From contig OX419757.1 of assembly GCA_948567375.1 (NCBI GenBank), positions 29,231,159 through 29,295,158 on the forward strand: DNA of 64,000 nucleotides. Reading direction: 5' to 3'. Shown here one piece after another: positions 1-64,000 of the stretch. Within the stretch, counting starts at the first letter, position 1; each line of letters opens with the position of its first letter. Below the pieces are notes generated by a model. The model had not been told where the DNA came from, ran no database searches, and worked only from the letters and a program-made list of their open reading frames with translations. The position numbers were made by a program, and so were the translations under genes. The stretch is from Lunularia cruciata. Lineage: Eukaryota > Streptophyta > Marchantiopsida > Lunulariales > Lunulariaceae.

Positions 1-3000
1 ACCTTGACTAATTCAACTGTGGGGTGAGAGAGTGGTTCCCTCCCGACAGTAGACTTCCTTTTACACGTAACCCACGAATTAAATAGGTAGACGCAGGCCG
101 TCTGCCAATTAGTGGTTCCTGATCTGGCTAACTCGTCATTAACAAAATTGGCACTCACACCGGAAAGCTTACTGCTGTTAGTGACCCGAGGAAAGTTGGA
201 TCTCCTGCAGGTTATTGACAACTTTTAGAACATTAACTTGAATCTACCTTGAGCCACCGCGTGAGCGAATACTTCGAGACGATGTAAGCGTTTGAAATCC
301 CTGGATAAGATCTTGAAAGTGATGCCATTCTAATCTGAGTGAAGTGACAAAGGTTTAAATCACAGTTTTGTGACATTTATGATGTTAGATGCACTGGACA
401 GTTGAAAGGGGATACACGGAGCCCTGGTTTTGCGCTTTCAGAAAGCCTCGATATTCAGGCATGGTTAGTGCAGATCATTTTCTTCTGTATGTTATGTAAA
501 CTACGGAACTTTTGCCCTTTACACATTGGGGATATTTCACAAAAGCACATGTGCGGCGGGCTATTGTCTGCTGTTGTTGAACTCGATTTGCAGCGGTGGT
601 GCCTTCATGTTCTCAGATTTGTTGACTACTGCGTCATATCCAATCTAGTCCATACTGTGCAGTTTTTATGCACCTGGTGTCAACAAGAATTCTGTTGTAA
701 CTCTTCGCTAGATTATAGTCCTTAGTTTGTACTAGCTACTGCGTCAATGGTCGCTAGATTACTTCATGCTTCCGCCAGACTTTTATCTGTATGGCATTGC
801 AGGCTTCAACGGTTTTGGCCTCGAGCATGTTTTAGTGTTTTTTTGTTTGTTTTTCTTCTTTCTTTGGTTTCTTCCCTTCTCGAGTTACTTCCTCTGTATC
901 AAAATGCAGATGATGGTACGATGCTATGATGTACCTTAGGGGTTCCGATTCAAAAATTAAAACGAAATGGGAATGGGAATGGGATGACAACCCTAAGGAA
1001 TTTAACATAGAGACGGGGACACCTGTAGTGACGATTTGTAATCAGAATGAACAAGTCCATATAACTTTTTACAGAAGTTTCCGGGGAGATTGAACATAAA
1101 TGATCAACAAAAGGAATTGCAAAGTTTTGTGAAATGGATATAGAGACTTTAGGGATCACCTCCTAACCAACCCTGCCGAATGGAACCATCAATTAGCAAA
1201 AAAATTTATGAATATAAACATAAACATAATCCATTTTAAATATTAGAATAACCTTTCCAAACTACGATGTGATTTTTCCAATTGGAACTTATTGTGTAGG
1301 TGGTAGGAATAGCCTCCATATGTGTATGAGATCAAGGTTCCACTCTAGACTCTTATGATATAGTTGTGAATGGACTCATGTATGAGAATTATAGATATAT
1401 TAAAGATTAGCTCTGGTAATCAGAGGCTTCTCCTTTTTATTCCTCTAACGTCAAACACAATAGACCGTTTCAACCAAGGGTACTATTGACTTTGTCTGAA
1501 CAACATGATTAGGGAAATAGACCGTTTCAACCAAGGGTACTGTTTACTTTGTCTGAACAACATGATTAGGGGACGCCATATCAATATACAATATTGCCCT
1601 ACTCTCTACTTTTGAGTTCCAAACTAAATAAAATAAACAACTGAGTCACGTCAAATGCGTAATGTGTACTTGTTGGATGTTTGGATATGTAAACATGAAC
1701 GACATCGCGCATGTAAATACCTTATGTTGAATCAATACTAAAAATTATATTTGAAGTAGTCTCGTATTTCAAGAATATATGTAAAATAGATTTTTCAGCA
1801 ATATTTATATCTCCTTATGCACAGATTTCACTATGGAATTATAAGGTAGGTACTCCTCATGCAAGATAACGGAAAGAGTGAAGATGCTATCAGAATATCG
1901 CTCACTTTCGGCTAGTGGAACATAAATTGGCTCATATTCATGTCGCCATTCAGTTGCTTCTTCTTTATTTTGTAGGTGCTTTCCACATACAAGAGGAAGC
2001 GATTGATTCAACAGAAAATGATAAAGTACAAAGGTTGACAACAATACATGGATTATTGCACGCAGGCACCTGCTTTTGCACTTCATGGGGTATTTTTCTC
2101 TTGTTCCTAGTCGGTCATTTATACTCCAATGCTGTAGAAACAATCACATCACAACATTTCTGAAAGATCGTGCATTTCAGCTACACGAAGTCGAAGATGA
2201 AAGAAGTAGAAGTGAGTTCAGCCGCTCCCTTCCTAGAGTTGGTCAGTTGGTTAGTTGCCTCAACCTACATCTCTTGTATCGTATTCTCTTCTCTAAGAGT
2301 TTGGTAACCATAGTGAGCTCTCGAAGCTCACACTGGTTAACAAACTCGTTAATAGTCTGGTAAGATTTAGAGTATGAGGGTAACATGAAATGCCATCACT
2401 CTAATGAGAATCGCTTCGTATCTTGTAAGTTGCTCCAAGTAAAACTGTAGCTGGGACGGATCTTGTGGAGTTAAGAAGCATTCGGTTTCTTGGACACCCT
2501 TCCTTGCAGGAGCAAGGCGCTTAGAACAAGTGCTTATGGTCGTCTTTCCAGGCTACGCGATGATTTTTCAAGCATTGTGAAAGCCTACTCACCTGGTTTT
2601 GTAGATGGGTTCTCGGGGTTTTCCATTCATTATGTACGACGGAGCTTTGGTCGATGTAAATCCGTCCTGCGATTTGTGGAGGAAACGTATATACTCCAGA
2701 GAGATTTTAAGCTCCAGTTGTTCTCTAGAGATACGATATCGACACAATCTTTCGTCCCTCCGCGTTGCAAGTACATCGATACAATCTAGGAGGTTCCAAA
2801 ATTTGGATGACGAGACCGTGCGTGAAAGCAAGAACGATGGGAAGACCCCATCAAGCCGAAAAATGAATTTTGGACTTCTGTAGAGATTCCGTAAATATTT
2901 AGTAGGGAATCCCACCAAAAAATTATGGGGTGCCAAGGTGGGCGCCTGAATTGTAAGGGGAAGGTCCCATAACCACCATGTATAAATTTATGGGTCATGG

Positions 3001-5430
3001 GCACTTCATAACACTTAATAAAACTGTTCCAAGTTAAATTTTATTCCAAGTCCCATAGCCAGAGATAGATTATGGAATTTAAAAAGCTTAAAACATAAAC
3101 ATAACCATAGATCAATGTACGAAATGTAAAATATTTGACCCATCAACTTTTACTGGTTCCGGGTATTGGAACGAAAATTTAACTTAAGATCTATCAACTC
3201 AAAAAGTCATTCCAAACTCTAAAGTTTGACGAGAATGTTGGTAAATGAACTCGATTTTGGTTACTGGTCTCCATGAAATGATTACGGGAATCGCCTATTT
3301 CCGGAAAGTTCCCCGAATAGTCCATTTGTGAAACCCCCTACTGTCAGCAACTCAAGAACAAATTGCTTATAGTTCTACTCTTAAAACGCCGTAACTAGGT
3401 CGTGATGCCTTCCAAGGGAACCGCGGAGAACTACACTCGATGGGTCAATCTTTTTTTCCCAATAAACAACTCGAAGATTGAGATCCCCATTCGGCCTCGA
3501 GTACCCATATCTAGCTCTTGCGTATGCTTGAGAACATTCAGACAGCTTTCCATTTTACAATTTTGAATAAGGAACAACTGCTGAAATGGACCTGGGTGAC
3601 GCTCTTTATCAGGCATCATAAGGGATCGAGATGATACGACCTTAGACTCTGAAAATATGAGTCTGTCCGGTGAAGTATCGCAAACGGATTGAGAGAGGTC
3701 ATCCATTTGGTGTGACGCGTCAAAGGAATGAAGTTCGAAGACTCATAACAAGCTCCGGCGGACTAAAAAGGGAATCGCCCATCTATCTCCCTGCAAATTC
3801 CTGATGGTATCACATGTCGCTCAATCAGCGATATGGACCAAAGCAAATACGGTGCAAACACATCTCGCTCAAAAGTGAGGGAGTTCCTTTCACTTGTTGA
3901 AGGTGGCCACGGTGTCGCTGACGTTGGCATAGCAAGTAGCCAGAGGACACTCTACGGGACACAACTGAACACGGGGTAATCAGATCGAAGTAAAACCTTT
4001 ATAGGCATTATCAACCTTCAAGTCTAACTTGCTCCATGAGATTTCAACCTCTTGTAGACATCTAAAATTGATATAGCTTAGCTCACATTCAGAGAAAACC
4101 TATGACGTGCCTGAAGTTCTCGACTCCCAGGATTGCGCAAATGGAGTGGGGCAATTACGCCGAAGGGAGAAAAAAAAGGAAAGTAGGGTTTCTTCAGGAT
4201 TGACTTTGGTCCTCAACATTACATCCTCGACCTTCAACGCAATGTAGACGCCAGGTGAAAGCACTTGCAACATAAGTCAAATCTAATAAGAGCTATGTAC
4301 TACATGTCAAGCCTTACAGTTGCTACATGGAGCATGCAACAAAGCGGTAATATGCAGAACCAAACGTCTTCGGCACAAATCCCTCGGCAAAACTCTCCCT
4401 CAGTTGCGATCACCCAGAGCTGCATAAGGAAGTGAAAAGATTCACAGATGAAAAGACAGGAAGTCAGAGTAATTGAACATTAGTTTAACATTGAACATTA
4501 GAGAAGCTTGCACATTATTACATTTAGGTCTGAGACGAGGCAATTCTAGCTAAGTGAGGGACTCAAGTCGCTTAATATTGTCTCTTTTTCTGGTTGTAAG
4601 GTTGACATTACGCGCAAGGTTTAACCAACCTCACGAACATTGTAAGAAATCCATCCAAGATCGATTGTCTGCCAGGAATGATTCCATCTGGTATACCGAC
4701 GTGACAAAGCAGCCTACGAAAGCAATAATATGAATCGAAAGACCTGGATGCATAAAGCATCAAGACTCCCAGCCCAGTTGTAAATTCGCAAAAAATGGTT
4801 GTATCAGTGAATACATCACATGTACAGTTGATAATCAAAGACATCCAAGTCAATATATTCTTTAAACGGTCCAAGTCTCACGTGATGAGTTGTACAGAAC
4901 CATGGTCAGAAAGATCGACCAGGTCAAGTCGAAGCTCACCAATTCTCAAATGTGCGTGTGACTGTCATCGACCTACATAGGAGGAGTTGTACTGCAAACT
5001 AAACGAATAGGAGAGGAAAATTTTAATCGGTTTGGTACTTCGTGGGGTGCTCCAGAAACTACATAATTTTCCAAATGAGTTCAGAGACATTTCCCTCACA
5101 ACCTTTTCATCGATCTGTGACAATCATGTGTAACGTCTCTTGCAACATCCAGTGCTCATACGACGTGACTGGTTTGACTTTGCTGCAACACTCGAGGCAC
5201 AGCACATGCGTATCCAAAACTACCTGCATATCTGGCATGGCTTCATAATCAAACTACGCAAATTGGAAATGGATGCATCTTGCAAACTATCTTCCCAAGC
5301 ATCATGTACTGCCGAATCACAGAGTAGAACATGTACTGCCTCACAGGGAGGAAGGAAAAAAAATCGGTTAAGGTGCAACTTAAGTAAACTCCCATCTGCC
5401 GACCCGAAATATAAAAATAAGCCATTCACT
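1..5430. other. Unassigned region left of the ADF gene
   Basis: I recognise no gene here. Open frames up to about 115 codons occur on both strands (for example 2589-2936 minus and 1805-2143 minus), but none has a domain, a signal peptide or a splice pattern I can support, and they overlap one another. The stretch is moderately AT-rich. The part closest to the ADF stop codon (about 5000-5430) is probably ADF 3' UTR and downstream flank. A 57-bp tandem duplication lies at 1460-1573. Confidence 0.5.
1460..1573. repeat. Tandem duplication, 2 x 57 bp
   Basis: Two adjacent copies begin with ATAGACCGTTTCAACCAAGG at 1460 and 1517. They differ at only a few positions near the middle (TATTGACTT versus TGTTTACTT). 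The high similarity suggests a recent local duplication. No gene overlaps it. Confidence 0.85.
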
Positions 5431-6143
5431 TTAGTTGGCCCGCTCCTTGATGACTTCAATGTCCATCTCAGTTGGATCAGTGGCCTGCAGCTCGTAGTGG
5501 ACGCCATCGAGCTCCCTTCTGAACCTCTCCTTGGAACTTGCGTACATCATCTTTGCCTTCACTCGTGAGACGTCGGGTGACCTGAAAAGGAAAGAAGTTG
5601 GTCATGGAACTGATACGGAAACGTAACTGCAACTTACTTCAGAAGAAGGCTCATATCAAGATGCACTAGTCCGCAGAGAAAGGATCCCGAAATCTTGGGA
5701 CAGGCATACCAGGCAATGAAGAAAATCTTGCTCTTCTGGCAGTTGTCCTCGGTGGTGAAATCGAAGTCATACACTCCGTATCTGCAGTCCTTCTCTGGGA
5801 GGCAGGCAGCAAATGCTTCGTAGCTCTCATCAGGACCTCCTGCCTTCTCGACCACAACCTGTTGAACCTTTTCGTCGATTTTGAAAATAATGTATCGATA
5901 TGTTTTCTTCCTCTTGAGTTCCATAAACTTCAGTTTGCACTCATCACTAACAGCCATTCCCGACGCGGCGTTCGCCTGAATGACGGCCAAATGACGATCA
6001 GCTCCAAGGCCACTCTCCCATCCAAGGCGCTCAAGTCATTGTAGCAACTCGCTATAAAACGCACGCGCCATAACGCAGCAACAACAACGCTAATATAGAC
6101 GACATCGAACAAAATCAAGATCGAGGCTGCCGACACTTACCAT
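5431..6143 (-). CDS. ADF: Actin-depolymerising factor (ADF/cofilin), 3 coding exons
   Basis: This gene encodes a cytoplasmic ADF/cofilin that binds G- and F-actin and speeds filament severing and turnover. Coding exons on minus are 6141-6143 (only the ATG), 5710-5975 and 5431-5581. Intron 1 runs 6140-5976 (GTAAGT...TTCAG) and intron 2 runs 5709-5582 (GTATGC...TTTTCAG). The spliced CDS is 420 nt, 139 aa, the usual plant ADF length. Family marks, seen directly: the N-terminus [10 protein letters not shown] with the Ser-6 region, [24 protein letters not shown] across intron 2, the actin-binding helix [17 protein letters not shown], and [11 protein letters not shown] near the C-terminus, ending in ERAN. 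The intron right after the start codon is the classic layout of plant ADF genes. No frame damage is seen, so it is probably functional. I am very sure of the family; the isoform is unknown. Confidence 0.96.
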
Positions 6144-6800
6144 TGCGGCTGATCTCTCGCGGCAGGACACAAACTTCAATCAGCTCTAGAGCAAAAGACA
6201 ATCTGCGGTGACAGTGACAGCAACAGCAGCAGCAACACCTGTCTTCGATCTCTCACTCACTGCCGCGAAACCTACTCCGCCTCACACCTTCTCCGCTTCA
6301 ATTACGCTCACCGCTTCTTCCTCTTCAAGAAAGAGGCAAGCAGGCACGGCAAGGGGGAAGCGGAGGCTTACACAAGCTTAACTTGGCACCAAAGACACTA
6401 CATATATCAGGACGGCAGGAAGCAAATTTTGGTATCGATAAGAACACCAGTGGGAACGATTGACCGCTTTCTCTCTTTTCTCTCTTCGTCGCAGGGCCGA
6501 GAAGAAAAAGACCTTCGCCTTCAGCAAGCAACCAAAACTAAGCTCCAAGGGACCGAATGAGAGGAAGCAGGTCTGCCTCTCACGACAGCACGACCTCCTC
6601 ATCACGACTGACACGCCGCGTTAACTCCTGTCGTGGGACGATCGAGCCAAACCCGGGAAGCCCAGGCCTCGTCATACCCTAGCGTCCCGTGGGAGGAAGC
6701 GGACCTCCCGCCAGTCCGTTACCGGGTATCCTCGGCCTTCCGCAGTTGACTTCGCCGCCCTCCGCGACTTCGTCCTCTGTGAGTCGCAGATCTACTATGG
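6144..6800 (-). promoter_or_regulatory. Probable ADF 5' leader and promoter
   Basis: This GC-richer stretch directly upstream of the ADF start holds CAG/CTG-like triplets near 6210-6235 and purine/pyrimidine-rich tracts, as in a plant 5' UTR. On minus, a TATA-like GATATATG lies at about 6402-6409, some 260 bp upstream of the ATG, followed by CTTTGG. The transcription start would then fall near 6370. It is an inference from composition and position; no transcript evidence is available. Confidence 0.4.
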
Positions 6801-9800
6801 TCGCATATTCCCCTGACCAATCCGTCACGTTCATGGAAGACTACATACCGTATGTGTGGTCTTAGGCTATGTTACCTTTGTATTAGAAGAGCACCTGTTA
6901 CAAGAGCAAGCTTGATATCTTCGTCCTAGACTGACCTTATGTTCTTTCTCCATTTGTTGCAAAAGAGACAACGTACTCCAATGTATATTATAACGATTAA
7001 TCGAAAAGGCTGCTGAGCTCTAAGTTTTTCCCTGTTATCTCTATTGATTTTAGTTGAGATGCTTTTATCATCACATCAACTTGAAATTCTGTTAAATGAT
7101 GCAAATAAATGAGTGGCAAAGCAGATTAATGTATCTTCTTCTTTTATGAACTTTAATAGCAAAGATATGTTGAAAGTCTTTCTAATTTTATGATATATGA
7201 TTTTTGCTACGGAAAAGATTTGTGTACCTTTGCATATGTAATTTAAGTGTTTTAAGCAGGAAACATCATTTAAATGGTTCAAAAATTTGCCATTCATATA
7301 TTTTATTATATTTTATTATAATACCATATTAATGTGATAATCTTTCCTAACCATTTCACGCATAAGCTATATTCGTACAAACCATTTTCGAGACAATTTG
7401 TCCGAGTAATTTATAATTGTTTCAAAATAATTCATGCATATCATTTGTCAACCACTAATTTCCATTGTTTAAATTAAAATAATCTACCATCATATAAATA
7501 TTCCACTGAAAAATTAAATGTAATCACCAACGGAAACAACCTGGGTAGTTACGCACATGTTCGACAATTAGATAACAATTGCATAGAAGCAGATTTCTCG
7601 GTCGCAAGTGACGTTCGTGACCACCCCCTACCACGTTCAGAGTTCTGCCACGGGAGTAGAAAGGACCAGACCTGGTAGCGCGTATGTCGAAATCCTTTCT
7701 TTCTCACGGTTGACTTCCCCAGATTTCTTCTTCTTCGGACTACAGTAATGTAGGCCGCACGAAGGAAGGAGGTGTTGAACTCTACCATGTTACTGATACA
7801 GTAAGACACTGGACAACCTATCAGACTGTCAAACAGCTGGTGTCAGAAATTTCAGATAGAAGTATGTTCAAGTAAAGTGACTCCATACAGGTGCGTTACA
7901 GTATGAGACACCTCTGGGGAACGTTGAAAACGTCACCAATGCATTCAAATCTTGCATAGAATATTATTCTCATGGTGACAGCTGCAACAATATGTTTGTT
8001 ATATAATTATGTCAAGTTGTTCTTGCCGAGATGAACAACGTACGGTATGTCGATACTGTGGGTTTCAGATTTGGGTTCTGCGAGCCGAGTAGATATTGGT
8101 AAGAAAATGAATGGATTCTTATGGGCAAAATCTTCGAATCCGTAAATATTTATGGTAATGCAAATCATGACACGTAAATTTTGATGGGTTATGGATCTTT
8201 TATAAAGTTTTATAAAAAAATATTAATTAAATTATTCTCTTGTTCATTTATATTAGTGATAACCTTCTTCCTCTTGACAAGTATATCATATTGTTATATG
8301 AAAATATTAATTAAGGTATTCTCTTGTCTATATGTATTTGTGATATTTTTCTTTTCTCCTTGACAAGTATAAACCCAACATCATACTGTCATACGGTTCA
8401 TTAATATTTTCGATAATCTTCTGTGGAATCCGGGCTGTAGTGTAAGCAGGCAATTTTAAGAACTGAATGCTCCTGAGGCTTTCATCAACGAAAAAAATCT
8501 TTTTATGGAATCTTACGGGTAAAACTATATCACCTGTCGAAATCTGAAACCCCCTGGATCTACATACGATTTTCAAAATTCTATCCTGACCTTTCCATGT
8601 GAGGTACTTCGTTCGGTACACTATGTTTGATCAGCGAGAAATAGCCTAGATGAATCTACGTGTTTGGGGTCAACACCTATTTTCAGGTTAGTGTACCCAG
8701 TAACGTGTTGGTGAGCTTACCACATGTAAGAGCCCAAAACTGGTATGATAACGAGGAGATGGGACTGGTAGACACTCTAAGCAAACCCAAGAGGAACACG
8801 TTGCAAAGCAACTGTCTCTCACATTCCTCTCTCAGGGATGAATGAGGAATATTAGGACCCACAATCGAATGAATGCATGTCCGCATTCCTCACTGAGGAT
8901 CGCTTTTTGCGGCACATCTAGAGGACCTGCGTCGATTCAGTCCTCCATAAGCAGCAGAGAGGGAGAAAATGTTCTGTGTCAGCCACATATTCTTTGAACC
9001 TTACTTACACGTGGGGACGTCCTCCATCCGTTTAAACACCCCGAGAACCTTTCAGGACTTCGAAGTTCGACATGTCCACACTCTGTGTTGAAGGAGATCC
9101 AAAGAAGAAGTGAAGTGATTCAGAGAGAAGTGAAGTGAAGTGATTCAGTCCCGATAATGAAGGCAAAACAGAAGGGCCAAAGGAGTAGAGAAGTAGTAGT
9201 GCTGGTGTGAGCCACATATCCTACTTTGGAGGAACCGGAAGAACCACCACAGAGTCCAGAACCACAATCCATAATTCATGATGGATAATCCTCTGACTCC
9301 TGCGTCACGTCACGTACCAGCCACTTCCCACTATATACACAATCTGTTGGTTGCCACATTACATGGTTCTACGGAAAGGTAAAAACTTGGTCTCATTTCA
9401 CTCGAGAACCGAGCCTGCCCAGAAAATAATGCATCTCGAGAAAACGCGGTATGGTAAAGATAAATTCCACAGGCAATGAACTTTTCCAGATTGAAGTGTG
9501 TAAGATATGTGCACTACGATTGGACTAATTCTTCTTTCCATTTGAGCTTGCTTGCTGTTGGGCGAAAAGAAGTGCCTCTAGCATGAAAGATAGTCTCGCG
9601 AAATTGGTGTCGATGATCTTATATTGTACAAAGTTTTACCAGTCGCCACTTATGTCATTGATCTAGAAACAAAACTCAAGGATCTAGGTTTAACGGGATC
9701 CAATACAATCCAGGATTGTCAGTGTATGAGAGTGCATATTCGTCAATCCCCCTGTTGCAAGATCTCACCCACGAAAACCGGGAAAGTGTCGTCCAACCAA

Positions 9801-12800
9801 AACCACATAAAAAGAAGAAAGGTATATAGAAAAGAGACAGAAAACTGGGTACATGACAAAGAACAGAAACCAAAGCATACAAAACCATTCAATCCAAAAT
9901 ACCATGAAAGAAAAGACGATAAATCAGAAGGCAAAGAATTCAGGACAGCGGGTAAAGTTACTCGAAAAGAACTTGCCCAGTTTACGGGTCGGGGCAATTT
10001 CTTGGGATAGGTCGGATTTCTCCCCATTCCCTTTCTTTTTCGGGCATACCTCCGAAGTCAACTTGCCCGCCTTACGTGGTTGGAAGTACTTGCACTGCAC
10101 TACCACTTGCGCAGTTTGTTCTTGACCTGGCTTGGCTGCCGTGGTCACACGTTTACGTGGTTTTCTTGTCCGTCCAACACACATTCATAACAACTTCAGT
10201 CCTTTCCACGGATAATCTCTGAATATTTTCTTAATCAAACTGTGGGTGGGTCTCTTATTTTTGTTGTATTCAAGGTGAATACGGTGACAAGTTCTGAACA
10301 TGCGCTCCTCTTAGATGGATTAATATTTTTCATATATCTTATAAAATAATAAAAAGGAGGATAAGTCATAAATATCAAATGGGCCAACATGTGACTCACA
10401 TTCTTATGGAGTTATTTTCGAACGAGTGCCTTGGTAGTGAGATTTTCGCATGCTTCTTCAGGGTTTGGAAAATGAAAAATGTGAGACAATGGTAGATTGA
10501 TGGCACTCTTATAGTGCTTCAGCACTAACAAATGGATATCCTTATTCACCGGCATGAGATTTATTTACAAATTAAAATTATATAAATATCAGCCATGGTA
10601 CAACATAGATAAAGTACAGTTGATTGATTGATTCCTGATGGCCAAAGACCCTATATTCAAACAACGTGAATGGAAATCGGAAACAGACGTTATAATTAAA
10701 AGAACAAGTTACTGCAAGTTGGATAAGCATGATAATGAGTTCGGTGGATAAAGTAAATATTACATCAGGAAGGGCAATACTCGCAGTCTCCAGAGGTGCA
10801 GTGGACCTCAAAAACATACCCATTCATAGCTTTAATTATTTTGTACAGTTATTTCAGAATATATACTTTTACTTTTGATAAATTTCAACGGTTTAGAATT
10901 ATTGTGAATAACAGATTTCTCTCTCTCCACGATAGTTGCAATCTTACCAAATAATTGCAGATAACTACCGTTTAAGATGGCTCTTGATAGCTACAGAACC
11001 TCCATAAACGTCAACTCGAGGTCAAACGGACAACATATTTTATGTTCTATTAGTTAGCTGGAAGTACACAACGTTTTCTTGGTGACGGTGTTTCCGATTT
11101 TCCGATTTCCGATTTAAGGTATTAACAAATAACAGTTGTTTCCAAATTTGTCCCAATCCATGATTGACATGTATAGTAGTACCCTGCAAATGAAATGATT
11201 ATGCTGGACACATCTTTGGGTGGTATTTCATATTGTCAGAAACCGATCAGTTCATAGACTTTGTCATTTGACGATATACGTTGTCATCAAGCTTTTATCG
11301 AAGGCAGAACTATCTATGGTTGGAAATTGGGGCTTAGCCCCATTTTACCTTCTTTTTTTTCTCTCCCTTGTAGGGCTTAATGGGGTCTTCCCATCTTTCA
11401 TTTTTTCTCCGCGGTCGCCTTTCTTTATTCTATGGTTGGAATATACGACGAGGTAAACACAGTGTGGAGGAGAAACATGTAATAAAGTGGAAAATTAAAA
11501 ATTAAAAACACCATAAATGAAGATATTATTTTGAAATAAGACATATTCTGCTAATCACCTTCGTGTCTTAAATCACCATTTTTGTTGTAAACCTAGACTC
11601 TTTCCTCTAGTGACTTTAAGTTGGATTTTGTTAGCGGAGTTTTTTCATACACCTAAGAGTTGTCGGTTTTTAACTCTCCTAAATCTGCTGGGTGTAACGA
11701 TCTCGATCAAAGAAGATACGACATTGTATTAAATATACTTACTCAGTTGCGAAGTACATTTGTCCTTTGTAGAAACCCGTACGAGACAAGTAAAATATCC
11801 CCTGCTGAAATCAAAAAGGTGCAGGAAGCCACAGTTTAATTCTCGAAGTATAGTCAGCATTCCGAATTCTTATTGGTGTACGATCATATGTCCTGTTCTA
11901 CATTATGCTCATGTTGTCCTTGCATAATAGCATAGATAGCTCCTTTTCGCTTTCAAGTCGTGGTTTGAAGCAACTTCAAACCAAAAGCATGGAGGATAAG
12001 TATTTGATAATTCCTTGGGCCCGGCTTGCTCTGAACCAATGGTTCTTGGGGTCGATCTTAAAAGGACTGTGGTTTGGAGATTCGTGAACCACTAGGCCGC
12101 TTTGTTTGATTACAAGGTGTTTGCTAGATTCAGTTTTATTGTCCTTTAGTACTGTGTACACATTGGTGCATGATCGATACCCTGACTATAGGCTGAGTTT
12201 TCTTACTGGCTAGAATCCAATGCAAGGCCGGGTGGTGAGATTGTGAAACCGTAAACCCTTTTGCTCCTTGTCTCGATTTCTAAGAACCGGTTATAGACCT
12301 GGGGTTTATTTGTTAAAGGAAGGCAGGTGAAGTTGACAACACACACGTAAGTCTGGTTGAAGTATAAAGTTGTCCCATTTAGAAGTGAAGCAGGCGTATC
12401 CACTGTGGAAGATGCTCGAATCAATTTTGAAAGACAGTGATTTCTGGGGTTCATCGCTTAGTAAGGCTCCCACCGGAATTCACTTTTTGCGATTCGAGCA
12501 CACCTTTCGTGAGAGGATTATTTACGTTAATATCATCTCCTCGAATCTATACCGTGACATAGGTGCATCAATTTATCCTCCCTTCGCTCAGACGGTGCAC
12601 GATTTTCAAGAGACCCCAGCATACGATGTACGCGTTGCTGGAACTTGGACGCAACAAACTGTCCGCAAGTTTAGCGAGACTTTCGGCCTTGTTGTTCGAT
12701 AGTGACCACATGAGTAATTTTGAAGTACGAATTGGGCTCTTCTTCACCGATAATGCGAAGCCTCCAGTGAGAGAGTAGGCAATCCTTCACTAAACGACAT

Positions 12801-13923
12801 TCCTTCAGACGTTTCCTTGAATACTAACTACATGCATGGAGACAGATGACAGCACGTAGCTTCTTCACCTGTGAAGAATAGCTTCCGGAAGTCCTTACCG
12901 TCTTCTGTTCAGGACAATCATACAGGCAGGCACATAAGCGTGACGACATTACAGCTACCCAATGTTGCACTAGGTCAGACGTGAGGAACTCTTCATGCAT
13001 TCCAGGAGCATCCGGAATATAATCAGTGATAAGGAGTAGATTCAGGAGACTCGCGCCACCCGACGTCCATTACTGAACTGCGGAAACTTATTGAGTACTG
13101 GAATATAGAACCCGTAGTACACAACCCAGTTCCACACCTGAGTCAGACCCGGACTGAGTCTCACATTTAACGGTAGACAATCGATCTAAGACGGTAGCCA
13201 ATGTCTAGACCTACACTGTTCGCTGCGGGAGTCTCTCGGTAACTTCCACCCTGTCCATCATACAAATTGCAGTACATCCTTTGGAAACAACCGGACAAAA
13301 AAATAGAAAAAGGTTCCCTGTAGGATAAATTCGTTCCATCCACGACGAGCTTAAACCATGATCTGAGCAAAGCCCTAACCCCTTAAGTCCGACTTCACAG
13401 CCTTTGGCAAGTCATTCCCATGGAAAACCATAACTAAGCTTGTCGCCACAAACTCGCTAATGGAATTGCTAAAGTACGATCGCTTGGAGATAAAGATAAC
13501 AATTGGTGAGATCATATACGTCATGCAGTTACCAAAATTATAATCTATGAAGCAAAAAACCGTTCGAAATTGCAAAGCATGGACATGGGCACACTACGCT
13601 CACAGCATTCTGGAGAACCACCAAAGCATTCAGGCACAGCACGTTCTTCCGAATTCCCCAAAAGAAGGGCTTCCTCTATTTGCAGCAGAGGTTCTCAAAC
13701 AGATCTACTCCATACCTCCTTGCATAAACTATTTCATGAAATACAGCGTCCCACTTGCTAGTATTACATCAGTGTCGATCCCTTTCCAGTTCGGCATTCT
13801 TGAGTATATCACTTTAACGTGCCTGTGGGCTCCGAGTCTCCCCGTGCACACCTCATGCCATTAACTCGAATGACATCCACTTACTCATGACAACATCCAG
13901 GCTGAAAAGATCCGCAATCGAAA
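6801..13923. other. Unassigned AT-rich intergenic region
   Basis: I find no gene that I can support. One lysine-rich frame of 128 codons (9624-10010 plus) and a 110-codon frame (12370-12702 plus) have no recognisable domain and no clear splice context. A tandem duplication lies at 8217-8373. At 11392-11430 there is a GC-rich motif, CCGCGGTCGCC flanked by T-rich sequence, that recurs at 46.7 and 47.3 kb near retroelement ends. The sequence just below 13924 is the expected 3' UTR side of the ceramidase gene. Confidence 0.45.
8217..8373. repeat. Imperfect tandem duplication, about 2 x 80 bp
   Basis: The two copies begin with AAAATATTAATTAA near 8217 and 8301. Both continue with ATTCTCTTG and end in CTTGACAAGTATA. 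They have diverged by substitutions and small indels, so the event is older than the duplication at 1460. Confidence 0.75.
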
Positions 13924-15001
13924 TTAATGCGTTTTAGGTTTGTCAATTTTCACGAAGGGTAGCCAACCCCCCACATATCGCAGTTCAGGATTCCACTCTA
14001 GCTGTCGTGCTCGGCAAAACTGTAAAAACGTGTTACCAAAGTAGGCACTAAACCCAAAAAACACGTGCCACCAGGCATGGCCTTGCGGATTCACTGGTAA
14101 AGATGATATTCGGCTACATAGATGCCGATCCACCAGCCAGCAGATCCCTCCCAAAGTGATCGAGATAACATACATGTGACCCAATCGCCTTGCAGGAACC
14201 TCTGTTGTATAAATGTAGTACTTGTACATTCGAGGCAGGCAAAGCAAACACAAAAAAATAAAATGCAACTGATACACTAAAACAAAATGGAGCAGGGCGT
14301 GACATATGGCATAGGCAGAGCCATATATGAAGAGGAAGGTAGGCATGGTGCTTCTGTAGTGCCAGTCAGGAGAGTAAAGCACATAGATATACAGCAGCAT
14401 GAGCCACACCATCGGGGTTTCATCACTCTGTTGTTGACTGCATGAGCAAAAAAGAAGTAGAAAATAAGGTAAGTTGACAACAAAGCAAACATCTTAAGTG
14501 ATCCATTGCTAGCTGAACCGGAAGTGAAACTCCTGAAAGAGCATAAGAAACCTTCATGCATGAGATGCAAAACCTTCATAAAGCTACTAAAGCTGCACAC
14601 TATCGTCTTCACATCCTGAAGAGAAACTTCTCAGACTGGATGGCATGATATCAGAATACTAATCACGCCAGCCGTGCCTGCAAAATGCTGAACTCAGCGA
14701 TCGCACATACTAGAATACAACATGCGGCAAACGAGAATCAACGCCCATGTGAAACTTACCCATATTTCAAAGAGGCATGAAAGAGGATGCTCCCGATGCC
14801 AATTACAACGCTCGACAGGTGAAGAACACTAAATCTCTTTTCGAACCTTTGACCTATTGTGCTACAAAGACCAATCACAGCAAGTAGTATCATGGGAACA
14901 TTAGAGATAGTGTTGAAGAACTCTCCCACATAGGGAGAAAGTTCGTAGTTCTTTTCACACCACTCTGTGCTGGCTGTGACTGGCCCCCAGTAGCCAGCCA
15001 T
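13924..15001 (-). CDS. ACER: Alkaline ceramidase (ACER/YPC family), 2 coding exons
   Basis: This gene encodes an alkaline ceramidase, a multipass ER/Golgi membrane hydrolase that splits (phyto)ceramide into a sphingoid base and a fatty acid. Exon 1 is 15001-14760, the intron is 14759-14438 (GTAAGT...TGCAG), and exon 2 is 14437-13924. The spliced CDS is 756 nt, 251 aa, close to plant relatives of about 255 aa. The start is the ATG reading MAGYWGPVT, which matches the family N-terminus. Visible family marks: WGPVT and WCEKNY, EFFNTISNVP, the zinc-ligand His in ILFHAS, QQQSDETPMVW directly after the splice, LYSPDWHYRSTMPTFLF, CLPRMYKYYI, and PVNPQGHAWWH, whose two His complete the zinc site known from ACER3 structures. 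Several hydrophobic spans fit the seven-helix fold. It ends in IDKPKTH. The frame is intact and it is probably functional. Confidence 0.96.
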
Positions 15002-16900
15002 TCCCCAAATGTACAACCGCCCAGAATAGGAGATTACGAAACTGGAAGCATCACTGTCCTTCCCATTCGTCTGTCAGCTTCGATGAAAACCTATCCACAT
15101 GTCAAGCCTGCATGCAAACATTCTACGATCAGTTCGCACATTCAGCTTTGATCCTAGATGCGATTAGTTCTGCAGTCATCATACAATCCCAGAATCCATG
15201 ACCACCTCTGGTAGTGTTAAGAACAAAGGCAAAGTTTGCCCCGTTACCTAGTAGAAAACAACGAGGTTGGATGGTGAGCAGTCTCGCTATCAGAATACAA
15301 CGGAACAACAGGAATGAGCCCGCCGGGATACAAAGCAGGCAGATCCACCTAAGGAATATAACCAGAAACCATAAGAAGACCATAAGAGCTAGCAGGTACT
15401 AAACGTAGTGTGATGAGATGGTAACGTTATGCATGTCCCCCTGAGTTGAATCTCTTGTTTCGAATTCTGTTCGTATTTAGTTGCGTAGACTCGATGGGAG
15501 CTTGTGTAACAAGACTGTAATAAGTCCTCTTTTACTACTGCAGCAAGCTAAGGATTCCACTCAATCGACATATTTACGATGACCAGATTTGAACACAGAT
15601 CGTATTTCGCAGTGCCTCGCCTTTAGAACCCAGTGGAGTGTAAGGTAGGGTCTGCAGTCGAACAGACCCTTGATATCAAGTAAGTTAGGAACAAAAAATC
15701 CGGTAGGAGGAGAATATCGATCAACAATGCCTCGATGAACCTTTTAAGCAGAAACGTGAAGACTTCGAACGTATCATAAATAAACCCGTGCGCGATTGCT
15801 TGAAGCTCAAGCTCTAACAAACATCATACACGATTCAATACAGCTAGCCCCTACCCGATCCTTATAGGCATTCTACAGACATGAACCCGTCACTCCACCC
15901 CGAGTAAAATTGTATCCCCAATCGTAGATCAGAGATGTGGCAGGAACCAAGTGACACAGTTACTGGAAAACAAGATGCTGGTTCCTTGCAGCAACTACAA
16001 GCATGGGAGACGACGGCATCTTTACATACACAAGATGATCTATTGAGCTAGGGATGAAGATTATAGGCAATAGCACTGGTACTCCTTAGGAAGCAATCCT
16101 AGACCGAAACTCAACGCAACCGGCTCTTTCCTATCCTATACCGGCTCCTCGGCCGGTCGACTGAGTCAGTCGCAACTATGCTGCCGTCACAAACCTAGAG
16201 TAATAAATACCTCTCCACCAGAGACTTCCATGGGACAGTACCAAGGATCGACCTATATCTACAAGAATCTCAGTCGCTTCATCCCACATATCCGGCCTCT
16301 TTCAGGTCGCATTTCACCATTGGTTTTCCTACAACGCATTCATCAAGAGCTAAAGAAAACAGAGAGCAAGTGTATGTCCAACTCACATGCAATGTTCCAC
16401 ATCCTTCACTGGATTGGCACTTCGCGATCAAGAACGTGATGAGAACTCGGCCCAACTGAAACCGAGACGGTGCCCTCTCCCCTGTCGTGACGAGAAGAAC
16501 ATACGCCACCACCGGCCCTCGCTTGATCCGTTGCTCTGAACACTTGCACAATTGCTTTGCTTGATCCCGGCAATCGAAGCCGCTTTCACATAATTCGATT
16601 GCCCATCTCCGCCTCCCGTTCTAGCACGAGAATGTTAGCGAATTGCACTCCCTGTTCCACACTGCCATTCCACACCGCTTCTTTCCTCGCACATCTCTCG
16701 CTCGCCCGATCAAAGAAGCTGCAGCTTACTTACCCACCACCGCTCCCCTCCCTCCCTCTGTCCCTGCATGCTCCGTAATCCTGCCTTTCGCCCGTCCTCC
16801 CCGGCCCGGGCCTAAATTAACCCCACCCTTTTCCTCTTTACTTGCTACTCCTAGCAAGTCCCCCGTCTCCAGGTGCTACTACCTAACTGCATATATGGCA
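15002..16900 (-). promoter_or_regulatory. Upstream region of the ceramidase gene
   Basis: No separate gene is supported here. An in-frame hydrophobic stretch on minus (15383-15129) has no family resemblance and lies upstream of the conserved start, so it is probably leader or chance. Between 16.1 and 16.9 kb the DNA turns C/T-rich and GC-rich on plus (G/A-rich on minus), with a GGCCCGGGCC palindrome near 16803-16812, which contains GGCCC cores used by TCP-type factors. This is the best candidate for the ceramidase promoter and first non-coding exon. The distance to the ATG would need a 5' UTR intron. Inferred from composition only. Confidence 0.3.
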
Positions 16901-17039
16901 ATCTTCGCTTTACTGTCATACGTACAGGCCACCACGAAGGTTGCCGAGTCACAGAAATTGCGCGAAATGCCGGAAGTATATGAAACTGAAATGCATGAAG
17001 ATTATTTGAGTTTCTCCACCCTGAATACGAATAGGGGCT

Positions 17040-20000
17040 GAAATGCCCACGATTAAGCTAATGATGACTCATTTTAAAAGGGAAAATGGAACACATGAAG
17101 GAAGGGAGAGACAAAAGAAGTAAAAGGTGCTAGGCCCCAATAGTATCAATATTAGAAATTTACCCTACCACACCTAAGATATCCGAGGCGGAAGGTCTAC
17201 AAACTAGGGAAGCATCTAAAGAAGCATCACCTAGAGTGATTACTCTCCTATGGATTGCACCAGCCAATGCTCTATGTAGAACAATGTGCACATGTTGTCT
17301 AAAGTATGCTACAAACTATGACAGTGAGAGTGGTACCCCTGGCGTCTAATATGATAAGCTCTTGAACACTCCTTGACAATTGTGTGAAACGCCGTGTCCA
17401 TTGCTCCTTATAACTCCAATGCTAGAGGAACAAAGAGGTGACCTTGTTGTATACCTCTATACTTGGAGATCTTGCGTGTTGTTGCTCCGCTCACCAAGGA
17501 GGATGATTAATATCTCCTTCCAAAACTACATCACACATAGGGTCTATAACCACAACATCCACCATCATCACCGGATCATCTCAGACCAACTGTAAGTATG
17601 CTCTAACACTTATAGTCTGCAAAGAATATGAATGGTCCCTCCAAGTAAGGTATCCACTCTCGTACCATAACAAACACTATATCCTTGATGACATCATGGG
17701 TAGCTATCCCCTATCCTCCATAAGGACACCATGTCATATGGACCATTGTTGTATCTAATATAGAACCACACTCACAAGTGAGCAATGAAGATGTAGACGG
17801 GTGGACCAAACCTAGGCAGAACCTCATCTCTATAAAGAACATGGTTAGTGCGAGTCAAAATGCACTAATGCAGGGTCAAGCTAGGATCCAAGAGCTTGTG
17901 CCCTTGCCAGAGCAAGAGAAAAGATATGTTCTAGTGGCTTGAGGAATGGATGAGACAACTAATAGAGAATGTAGCATATGTTGACACTACCTCTCCATCA
18001 AGGAGAATTGCAAACCTTTGGTCCAATCTGACTGTAGTGAAGCAAAGGATGGAAGGTCTTCTTGTGCCTATTGAGATAGACCATCTCTCATTTGTTACAA
18101 TAGCACTTAGAGAGAAAAGGATCCCTCCTTGAGCTTGGTCACATATATCTCCAAAACTGGCCTACCAACAACAACAAAATGAGAGGAAAGTAGGGGTATT
18201 GAGAGAGCACAACTACCCAAAAATGCTCTAGGTGACACCTCCTCCATGGACAATATGCCTACCCCTGCACACAAGATCAGTAGTGATATCTATCTATGTG
18301 CCGAATCTCCCATCAAACACTCAGATGTCCTTAATCCAACGATATCACCAAAGATTCCCATAATCCTCCTATCTAAAGTTGTCAAGAGTGATAGGAAAGT
18401 CAAGTGAAATTGCTTGGGTCAAGGGAAATTGAAAGGGAAATTATTTGAAGAAGGTAAGTCAGTTGATGTGCAATACTAGAGGAGAGTATACCAAATTCCA
18501 CCTTTGGATCTCCTAGTAGAGGAAAGTCATCCACATGGAGAATATCCTCTATAAGGACAATATCTAAGAAGCATATGATAAAATCCTCGGATCTTACTGT
18601 CACTTCAAGAATATGTAGTCCATGTGTAGATGTGACACATCCCTGTAGAAGCTCAAGGTGGGAAGGGATACCTAAAGGTGACCATGCTTGCCACTTTGAC
18701 ACCTTGACTTTTAAGCTACAAGATGTAGCTTGGTAGTCAAGTGATCAAAGGCTTACCTAATCTAATATACGGGGCCTACCATGTATATATAGTCTGCTAA
18801 GGAAGAAAATACACAACCAAGCACGGCCAAAGTAGTAGATAAGAGAGCTCTAAAGTGAGCCATGGCAAAAAAAGGATCCTTTAAAGGATCTCTTTGTTGT
18901 GTACCAACAATTGACTCTAAGATGGTGACTCATTCCTGTGACCATCCATGTTGGTAGTAAAGGGAAGCAAGAGAGCCACAGAATGACCGCACAAAAGGAA
19001 TGAGACTTGCCAAGGAAACTATTGGCTTCCCTAAACTCTCTAAAGATGGATGCCTAAGAGACACTATTTAAAGCAATCTCAACATCCACATATAGGACAA
19101 CCCACTTTGGATGGATATATGGGAGTGCCTTGATGCACATAGAAATAGCCTTGCATCTCCAAGTGTTGCTACTCCAAGCTAATGAGGATTGAGGTGCTCT
19201 CAAAAATGAGATTGATGCTGAAGGACAATGGTGCGGCTAACCAAGCACAAAAAGATCTCTCCAATAGCAATCGGTCTACTTATGCTCTTCTCCATCATGA
19301 GAAGTTGACTAGTCCTTAACATCCAACAAATTGACGTAGGATTATCTCCCCTTGCTACTACTATAGCCACTTGAAACAGCTCAATAAATCCACTAGAAGA
19401 ATCACCTACTTGAAAGAAATCTCTAAGATGCTAATATACCATCCCTAACAAGCTTCCTGAGGAGAAACAAGGAGTAGTGCACAATGCTTATGGAAAAAAT
19501 GACCTATCAAAACATAAAAGCTACTCAGGTTGATAATCTAAGACCTCTAATGGTACTCTCCCTCTCTTGCCATAAGATGTAATGAGCAAAGGGAAGAGAT
19601 AGTCTCATCAAATGGGACTAGCCATAGACAAAGAGTGTAGCACTTGTACTGCTCTACTTAACTCTCCTCCCTAGCCCAATGTCCTACATCGTCAAAATTG
19701 AGTGGACTCTATGGTATCTTGTGGTAGAATTTATCTCCTAAAATGTGTAGCCCTAACCAACTCCTCTTGTAGGGCAGCCCAATCCCCCGCTTGGAATTGA
19801 TGAAATCTTACAACCACTTCTTTATTCTCCACATCCCCTCTATTCTCCACACGTCTCTAGCATATCAAAAGCAACATCAAGGGAGGAAGAAGAATAAGAA
19901 CCATGCTAACTCATCCAAGAGACTATGAGCTAATGATCAGGTGGTAGGCAAAAAGCCTATCTAGCCTCATCATGGAGTGTATGGGGTAGCCTATGGAATA

Positions 20001-20130
20001 GCCATGGACATAGAAAACTAGTCTCAAATAACCCCAAGATACAACACACCTAAGATGTTAACCACTTCCATGACTAGATGGATATCCTTGGAACGGTCAA
20101 CAAAGATATAGAAGAAGGATGCATAATCCC
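17040..20130 (-). mobile_element. Decayed non-LTR retroelement, copy A (RT to C-terminal domain)
   Basis: Read on minus, broken frames carry reverse transcriptase features in the right order. Motif A appears as a VDVEIALNS-like string near 19060-19090, where family members have VDVANAFNS. A degenerate motif C, ADYIYMVGP, lies at about 18771-18797, where ADD would be expected. After that come VSKWQAWSPLGIPS, GLHILEVTV, and LLGDPKVEFGILSSS-IAH with TYLL (18700-18400). Further down, near 17500-17560, VDVVVIDP marks the C-terminal domain that in related elements follows a zinc-binding segment. Stops and frameshifts occur throughout, so it is a pseudogene. The same sequence recurs at 21.8, 28.4, 30.6 and 47.5 kb. 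I class it as LINE-type (non-LTR); the exact clade is not decidable by eye. Confidence 0.75.
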
Positions 20131-20193
20131 AAGTGTTACCACTATCAATGTGGTTTTTCATCTCACATGAGGATCCCAAGTGGTCCAATCATA

Positions 20194-20246
20194 GTCCTTG
20201 TGCATCCTTCCCACATGGGACCCATGTGGGAAGGATGCACAAGGAC
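20194..20246. repeat. Perfect 26-bp inverted repeat with a 1-nt centre
   Basis: The left arm starts GTCCTTGTGCATCC at 20194 and ends CACATGGG. A single A follows, and the right arm is an exact reverse complement ending GCACAAGGAC at 20246. RNA from either strand would fold into a 26-bp perfect stem, although a 1-nt loop must open by a few pairs. A weaker inverted pair, CGTTTT...AAAACG, follows at once (20246-20271). It lies at the outer edge of the retroelement copy A. Confidence 0.95.
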
Positions 20247-20399
20247 GTTTTACCCCTTGCGAGGCAAAACGTAAAAGACACACTTGGTATAGTGTATCCC
20301 GATTCACTTTGGGCGGTCTCACATGGGGAAGTGTAGCCATGGCTAAGACAAGAATAATGATCTAAACACACTATATTCCTCTCCATATCTCCCCATACT

Positions 20400-21547
20400 T
20401 GCAAAATCACAATTTCTCACATCCTGACTCACATGAGCAAATTCAATCTCTCCAAATACTAAAACCTATAAACTCTCATAAATTTCAATTTCCATCTCAA
20501 AAAATTTCAATTTCAGTTCCCAAATCAACCATAAATACCAAAAGATTAGAAATGAAAACTTCAGACCCATCATCCTCAATGCTAAATAATCTCTAAACAC
20601 TAAAAAAACCTTAAAATGCTCATAATTTTTTATTTAATTCATCGTAGCCTTCAATCTAGGTACCAATGGAAGCCTTCACTCATGCGATACATATATAGAT
20701 GAATTTATACTCAATTCTCCATATTCTTCTTCAATCTAGATATCAATAGAACCCACATTGAAAAGCGACCAAAATCGATAATTCACTCATGTGATGAACT
20801 CTCTAAAATTCTAGAATATCCTTTCGTATGTTTTTCATGCGTTGCCTACTCTCTCTCGTTCCCTCACCAAAGTTTAGGCGATTCCGTTTAAAATTAGGCA
20901 GAATGACAATCCATGTGGCACTTGCTTAGAGCAACCGTGTACAAGGTATAATCTAATATTATTTTCTTATCCAGGGCAACGTTAAGCATTCTCCCTTCGG
21001 TCCTTCGTTGATGTTGACTCTCGTAGCTGAGACTGCGAGAATGGGTCCGGCGGCGTAAAGTTAAGTATCACGGGTTGGGTTCTATTTTAGAGAAGGTTGA
21101 ACTTTCTGGATTAGACGGAGTTCGGGAACTCAGGTTGAGTTTATCAACATAACTGCCAACTGTGGATAGTCATGCTTCTTCGTCAACTCGGCTAAAACCT
21201 CGTCTATACTACAGTACAACTAAACTGCGCAGGTTCGGGTTAGGGTTTCTTCCGCCACCCCTTGAAGACATGTGTGGCCCTGCGGACCACACACGTCGGA
21301 CGATAGATCGTCATCTGACGGCGGCAACACTACTGTGCATCACTCAGAATAAAATACTGACGAGCAATTTGCCATATTCACACCTTACAGAAAAGTCTCA
21401 AGTTCTTTAATTTATCCAGATAACAGTACTTGTTCCTTTTATAATAGACTGCTTAATCTTGTTGTTGTTTCTGGATAGCTTGTATTCTTATTGTTGTTTG
21501 TTCCAAATTTTCCGCATTTCACATACACCATGTAGAATGACGTAAAA
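20400..21547. other. Intergenic, with a GC-rich leader-like island
   Basis: 20.4-20.9 kb is AT-rich with nothing recognisable. From about 20.98 to 21.32 kb the GC content rises, and GGTTAGGGTTTCTTCCGCC (about 21238-21256) contains the plant telo-box complement TTAGGGTTT, common in leaders of translation-related plant genes. A small inverted repeat TGTGTGG...CCACACA follows near 21271-21291. No convincing coding exon is attached (the 82-codon frame at 21162 has no known domain). It may be an orphan promoter or a remnant first exon. Confidence 0.35.
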
Positions 21548-22470
21548 GGAAATAGGCGACCACATAGAACACATGAAGGACGTGATAATAGGATACTAAT
21601 AGGATAGTAACTTAAAGGAATTAGATACTTAAACGACAATGGTAAGTTAAATGGCAATGATCATAAGATAACGGGATTTTCAAATTTGAAAAAAGCCATA
21701 TTAAGAAGGTAAGTTACTTTATGACTATAAATTATGAAGACTAATCTGAACTAAAAGTAACGCATATAGAACAATAGGAAGGAAGACCTTACCAAAACGT
21801 TCAAGAATAAAATCTGAGAGGTAAAATGGACCTAAGTATCAATAATATTGGAATAAGAAATTTATTCTACTGTATCTAGTTATCAGAGGTATGTAAATCA
21901 AATCGTGGAGTGTTCTAAAATGCATCATCTGGTGTGATTACTCCTGTATGGCTTGTACCCATTGATTCTCTCTCAAGAACGAAGTGAAAGAATACCAGAT
22001 ACTGCTTATCTAAAGTAAAATACAAAATAGAAAATTAAATTGATAATTCTATAGTCTTTTATAGCAAAATATCCATTCCCTACAGCAAGCTAGAAGATAA
22101 AAAGGTGAAATAATATTTTATTATATGGTACAATAATTTCTCACTACAAAACAGGAAATTGAAAAGTGAAATTTCTAATTTTTATATGAAGAGTTTTAAT
22201 TGTCTAAAATAAATTACAAATAAGGAAAGTGAACCTTATTGTCATGTATTGCAAGTTCTCACACAATCTTTGACAAAGGTATCTCGAACAAATGTATTCT
22301 ATTTCTAATTCCAAATTTAGAAGAACAAAAGAGCTACTGTATGCATATTCGATACTTGGAGGACTTTGTTGGTACATCTTCACTAACCACCTATTCTTAT
22401 TTTAAACTTTTCAAACCACAATTATATGAATTCTTGATGAATACTTCGAATTCAATCGTAAGAGGATAGG
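21548..22470 (-). mobile_element. Non-LTR retroelement fragment, copy B (3' end only)
   Basis: Blocks here match the 3' parts of copies A and E in the same order. First is an AGGCGACC motif at 21554, then GAGAGGTAAAATGGAC near 21815, GGAATAAGAAATTTATTCTAC near 21850, and a segment around 22230-22400 that parallels 17370-17480 and 47700-47830 (TATACTTGGAGA-like core). No open frame remains. It is a 5'-truncated relic, which is the usual fate of non-LTR insertions. Confidence 0.6.
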
Positions 22471-22867
22471 ACAGATGGGGCCCAACTAGTACCTAACTCC
22501 CTCTTTGGCTTGTTTAATATTCTACCATCACTTCGCCAACCCATCTAAAACTACAATTCGTCCAAAACTCAATATCTTATAACATTATCATCCTTATCCC
22601 TATTATACTAATTTCCTTGAGAGTTCTTGACCAAGGCAGTAAGGCTTCATGTGGAGCAATTGTCGAAGCATACACTCTTTTATTCTTCTATATCAATGCT
22701 TATGATTAATCCTTAAATCAGTAGGCTATTAATATCATTCTCAGTTAACGGACAGTATAAAGAGCTTTGACTGAGTAGCGGCAATGAATATTTATTTCCT
22801 ATAAGGAAAATAGAAATAGAAACGATGCACGAAGACCGTCCTGTTTAGTCTCCGACAAGAATGCAAA

Positions 22868-23030
22868 GGATTTCTCTTTAGCGTTTATCCTAGGGAACAT
22901 ACTTTTGAAGCTAAAGATCTGATGAGGAAATCCTTACGTTTCCAAAAAGTATGTCTCTTTTAATAAAAGATTTCTCTCTAGCTTTTATCGTAGGAAAACA
23001 TACTTTTGAAGCTAAAGATCTGACGAGGAA
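22868..23030. repeat. Direct duplication, about 62 bp, 100 bp apart
   Basis: GATTTCTCTTTAGCGTTTAT at about 22868 and GATTTCTCTCTAGCTTTTAT at about 22968 start two copies. Both continue through ACATACTTTTGAAGCTAAAG and end in GAGGAAA. Not linked to any gene. Confidence 0.75.
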
Positions 23031-23228
23031 ACACAACTATACTATTAACAGCAGAAAGGCATTTGAACATGGGGGAGCTAGCTAAACTTTCTTCTTTCCT
23101 CAAAGATATATAAAAAAAAACTGTCAGAGAAGCATACCAGCTTGACAGATCTGGTTGACACTTGTCACTCCCGGGTTCTAATTGGTAATGAATCTTCCAA
23201 CCAGCAAAGCACCCCAATCAGAGAATCT

Positions 23229-23259
23229 GACCTGACCTGACCTGACCTGACCTGACCTG
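23229..23259. repeat. CCTGA microsatellite, about 6 units
   Basis: Six uninterrupted CCTGA pentamers follow TCTGA and end at CCTGTGG. It is a simple tandem repeat, probably length-variable. Confidence 0.9.
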
Positions 23260-23498
23260 TGGAGTGGTGGTTTGATTGGTTTCGGCCAGCCTTCACAGAA
23301 CTAAAATGCTACACGCATGGGAATTGAAAAGCAATAGTTTGCCATATACTAAAGGATCTTTGTCGAATTTCGTCAGATTTTCAAATTAATATATAGCTTT
23401 AAGTATATATTATATGAAATATTCGAATTAGAATTAATATATGTTTTATTGGTTAATTCATGGAAGCGTGTAACTGTCATGCGCACTATCCAGACGAA

Positions 23499-23552
23499 AG
23501 GCAAGAGTGTTGTTTCCTGCATCTTTTGTTTCGGCAGGAAACACTCTTGCCT
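23499..23552. repeat. Near-perfect 19-bp hairpin with 13-nt loop
   Basis: The left arm AGGCAAGAGTGT-TG-TTTCCTGC (23499-23520) pairs with the right arm GCAGGAAACACTCTTGCCT (23534-23552). The only defect is a 2-nt bulge (TG). The total length of about 54 nt is short for a plant miRNA precursor, so a MITE relic or a chance palindrome are alternatives. The local DNA outside is AT-rich while the stem is about 50 percent GC. Confidence 0.85.
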
Positions 23553-25326
23553 ATTGGGAATCCTCTCCCGAAGTGCCTATTTGGAAAGTGAACCTTGTTG
23601 TGCTGGTCCCGAACGACACTACAACTTGAACAGTAAAACTTATTGAATTTTCTCTGTAAATGTAATGTCATTTTGTACACATATGGTGTATATGAGGTAA
23701 TCAATTTTAAGTAGAACATATGGTTAATAGCTACCCTCTACGTTCTATCGTTACTAAAGGTAGAAATCTTTCAGTATATTGGAGAACTGATCCATTGCCT
23801 TGGCATATGGATTCTTCATTTAAAATTTTGTGTGGCTTGTTGCATTTTATTCGGTTTACAAGTGTATAAATTTATTTTTGTTTTATTTCCTAGAGAAAGA
23901 TGATAATCCTTTTCTTAAATAGTTTTTAGTTACTTTCTCTCTGTTTTTACCAAGGATGTTATTGAAAAAATTGTTTTGTTGTACCATGCTATCAACCTAT
24001 CATTCTTGTGTTACCAATATAGCTTTTGCTATAATCATGTTTATCTTTTCAGATCATCCAAGAATCTAAAATACTTCTCATTCAAAACACGAGATAATAT
24101 CTGAATATGGAAAAGTATGGCTTAAGTATTTCCTACTAGAAATTTGAGGATCATTGTTAAATGGATCAAATTCTTTGACTAATGAATTATTCTCTCTACT
24201 ATCATAAAAGTTGTAAGAAAAGGTGATCAACGATTGTAACATGTCTAAATTGAAGAAGGAATTTCGGAATGAGTCAATAAGTGCTCTTTCATCAGCAAAC
24301 CTGTTGCTTCTTATCTAAAAATGACTATATCTATTAATGTCCGTGAACGTCCTCTGCCGTGTAACTTGCGTCCCGTGCTCATATCTCAAGAATGTAATCT
24401 TACAAAACTTACTTATTTACTGTCAGTAAAAATTCAATGAAAAGATAGTAGATCTATCTACTGCTTGATTTTCGCTAAATATAAATTAGGATCTGTAAAC
24501 CAATTTATAAAACTTCTACATCACTATACAGCATTCACCGAAACAAGGTCAAATTTAAAGGAATGAAATACAAAATTTATGGAATCAAATGTATTTCGGA
24601 ATAGATTCAGGCAACCTCAGGTGTCGGCCAGGTTAATATCACTTAAGTTTATAATATAGATTGGACCGAAATGAGCGATTCCAGAGGGATTATGAATGCA
24701 AGGTTTAGGCGAATCAAAATTGTAGGTTGTAAATTAGACGATACGGGGACGAGAAACGAGAGATTTGAAAGGATTCTCATCGTGCTGTTAAATTAAAGGC
24801 TTGATTAGCTACCTGGTTTAGGAGATGCTCGAGTCATCCTCAGCTTTGGGCTCAGATCAAACGACATTGGAGAGATTAGAGGAGAGATGACTGCAGTATT
24901 ATCATTTTACTATACCGAACAAAAGGCTTACTTAGCTAGATAGCCTGAAAGATGATCCACTCTTCTTGATCTCCGTCAAGCTTATATGGCGATTCGTTCA
25001 AGAAGAGAGAAGGAGACACGTAAATGAAAAAAAAGACATTTTCTGAAGAAAAGCCTTGGGTTTGGTCTCTTTCACAACCTACAGAAGGAATGCTAAAAGG
25101 ATAACAACATCACTCCTTCGTGATCCCCAGCAAAGGTTTTATGGACTGGTCAAGAAACATTCTGATACACGGAGTTCTAGAACGAAGCTGAAAGCGTAAC
25201 TTACTTCACAATAGAGATTTTGAGAATTAGTGTATGAACTTCTGGCGCTTCAGTAATTCCAGGACCATCTATCTATCAATGTTCGAACGATGCTTACTGA
25301 AGTAAACCATGTGAGAAGAGAGGGAG

Positions 25327-25581
25327 TTCAGAACCACGCAATCCCCCCGACTGGAATTTGAGTTTCCAAAAATGATAGATGATCTGACATCCTTTCGTTC
25401 AAGTCAGTTAGCACCTTACGTGGCAGCCATGAACCTAAACCCTAAACCTAAACCTAGACTGCCATGAACGGGACTTCAGAACCCCGCAATCCCCCAACTG
25501 GAATTTGAGTTTCCAGAAGTGATAGATGATCTGATACCCTTTCGTTCAAGTCAGTTAGTGGCAGCCATGAAGCCTAAACCC
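25327..25581. repeat. Direct repeat pair flanking telomere-like CCCTAAA sequence
   Basis: Two copies of about 110 bp begin TTCAGAACC at 25327 and about 25474, offset 147 bp. Each includes CTGGAATTTGAGTTTCC, GATAGATGATCTGA, CCTTTCGTTCAAGTCAGTTAG and GGCAGCCATGAA, and each runs into CCTAAACC. Between them, 25432-25457 reads as degenerate plant telomere repeats and contains one AAACCCTAAA telo-box-type core. Confidence 0.8.
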
Positions 25582-27884
25582 ACCTACACAGCCCACAGAA
25601 GTGCAAATTGAGTATGATAACGTTCTCGACTTCCAAAAGCTAAAGGTGCTTCTTTGGGACCTGAAGATCGATGTCAGCTCCCTAACAAACCTCGGTACAA
25701 CTGTCTTGTAAGACTGGAACACGACGTTGCTGCATATTTCTCAAGACGATACTCAGAAATCCTGAGATGATAGAAAGGAGAGAAGAAAGAAGATGGAAGA
25801 AGAAGAAGAAGAAGAAGCTGTTGCATAGATAAGGCTAGGAGAGTAAACAAGAAAGTCGCTTCCGGTATTTCATGTTGAACTCTTCTCTTCGCTTTGTGTT
25901 TCTTTCTTACAAAGATGGAACACTTTTCTCTCATATGTCGCTCCTCTGGTTTTTCTGTTCAAATGCCATTTCGGAGTCCAAGCCAATGGACATGCAGGTG
26001 CTCCAGATGACATCGATATGTAGGTAAAGCAACTATTTAGGATCAGAACTAGTTGGACTGTAAGTGGATGTCCTGCACTTACTTGATCTCCTACATGGTC
26101 CGCAGGCAGGTGAAGAAGAAAAATACTTGATACATTTTATCTTTTCCATTGCTTGGGCAACTACAATGAAATTAGGAACAAGACATGACTTCCATTCATG
26201 AAACTATCGTATATTCCCCCAATAACTACATTCCAATCAACAACCCTTATCCAACGAGCTTCAAATCTGTACTTCAAACTACTCGGCAGCCTATCCACTG
26301 AACATAAGCAACAAGCAGCATCAGAGAGAAAACAACAGTTTCGTCCGGTGCCATCAACGACACTACACGAAATTTTACAGGGAGACAAGAGAAGATCTAG
26401 CCCGCTGTAAACTGCCCAACTTCAAGTCAAACACTGTAATCCTCCCTATTCTACCTTAATAAGGCTCACTAACTACTCTAGCTACCACATTAGCATCTTA
26501 GACGGGTTTCAGCCTCACCCTTCCCTCTTCAGAAACAAATTTCAGACCTCAGTAGGAACTCAGATGATGCAGCTGTAAGGAACCCTTACCTTTCGATTTC
26601 CTTCCTAGGATGACAAACGATTATCGATTATTTAGTGCTTCGATGTGAGATCTCCAAAGCCCTTAACTCTACCTCATCCACTAACCTGCGCGAATATGCT
26701 TAAACCAACGCAGAACAAGACCACTGTAGTCATTCACTACATAATCATCGAATCCACCGCAGAAATTGACAAGAGGGCAGCACAGCTTCCACGAACTCAA
26801 TCAACTTAACCATTCCAGCCTACGAAACGCATGGATCCTCAACTCGACTTCACACTCCCGATACCTGATAATGTCTTCCACTCTTACCTTAAGAAAACAG
26901 ACTACAGTTGAGATCACGACCAGTCACGGGGCAGCTCTAGGAGAAGGGGTCAGGGGAAACGTGGCTTTCGTATTGACATGAAGATCACCATCACAAAAAT
27001 ATTTGCTACGTAGTCCTGGTAATTTCACCTGGCAGAGGAGAGAGCACAAAGCACATATTAGACTGGGGATGCAGGTCGGGAGACAAGGAAACTAATCTCA
27101 AGGAAAAAGGAGAAAAGAATCGTCTTAGGGTCGGAATGAACAATAAAGATTAATTCTTTGTTGATTTCGATCATTGAGGACTCTTCGAAGTAATCGTCGA
27201 AGAGGTTAATCAGAGAAACAGAACATCCGCACTTGCAGAAAGCGGCCTATAACCCCGCCAGGAACACACGCCAAACTGAAATATGGGTCTGGTATATGAC
27301 GTTAAGCTTTGGAACCCAATGAACAAAAATACACTCTGTTCTCCGGTTGTTCTCTCGTTGCTCATGTGAATTCACACCCTTCTCAAATATCGAGCTTTCC
27401 TGAACGTCACACTCGATCTAGTCACGAAAGGATCCATGTCAACCTACCCAACTACTACTCAAGAGCAATAACCACGTCAACCTAACCGAAGCTGGTATCC
27501 ACTTGATTACAGTAGCAACTCCTTCTAGGTCCACGTCACAAACCCAACTAATAATTTTGAGAACCCACTTCTCCGCCAGTGGTTGAGTAGTTAGCTCACC
27601 TTTATACTATAGTCCAGTCATAAATTAATCGACGTCAACATAGCGGATTGCTAATTGGTTGCACGGATGCCTGTTTGTTGAGCAATGTGGCACGATGCCT
27701 AATAGCATACCCTGAAACGAAAATGAGGGGGGAATACAAGGTGTCAACAAGTGCCACAAGAAGCATAACAAAGCAAAAGTGAGCTAAAAGCTTAAGCTAG
27801 TATAGGGATTCCTAAGGCAAGCTAGGAGGAAAGTAGAACAAGCAAGCAACAACAAGTTAACATGTGACAATGTAATTTACTATT

Positions 27885-28152
27885 GATTGATGAGATAGAG
27901 GTACTCCAATGGCGATATATTGATTCATGAGATAGAGATACTCCAATGGTATCAACCGGGAGTGCACTAGTGAATTGTGTGATAGAGGTCCTTCAATGAT
28001 ATGTTTGGTAAGTGAAAAAGGAGCTAAGACATGCTAGGCAGTCCTATTATTGTTGTTCAAAGTGAATTGTGTGATAGAGGTCCTTCAATGATATGTTTGG
28101 TAAGTGAACAAGGAGGTAAGACATGCTAGGCAGTCCTATTATTGTTGTTCAT
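27885..28152. repeat. Two neighbouring tandem repeats (37-bp and 92-bp units)
   Basis: First, TATTGATTGATGAGATAGAG and a second diverged copy follow at about a 37-bp spacing (27885-27958). Then a 92-bp unit starting AGTGAATTGTGTGATAGAGG occurs at 27969 and again at 28061, differing by only two or three bases. The second array looks recent. Confidence 0.85.
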
Positions 28153-28389
28153 CTTTGAAGACACAATGAATGAGATAATACACTATAAAGTGATTGAGAT
28201 ACATTATCAATAATAGTATGTGAGCAATAATAGTATGTGAGCATGGTTGGAGAGAAATCTAGAGTTTTTCTCCTTTGCAAGGAACCTCATGTTGTATCCT
28301 TAAGGGGACCGTCAAAGTATTAATAAAGATGCACAAAAATCTCAACAACCAAAGGTATAAATGTATTTGAGGAGAGCCGAGGCATGTAA

Positions 28390-29050
28390 TGGTACTCCTT
28401 TCCTTGAGTGACAATTGTCAGTGTTATTCCTGCCTAAATGCCAACTCATACCAATGTCTTTGCTAGTGGGGGTTTGCAACTACCACATCAAGCAAGGTAC
28501 ATCAACCATTAGTGAATGTGACAATATCTGCTCTAACATGACAATGAGGTGGTCTTTGTATACCCAACCATTGATAAATCTATCTCTCAAACCATGTAGC
28601 TCTTAGGAACTATGCCATTGTGTCTCAAAGTGTATCATAAACTCTAATGTGCTCTCATTGCACAATGTAAAATGTAATATAAAATCCTTTGTGTCATGCG
28701 GACAACCACATACGCATTGGTCAGGGAGCTCAAGAAGTGCCAGATTTGGTAAACTCTTTTGATGTAAAATGGAAATCCTTGATCAAAGGAGAGGCATGGA
28801 ACAAAGCTCCATAGCCATTCATTCCAAAGGATAGAATCCTAGTTCTATTAGGTAGTGGTGGCTCAATAAGGATGTTGGTATGAATGTGAATATGCATACA
28901 CTCATTGAAATCCGCCAATACCTTCCTAGAGTTTAGTGATATAAAATCAATAAAAGCAAAGCGTGTTGTGCATGCAAGGCCTAACAATAAATCTCAAGCC
29001 AATGGATATGCTACTTGGAAGTCTTAGATACTTGAATTCATTAGTATGAT
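28390..29050 (-). mobile_element. Non-LTR retroelement fragment, copy C (zinc-region end)
   Basis: On minus, a frame over 28987-28730 contains SRKVLADFNECMHIH, SPLIKDFHFT and CVCGCPHD, the CxCG segment of a zinc-binding region that follows RT in this family. The DNA matches 30.59-31.06 kb block by block, for example AGGATCCTAGTT-type and CATACACTCA-type blocks and a terminal GCAATAAAT. It is truncated on both sides. No intact gene remains. Confidence 0.6.
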
Positions 29051-29189
29051 AGATAACAATAAAAACGAATAACCCTAGTATCTAAAACTATCAACTAGGA
29101 GAGACCAATAGTCATAACAAGTCTCGATGAAAGAAGACAGCTCAATATAAGGACATGTAGACTAGGAAGTGGACTATTAGAGCATATGC

Positions 29190-29194
<5 letters not shown>

Positions 29195-29271
<77 letters not shown>
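29195..29271. repeat. (TA)n dinucleotide tract, about 38 units
   Basis: An uninterrupted TA run of about 76 bp. Such tracts are self-complementary, prone to cruciform extrusion and polymerase slippage, so the length in the assembly is uncertain. Confidence 0.97.
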
Positions 29272-29274
<3 letters not shown>

Positions 29275-30579
29275 GATGCTTCAATAGCTCTTGATAACAT
29301 ATGAGATGTCAATCTCCAAAAGTTATGTAGGGAAGATTATTTATACCAAGTCGCTTTTCTCAATCACTAGTTGTATGGCTCCTCGTCCTTTTCCACTAGT
29401 ATAGTGAAGTCCCATCTCCTTGATGATGACATCGAGAATGCTATATGTCTAATTACAATTGCCAAAGATATCCTATGAAAGGTTTCAGTCATAGGTAAAC
29501 AAAAGTCAAGTTGTTTTTTGTTTAGTTTCTAGTGAAAGAGGATAGACTAATATCATATGTGTGCGCAGACAGACTATATGAACTAAAGTTTCATTATAAT
29601 ATGGAGGATATCTTCTATGGGTTTTGTATTCAAGTCTAAGGCTGCATTCAGGTCCTTGTAAATCTTGGAGTAGTCTAAATTGAACATTGGTTCCTGGCAA
29701 TATTCATGGTTCACTAAGCTCAGTTTGGTGATTTGCTTGGTAATACTTTGAAGTGCTACCTAATCTTCTGTAGAAAACTCCACATGTTTATTAAGGAAAA
29801 TAACCAATTTACATAATCAATATGCGAGGCATATCCTCATCTCCAACTGCATCAGTTTCTCCTATGTTGGTAGCCCTAAGAGGGACCAATCGAAGCTTGG
29901 ACAAACTCCGCAACATCTGGTTAATATATTTTTCTTTCATGGTATTCTCATCAAATAATTAATTACTATGGTAAGCCCTATGCACAGGGCTTACATAACC
30001 AGGAAAGACATGCTTCGTCCTGGCCCCCAATTGTAGTCTTTCTCCCGTCCTCGTCCGTCGTCCCAAAGGTAATTTGAGGATGAGGACAGCAATACCCACA
30101 CCATTACTATAGTTACCTCTATTTTATTAAGTAGGTAACTATTAAAAGTAATTAAGATAATTCTTAACAATCCAATCATCATCCCCATGTTATAGTCCAG
30201 ACATAAGCTGTTCCATCTTAGCTTTTCTAGTTTTTCTTAATATACAATTTCAAGAATCTGAGTGACTTGTACAATCTCAACACTTATTGCCAGAACTGCT
30301 AACTTGTGTAGCTATATGTTTCTGTACATAGAGACCAAACAATAACTTGAAATATAAAAGGATATATACAGACAAACCGATAGCTTGAAATGTAAAAGGA
30401 AAAGAATGCGTCAGTGAGAAATATTTTTTTAAACTACAATAAGGTAAAATCTTAACAACAAATAAGTCTGACTATTATTTCAGTCTTTGGTAGTTACTTA
30501 AAAGTATCATGCTTAACAAAGGACTAGCCCGCGTGAATTAATACAACCTCAATATATTACTATAGTTTTCCTTTCACAA
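29272..30579. other. Unassigned AT-rich spacer between retroelement copies
   Basis: No open frame or domain is recognisable. The sequence separates copies C and D of the non-LTR family and may be remnant retroelement DNA or a later insertion. Confidence 0.35.
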
Positions 30580-32800
30580 TCAACATTTATGATTTGTGAG
30601 CATGTAGAATGTAGGATGTGGACCACTACATCTCTAATAGCATCATGGACTCTAATAGGCTCTCTTCATATGGCACATTGTAAAATGTGTACACTCTCAT
30701 TATCAAATGAAGAACCACAAGAGAACTGGTCTAGTAGGCACATGAGTGTTGGATGTGGTAGGCCTAGCCAAAGTCAAAGGGCCGTGGTGAACTTCTCCAA
30801 TGTGAATAGAAAGTCCTCAATCAAAGGAGAAGCATGAAGCCAAGCTTTGGCTCACTTCCTATTGCAAGAGAGGATCCTAGTTGTATCAAGTAAAGGTGCA
30901 TCTATGAGGATGATAGAAAGAGTGTAAGTGTGCATACACTCACTACTAAGCTCTACCTAAAATCTCCATGAGTCCAAGGATACAAAGTTTGAAAATGGGG
31001 GTAATATTGCTTGTGCTAGGCTTGGCAATAAATCCTGAGCTAAACTAAGGGATATCTAGATACCTAAGTTGATAGTTGCAATAGGTGGCAGAAAAAAGGC
31101 GTGTAGAAACCTATCTGCCAAAAGAGTGCCTACTAGTGCATATGCTCCTAAATAAGTTGTGGGTGCAATGACCTCTTGAGATATGGTACCACATAATCCC
31201 TTAGCTTCAAGAAGAGCAACATATAACCACCACCAATCATCTAAAAATTGTGAGAGCATACAAGGTCTTAAGAGTGTGGAGAGAGTGTGTTGCATGGAAC
31301 TATCAAAGGACTATAGATGTGGAAGGAGTCCCTCTATGGAGGTATGTATGTGCCAAATAGGACACCCTTGGGACATAATATCTCAAAAGGAGGGAGTAGG
31401 CTACTTGTGTGCTCCCCAACCTTGGGAAGAGATGAGTGTGAGTAGTAGCCTGAATCCAAGTATATGAGATAAAGGAGCTACAAAAGTCCTCATCTCCAAG
31501 AGAGAGCCCAACACCCTCAAAGGAGTTGGAATAATGATGGGAAGTCAAAGGGAGTTAGGACTATGTGTCGGCTCTAGACCTTGCATTTATGAGTCTTGAC
31601 TTGTAAACCCAAGGTCTCAAGACTAAGTGTAAAACCTTACATTGCATAAACTACTTCCTCTAGGCCACCCAAGATGTAGATGTCATTTGATAGGGATGGA
31701 AAAAGACATGTGGGAAAGGCGATAACCACCTCACTCAAAATTATTTAGTGAGCTATGGTAAATCATGGCACTCTCAAAAGATCTCCTTAGCATGTGCCCT
31801 TTGCCAAAGCAATGCCAATGCCAACTCTTTGGTGAACTCTCTATAGAACAATGGTGTCTCTATACCATAGAAATTACACAATCAAGGAGGGAATTCCATC
31901 CCCAATGAAATGAAGAGCCCAAAACAAAGTTAGCCAAGAAAGGGTGTAAAAGGCATTTGAGACATCCACTTGGACAGCTACCCAATCAAGATGGAAGTCC
32001 AAGGAAGCTCTCATGCTTACAATAACTATCTCACAACCTCTTGATCTGGCTACATCATACTAACAAGGAGACAAGAAAGATAAGAATGAGTGGTGGAGCT
32101 ATAAACAAATGGTGCAAGAGACCAAACGGAAGAAGACATCTCCTATGACAATGGAGCAAACACCTAAATTCTCCTTGGATAGAGCAAGGATTATTAATGC
32201 ACCAAACAAACAAGCATGATCCAAGTGCACCAAACCCAAGGCAATATGTTGGCAAAAGCAAAAAGAAGAAGGAAGCCTAAATCTAGCATATCAAGGGAGA
32301 GACAATCACATAAATGCTCAATACAAGTCCTAAAGGACCACCTATTGAGAAACAAGGAGAGTGGAGTAAAGCATGGGCAAAGAAGGACTCTATAAGATGG
32401 TAATCATAGACAATGGATGGAAGGTCAAGTGTGGATGATGGATGGAGGTCCTAGAAGGCTGATAAAGTATTTATTGAGAAGGGTGTTGGTTGTGAGGATA
32501 ATAGTGCTTGGATTGCTCATTGATACTTCCCAACCTATCCTAAAATTAAGGAGCAATGTAAATGATGACACTTTGGAGGTTGAGCATGTGCATGTGGAGA
32601 CTCTATTATGCATCTAGCAGTTGCTTGGGCCCAAATGGTGTACTCTTCCTATAAAGCTGGCCAATCTCCACAAAGGAACTAATGAATCCAAGAAGTTGTC
32701 TCTTAGTGTCCAGATGCACCTCCATGAGCATGAAGAGGCAAAGTCCACTGAGTAAAGAGAGCTAGTAGGATCCATGTAGAAACATCTCTCTCTTATACTT
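30580..32800 (-). mobile_element. Non-LTR retroelement, copy D (RT to zinc region)
   Basis: On minus the frames give, from high to low coordinate: motif A near 31950-31990 (VQVDVSNAFYTLS, close to the standard VQxDxxNAFN); then 31548-31303 with PRVSYLAHT preceded by LLRYY; then 31295-31056 with a membrane-neutral AYALVGTLLADRF stretch typical of the post-RT thumb; then 30837-30589 with FTTALDFGWAYHIQHS. A CGSSFDNE-VHILQC-like zinc pattern and HDAIRDVV follow with stops between. This is the best-preserved RT portion of the family in the window. Stops and indels make it non-functional. The DNA from about 32.0 to 32.8 kb is probably its upstream part, but I see no endonuclease motif there. Confidence 0.7.
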
Positions 32801-33149
32801 ATATGTGTCATCTGCCAAGATGGTACATATGACTATGGAAAGCATGGAGCCTACTAGATATCAAAGGAGCATGGGAATCCTAGTATATATGCATGGATGT
32901 GGTAAAATTGGTAGGAAAGCCTAAAGAGGATCCAAAGAATGGAGCCAAGAGTAAGAGTTTGGTGGTGCTTGTAGTGAGAGGCTAGAGTATGAAGAGGGTC
33001 TCCTAACATGGTAGGTGGAGATATGACCTTTGCCCTTATCCATAAGCATCTAGCTTGCCCTTGATGTTAAGCCAAACTAACTCCCACCCGTGATCAATTC
33101 GGGCAGGATTGCATAGGATCCCTCTTACACAAGATGTAAGGAGGTGTTG

Positions 33150-33290
33150 AGGCTACTAGAGGAGGGATGTGGGTTGGTGGTGGTGGAGGGTTGGGAGGAG
33201 GAGGGGGAATCAAAGCGTGTGGTGGTGGTGGAGCTGGAACACTAGGAGAGAGAATGTGGGAGGAGGGGGAGGAACAAAGAAGATAGTGGG
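33150..33290 (+). repeat. G-rich purine tract with quadruplex potential
   Basis: Plus strand is strongly G-rich with many GG, GGG and GGGGG runs at short spacing (for example GGGTTGGGAGGAGGAGGGGG near 33190-33210, then GGTGGTGGTGG). It sits about 60 bp left of the gypsy 5' LTR. Whether it belongs to copy D, to the insertion target or to neither is unknown. Confidence 0.6.
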
Positions 33291-33345
33291 TAGGAGGTCC
33301 TCCATATGGGAGTCAACCAAAGTGGGTTCCTTGCCAAGGGATGGT

Positions 33346-33812
33346 TGTCATGCCATTTGTAGTATCACGTCATTTGTAGCATCATACCTAGATTGTTGGG
33401 ACTTTGGAATAGTAATGTTGGTAGTTAGAGGTATTTTGGTAGTTCCTCATAGACTACTTGTTGATGGTTAGATTTCTTGTTTGGGGTATTGACTACATGG
33501 TGGGATCTACCATCACTTTCACCACTCGCACCATTGAGTGTGCCATCAATGGGACTGTAAGGGTTGGAGATCCAGGTTGAAATCAGACTTATACCCTAGA
33601 AGTGCAACTCGAGAGAGCTCATGTCTTCGATGTTGAGCCTTCAAGTTCCTGGGTAGAGTGGATAGAAAGCCAACAAGCGTCACTTGGAGTCTCTTAGCTA
33701 GAGTTGATTTGGCTTGATTATAATCAATGCCCAATTGTTGGCAGATTTTTGAGTGACAAATCAAGTGTTGATCTGATTGAGTGTGATTTGAGTTGTGAAA
33801 TAATTGATTACA
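33346..33812 (+). repeat. 5' LTR of the gypsy element (internally deleted)
   Basis: It begins TGTCATGCCATTTGTAG, identical to the 3' LTR start, and matches it through ACTACTTGTT, TTTCTTGTTTGG, CTACATGGTGGG, then CATCAATGGGAC, GGTTGGAGAT, AAGCCAAC, GTCTCTTAGCTAGAG and AATTGTTGGCAGAT. The match ends at TTGATTACA, giving TG...CA ends. Relative to the 3' LTR it lacks about 400 bp between the ACCATT block (near 33530) and the CATCAATGGG block (33544), including all heat-shock elements and both TATA-like boxes. Confidence 0.85.
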
Positions 33813-34859
33813 TCAAAGAAGTGAGAGTCAAGGGGAAATTGGGTGCAAAAACTAAGGGTGTTGGTGGTATCTCCAAGCTTGGTGGATCATGGTACCTTGA
33901 TAGTAGTTTAGGTTTCCCTATGAGTGATTGTGTGCAGAAACATTGGCCAAATTTGGAGCCAGAGAGAGTCAATTTCAAGCAATAGTGTTTGTTTTGAGCT
34001 CAAGAGGTGAAAGCGGGGCCAATTTGGTGCGAGTTAAGCTCAAAAAGTGAATTTGAAGGTGGATCTGGGATCCTCTAATTTACAGGGATAGGTCTCTATC
34101 CTTGTGAATTAGAGATTTGGAGAATCTCGTCCATCCAATTTGGCTTGAGTGAAGATTTAGCGGAGGATTTGGTGGTCAGCCAACTCTAAGGATTTATGTA
34201 AGATTTTATGTCAAATTTACCTTAGAATTACATCATATTTTATAGAAGATTTATGTTAGATTTTGGTAAGAGAAAGTTTCATCACATTCTCAATGATCTT
34301 TGTAGCTTACGAAGTAGATAGATGATTTCTATTATGTCAAATACCAAATGGTGGTAGAGTCAATCTAGTGTTGATTTATGAGATGAAGGATTTTTTTTAG
34401 CCTTCTTGTGATTGGACCCCTCCATTCTCTACTTCTTGTTTGTGCACCATGTGTGTGAGGTGCCCTAACTTTAGAGTGTTGGTGCTCTAGTGTGTTCTTG
34501 GTAGTGAGGCTAGAGTGATGACCAATTAGACTACCTATGCTTCTCTTCGATGAGGCAAGAAGTGATGACCTGCAAACTATGAGAGTGTGTGTTGTGATGG
34601 CAGATTACAAGTTGCACTCCCCTAGTGTAGTTGTTGTAGTTAGAGCTACATTAGTGAGTGAAGTTCAAGAGGTGGTGTTGGCACTTGGTGGTGATTCTTG
34701 GTAGGGTACTTGTGATGGTTACAATTGCGGTTTGCAATTTTTGGTTAATTTATCACGATGGAGTTCTTTGGGGATTTTGGAAGAGATAGGATTGCAATAC
34801 ATAGGGGGTTTACTGAAAGTAGCACTTAGTGTTAGCTAGTATCTCAAGTTCTAGTGAGG
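33813..34859 (+). other. Leader between 5' LTR and gag
   Basis: No frame can be followed over this stretch and no canonical Met-tRNA primer site is seen directly after the LTR. GGTGGTATCTCCAAGC near 33858 is only a weak candidate. A frame of 93 codons (33704-33985) runs from the LTR into the leader, with no known domain. Probably untranslated RNA leader. Confidence 0.4.
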
Positions 34860-36130
34860 GAGGAGATTGACTCTAAGTTGGAGTTAGACAAAAGAGGTGA
34901 TTCAGTTGAGAGTGCAATTGGTATGTCCGCACCATTGTTGTAGGATATGGACAAGATTTATAGGATCTCTAAAGGCCTTAGGTGCTACTTTGGTATAGTG
35001 GGTACCATTGAGTTGGATGACTTCATCTTGGAGCTTGATAGTTGGTGTGATTTGCAGTACATGCAAAACCCAACTTTGTTCACACCCTTCATGACATAGA
35101 AGGGGTTGTTTCAAAAATTGGAAGGTTCACCAATGGACACCTACCATGAGTTTAGGAAGGCTCACTTGGAAGAGATTGAGCTATAGAGACAATATTGGTC
35201 TCCAAACTATATCTCCATCACTTTAGGCTCGGTTTCTAAGGATAGATTGGCAATACCCATGAGTTCTAGCTCTAGTAGCATTGGTGGATCTCTTGGAGAT
35301 GGTGCTACTACAAGTAGAGGTACCACTACAAGAGGTGGTGTAGTACCAGGGTTTAACCCCATGGTGGAGTTCTTCTAGTGTTTGAGACATAACTACCAGG
35401 GAGTGAGGACTAACAAGTTGAGGAGCTTGCAAGAGTTCCAATGAAAGGCTAGAAAGAGCCTATATGAGGCATACACTCACATGAGATGACTGATCAATTT
35501 TACTCAAGGAGTTATTGAGGCCCAAGCAGTCTAGTTTTGGTATGGGATACTATACAAGGAGTTGCAGCATAGAGTGTGTGATGTTATGTTGTTACAAGCT
35601 ACTTCACCTACTTTGGTAATGGTCTTTGGTTTGGTTGAGCTTATTGAGCTCAACATGGTGGAAGAGAGAGTGGTAACATTTGGATTTGGTAGGGAGACCT
35701 TATCCACAGTTGGTACTTCTTCTAGAGTAAAGTAGAGTGCACCATGCCATGTTAGTTTTTGAGGACAAAATGTACAGCCCAAATCTTATGGAGTGAGTGA
35801 AGGGCCTAATGTAGCTAGACCCTTACCTTCATTTTTGGGTCAACAACAGCCAATGAGTGGTGGTGTTGCTTGTTAGACTTGTGGTGGACCTCACCATAGG
35901 AGAGGGTGTATTCAAGGCAATGGACCTAATACCTCTAGTGCATCATAGCCTGCATAGAGACAATGTGAGTATTGCCATAGATTTGGTCACACTAGTGATC
36001 AATGCTTTGACCTACACCTAGAGTTACAAAGTGAGAGGGTTACTATGGAAGATGGTAGAGGAGCTCTAGGTCATGGAAGATGAGGTGGTAGAGGTAGTGG
36101 TAGAGGATCTACACCTAGTAGGGGTGCAAT
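34860..36130 (+). pseudogene. gag: gag-like pseudogene with two CCHC zinc knuckles
   Basis: One frame can be read from about 34860 to 36130, with roughly nine TAG and four TGA and, by eye, no TAA. Visible features: a capsid-like acidic region with IELDDFILELDSW and FQKLEGSPMDTYHEFRKAHLEE, a Ser/Gly/Thr-rich hinge near 35260-35340, and two nucleic-acid-binding knuckles. The first (35871-35909) reads C-stop-T-C-GGPH-HRRG-C, a CX2C-X3-H-X4-C type; the second (35965-36008) is CEYCHRFGHTSDQC, a perfect CX2CX4HX4C. A GRG-rich basic tail (36050-36120) follows. Gag would package the element RNA. The stops make it non-functional, and an insertion lies right after the tail. Confidence 0.8.
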
Positions 36131-36660
36131 ATTGTGAGCTGGATTGTCTCTCACTCAAGACAAACCTCTGATGACTATTATGGTAGCACACCATGGACTA
36201 CGAAGGCAAAGAACCCCAACTCCATCATACTCCTCCAAGGCTAACACTCCAAGACTCAAGACATTATTCATTAGAGAACTCAATGAGAGAGAGATAGTTG
36301 CAAATGAAAGGATGATGAGTACCTCCTCACCCTTAGTTTATATACTTATGAAATAATCACATACCAAAGTTACTAATTATTGGAGTAACTTAAGTTACTA
36401 GACTCAAAGTCAAATAAAGTCAAAAATTCTAAAGGGATATCCATCTTCATGAGAATATTCTCCTAAGCATATGGTATTATCTTGACCTAACCACTAAGTC
36501 AAGGATTCTTCACATGGGCTATCCTTGGACTATAAAAGAATCTGAAACAAAAGGCTAATGTTCTTTGGTTTGGTCATATCTCTCAAGTACTTGTAATACC
36601 AAACTAAATATCACAATACCACACACATGTACAAAAAAGTGTTATAGTACTTGCACTTAC
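36130..36660 (+). mobile_element. Insertion 1 within the gypsy element (solo-LTR-like or non-autonomous)
   Basis: This block matches 42215-42960 at high similarity and interrupts the gypsy polyprotein after the gag tail. Shared parts: CTCACTCAAGA...AACCTCTGATG, AACCCCAACTCCATCATACT, GAACTCAATGAGAGAGAGAT, AAGTTACTAATTATTGGAGT, GAGAATATTCTCCTAAGCAT, CACTAAGTCAAGGATTC, a TATA box in CCTTGGACTATAAAA, then CTCAAGTACTTGTAATACC and GTGTTATAGT. The TATA box and the lack of a long gene suggest an LTR or a short LTR-like element. Both copies keep a 66-70-codon open stretch from the left end in the same frame. Ends and target duplications could not be fixed; CAATAT occurs on both sides of this copy. Confidence 0.6.
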
Positions 36661-36664
36661 TTTC

Positions 36665-37860
36665 AATATACCCATACCTAATTGGATTGAGCAGTTGGAG
36701 CAGAGATTGGCTAGCATGGCCGTAGCTCAAAGGAGATCAGATTTGGGTGTTGAGACTTCCACCTCATATGTTGGTGATAGAGATATCTTGGACTTCATGT
36801 GTGGAGTAGCATAGGTAGATGCCTCTACCATAGTGACTAGGAGTGAAATATGGGCTCCAGAGCCTAGAGGAGCATTAGTGGAGTTGGACCCACAAAGAAG
36901 AGAGGCTAGTAGATAGGTCAGACTTCCCTAGTCTTTTACACTCTCTAAGGCACTTTAGACAACATCCATGGCTCATAGATGTCCTAATCTAGGTATCGTA
37001 GGTGGTGATGGGATGCATGATACACTACTTACTAGTCAACCTCCTACTACTACACCAATTGAGTCTAGCTCAATGTTGGGGGTGGCTCAATTGATTATGC
37101 ACTTTCTATTATTCTCAACAAGTGACATGTGTACATTGGAAGTTGACCAACCCTAGTGTTCTAGTTGGCTACCACGCTTTATGAGAGTAGGAATGATGTG
37201 GTTCCTGCTTCTAGAACAGATGTGGTTGATAGTGGAGTTGACTTGGTTGAGGAGCATGGGATCTGCTCAATGACTAGTGGTTTATGACAAGCAATAACAA
37301 CTAGATTGGAAGACTTACCAACTAGACTGTCCTTTGAGCACGCACAGTTTACACATGGAGTTGTCTTATTGGATAACCAGAGAAGAATTTTTTTTTTTTG
37401 GTGAGACCTTCAAGGAAGGTCTATATACCACAGAGGGTCTTACTAGACTTTGGTACATAGCCTCTTATGTTGAGGAAGGCTGCAGTTGTTGGTCTAGAAT
37501 TACAAAATATTGATGTGGAGAGGTGTCCATTTCAGATCAAGACATTTCTAAAGGGTGGTTCTACATAGTATATCATATATGAAGAGCTTGTTATTTAGAT
37601 TCAGCTTGGTTATCCGATTGATAGCTCTATGGTGAGCTCAGGCCATTCCGACAATAGTTGAGTCATATGATGTGCTAGTTGGGAGAGCAATATTATATCC
37701 CATGGGTTTTAGTATTGACTATTGGGAGGAGATAACCTCTTATGGACGAGGTTGGCAGTCAAGTGAGGGATGGGTATGTCACCTACCAATATGCTTTAAT
37801 AGTGGTAGTCTTGGCTCACTACAATTTGGGACCATGGCGGCATCAATTTCAACTTTTAGT
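36665..37860 (+). pseudogene. pro: Gag-pol linker and aspartic protease pseudogene
   Basis: 36665-37160 is a linker with LEQRLASMAVAQRRSD, a Pro/Thr/Ser-rich part and many basic residues. The protease follows: RPSRKVYI, then LLDFGT-stop-PLMLRKAAV at about 37447-37480, where retroviral-type aspartic proteases carry D-S/T-G followed by a hydrophobic stretch. The second residue is Phe (TTT, one C-to-T step from TCT), so the catalytic triad is damaged. Then come DVERCPFQIKTFL, a flap-like GGST, SYDVLVGRAILYPMGFSIDY (with a frameshift before it) and WEE(I)TSY with GWQSS. Protease would cut the polyprotein. A poly-T tract at about 37389-37400 probably caused a frameshift. Confidence 0.75.
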
Positions 37861-38119
37861 GGTTTTATTACTTAGCTTGGTGACTTATTGGAAGGGAACG
37901 CCCATGCAAAGGATACTCCAGTACCAAAGGAGATCACTCAGATTTGGAGTACAAGTGGGGTCGTTCTATCCACCTTGGATGTTCCATTGTGAAGTTTAGA
38001 GGAGGCATTGCAACAACATGCGGATCAGTTGGTGCAACAAGCTTGGAGTGGAACCTTTGTACCACCAAGCGACCAATGTGAGGATGAGCTTCCAAAGTTG
38101 ATTACCTTGACACCTTTGG

Positions 38120-39110
38120 ATACCACACTCATTTTTGGCAGTATCCAATAGAGAGAGTATGTCTATTGGAGTTGTTTGGTGGGATTAGCACAAGACTAGT
38201 TGTAGTATTACATGCGGGTAGATGAGTACAGAGGTAATCATATATTAAAAAAAGATGAGATTGCTAGGTGAGTCTCTCTACATCATGTGACACACTTGGT
38301 CTATTGATATCTTGAGTTATTACTGATGTAAAAAGCCAAGGATTACTAGAAGACCCTACTAGTAGATATTTCCTTGTTGGAGGCGCAAGATCTAGAGAGA
38401 GATGGTTCCATTCATTTGGTGATTTCTATATGGCCATGTTAGAGATATACCCATGGTGGCTGAGGTTTGGGTCTTTAGGATCCCCATTGTGGTGTGTTTT
38501 GGGAGATGTTACATATACTACAACATCACCATGTTCATCAATCCGTTTCTCCAACCTGCATTTTGGAGAACATCTCTTTGATGAGTGATTCTTGCACCTA
38601 GATGGTGCTAATTACACATCAGGTCTATTCTAAGATGGGACCTATTGTGTTGTTGGATGCAGCTAGAGTGGGATCATGTGCTCATCATCTTTGTCTTTGG
38701 TGGACAAACCTCTTATCCAAAGAGATTTTATAGTGTTCTTATGATGGGATTCAACGACTAGATTACCTCACTATTGATGATATCTTGGATGTTGGATGTT
38801 AGTCTTAGACATTAATAGTGGCTGATAGGTCACCTATGGCAATGGCAAACCTAGTTGGATAGCTTTGAGGTGCTCTTCTCACACTTATGAGTTTCCTAGG
38901 CTTGCATGCTTTTTGAGAAGGTTGACGTAGACTTCTTTGGGACTCACAATTACAGCAATTGGTGGAGCCCAACACCAATAAGAGAGAGCGTACAATGGGA
39001 TTTTGCACCGGTATTATTGTTGTTCCAATAGTGTTAGAGGCATCCAATGTTGGGTCAAGCTATGGACCTAAATTTTTTGACCTGGATTGTGAGCGTTGGC
39101 TTGGTAGAGT
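38120..39110 (+). pseudogene. C5-cytosine DNA methyltransferase domain (Dnmt3/DRM-like) inside the gypsy polyprotein
   Basis: Cytosine-5 methyltransferases move a methyl group from S-adenosylmethionine to DNA. The ordered motifs are visible in broken frames. Motif I, the AdoMet-binding loop, is VCLLELFGGISTRLVVVLHAG-like at 38157-38220. A DE-AR-HH helix region follows. Motif IV with the catalytic Cys is IWPC-stop-RYTHGG at 38428-38460, where the stop TAG stands in place of the Gln of PCQ. Then GLGL-stop-DP, motif VI CILENIS (38557-38577), and motif VIII LLDAARVGSCAHHLCLWWTN (38650-38709), which resembles the DAKxVSxAHRxRxFWxN of Dnmt3. Next LTLMSF and DSQLQQLVEPN, then ERERTMGF (38984-39007), like the EMERxFGFP of Dnmt3, and a C-terminal LGQ-like segment near 39050. 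All six key motifs are in the right order with usual spacing, so the identification does not rest on one motif. It lies between protease and RT. The copy is inactive. Confidence 0.85.
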
Positions 39111-39419
39111 AATGTAGGATGTGCTTGATAGACATCACCACTAGGGCACTTGTAAGCTCTATGCCTATCAAGACAATTTAGGCACATGCTGGAGGTGATG
39201 GACCAAGTGGACAGGATATTCTCAAGACATAGCCAATGGCTACTAGGGAGAGTGGTCTACTTGGATTACACTCTTGGTCTACTTTACTTGGATTACACTC
39301 TTGGTCTACTTGGGATGCAACTAGAGGACGTATGGAGCTTGCAACCAGAGTGGAGTGAGTTTTTCACACGAAGGTTGGGACCTCTAGTGGTTGGAGGCAT
39401 GACACTAATACTCCCAAGG

Positions 39420-40440
39420 GCTTAATGTAGTAGCCAGTTAGTATATATTCTACTCATATATCAGTTATAGACAATACTTGGGAGCCAGATCTGGGACCCA
39501 AGCTTACAAGAGAGGAAAAATAAAGAGTTTGGAGGTTCTTGAGGAGCTACAAGAGTTATTTTGCTTTCAATATGAAGAATTTTGGTGCTCTAAAGGGACT
39601 TGGTATTCAAATTGAGCTGTCTAGCAATATACTAGTTTTATAACATCCCTATCAATATAGTGACATGGAGAGAGCATTGATTTAGAGCATTGATTTAGAG
39701 CCGGAGTAGAGACCTTTTTTAAGCTAGTTTGGTGGAGATTTAACACGGAGAGTATGCATCAACTATAGTGATGCTAGCCAAGAAAGATATGCATGGCAAC
39801 TCACAAATAGGCAAATGTGTGGAGATTACCATCCTATTAACCAATAGACTATGGCTTATTGGTATGCCATGCTTACACTGGAGGAGATCTTTGATGCAAT
39901 TGGGCATGCAAAGGTCTTCAATACTTTGGATTTTCAAGCAAGATATCATCAATTGTTGATCAAGGAGGAGGATAAGTCCAAAATAACATTTTGGGCTATT
40001 GATCCTCACAATAAGGTGTGTTATATCAATGGAGGTTCTTACCATTTGGGTTAAAGAACATTCTTGTTGAGTTCCAAATCCTGATCATGGACAAGATCTT
40101 AGTTAGAATGGATTTTGCTTGATATTATATCGATGAAATTTCTTTAGCACTATTGTGAGGAGCATGAGAGCCATTTGTTGGAGGTGTTTGAGAGGTTGAG
40201 ATCTCATGGACTCAAATTACATCCTAGGAAGTGTAGTTCTTCCATGAGCAGGTTAAGTATTTGGGACACACTATCTACCCTGGAGGACTTGGTGTTCAAC
40301 AGACCAAGGTGGAAGCTAATGTGTGTATTCCTTGGCCTATAAATGTGAGCAAAATGCAAGCATTCCTTGGGTTGGTGAACTTCTATTGGTGCTATATTAG
40401 AGGATTTAGTGCCATTGCCAAGTGGCAATGTACTAATATA
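39420..40440 (+). pseudogene. Reverse transcriptase pseudogene of the gypsy element
   Basis: Ty3/gypsy RT copies the RNA into DNA. Visible parts, over several frames: LTLEEIFDAIGHAKVFNTLD (39870-39930) followed by FQARYHQLLIKEEDKSK (motif A and its neighbours), ITFWAIDPH, FLPFGLK-like remnants near 40035-40060, and the active-site box YYIDEIS at about 40124-40144, where YIDD is expected. Asp-to-Glu at the second catalytic Asp would abolish activity. Then SHESHLLEVFERLRSHGLKL, a KCS-like finger, LGHTIYPGGLGVQQTKVEA (40260-40320) and KMQAFLGLVNFYWCYIRGFS. These agree with Ty3/gypsy rather than copia. Frameshifts and stops are present. Confidence 0.88.
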
Positions 40441-40935
40441 GCACCTTGACAAAGCTGACCAACACAAGAGTGGTATTGGGGAGATAAGAAGGAGAGAGCT
40501 TTTGTAAAGCTCAAGGAAAGGTTGACATCTGCTTCTATTTTGAGAAGACCAATTAGAGGACAACCATTTCAAGTTCACATTGATTGGAGTATATTGGGGC
40601 TTGGAGTAGTGCTCACCCAACATAATGATGAGGGGAAGGCATTTATGGTGGCCTATGCTAATTGCTCCAAAAATTTAGTGGAGGAAAAGTATAGTTCGTA
40701 TGAGGGAGAGTTTTTGGTAATAGTATGGGTGACAACACATTTTTGATGTTACTTGTTTAGTAACCCCTTTACTATAATCATTGATCATCAACCATTGAAG
40801 TGGTGGATGGAGTTCAGGGAAGCTTGCATGATGGGTTTGATTTTATAAGAGTATGATTTCAAAATTATTCATAGACATGGAGTGGTGAACCGTGATGCAT
40901 ATGGGTTGAGTAAAAACCCATGTCCTAGCCAACAA
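40440..40935 (+). pseudogene. RNase H domain of the gypsy element
   Basis: RNase H removes the RNA strand of the RNA/DNA hybrid. The frame reads SAKLTSASILRRPIRGQP-like (40500-40560), then FQVHIDWSILGLGVVLTQHN with the first catalytic Asp, VAYANCSKN, YSSYEGEFLVIVW with the catalytic Glu, and TIIIDHQPLKWWM with the next Asp (near 40780-40800). The connection to RT is typical of Ty3/gypsy. The end (VVNRDAYGLSKNPC) leads straight into integrase. Few stops occur here (near 40449, 40744 and 40848), so it is the best-kept part of pol. Confidence 0.85.
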
Positions 40936-42200
40936 GATCAGACCAAAGCACGTTGGCATGGTGAGATATATGAGGAGATAGTGCAAAGTTGGCATGCATC
41001 TATATTTCTCTATATATTTTTGGAGGCTTTGGTGGTATCTCTCTTAACTTATACAGGACGAGTTATTGAGATTATAGATCCAAAGAGTGGAGATAGTGGT
41101 ATAGTTCAGCAAGACATTCATGATGATGTCTTAGTGATGGACTATCTTTGCAGTGGTATTGTGGGTGGCACAGTTGGAGCCAAGGAGAGAAACCATGTTC
41201 TTCAGCAAGCTAGATGGTTTAGATTGGAGGGCACACACCTTCTTTGTATATGGGAGGATGGTAGAGTGAGAGTAGTACCACTTCTATCTCAGAGATCACA
41301 ATTGGTACATCATGCTCATGAGGAGGTAGGACATTTTGGAGTAAAGCATATATATAGTTTACTCCAAAGTCATTATTGGTGGTGTGGTATGCAGACCAAT
41401 GTACAGTAGTTTGTTGCCAGATGTGTGGTTTATGACCAAGTTAAAGCATCATTTTATGCTCTCCTATGCGACAATTACACCCATTACCTATCATGGGGTT
41501 GGGTTATTGTTAGAGTTTGGACTTTGTTGGACCTTTACCATTTCTTGTGAGACATCATCCGTATGTTTTGGTGATGGTGGAACACTTCTCCAAGTAGATT
41601 GAGTTGGTGGTACTTCCTACCAAGTCTAGTGGAGGGATGGATTACTCATTTCTTGGATCTAGTTCCTAGTCATTTTGGTGCACCAATTGAGGTTTTGATC
41701 GATCAGGGTACAAAGTTCTTGGGGGAGTTTCAAGTATTTGGTGACAAGGCTTTGATTGATTATCATACTACCTCCCAAGATCACCCTAAGGTAGATGGCT
41801 TAGCAGAGAGAGTGGTTTAGATAGTGAAGAGAAGATTGCAAAAGTATGGTTTGTAGAGAGACAACTTAGGAGATTGGGATCTTTAGCTACCTTGGTTGGC
41901 CATGGGCTATTGCATCAGTCAGTAAGCCTCCTTAGCATCCTTCTCTCCTTACTTTCTATTCTATGGACAAGATCCAAATTTTCCTACAGCCATTTATCAA
42001 GATTTTATTGTCGTTTGGACTTGGATGATCCAAATGTATAGATGAACGCATGTTCTCAATGGGTTGAGATCTTTCAAGAGTGATGCCGATAACCTTTGAG
42101 AACTTGGTGATTGCTTAAGATCAGAATACCTTATGCTATGCTACCATTCAAGGAGTAGATTATAGACCCTTGATCCATTGATTTCATCTAGGTGATTATG
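40936..42200 (+). pseudogene. Integrase pseudogene of the gypsy element
   Basis: Integrase inserts the cDNA copy into the chromosome. The N-terminal zinc module is HHAHEEVGHFGVKHIYSLL, YWWCGMQTNVQ, then FVARCVVYD (41300-41440), where the second Cys of the C-X2-C pair is Tyr (TAT for TGT). The catalytic core appears over two frames: D1 in LDFVGPL (about 41517-41538), VEHFSK near 41578, D2 in IDQGTKFLGEF (about 41699-41730), and E in HPKVDGLAERVV (about 41782-41817). Then WLAMGY and ASLASFSPYF, conserved after the core of plant gypsy elements. A frameshift separates D1 from D2. The C-terminal tail is interrupted by insertion 2 at about 42215, with the PHD finger beyond it. Confidence 0.87.
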
Positions 42201-42214
42201 TATATCTATAACAA

Positions 42215-42960
42215 ACACAATGACAACACTTGATGTTTATGGATCTCCCACTCAAGATGAACCTCTGATGGCTATTATGGTAGTGCACCATGGATTAAGA
42301 AGGCATAGAACCCCAACTCCATCATACTTCTCCAAGGCTAACACTCCAAGACTCAAGGTATTGTTCACTAGAGAACTCAATGAGAGAGAGATAGTTGCAA
42401 ATCAAAGGATGATGAGTACCTCATCACCCCTAGTTTATATATATATATGAAATAGTTACACACCAAAGTTACTAATTATTGGAGTAACTCAAGTTACTAG
42501 GCTAAAAGTCAAAAAGTCTAAAGAATATCCATATTCATGAGAATATTCTCCTAAGCATGTGGTCTTATCTTGACCCAACCACTAAGTCAAGGATTCACAT
42601 GGGCTTTCCTTGGACTATAAAAATAATCCAAAACAAAAAGTCTTGTGGGTCCCTAGAGTTCTCAACTCTTTCCTCAAAGCCAAATACCTAGGAATAATAC
42701 CAATACAATACACTAGAATCCAAAATAGTGATGCTCATCTTTTCCAATTCCTCTAAAGTAAAACCCTCTCTATCTTAGCTATGATTAACTTTAGTTAACA
42801 CTCAGATTTTTGATTGTATAGATGGTCCTATACATGATTAATATAGAACCATCTTTTATCTCTATATAAATAATATCTCTCAAGTACTTGTAATACCAAA
42901 CTAAATATCACAATATCACACACATGCACAAATAAGTGTTATAGTGCTGCACTATCTTGA
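42215..42960 (+). mobile_element. Insertion 2 within the gypsy element (paralogue of insertion 1)
   Basis: This is the second copy of the block at 36130-36660, in the same orientation. It is about 200 bp longer, with an extra segment from GTCTTGTGGGTCCC (42643) to CTCTATATAAATAA (42880). A TATA box (GGACTATAAAA, 42613) is shared; a second TATATAAATA lies at about 42862. It splits the integrase tail from the PHD finger. The left end is near TGATGTTTATGG and the right end near TTATAGTGCTGCA. I could not see a matching target duplication. Confidence 0.6.
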
Positions 42961-43250
42961 GAGTGTGTGAGGTTTTGCCTTCTGGCATCCTCATGTTAGA
43001 AGGACGTGATGGTGTTGTTTGGAAGGATGATGTGTGCAATTGTGCACCATGTCACCTCCCAAAAATTAATGGTACTATGAACCCAAGCTTAGCACTTGTA
43101 CGGGTAGGCTTGTGGTGTATGTTATGCGGCTCTTTTGGTAGAGCTGCTACCATGTTAGTGTGTGATAACTATTTGAGAGGATGGCATATGGTATGTTTGA
43201 CTCTCATGGTGGTTCCTCAAGGATAGTGGTTATGTCCTAGATGTACTTGA
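42957..43250 (+). pseudogene. C-terminal PHD finger of the gypsy polyprotein
   Basis: PHD fingers are C4HC3 zinc modules that often read the methylation state of the histone H3 tail. The frame starts with CEVLPSGILMLEGRDGVVWK and then carries CMLCG (43116-43130), LVCDNY (43158-43172), RGWHMVC (43176-43196), P-Q-G-stop-WLCPRC (43215-43244). Cys/His positions C-X2-C-X11-C-X2-[Y]-X4-H-X2-C-X12-C-X2-C match PHD spacing, including the aromatic W two residues before the last CxxC. The fourth Cys is Tyr (TAT for TGT). A TAG replaces the expected residue before W. It lies where chromoviruses have a chromodomain, so it may target integration to histone marks. Inactive here. Confidence 0.8.
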
Positions 43251-43526
43251 CCTATAGCCAATTCATCCTTTATAAGGTATAGATTGCAGATAAGAGATTA
43301 ACTATGGGGCTTGATAGCACTTGGCCACTTGATCTTTTGGCCACCATAGGATATACTATATACTTGGAGTAGATGGCTATTTGGAGTTAGAGGGACCTAG
43401 CCACCAGCTAGGGAGATGATTGTGGCACTTTAGAGTTCATGTATGACTTATGTATGAGTTGTGCTTCTATAGTGTATGTTGTTGACAACGATGTATGTTG
43501 TGTAGCAATGTACATATGCATGAAAC

Positions 43527-44377
43527 TGTCATGCCATTTGTAGCATTGTACCTAGATTGTTTGGATGTTTGAGAAAGAATGCTAGTAGTTAGGGGTGTTT
43601 TGGCAATTACTCATAGACTACTTGTTAACGGTCATATTTCTTGTTTGGAGTATAACTACATGGTGGGGCTCATTGTCACTTGCACCATTCATATTATCGG
43701 GTATTGTAAAAGACCTAGACCAAGGAGAGAAATAGGAGAATGGAAACTCACGTTGGGAGACTTGAATGAGGGAAAACTCCAAATGCCTAGCATGAGCTTT
43801 GGCTTTGGTATTTATAGGTAGCATACAAAGCCCTTGATCAGCTTCTTAAGAAGCTCCCCTGAGCCGCTTTCTTAGAGTGCAAGCCAAGTTAACTAGGAAG
43901 CTTCTCAAGAAACTTCCTTCTAGAAGCCGCCTACTTGGCATGCAAGCTAAGCTAGTTAGAAGCTTCTAGAAGCTACCTACTTGGGGCACAAGTTAACTAG
44001 TTGAGAAGTTTCCTAGATGCTTCTAGAATATTCTAGGCTAATTTGGCTTATTCTCTACTTTGCTGGCCTTACTAACTACGTCGCTAAACTCCATATTTTT
44101 ATAGGTATGTCATCAATGGGACCAATAGGGTTGGAGATCTAGGTCAAAATCTGAGGTATACCTTGGAAGTGCAACTCTAGAGAGCTCACTTCTCTGATGT
44201 TCAGCCTTCAAGTTCATAGCTAGAGTAGATAAAAAGCCAACGAGCATCACCTAAAGTCTCTTAGCTAGAGTGGATATGGCTTGATTATAATTAGTGCGCA
44301 ATTGTTGGCAGATTGTTGAGTGATAGATCAAGTACTGATCTAATTGAGTGTGATTAGAGTTGTGAAAAAACTGATTA
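43527..44377 (+). repeat. 3' LTR of the gypsy element, full length
   Basis: It begins TGTCATGCCATTTGTAG, as in the 5' LTR, and is 851 bp. The first 170 bp and the last 270 bp match the 5' LTR. The middle (43700-44108) is present only here. It holds repeats with heat-shock elements (43897-44033) and then a TATA-like ATATTTTTATAGG near 44092-44104, suggesting U3 promoter function. The end is TGATTA followed directly by a duplicated flank at about 44374, so the terminal CA appears lost. Confidence 0.85.
43897..44033 (+). promoter_or_regulatory. Heat-shock element cluster in the LTR U3
   Basis: Heat-shock factor binds alternating nGAAn/nTTCn units with 2-nt spacing. The tandemly repeated segment contains a trimer GAA-gc-TTC-ta-GAA at 43959-43971, a trimer TTC-ta-GAA-ta-TTC at 44021-44033, and dyads at 43897-43904 (GAA/TTC), 43909-43916, 43918-43925 and 44005-44012. 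Each repeat also carries a variant of CAAGTTAACTAG or CAAGCTAAGCTAG. A TATA-like box lies about 60 bp downstream of the last unit. The arrangement is like that of heat-activated plant retroelements, but response to heat is an inference. Confidence 0.65.
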
Positions 44378-44480
44378 TTGTGACACTTTAGAGTTCATGT
44401 ATGACTTATGTGTGATTTGTGCTTCTATAATGTATGATGTTGACTGCGATGTATGTTGTGTAGTGATGTATACACACATT

Positions 44481-46716
44481 ACACAATGGAGGCAATGGTA
44501 AAGGGATAGATGTGGTTCCATTAGGAGGAACCTTAGCTCCTAGGAGGCATGTTGGAAGAGGTGGCACCTACATATATGCCCTAGACCCACATAAGGAGTA
44601 TGGAGTGCTAAATGAGGAGCATGGCTTATCGTAGTCTCTTTAGGTGCCTATGCTAAAGAACAAAGTGGTTACATCATAAAAGACTCTAATTGAGATCTCC
44701 TATATCCTATGCGGCATAACCTAATACATAACAAGAAGAGAAAATATCCAATAACAAAAACTAACAATTTGACAACAAGCATGCACAAGAGCAAAACTAA
44801 AGATAGAAAAATTAGGAAAGGATGTAAGGAGGACTTATCTGTCATTGAAGAAGTTTTGTAGTTTTTTAAGCTCCAACAAATATGGTATGCAAGCCCTTTA
44901 GTGCAAGAACTCTCAAGTACAAAAAACATGAACTTTTGATACAAGAACATGTGGTGCAAGAGCCTAAAATACAAGAACCATTTGATACAACATTTTTTTG
45001 TACATAAATCCTTTGATACAAGAACCTTTTGTATAGGAACCTTGATTACAAGAGCCCTATTGTCCTATAACTTGTTCCATAGAGACTGATCTGGCCAAGC
45101 CAAATCCCAAATCCGATTGAACCAAAATATGTAACCAAAATATGTAGATTGAGCCAAAAACCATGTGGAAATTGATCTCGAGAGGAGCAACAAAGTAGGG
45201 TAGGTTGATAGGCTATGCGTAAAACCTGCTATTGGAAACTGTGCTAACTACAGGTTTCCAATCTCAAAGAACCTAGCTCTCTCTACCACTCATATTGCCC
45301 AAGTGTTGAAGAAGACCCCTTTTGAATAATCAGAGTACTGCCAATAGTGTTCAAAATGACAAGAAGATTACTCCGACCACAAAGAAAATGATAACCATAT
45401 GAAGAAGCTTGATCTCACTTGACCATCCAAGTATGGACCTTTGTAGTCAAATGCACTATATAATATTCCCTTTTGCAGCCTTCCATTGAGAATTTACTCT
45501 CCCATAACAAAAAACTCATTGCTCAACACCAATAATCAACTATAGCTAATATGTTAAAGCCTCTATTTGCAAAATAGGAGCTCCTTTATTTTGACATGCT
45601 GGATCACCGTTTACTAGTTACTAGGCTGACAAAGCTTTTAGCCAAAATAGAGACTTCTTTATGGACTCAATTGATCTATCTCTCATTTTGCAAAGCTATC
45701 TCTCTCATAATTTCAACTATCCTCCCAAATCACTTATGGTCAAAATTCCCATAGCTAAAAATCTCTATGCACTAACTTCATCTTGCAATAGTAGCAAATT
45801 CAATAAAGCAACTCCAACACATCAAAATAACAAGTTCAATAAAACAACCATTCCCTAAAATGGAGACTTCTCCATTTCAAATTGCTCCAAAATCTAACAT
45901 TCAAAAAAGAGCTAAAGTGGCTCCAACACATAACAATCAATAGCTAAAGTAGCTCCAACACACAATAATGATAAATAAAAAGAGACTTCTTGATTTCTAC
46001 TTGCTCCTTACATTAGACAATAGCGAGTTCAAAAGGACTTCTGCTTTGCTTGCCAAGATAGTGACTTCCTTAATTCAATGTATTTGCTCATCACTCCCTA
46101 ATTCTTCATAGAAAACGCTCATAGCAACAAAACCCATAGCTTCATTTGGGCTCACTAACATAACTCACCCCATTTAATGTTACAAGGACAAGAGAAACTC
46201 CAAGAGAAACACAAGTAATGAAACACAAGGTTTAATTCCTCAATACTACGATGCCCCAAAGGAGCACTTCAACTTTATTTTATAGTGGAGAAAATCCCTT
46301 CCAATTCAACTACATCCTTAGATTAGAAACATGAATACATGACATGTCTAAAAGCTATACCATTAGATTGGATTCATGGGTTGGTGACATGTCAACATGG
46401 GGGTTTGTGAATTCATGGGTTGTGAATTTCAGTTCTTTAGGCCTCCAAAATTAGCTTTGAGGTTTTTAGTGTGTTTTCAACCTCTGCCCTATTATTGGAA
46501 AATTTTTTTATGACAGCTCTATCTGATCTACTTAGACCATCATGTATAACATCCTAAAAGATATTACAAAACCCATTTCCATCTCCATACAATTTGTCTA
46601 GCTAATGGTAGTAATCCCAATAGCTTGCTGCCATTATTCACTATCTTTGCAACTCACCATCAAAGCTCTGCCATACATCAGAGAGGTATATCAGGGATGA
46701 AGAGATGTGCTTAGCC
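44481..46716. other. Repetitive AT-rich region after the gypsy element
   Basis: No gene is supported. 44880-45060 holds a degenerate repeat with GATACAAGAACCTTT-like and ACAAGAAC units. 45560-46060 has recurring words such as AGAGACTTCTT and CTAAAGTAGCTCCAACACA, probably an old array or retroelement relic. 44490-44640 has an open-looking stretch with Gly/Arg-rich translation that might be internal sequence of another retroelement copy, but I do not recognise it. Confidence 0.4.
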
Positions 46717-47349
46717 CCATCCTTCGTGTTTTCTACGCGGTCGCCTTTTCAGGATAAAGTGAAACCACATTGACAAGTAACTTAACCGGGTTACGGACGA
46801 TACGAACGTTAAGCTTCAACATTCAATGTGCAGTACTGTGGAAAGATTCGACTACAGTTCTCAGGACGGCAGCACTGACAACCAACAAGAAGTCGTCGAG
46901 AGTTATGAACGTTGGCTTGCAAAAGCGTTGACCGAGTTTCCGGCAAAACTGTTCCTGCAACCGGACGTTGAAGAAAGGAGATCACATCAGTGCCTGACAA
47001 CGCGTGCCGGACAGGATCCGTTAAAGACGGAGAACATTCACAGACGGACGGTGAGAAGGAATTTGAGGCTTCGGAACTGCTTTTCCTGAACTGTGCTCCA
47101 CATAAACGATGCGATTGCGTGGACGGCAGTCATCAAGCAGTGCCAGATACTTCAACGTGTTATCACCGAAATTTACGGTCCAGTCAAAGTGACCAGCAAG
47201 GAGCAAGGAAATGAATCGCCAATGCACTTTTATCTCATTCCAGTTACAGCGAAAACCTGGTGTACATTTTCTAACGGAAAAGTAAATACACAAATATGCA
47301 AAACTCTATACACAGGGAAGGGCGACCGCGTAGAAAGAACCAAGGATGG
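46717..47349. repeat. Short GC-rich unit with inverted ends around CGCGGTCGCC
   Basis: The left end (46717-46753) reads CCATCCTTCGTGTTTTCTAC then GCGGTCGCC. The reverse complement of the right end (47313-47349) reads CCATCCTTGGTTCTTTCTAC then GCGGTCGCC. The two match over about 37 bp. The interior is more GC-rich than both flanks and has short open frames without known domains. It could be a small DNA transposon with terminal inverted repeats. However, similar motifs also occur singly at 11392-11430 and, diverged, at 21548-21582, the latter at the 3' end of a non-LTR copy. So the right end may instead be the 3' end of copy E. No target duplication is visible. Confidence 0.45.
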
Positions 47350-49760
47350 GAAGAATGGATACACAGATGATGGATGCACAATGGATACACATAGGAAGAA
47401 GAAGAATGAAGGGAAGATCAAACTACAAAGGATAACAAGAAGTGTTGGAAGATCACATCAACGAAGATAAAATGTAAGAGGTAAAACAGGACTAAGCTCC
47501 TATAGTAGAACATTGGAATGAGAAATTTGTCCTACTATATCTAGAAGGTAAGCTTTACTTAAGTCAAACCTTATGCTTCTCCGAATGCTCTATTGGTATT
47601 GCTATATAGACGAGTAGAGCATTTGGAGAGAAGGATAATTCTTTATAGAGTAATGGACACCCATAGTTTAAAGTCAATTATAAAATAGGAAAAGTAAAAT
47701 GATACCTTTTGTCAGTTAGTAAGTTCTCACTCAATAGTTGATAGACATATCAAACACAATATCCATAACTCTATATAACTCCAAGACTAGTGATTTCTTA
47801 TACTTGGAGACCTTAGTTGTTACCACTCCACTTAGACAACCGCTTTGACATTATATTATGTGTATGGTGCACATATAGGATCCATAACCACAACGTTCAT
47901 TATTATCATCTCATTGGCACAGACCATATACAAGTTTGAGTTAACTTTTTTCATTTACAACACATACCAACAATTTTACCAAGTGAAGTATCCACTCTCT
48001 TGTACAATTATAAACATATATATTGATTGTATCATGAGTAGCTATCCTTTTGAAAAGTGAGTCACAAGACCTTGCATGAGTAGTTATCTCTTATGTTCCA
48101 AAAGGATCAAGAGTCACATGACCTTGCAACATCTAAGGTAGTACCACACTCACATGTGAATAATAAAGAACCAATATGCATGGACATGCATGGACAAAAT
48201 CTGTGTGGAATCTTTTCATTATAGAGAAAGTAGCTTGCACAAGTCAAAATGCCATATTGCAAGGTAGAGTTAGGATCCAAGACCCACATCCTTACTAGAA
48301 CAAGAGCCAAAATGTACCTTAATAGCATAAGGAATGGATGAGTCTCTTAGAAGAGGATTTATAGCTTGTTAAAATTTTTGGTCCATCAAGAAATTAGTAC
48401 AAAACTCTGGTCCAATTGGAAAGCAAAGAGGAAAATGATTAAAGATCATATTGTGTTTGGAAGTATAAATTGTCTCTCATACTCAATATTATAAGGAGAG
48501 AAAAAGATGCCTCTTCCATACATAAATCTTCAATTTGGCCTATCCATAAATAAAAAATGGGGAGAAAAGCAAAGGTATAGAGACTGCAAAATTACCCAAA
48601 AATACTACATGTCTATCTATGTGCCAAGTTCTTTGTCACACACTAAAAAGTCCTTAGTCCAATGATATCACCAAAGACTCACATGATCCTACTATCAAAG
48701 ACTCTTAAATATAATAGGAAGGTCAAAGAAAGAAGATCCATACCAAGAAGATAGATCAATTAACAAGCACTAATATAAGAGAGTATACCAAATGCCACAT
48801 ATAGATGTCTTATTAGGGAAAATCATCCACATAAAAGATATGTTTTAAAGAGAAAATCTCAACTGCATGCAAAGTAATCATCGGACCTTATTAGAACCCC
48901 AACAATATGTAAGCCATATATAGATATAAAATACCTCTCTAAAAATTTGAAGTGAGGAAGAAGACCTTATGCATCATCTTGATATCTTGACTCTCAAGCT
49001 TCCAAGATGAAGCTTAATAGTTAAGTCGTCACAAGCTTGCCTGATTTGGTTTATAGGTCACACAATCCATGTATATTCAATCAAGGAGGGAAAGACACAA
49101 CCTGGAATGGCCAAAGTGGTAGACAAAAGAACTTGAGAATGGACCATGGAAAATAAAAGTCTCTTAAGGGTCTTTGTCATGTACTAGTAGTTGACTAAAG
49201 AATAATGAATTTCTCTTGTGAGAAGCGGTATTGGTTGTAAAGAAAACAAGGATAAATATAAAAGAATACATAAGAAACACAAGACTTGTAAAGGATCAAC
49301 TAGCCTCCATGACCTCTCTAAAGATGAATCAACATAAGATACTATTCAAGGCATTCTCAACATCTACTAATAGGACAACCTAATCTATCTGGATAACTAA
49401 GAAAATATCAAGAGATATAGTCTCAAAACCCCCCAATTTAGTCTTTCCAAACTAATGTAATCTAAAGTGCTATTGAAAATGAAAACAATGCTAAAAGACA
49501 ATGTTAGAACTAATAAAGTGCAATAAGACCTCTCCAATGACAATTGATCTAATGCCACTTATGCCATTTTATATCATAAGAGTTGACTAGCATCTAATAG
49601 CTGATTAGCCAATGTGAAAATTTCACTCTTTTATATTGCTATAGCTAATGCGTAACTCCGTAAATCCACTAGAGGGATATCTACTTGGGAAGTAATCTCT
49701 AAAATGCTGAGAAACTATCTCTGGCAAGCCCCTTGAGGAAAGGCTACCCTATACGAGACA
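47350..49760 (-). mobile_element. Non-LTR retroelement, copy E
   Basis: It matches copy A over its whole length in the same order. Examples are GAGAAATTTGTCCTACTATATC (47520 region) against 17150, the GGATCCATAACCACAACGTT region (47880, VDVVVIDP equivalent) against 17540, the ACCACACTCACATGTGA region (48146) against 17766, the RT block near 48950-49100 (a decayed motif C, SLIEYTWIV) against 18770, and motif A as VLLVDVENALN near 49350-49380. No intact frame survives. It is more diverged and more AT-rich than copy A. Confidence 0.65.
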
Positions 49761-52087
49761 AAATGTCTATAAGACATTGTATCTAGAATATAGTACTGTA
49801 CATTAGTTAACACAACAATAATAACAATAACACAGGATACTCCGGATACGCTCTACAACTATTCTCTACTATAATTACGATTGAGAGTTGATAAATAAAG
49901 GTGAAAAAACTTAAGAATAGATCAACATAAGAATTCAGTCATTTCATTTTCATGCGCAGTGGTTTTCCAAATGCAAAGGAGTATAAATGCATCCATTCTG
50001 ATCACATGGTTTGAAAAGAATGTAATCTCGGGAAGCAAAACAAGTACTGCATAGTAAGCCAGGAAGGGAAGCAAAGAAGTATAGTCAATCCAAGAAAGTG
50101 AGGATCTCGTTTTATTTAGTAAATATAGGTAAAAGGGGCACCTCGGAATTAAGGGAACTAGATGATATAAGATTGGAACAATTTCAAACATTGTTTCAGT
50201 ACTAACTGTGTTTCTCTAGTAAGAATACTTTCCCCAATTTTTAAGATTGAGGAAAAGTCATTTCCGATAATTGACAAACCTCAAAAAATAAGGCATTCAA
50301 GTTCAATGGAAATAGTATCTTTAAATTCAATCACAAAGCAAAGATTGTAGTTTGATCCAGAGCGAGCTCAGTGAATGAACTACAAATTCATTTATTTTCC
50401 ATGATCCCTTACATAATCTTCTAACCAAGTTCCTGTTGATATATCTTAGAAGGGATTTACCACGTTGACTTTCTTCCTAGCACAAACGTACGATTGGGAA
50501 ACTATGACTAGAAGAATGAAAAAGTGACAAGCAGATAATATATATCCGAGAGAATTCATCTCATAAGTTACTCGATTATTTTACAAACACGTCTCCGTAG
50601 TGGACGTAGAGAATGGACTGGAATAATGTTTGAAAAATGTGCAAGGAAGAAGAGAATATATGTTGACTGTGTCCTTCAATCGTGCCAATTGGGAACATGG
50701 GTACTGTGCAATCCACTACAGGTTGCCATAAACATAAGACCTTTAGGGACATATTATCTATGCACCGTTGGCATGCTTTACCCTTGCAGTCGATGTTCCC
50801 CTCTACAAACTCATTCAGGTGAATATTCAACTTGCAGGTCCTCCGTTATTGAAGTCGATGACATTTAATGGATTTGGATAATTTGTCGAGATAGAAACTT
50901 GAACTCATCTAGATTTCGGGTACTTTGAAGCCGGCTATGAACCTGAGTCTGTTACTAAAAGTTTCGTTTTTTCTTATCTATTAGTTGGGTGCCCACTCTG
51001 CGTCTATCCATTAATGACGAGATTGGTTGAAAGTTCTGTCGAGAGAGACAGAGGGAGACGTGAGAAGCAAGTTGGGTTAGTTCAGATTCTCTAAAATTTT
51101 CCTCTAATACTATTGCTAAACTCATTCCAGACTACCATTGATAAGTTAGACAGATTCATAGGTGATTGCCTATGATCACTCTACTCGATAGTAGAGTGCT
51201 CTTCCCTAGACCTCAGGGTCTGCTGATGGTGCAAGGTCATCATCTTGATGATGAATACCTACGAGCCCTACCTCACAATCATTTAGCAATGACTAGAAAC
51301 ACAGCTATTTCTCACTAAAATATGAGAATAAACAATATGACCTGTTGAAGAAAGGATCACGAAACGAAAGCACTAGTTTCAAATTAGATACTTTCAAGGA
51401 CAAAGTTTAGATATCTTACAATCCTCCGATTGCTAGAAGGATGCATCTAATACTACATTCCTTTCACTTCCCACAGCACATTAGCCCAGAAAAGGGGACC
51501 TGGGCCATTAGTGAACTGACTAAGTTAGCGCTCTAAGTAGTCTTACTGAGCGCATATTCATCGACGCTAGAGAACGCCACTGAACGATGGAACCCGTAAG
51601 CTTACATATCGGACTTTCTCTACACCGGACAATGAACTGGGAAAACGAGGAACGGTGATAGTGTTCTTACTGGTCCCCTTCCCCCGCTATGTAAAATCTG
51701 GCCTTACCTCCTGTAGCATTGAAAGAGCAACAGAAAGGCGAGAGTGCGTGGAGGTCTGCGAGAGGAGGTCATACGCTGAGACCAGATTTAGGCAGATTCC
51801 CCTTGACCAGGGCTTGCATTGATTGCGAGAAATAGCGACGCCAGCCAATCTTGGAAGATCTTATGAATAGTCAACGGCCCCGCCTTTCGGCTCCCATCAT
51901 CATCCTCTACGATTGCTTTTCGGAACTGGGAATATGATCTCTCTTATCGCTTAATCTCCGGAGGGGAAGTGTTTCGTGAGATTCTCGATTCGCATCTGGT
52001 TGGGGTTGAAAACATTGGGAGCTCGTTTGATTGCCGTGAGATTGTGTGTAAAGAGCGCGTAGGCATTGATTCTGAGCGAAGTCTACT
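49761..52087. other. Intergenic and probable upstream region of the EG45/PNP-like gene
   Basis: No gene is recognised. 49.8-51.1 kb is AT-rich. 51.5-52.08 kb becomes more GC-rich and likely contains the promoter and 5' UTR of the downstream gene; no clear TATA box was found within the last 150 bp. Overlapping short frames at 51907-52222 on both strands are shadows of this GC-rich zone. Confidence 0.4.
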
Positions 52088-53048
52088 ATGGGTTTGGGCA
52101 GCAAAATTTTGGCAGTGTTGTCCGCGGTGCTGTTGTTGCAGCTGGTCGTGCCTTCCCGGGGGCAGGAGTATTCTAACTCCAATGGAACGTATACCTCTTC
52201 GATGACAAGTGAGTGCTATCATTCTTCCTACCTCTTATCACGACTCTTAGTTCTGTCAGTTCAGTTTAAAACAGTCTTGTACAATAAACCTTCCCAATCG
52301 TCTCCAGCTTGAACTGTGTGTTTCCTATCTGCAACCAGACGGCATCCCATCTGAATGCGAGAGACGAGTTGGAATGCTAAATGATGGGCTCCGTTGCTGA
52401 GAGCATATGAGTGTCATTGATTCCAGCTGCTCCTCGTCCCTCAATCTTGAGCGCTGAGCTCTCGCACGTCCATGAGATTATCTTTAACCTACTTCAAGGT
52501 GTATCTGTCTGTTTCAGATTGCCGAGACTAGTCAGTAAGCAACTCGAATTGCAGTATTCGTAAGCCAGAAGTCCAATTATTGAACCCCTTTACATTTGTC
52601 CATAGAACACACATTTGCAGCCAAAGCCGCCGTTAACGATGAGAATTGTGTAACATTCACCAGGAGAGTTTTCATCTATCCACACATATTGCTTCCTTCT
52701 GTTTGGACGTGTTGAAACTCGAAACACTGTGCTTACGTTCAGCTCGTTGCAGGTTCTTGTTTCAGCAATGACTACAGCAAGTGGGGTCCGGATAGGAGGC
52801 TAGCAGTGGGAGTGAGTCCTGCTCTTTTTAAAGTCGGAACCAATGGTAGCCCTAACTCCTGTGGAAGGAAACTCGAGGTTGGCTGCGTCGGATCGATTGA
52901 CTGCGTGGCAGGAAATCCAACAATCAACGTTACGATAGTTGATCTCTGTGAGGACTGCGACGATCTTACTGTAATGCTCAAACTTGCTGCATACAGAAAG
53001 ATCGCCAAACCCGATTCGGGAGTCATCTTGCTCAAGTACAGATTGTAA
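52088..53048 (+). CDS. Secreted EG45/plant natriuretic peptide-like protein, 2 exons
   Basis: The product is probably an apoplastic single-domain protein with the double-psi beta-barrel shared by expansins, barwin and plant natriuretic peptides. It is too small for an expansin and lacks the second, cellulose-binding domain. Exon 1 is 52088-52208, the intron 52209-52752 (GTGAGT...TTGCAG), exon 2 52753-53048. The spliced CDS is 417 nt, 138 aa. A signal peptide of about 25 aa (MGLGSKILAVLSAVLLLQLV, cut near SRG) is visible. Then GTYTSSMTSSCFSNDYS crosses the intron, followed by PNSCGRKLEVGC, a DC-V-GNPTINVTIVDLCEDC core with paired Cys, LKLAAYRKIAKPDSGVILL, and the short end KYRL, all family features. 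Proteins of this type act in cell-wall or ion and water signalling, not by enzyme activity. The frame is intact. Confidence 0.9.
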
Positions 53049-53563
53049 GTGACCAACTTCAGTTCTCATTTTGATTTGGCCTTGCGAGCATTTTGGACTG
53101 GCTTCTTGTAGGAGTTGGCTGAACAATCTTTCAAAAACTATTTATCTCTTGGATGCACATCTTCGACAAGTTGATAATTCAGCATTCCGCAACTCTTTCC
53201 TTAGTTTGTGCGTTCGCGTGTTAAGTATGGGATTTGGATATTGCTCTCGGTGCACAAAATTGACGTGTGTGGATACAATTTCGACGTTCTGATGGCTTAT
53301 ACTCGCTATGTGCAGTAAGTAAGTTTCAGGAGGCGAAGGACGTGAACTCAAGGAAGACCGCGAGCCAAAAATCAAGAAGATGCTACAATAAGCTGTCGCG
53401 TCGAAGCTCCGTAAACAACTGGGAGCGGCGTCATTCCGACCACCTCTGGTCTCCGCTTTACCCAAACCTTGTACCATGAACCTTGTACTATGTCGTAAGA
53501 GACTTCATAGTTTAAAGCGAGTCAAGGGGACAAAATTTTTGCAGTAGGCAATTTTTGCTGACA

Positions 53564-53569
53564 AATAAA
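53564..53569 (+). terminator. Candidate polyadenylation signal of the EG45/PNP-like gene
   Basis: AATAAA lies about 515 bp after the stop codon. This would give a long 3' UTR, or one with an intron. The signal is weakly constrained in plants, so it is only a candidate. Confidence 0.3.
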
Positions 53570-56500
53570 GAGCCTGCACATTTATTTACTCCTTCAAAGC
53601 TTGCCTAGAGAGACCAATCTCGCCTGGAATGTGAGATGAGCAAATGACGCTTTATATTCATTGTTAACAATATGCAATCGTGCCCCATTTCTCCTCCTGT
53701 AAACAAATATAAGACGATTGCTTCGTTCTATCTGGGGATCGCATCTCAGATCACAACGAGATCAACGCACCGAAGGACCTATTCACTCAGTGCCTCCTTC
53801 TCAAGATACACAACGTCAGGATTCCACTTTGAAATATCAATTATGGGTGAAAGGCCGGCCTTCTTCGAGTGACAGAGTCATCCCCCCATGGTGGTGACAC
53901 ATGCATGGGCCGGTCGTCGTCTTCGGTTGTCTACACGATGGAAGATCGGCCGCCCCACGCCTGACGAGGACAAATACCTCCGCATGGCATCCCAATGCGC
54001 TCTTTGACCACTCTGAAATGGCCAGTCCCGTTGGTGTGATCATTTGGAACACCTCGAGGAAACAGTACCCGGGGCTGAGTGCGATGAATTCCTCTCGTGT
54101 TAACCACCAAATCTCCAGAGAAGATTTCCATAACCACCCTCCACCTCCTGACACATCGGACATTCCAAGTGACGCTTTCAAAGTTCGCAGTAAGCCTACT
54201 TATTACTGCCAATTGAACCTCCGAACTCTCTGCTGGGTCCCAATGAGAGCCCCGCTGTGGAGGTGGGTGGCTGGGTGGATGAGCCGTTTGTCTCTCGATT
54301 TCAGCACATAGTGACATATTCAATCGATTTCAGCATTTGATAACTAATGCTAAACCCCACATCAGGTCAGCATTGGGCTAAGTTCCGCTCCAGTAACACC
54401 AGACCCTCGATTTATCGATAACGACATGGTGATGACTACCAATACTTATTCCGAATCCCACACATGACGATTCAGATCAAGTTAATCTCTCGTTGTCGAT
54501 CATTCTCGTTTCTTGCCCGATAGTCAAGTGTATCTAGGACGTTTGACGGCACTCCAAATTTGTTACTAATTGTATGTTCCCATGACGCGTCTTCCGCCTC
54601 TTACGCTTCGAAGTTAATTCCCTACGTGAGTCAATAGTACACAAACAATTTCTACATTTGATCATTGCCGTTGCTCAAACTAAACAAATCCTCTCACGTT
54701 TCATGGTTAATTCCCTACTTGATTCAATAATAAACTTACCAATATCTGAGCATCTTTGCAGACATTATGTATTTGATCTTTGCAACTGCTCTATCTAAAC
54801 AAATCCTGCCCTCTGCCCTCTGGAAACAGTCTTCTACTATTATATGTTATGATTAAGTCTTACGGATCTTATCATTAGTACCTAAAATATTGCGATTAGT
54901 GAAATTGATAGAGATTTAAACGTTCATTGGGAAATTAATTTGGAGGTAAAAAGAGATAAATAGTGCTTCATCTCATAAATTACAAGACGAAATGTTATCA
55001 TTTGATGGTTTTTAACACACTAATCCATTATTTTATCATCGTATCCTATTTTTCCATCTTATATAAATTGCATCCGAATATCTTTTTATGTGATCATCTC
55101 GATAATGGTCGACAAAGATTACAAAAGAATCCTCAAATATAAAGTTCTCAAAATTATGTCTAATTACTCTATACATATTCATTCTAAGTCTTAAAGGTGA
55201 ATAAGCAAAGGAGAAATTATCCTCTTGAGTCAGCAATACTTCTTTTTTGTCCAAATATAAAATATCCGGCTACGAGTTCTGCTTAGGCCTCTGGTAGCTC
55301 AAAAGGAGCTCGATAAAATGCTAAAATAAATAGAACACATATATATTAAAAATAAATGAGAAAAAATATAAAACATAAATAATAACACAAGAAACAAGCC
55401 ATATGCGTGTTTGCAAGGACATCTCACTGAAATTGCAAGAACTTACACATAGTTGGACGGATCTCAGAATTGAGCTTACCCCATCGTGATAATAAAGGTT
55501 ATTATTGAACCATATTATTTACTTGGATATCAATCAGAATTCTCGGGCCTCTTCAAGATATATATATATAAAAGGTTGATGTCGAGTGAAACCGAATCAG
55601 TCATTTTGGAAATCTTAGCATATGGTAAATCCGCGTTCTGAACCTAAATTACTCTAATAAATAAACAATGCGTTTTACTAGAGTGTTTTACCAATATGCC
55701 CTTGTTTGCCTATGTCAATTTTTGGTAGACAATTTATGATAACAGAGAAAGTAAATAACTTCATCTCCGCATTTTCTTTTATTTCCAATGTAATCTAAGA
55801 AATTGTCAACAAATCGGCTTGAGTTGATAGGCTAACTCACCCAGTCAATTCTTGGAGAGAGTTAAATATTGACAATATTCCAATACTACAATGCATCCTC
55901 TCATGTATACGTACTTTACCTACAAAAAAGTAACGATATACATTCAATGCAGATAAATCCATTTTCCTAGATATATCAACAAGATGTCTTTTATAGATAC
56001 ATATTTTGGGATAGACTCCCAGCTCAGACATAGGCTAGTTGCTTCCCAGATATCTACAGTTAAAGATGTTCATAGTCTACGACCATGATTTTATGAACGT
56101 CATAAAAATATTATATTAATATTATAATAACTCTAGTTTCACCATTTATATGTCCGACTCATATAAATAGCTCATAACGTATAGCTTGAAAGTTGCAGAT
56201 TAAGAAGAGAGAGAGAGAGAGAGAGATACCTAATGCTAAAGTAGAAGAAGTAAATAATCTTCTGGGGAAATGTTGCATTTTAGACTAGTTAATTAGATTA
56301 ATTCGACTAGATAGACTAGATATCAAATTTATCCTAAAACTCTCTGCTAAGTTTAAATCGGACATTGAGACTTTCTGCTTTCATGAAACTGGAGGTCGAA
56401 ATTAATGTTGTTAAATAAGATTCACAATAAATGATGTCCTTGACCTTAATTCGGTTTTAGGCGAAGCTTTTATTGTTGATATCAAATTGAACCGAACCAA

Positions 56501-57861
56501 AAATTATATTAACGGTTAGAACCAATCCAACTGATGCATTTAAAATTAGAATACTTCTTTATTTAGAAATGTTATTTTGTGGCATCAAAGTGATAGTATT
56601 GAATAGATTGAATAACAAATCAAACATTCCTGTACCTAATTTCATGGGAACAAAAGATCGAAATACCAGAAATCAAACCGATTTGTCGCCAAAGTTAACT
56701 GAAACTGAACTAAATGAAGTTATTTTTTTATAATTCAGAATTTTAGGAAGCTTATGGAACAGCATTACAAACAAATTAGTAAGAAGTTTCAGATACACAT
56801 AAGTATATTTTTTCTAGGAAACATGTTAACAAATTTTCTATTGCTACACTAACCACCTCGATATAAAACTTGAACCCTTATGAAACCAAACTTACTGCAA
56901 ATTAAACTGTTAAAAAACGAATATCTCCCTGACCTAAGATGATAGGATCCAAATCTAGCAAAATAATAATAAACTTCATAAAACCAAACACATAAAATAT
57001 CAAAACCAAACTAAACAGACCATACAATCACTTAAGAATATTTGCAACTGAAACCAAATTGGAACTATGTCAAAACTAACCTGATACTTCAAAATTTAAA
57101 CTGAATTACTCAAATACACATGAAAATATGTTCTTTAATACTTTTCGATTATAGTCTTAGTTACTAAATATCTAAGTCATCAACTATCTCTCCGACTTAT
57201 TCATTGCGCAGCAGATTCAAGGTAAAAGCACAAGATGGGAAATGATTTTGCTGGAGGCAATATGGGATGGAGAACATTGCGTTGCAAAATGAATAAAAAG
57301 CACAATGTAGTGTCTTTGGAATAAATCTTACACTGGTACAACTTTTATGTGAAGTTGCGTAACTTGCGGAACTATATAAACACTAAACCTCACCTAGAAT
57401 CTAAACCCAAACTCATATGTCAGTCAATGAGATTATAAGCTAAGTTTATTTCAAACCAAACCTACTTAAAACCGACCTTAAATAATCTGAACCGGTGGTA
57501 AAACCTCTGACTTATCTGACTCTTTGAAAACCAAACCTTTGTCTCGTAGATTGTATTCATTTGTTGGTCTTAATTTTAGAATCGAACACTTGCAAAACCC
57601 AGACCTGCTTACCTCTTATTATTATTAATCTCCTCTTATTAAAGTTACTTGAAGTTTATGGGTACCTTTTAGTTGTTTACGGCTGAACCACATGGGTTGT
57701 ACAAGTTCATACAAAGATATGAAAATGTGTAACTCCAGATTCATTTTCTACACAAGTTTGGAGATCGAGCAATTTGCCCTTCAATGACGGTTTGACTAAG
57801 AATCAACTGATTATCCTCGTGTCGTGAAGGAGGAACTTGAGCTTGAGGGACAGACTTAACT
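53570..57861. other. Unassigned region downstream of the EG45/PNP-like gene
   Basis: 53.84-54.32 kb is GC-richer and open in several frames on both strands (136 codons plus, 130 and 114 codons minus). None resembles a known family, so I do not call a gene. 54.4-57.6 kb is strongly AT-rich, with many degenerate AACCAAAC- and AAACCGAACC-like words from about 56.46 to 57.55 kb, a diffuse low-complexity array. A GA microsatellite lies at 56205-56226. Confidence 0.4.
56205..56226. repeat. (GA)n microsatellite
   Basis: About 11 GA units in a row, ending in GATACC. A simple repeat with no evident gene nearby. GAGA-type tracts can act in plant promoters, but no transcription unit is seen here. Confidence 0.9.
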
Positions 57862-58563
57862 TCAGAAATAGGCACACGAGCTCATAAAGTCAAGATCATG
57901 CCAAAGTCTTGACGGGTTGTATCTCTCTTCCGAATTCGCACTTGTGGCGAATCCCGGTTGAGGGATAGATAATTCAGTGTGCTCGTTCCCACTCACAATG
58001 AGATCGAAACATGAAACAGAAGGCAACCTGGAGCTGCTTGTATTGCCGCGAGAATGATCATGTCTACGTTGACTGAATCCTGTTTACAAAGGAAAGATCA
58101 GATCAGATTTCATAACAGTTTCGGACACTCGATAACTCGTAACGAACTGGCTGATTGATTACAGAAGTCAATCAAGTATGCACGTTTGTTTATCTCGGCC
58201 GGAGCACTCCTACAGAACTTCACTCTGAAACATCCTTCGTTTACTTCTGAGGATTTCACCGTGTGAAGTTCGGGAATGAGGTTACGATGTTCGATCTTGT
58301 TACGATCTTGTGTGTTCTATCAAGTGCAGCACATAGCACTATACTAAACTCACAGGAAACATCTAGTGAACCTTCTGGTAGATTTGTAGCAAGGTAGCAC
58401 ACATTAGTTTAATACCTAACCGGAAGCTGCTGAAAGAGGGCGTCTTCTTGGGCTGAACTAAGTAATAGCAAAAATCCTCCGGCAAAGAAGAGACTTGCAT
58501 CTGTGAACGATCCGTGACAAAAAGATGCCTTTCAGATATCTGAGATGCAACATCCGCTTCCAC
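57862..58563 (-). CDS. Tentative two-exon gene, function unknown
   Basis: On minus, an open frame ends at a donor site (CGGTTAG then GTATTAAA) at 58416. An acceptor (TTTGTAAACAG) lies at 58080. Joining 58563-58416 to 58079-57862 keeps the frame (phase 1; a Gly codon spans the join) and gives 121 codons to a TGA. The stretch reads MEADVASQISERHLFVTDRS, then SSLPEDFCYYLVQPKKTPSF in exon A, and SRLPSVSCFDLIVSGNEHTE, PQPGFATSANSEERYNPSRL and the end SSCAYF in exon B. Composition is protein-like, with no domain I recognise. The frame stays open upstream of the Met to about 58612, so the true exon may begin at a splice site there, and further exons may exist to the right. Alternatives: a chance pairing of splice sites, or a lineage-specific gene. 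Confidence 0.35.
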
Positions 58564-58619
58564 TTGTTGAACAGAAATGGTTGACTCAGTGTTGCTACGA
58601 TGGATAAAGTAGAGAGAGC

Positions 58620-61600
58620 ATGCGAGTTACAAATTAAGATCTATATTTGAAGGCCATTATACCTCCGTAAGCTTTTAGAAATCTGATGGTTATCTTGGCA
58701 GTGGAAGAAACGAAAGCTTCTCAATAGACCTTAGTAGAGATATGTCATCGTAGATTAGAGACATGTCGTTGTGAGTGTTGCAATCGTTCAAGTGGAAGAT
58801 CTTAGAATCTCGAAACAAGCATTCAAACTTAAGATAACCTTCGGATGTTCAAATCACAGGTTATTTCCGTTCCTAGTTCCTCTCTTGCTTGGAGATTCGA
58901 TTGGTCAACAATGTAAAGAATGTGAGAAAAAATGTAAGAAATTCAATGCGTTCTGAAAGTTAATAGATCTAGATCTCAAGATCTGATTTGATGAGATAGC
59001 TAGCTCTTGCGAAGAATCGCAGATAAATCTGGATTTTCGCATGCTCTTCAGTTCCATGTGGTCGTTTGGGTCAACTGGCATGATTCCTTTGTCTATCTAC
59101 AGCAATTAAGGTTCTATGTCTCTAGTATACACTCCGATCTTATCGACTTGTATAGTAGGTGCAGAATGATATGCACAGTACTGCTACATCCAGATCTCCT
59201 GAAGCTCTATCCTTCTGTCAGAGATTCAGTTTCTTGATCTTCCAAGAAACTGAAATACAATCAGTAGTTTCCAGAGTGGTTGAACTGACTGTTGTTTTAT
59301 TTTGTGTATATTCTGAAATTGGACTGACGCGACGTATATGGAATTGAAATTCAACAACAACAAAAAATTGAACAGAGAACTTCTCTCAGGAAGGAGTGAA
59401 GTTCAGAACCTAGCAAACAATACTTCTCTGTAGCATGTACTTCAAGAAGATAACAAGACACATCACAAACAAACACCTGGTCAAAACAGTTGAATTTTCC
59501 AAATTTTTCAAGAAAAATTTCAAGAGCAGAGAGCTCGCTCGATCTTTGAAATCGATTGAATCCAAAGCTTCAAATGACTTGGAACTTTGTAATGGTAGGG
59601 TAAGTGTTAAAGAATTGGAAGACACCGGGAGGCATTGAACTTGATATAGAAGACGCTACTCAAAACACAAGTACCATTGCGGTTCATGTCCTGGCACTTT
59701 CCAGTTTCAAGTACACCGTAATGGACACTAGTCGAACTGTTGGGTGTTGAGAACACTGAACGCAACGAACGGGCATTTATCGTGCAGATTCTAAGATAAG
59801 GAGCTCCGGTCCAGAACTTCGCAAGCTGACGAGGAAGTAACCAAGTGACAAGCTTCTCTCGTGGAAAAGTGGGCCCCTACGATGGAGCAGAAGAGTCTCT
59901 CGCAGGAGGGTACGTGAGATATTTGACGCTCGCAGTGGAAATGTCTTCCAATGGAAAGTTGTGGATAGAGTTGGCCCATGGAAATAACTTTTACATAACT
60001 TCGTTGGCTATGCAGAGCTCTTGTCCGAAGTGGGGTCTAATTTTCAAAGTCAACAAGACGACCGTTCCAAGCCATGCTCCCGTACAATAGCTAATCATGT
60101 CTTCACAGTACCATTTCATCAGTGAATGGCGATCAGTAGCCTCTATCACGGAGTCATATGGTGGGGTGTGTACGCTAAGATTCATGCAATTTATGCTCAG
60201 CTAAAAGCACTAGGGACAATATAACAAGAGGCAACGGAATCCACACCCCGCTAAAGCCATGCAGCACATTGGCCAAGGTAAGGTGGCCTATGAATGGTAA
60301 CTGTTGGAGGAAATGATACTTTAAAGGAATTGCGTGAAAGTCGAAGACGCCAAGTTAATTGCTCGCGTTGCAGTACGAGCCATATCTGATAAGATTAATC
60401 GAGAGCCTATGACGCTCTCGATCAAAAGCATTGACGGGCGTATCATCATGACGTTGCACCTATGCACTTAATTCTCTCCCCCTTCACTCTTCTTATCTGT
60501 CTTTGATACCTGAAATTTGCCGATGTACAATCCATTGACACGACACGGCTGGCGCCTAGGTCACTGGTGCAATCTTCCCTTTCCCCGTCACCATGGCTGG
60601 CTTCAACCTTGGCCCCATGTACGACTTCGTCTACGAAAATACATCTTATCAGGGAGGAGCAAAATTCTTCTCTCATCATCCTTGGGTATAACACCTCGGA
60701 GCGCATAGATTGCAATAGAATGTACAGTTCACCCAAGCTTCCACAGTCAAAGCGGAAAACCTTACCATGAATTATGCGTGCTCGAAATGAGTGCACGAGA
60801 TATGTAGAAGTGCACGAGTACAACTCACACAGAACCTACTCTGAACGAACCCATGATTGAAAAGGAGTGCGGTAATCAACAAGATTCCGCGTAAACTTAT
60901 CAAGAATCAAGAGGGTCTCGCCATCATACCAGCGCTCAGTGCCAAGCAAACTAAAATATTCGTACGCTAAGCAAACTGGCATGCTTCGCAGAAAGATAGG
61001 CGGCGGTCGAATGGAGAAACACAATGATCTAGTCGGATTACTAAAGAAAGTAAGTTAACCCACATTCTCTCACCGGTGCTACGCTGCACAACCTGCTGAG
61101 GAAGAGTATGACCCACAACATCTGCCCAACTTGCAGATAAATAAGTTTGTCGTGTCCGTATTCTTCTTCCCACTCATATTCCTTCGTCTACAAACTCTAT
61201 CTTCACTGTGATTGTCTCAATGTGGGAGTTTCTCCACAGTGACGGTGCTACTAGTCAGACAGGGTTTGTCTCGCTCATCTTCGTAGCTAACCTCCTCATG
61301 ATGGAGCCTCGCACCAACAGCAGCTAAGAACCCTGTACCTGGTGGAATGAAAAGCTTAGGCCCTTACATAAGATAGGTAGAAAAGATTTTCCTAGTGCCA
61401 TCACCGCCTGAAAACCCAAGGTTGTTATGACGGTCGGGCCCTCGTTTGGAGGTCGACGACCAAGGAAAGATTCAAGGGGTTTGTCAAATTCCCCACGACA
61501 ATCAGTAGTACAACGATCTACTAATACTGACAGTAGGACAGTAGGCCAGTACGGCCTGAATCTGCCACTTTCTGCATATCACCGTCTTATATTACATTCT

Positions 61601-64000
61601 TTGTAGTGGTTCTGCACTCTTGCACCATAAAGCCGATTTTCTGCTACCATCACACACCAGTGGTATGCCTAGTGCATCGCCCGTGTCTCACGAGACGACT
61701 GTCAAAGCAAGCTCCAGGACTTCAAATCTGCAAATCTGCAGCTTGCAAGTACTGAAAGAGGCTGGACATGAGCAGAGTGGTGAACAGAACATGTCGTTGA
61801 ACAGAGTGTCGTTCAGTATACTGTAGAGGTGAATCTTCAGCTATTGGCAGCGGGCAGGGCAAACAAATATCTAGGCTTTTTGCAGGTGCCGAGCTTTGTC
61901 GTGGAAAGGATGTCAAATTATGATTACGGTAATAGACAGTGTGTAGTTGGACACAATCTGGTAGTAGAAGCGTTAACGCGAACTTTGAAGGTTCTGTAAT
62001 GGTGCAGTACTTGGTGGCGAGATATATTTTGAATGGTACGATTACAGCTGACTTAACCCAAGGCTTACTTCAGGGTTGTCTAGCTGTAAACGCAATACAT
62101 GTGAGTGCAGATTGGCCTTGTTTTGTGAACGAGAAGTGTAAACTTAGAGATGCAGAAAGGTGAAGAGCTCGATACATTGTTTCACAATTGAAGCAAGGGA
62201 AATTGTTCAAAGAGCTTTGCTTGCAACAAGCACAGTACATAAGTGAGGCTTGCACTGCAAAGAGAAAGATAGATTCATACAATAGCAGAATTACTCATGT
62301 CCTGTTGCAGTAGACGTGGGGACCATGTGATGATCCGCGGAGAGATAAGAGAATAAAAAGTGCACATGCGTTCCTCTTAGCAAGTTACCCTCCCCACATC
62401 AATCCAACGGTATAACAACCAAGCGAACGTAGTGAGAAACACGCAACTATTGTGAGCAAGGCTAGAAAGAAGATCTACTCCTACCACATCTTTTTAGTCC
62501 TGCGGCGGCAAAATCTACGACATGGCCGGACTCTTCGGGAAAGCTAATTTCATCCATTCTGAACATAAACATCCGACCGGCTATGCCGCGATATGAGAAT
62601 GCAAGAAATGCACGTACAGGGATATTGAAAGAACGAAAATTGACAGAGACAAAAATATTTCCAATTTCGATTGCCAGCGCCAGAGAAAAGATAGTTTCCT
62701 ACTAACAAAAATGTACATTCAAAATTCAGAGTAGTTCGGCACAGATGCCTTCGGTTACAATCTTGATTATCGAGAACAGTTGCCGAATCCATCACTTCCC
62801 TGGTACTGCCGTAGTGGAATGGCACTACACTACACTACAAACCCTTCAGATTGCGAAGGTGAGCGCACGCAGTCCAAGTTACGCGTGACTAAAATCTACA
62901 AACATAACCAAGCGCTTCGCTGAGAGAGTGGTGGCCGTCTTGTATATAGGGGACCTGTATTGTTGTTCCCTGACCAACTAACATGGGTGGAATAATCCAT
63001 TGCGGATCGGTGGAGCTGAATAATTGCCTGGAGGGGATTTAATCTTGTCGAATAAGGGTGAAATAGCACTCCCTGGATGTTAGTTCTTGCAAGTATCCAG
63101 ATCATTGTGCTACCCAAGCCCTGAAACCAAACTAAGCTGGAGTACTACCACTATTTCATCGTGAAGAGGATAGCTCACTTCCTAGACAGGGTCAAATCCT
63201 AATCCTGTACCTCAAACTACTAGGACTCGAGTGTTAGTCGTTACGGCAACTCTATTTCTGTACAAAACCTCGCCTGACTATATATACAAAGGGTGAAGAT
63301 ACGAACGGCGCCATGATTCTCTACTGGTAAATCACCACTGATGCCTTTGATTCAGCTAATCATCAAACGATTGTGTACTTCAGACCCTCGATCAATCGTG
63401 GAACTAGTAGTTCTTCCTAGAGGGCTGCAGTAAACAGGCCAAGCTCCAAGAAACACCTTCCTTCGATGTTGAAGGACCTCGAACATCTTCATAGTCTGAT
63501 CACGCGACCGGCAGAATGCAAACTTATCCCCCTCAGTTGTTAGATGTGAGAGACTGCAGCCACAGCTCCAATTGCTTTTGCATATCTGCATCACAAGAAT
63601 GTACGTACGTCAGTGATCGTCATCGCTCTACATCAGGAATCAAACGAGACTTCTAAAACATCGTATCCGTATCACACCGCCTCACATTCAGGAATTCTAG
63701 ACCCGCTCCACTCATTGGTCACCAATTGCAGACGGGAAAACCCAATTTCGGTACATTGGCTGTTGACGGACATGACAGATCACCGAGAAAGGTTCTGTCG
63801 GGCACACAATTGCTTCACCACCAGGACTAACGGAATCGAGTATATAACCTAGTGGGAGGAACTAGGCATCAAGCATGGACGTATCATGCGTCTACGTTCC
63901 AGGGTTCCTATTGCTCGGACTTCAGTTCCATCCAAGAGTACAGTGGTGTGCCAATTGCTCGAACAGAAGCTCTAGTACAATAAGCAATTTGTCCGGAAAC
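58620..64000. other. Unassigned right end of the window
   Basis: Moderately GC-rich with many short frames on both strands. A minus frame near 63594-63540 starts just after an acceptor-like TTGTGATGCAG and reads MQKQLELWLQSLTSNN before a stop, which could be the last exon of a gene on minus that enters from beyond the window. Another stretch, 59845-60090 plus (81 codons), looks protein-like but unknown. I see no tRNA, rRNA or recognisable retroelement core. Confidence 0.3.

Follow-up and report, generated by a model that had tools for sequence, protein, structure and literature searches.

Retrotransposons that carry a DNA cytosine methyltransferase (DNMT) have been described from Symbiodinium and from a gypsy element of the charophyte Klebsormidium nitens, KnitGypsy-Dnmt3, the DNMT of which was reported to be under purifying selection (PMC5890265, available text). 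KnitGypsy-Dnmt3 and the family described here are both of the Ty3/gypsy kind, and both encode a Dnmt3-type DNMT whose motifs are not rearranged. Going by the published description, it differs in having the DNMT within the Pol polyprotein ORF and in having DIRS-like repeats (PMC5890265), whereas the present family has direct LTR pairs of 449–455 bp and a DNMT that ends the Gag-protease frame before a UAG stop codon; readthrough of this stop would join the DNMT to the rest of Pol. Among the named matches of the two protein searches there was no K. nitens sequence. SymbioDIRS-Dnmt3 and SymbioLINE-Dnmt of Symbiodinium also place a DNMT on a retrotransposon, but they belong to other classes and were reported as independent captures, with the SymbioDIRS enzymes methylating CG de novo in yeast (PMC5890265). 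A 2025 survey citing this work lists, in the text available, DNMT3s carried by streptophyte and dinoflagellate retroelements, namely LTR elements (written as Copia) and DIRS elements (PMC12344493).

Host methyltransferases of plants also differ from the present DNMT. Plant DNMT3 genes, for example PpDNMT3b of Physcomitrella, have the same linear Dnmt3 motif order (PMC6453930, available text) but are host genes with a domain make-up of their own, whereas the present DNMT is part of a retroelement polyprotein. The plant DRM methyltransferases are Dnmt3-related de novo enzymes with a rearranged motif order that is absent from the present DNMT. Chromodomain gypsy elements (chromoviruses) carry a domain of the histone-reader type behind the integrase; the present family has a PHD finger instead of the chromodomain, plus the DNMT.

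One paper states that land plants are without DNMT-carrying retroelements, such elements having been described from algae. The available portions of PMC6453930, PMC8616336 and PMC12477816 hold nothing on DNMT retroelements of land plants, and no report of land-plant DNMT gypsy elements was found in the openly accessible literature. Proteins related to those of the element are on record for Marchantia, Calypogeia, Riccia and Sphagnum. An earlier note on this DNA considered it the strongest candidate in the window for an undescribed system; it is not wholly undescribed given the precedent of KnitGypsy-Dnmt3 in the text available (PMC5890265): the family is of a known kind, a retrotransposon-borne DNMT, with a new host range and a new gene order, and its expression strategy is likely to be new as well.

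Anatomy of the element and its methyltransferase block

The window is the whole stretch of 64,000 nucleotides of Lunularia cruciata DNA that was analyzed. Its block at 38.15–39.10 kb was confirmed to be a decayed Dnmt3-type cytosine methyltransferase within a Ty3/gypsy element, as the earlier note had claimed from motifs between protease and reverse transcriptase (RT); homology and the copies in the same genome both support this. The element itself extends beyond the block noted at the time, covering approximately 33.4–44.4 kb and including a PHD finger and two later insertions. Its parts, the coding ones placed mainly by tblastn of relatives' proteins on the window and the LTRs by their pairing, are as follows:

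33365–33811, plus strand: 5′ LTR, pairing with 43529–43690 and 44105–44377 at 79–84% and aligning to the LTR of young copy L047
34947–36134, plus strand: gag, frame 3; residues 1–392 of Marchantia protein P0025, 49% identity
36132–36645, unstranded: insertion of a repeat of about 510 bp, a later event and not the element's LTR; P0025 coding restarts at residue 402 behind it
36686–37147, plus strand: stretch between gag and protease, frame 2; P0025 residues 402–541
37340–37906, plus strand: protease region with approximate limits, in frames 3 and 1; P0025 residues 620–700 at 37392–37628 and 705 onward at 37639
38151–39103, plus strand: decayed Dnmt3-type DNMT domain, frames 3, 1 and 2; protein homology, tblastn and identity to own copies
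39104–39391, plus strand: C-terminal tail of the Gag-protease-DNMT frame; P0025 residues 1177–1268 match 39038–39391
39428–39436, plus strand: what remains of the UAG-CARYYA stop separating DNMT from RT, identified by position and likeness to own copies
39479–40237, plus strand: RT with the sequence immediately preceding it, frame 2; P0086 residues 446–701, P0033 residues 696–830
40021–40953, plus strand: last part of RT, then RNase H, frame 1; RT_RNaseH_2 (E 5.5e-23), RT_RNaseH (E 5.4e-20), tblastn of P0068 and P0070
41113–42217, plus strand: integrase; Integrase_H2C2 in two frames (E 1.5e-7 and 2.2e-11), tblastn of P0068 and P0086
42244–42953, unstranded: second insertion of the same repeat with about 210 bp extra inside; P0086 and P0068 coding restarts at 42951–42954
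42954–43244, plus strand: C-terminus of integrase and PHD finger (PHD at about 43116–43244); P0086 residues 1416–1513, 46% identity
43529–44377, plus strand: 3′ LTR, interrupted at about 43690–44104; pairs with the 5′ LTR and aligns to the LTR of a young copy

Protease, RT, RNase H and integrase follow each other in the Ty3/gypsy order both in the window and in relatives, and direct LTRs are present at both ends (in four of five young copies as well as in the diverged window pair). Protease was called at residues 602–794 of P0025 and as Asp_protease_2 in relative P0045. For the window itself, the matches of RVT_1 to the RT (E 0.0012) and of the PHD family to the PHD finger (E 0.0037) fall below Pfam's cut-off.

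The pair of repeats of about 510 bp (approximately 36132–36657 and 42244–42953) was considered as the LTRs of the element and rejected. Both are taken to be later insertions because relatives' coding continues behind each and because young copy L019 is without the first, which is also absent from a reversed copy in L048. The first is 88–94% like parts of the second, and it is observed that the same repeat lies twice, in the same orientation, in this dead element; these are perhaps solo LTRs of another family. It should also be noted that a stretch of about 110 bp flanks the 3′ LTR on both sides (43415–43526 and 44373–44484, 86% alike), and that the flank behind the LTR of L019 resembles both.

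A frame-by-frame reading of the block bore out the motifs listed in the earlier note, with motif I in frame 3 (38151–38243), motifs IV, VI and VIII and the ERE-MGF motif in frame 1 and the last part of the block in frame 2. The spacing from motif IV to VI (44 residues) and from VI to VIII (40 residues) equals that of the intact relative P0002. The frame-1 reading of 38122–39139 contains 19 stops. A Pfam search of the three plus-strand frames of the block gave no DNA_methylase, NCBIfam gave only dcm (E 0.21) on the decayed frames, and a PDB search with these frames placed an unrelated interferon regulatory factor at the top (E 0.0041) with HaeIII methylase only at E 2.1. The methyltransferase match expected by the earlier note came instead from protein homology. 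With its stops masked as X, the frame-1 translation matched 22 proteins of a large protein database at E ≤ 0.01 among 807 candidates, the best at E 1.8e-72 with 47% identity and the named ones from Sphagnum troendelagicum, Marchantia paleacea, M. polymorpha and Riccia sorocarpa. PF00145 was precomputed for 11 of the 22, and in intact relatives it was found in three of seven proteins in one Pfam scan and five of six in another.

In tblastn, the real window DNA matched the set of 75 relatives described below with E values down to 1.5e-105, while in 20 shuffles of 33–45 kb none of the 75 reached E < 1e-3 (best 0.016), by which chance likeness was rejected. A long-protein search with the decayed frame gave none of 1511 candidates at E ≤ 0.001. 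Query A1 found no relatives among 20 pattern matches in viral contigs, and query A3 against IMG/VR contigs gave 16 partial matches of 58, at 30–49% identity. No Rfam matches and no tRNAs were detected, nor any Pfam family on the minus strand of 34.0–43.9 kb.

The order of motifs I, IV, VI, VIII and X, with the catalytic Cys, is linear. The earlier note had left the order as Dnmt3/DRM; it is that of Dnmt3, because the solved DRM chains match only over the motif I–IV part, at their own C-terminal end. Membership of DRM was accordingly rejected, the rearranged order (VI–X before I–V) not being present. For four element DNMTs from three clades the nearest solved structure was DNMT3A or DNMT3B (P0002, E 6e-12; P0063, E 1.8e-10; P0071, E 1.1e-16; L019, E 1.2e-11), this being a ranking of PDB matches and not a tree, and the tRNA methyltransferases of DNMT2 type were weaker matches. 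Motifs were counted in 66 DNMT domains of at least 230 residues, the shorter ones among the 87 called being left out. The Cys of motif IV is present in 65 of these with a gap in the other one, the Glu of motif VI in 65, and motif IV reads WPCQ in 59, where DNMT3A aligns with PCN. Four domains (in relatives such as P0068 and P0097) have WEC for WPC and keep the catalytic Cys.

Copies in the genome, relatives in other plants and decay

The L. cruciata genome (565,766,749 bp in 74 contigs) was searched with the Marchantia Gag-protease-DNMT protein P0025. At least 36 copies were found (36 scored of 21,978 candidates), all spanning residues 1–1230 at 62% identity. Eight contigs of 60–85 Mb are among those bearing matches. 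The DNMT is present with the WPCQ motif in each of 30 copies fetched (488–502 bits), and in seven of the 30 the frame is open all the way from gag through the DNMT. As P0025 includes the DNMT, the count of 30 of 30 is biased towards it, and therefore a separate search was made with the RT stretch only. This gave at least 150 copies (150 scored of 34,101 candidates), of which 15 have an open frame of 1037 residues without a stop inside the match, and the DNMT lies upstream of RT in 19 of 20 copies chosen by RT alone. A separate insertion confined to the window copy, the reading that would have undone the claim of the earlier note, is ruled out by these counts.

Four of five young copies sampled gave LTR pairs and the fifth gave none. 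Three pairs measure 449, 455 and 449 bp with 8, 8 and 7 mismatches respectively, and the fourth has 3 mismatches and 9 gap positions over 450 columns, so that, gaps aside, the four are 98–99% identical. From the copy numbers and these near-identical LTR pairs, the family is many-copied and recently active. A reversed gag of the same family was observed behind young copy L019 (L048, 225–1901), and L019 therefore seems to have inserted into, or beside, another copy.

Between hosts, L019 and the Marchantia element share 73.9% identity over the DNMT. This is more than for gag (68.0%), protease (58.8%) or the tail (35.2%) and not far below RT (79.2%); it argues that the domain has been maintained by selection from host to host. 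Within the young burst, pN/pS was 0.49 for the DNMT, 0.24 for gag, 0.37 for protease and 0.71 for the tail, calculated on 27 of the 30 copies, three of another length being left out. The DNMT variants shared among these 27 (two synonymous, five nonsynonymous) are too few to speak for selection within the burst, which pN/pS alone would not show.

The wider family comprises at least 75 matches from a longer-protein search, in which the best 8000 candidates by shared words were scored. Matches with a named host come from M. polymorpha, Calypogeia fissa, S. fallax and S. troendelagicum. The element has its closest relatives in liverworts and Sphagnum, and proteins of Marchantia, Calypogeia and Sphagnum were placed in the same clade as the window DNMT. 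By domain calls, the DNMT stands behind Gag or protease in 36 proteins without RT, before RT/RNase H in eight and after RT/RNase H in 11, with 20 having an undetermined DNMT place or no called DNMT. The earlier note asked whether the domain is always between protease and RT. It is so in the copies from this genome that were examined, and proteins of liverworts and Sphagnum fit, but in 11 relatives the DNMT comes after RT/RNase H. The RT tree, built on 18 rows, places the eight before-RT elements together on one side of a branch with support 100/99, two RT proteins with a partial DNMT having been classed by the place of the DNMT piece, and in a DNMT tree of 16 rows the before-RT split was not rejected (p-AU 0.56). 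The DNMT thus occupies a different place in each of two element lineages, through either one capture that moved or two captures. For the lineage with the DNMT after RNase H, the best 60 of 86 PDB matches of P0089 were to integrase and PHD only.

A PHD finger was called in 12 of the 75 relatives, and in 11 of these an integrase was called ahead of it. Among the best solved PHD matches of P0089 and of Marchantia P0067 are KDM5, CHD4, PHF12, PHF21A, ATXR5, UHRF1 and AIRE. Several of these proteins, like the ADD domain of DNMT3, read histone H3 unmodified at K4. It could be conjectured by analogy that the PHD finger of the element does likewise.

The window copy is dead and has been worn mainly by C-to-T change at CG and CHG. 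Its DNMT is 80.1–81.1% identical in nucleotides to all 30 fetched copies, and it groups with L019 in a quick tree (SH-aLRT 99). Residues of five relatives could be aligned to 72 of its in-frame stops. At 41 of these the residue is Q, R or W, compared with 14.5% of 2241 other aligned positions, and within the DNMT block Q or R faces 14 of 18 in-frame stops. C>T or G>A make up 663 of the 1064 differences between the window and L019, and a C of L019 has become T in the window at 81 of 173 CG, 109 of 311 CHG and 88 of 754 CHH sites, the directions being approximate since L019 stands in for the ancestor. The CpG observed/expected ratio of the flanks is 0.63 and 0.70, against 0.14–0.23 for the parts that belong to the element itself; the two later insertions have 0.06 and 0.00. 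Judged from base changes, the pattern at CG and CHG has the signature of methylated-cytosine decay in a plant, and decay this heavy shows that the host silences such copies anyway.

The stop codon before RT and the possible role of the methyltransferase

In all 30 fetched copies the Gag-protease-DNMT frame ends 114 codons past the DNMT at a UAG followed by CARYYA, mostly CAG-CCA, and in five of five copies examined the RT lies in the same frame beyond it. Among the 19 RT-picked copies with a DNMT, 15 have UAG-CARYYA, one has CAG-CCT and three have another stop next. On the plus strand of the window, the CARYYA context follows 6 of 3656 stop triplets. According to the text available (PMC4132726), the CARYYA context has an important part in Tobacco Mosaic Virus readthrough, and it promotes readthrough in other instances too. 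Many relatives' proteins also stop about 80–150 residues behind the DNMT, as would be expected if the stop were old, although some of these ends may be contig ends.

The gene order of the young copies is LTR, Gag-protease-DNMT, UAG, RT and the rest of Pol in frame, LTR. Because the UAG with its leaky context comes only after the DNMT, most DNMT would be made in Gag amounts, unlike Pol. It is proposed, with a probability of about 0.7, that this order together with a leaky UAG supplies DNMT in Gag amounts, which methylates the cDNA or the new insertion of the element itself. Most ribosomes would halt at the UAG, so that DNMT is packed into the particle, and a few would read through to give the Pol fusion. 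In the particle, the DNMT may then methylate cytosines of the new cDNA, or it may act on the fresh insertion, and the premethylated copy would enter the genome looking like quiet host DNA. The PHD finger of the integrase may direct new copies towards chromatin in which histone H3 is unmodified. The window copy would later have been methylated and then eroded by methylated-cytosine decay at CG and CHG. This job of the DNMT is inferred. The UAG-CARYYA arrangement gives a definite expectation of how much DNMT a particle should contain.

A more specific version can be put forward only tentatively, namely that this is a self-marking land-plant lineage in which a Dnmt3 made in capsid amounts writes CG methylation on the element's own cDNA and a PHD finger reading unmodified H3 guides it to quiet chromatin. 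If so, writer and reader of one silencing pathway would be united in one element, which would hide from host silencing and not fight it. Since Marchantia is a laboratory plant, the relatives found there allow a direct test of why a transposon should carry an enzyme of the very type by which it is silenced.

That a methyltransferase fragment landed by chance in one copy of the element, or that the likeness arose from noise, is scarcely credible: the window's own frames are without a sound Pfam or PDB match, as such a reading would have it, but the masked-frame homology, the shuffles, the recurrence of the DNMT in nearly all same-genome copies and the Marchantia proteins holding it at the same place all speak against it. 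Whether the domain still methylates DNA is a more serious matter. It might have become an RNA methyltransferase or a structural, nucleic-acid-binding part of the particle, and the prevalence of WPCQ where DNMT3A has PCN would suit such a change, as would the K. nitens gypsy DNMT having given no methylation of yeast DNA, a result which its authors call inconclusive (PMC5890265, available text). It is nevertheless thought unlikely in view of the near-invariant catalytic Cys and motif VI Glu and of DNMT3A/B, with DNMT2-type enzymes weaker, as the nearest solved structures.

An enzyme made in the amounts of Gag by a family of this copy number might also act in trans, methylating host genes, rival elements or the loci of silencing factors and not its own cDNA. 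The fusion behind Gag-protease points to the particle, and action in trans is regarded as quite improbable. Methylation of the element's own cDNA or new insertion is the preferred reading.

Elsewhere in the window, on the minus strand, an exon of a cofilin/ADF actin-binding protein (5637–6035; PF00241, E 3e-22) and an open frame matching Ceramidase (13927–14493; PF05875, E 9.5e-29) were detected, and a 91-bp tandem duplication, 98% alike, lies at 27969–28151.
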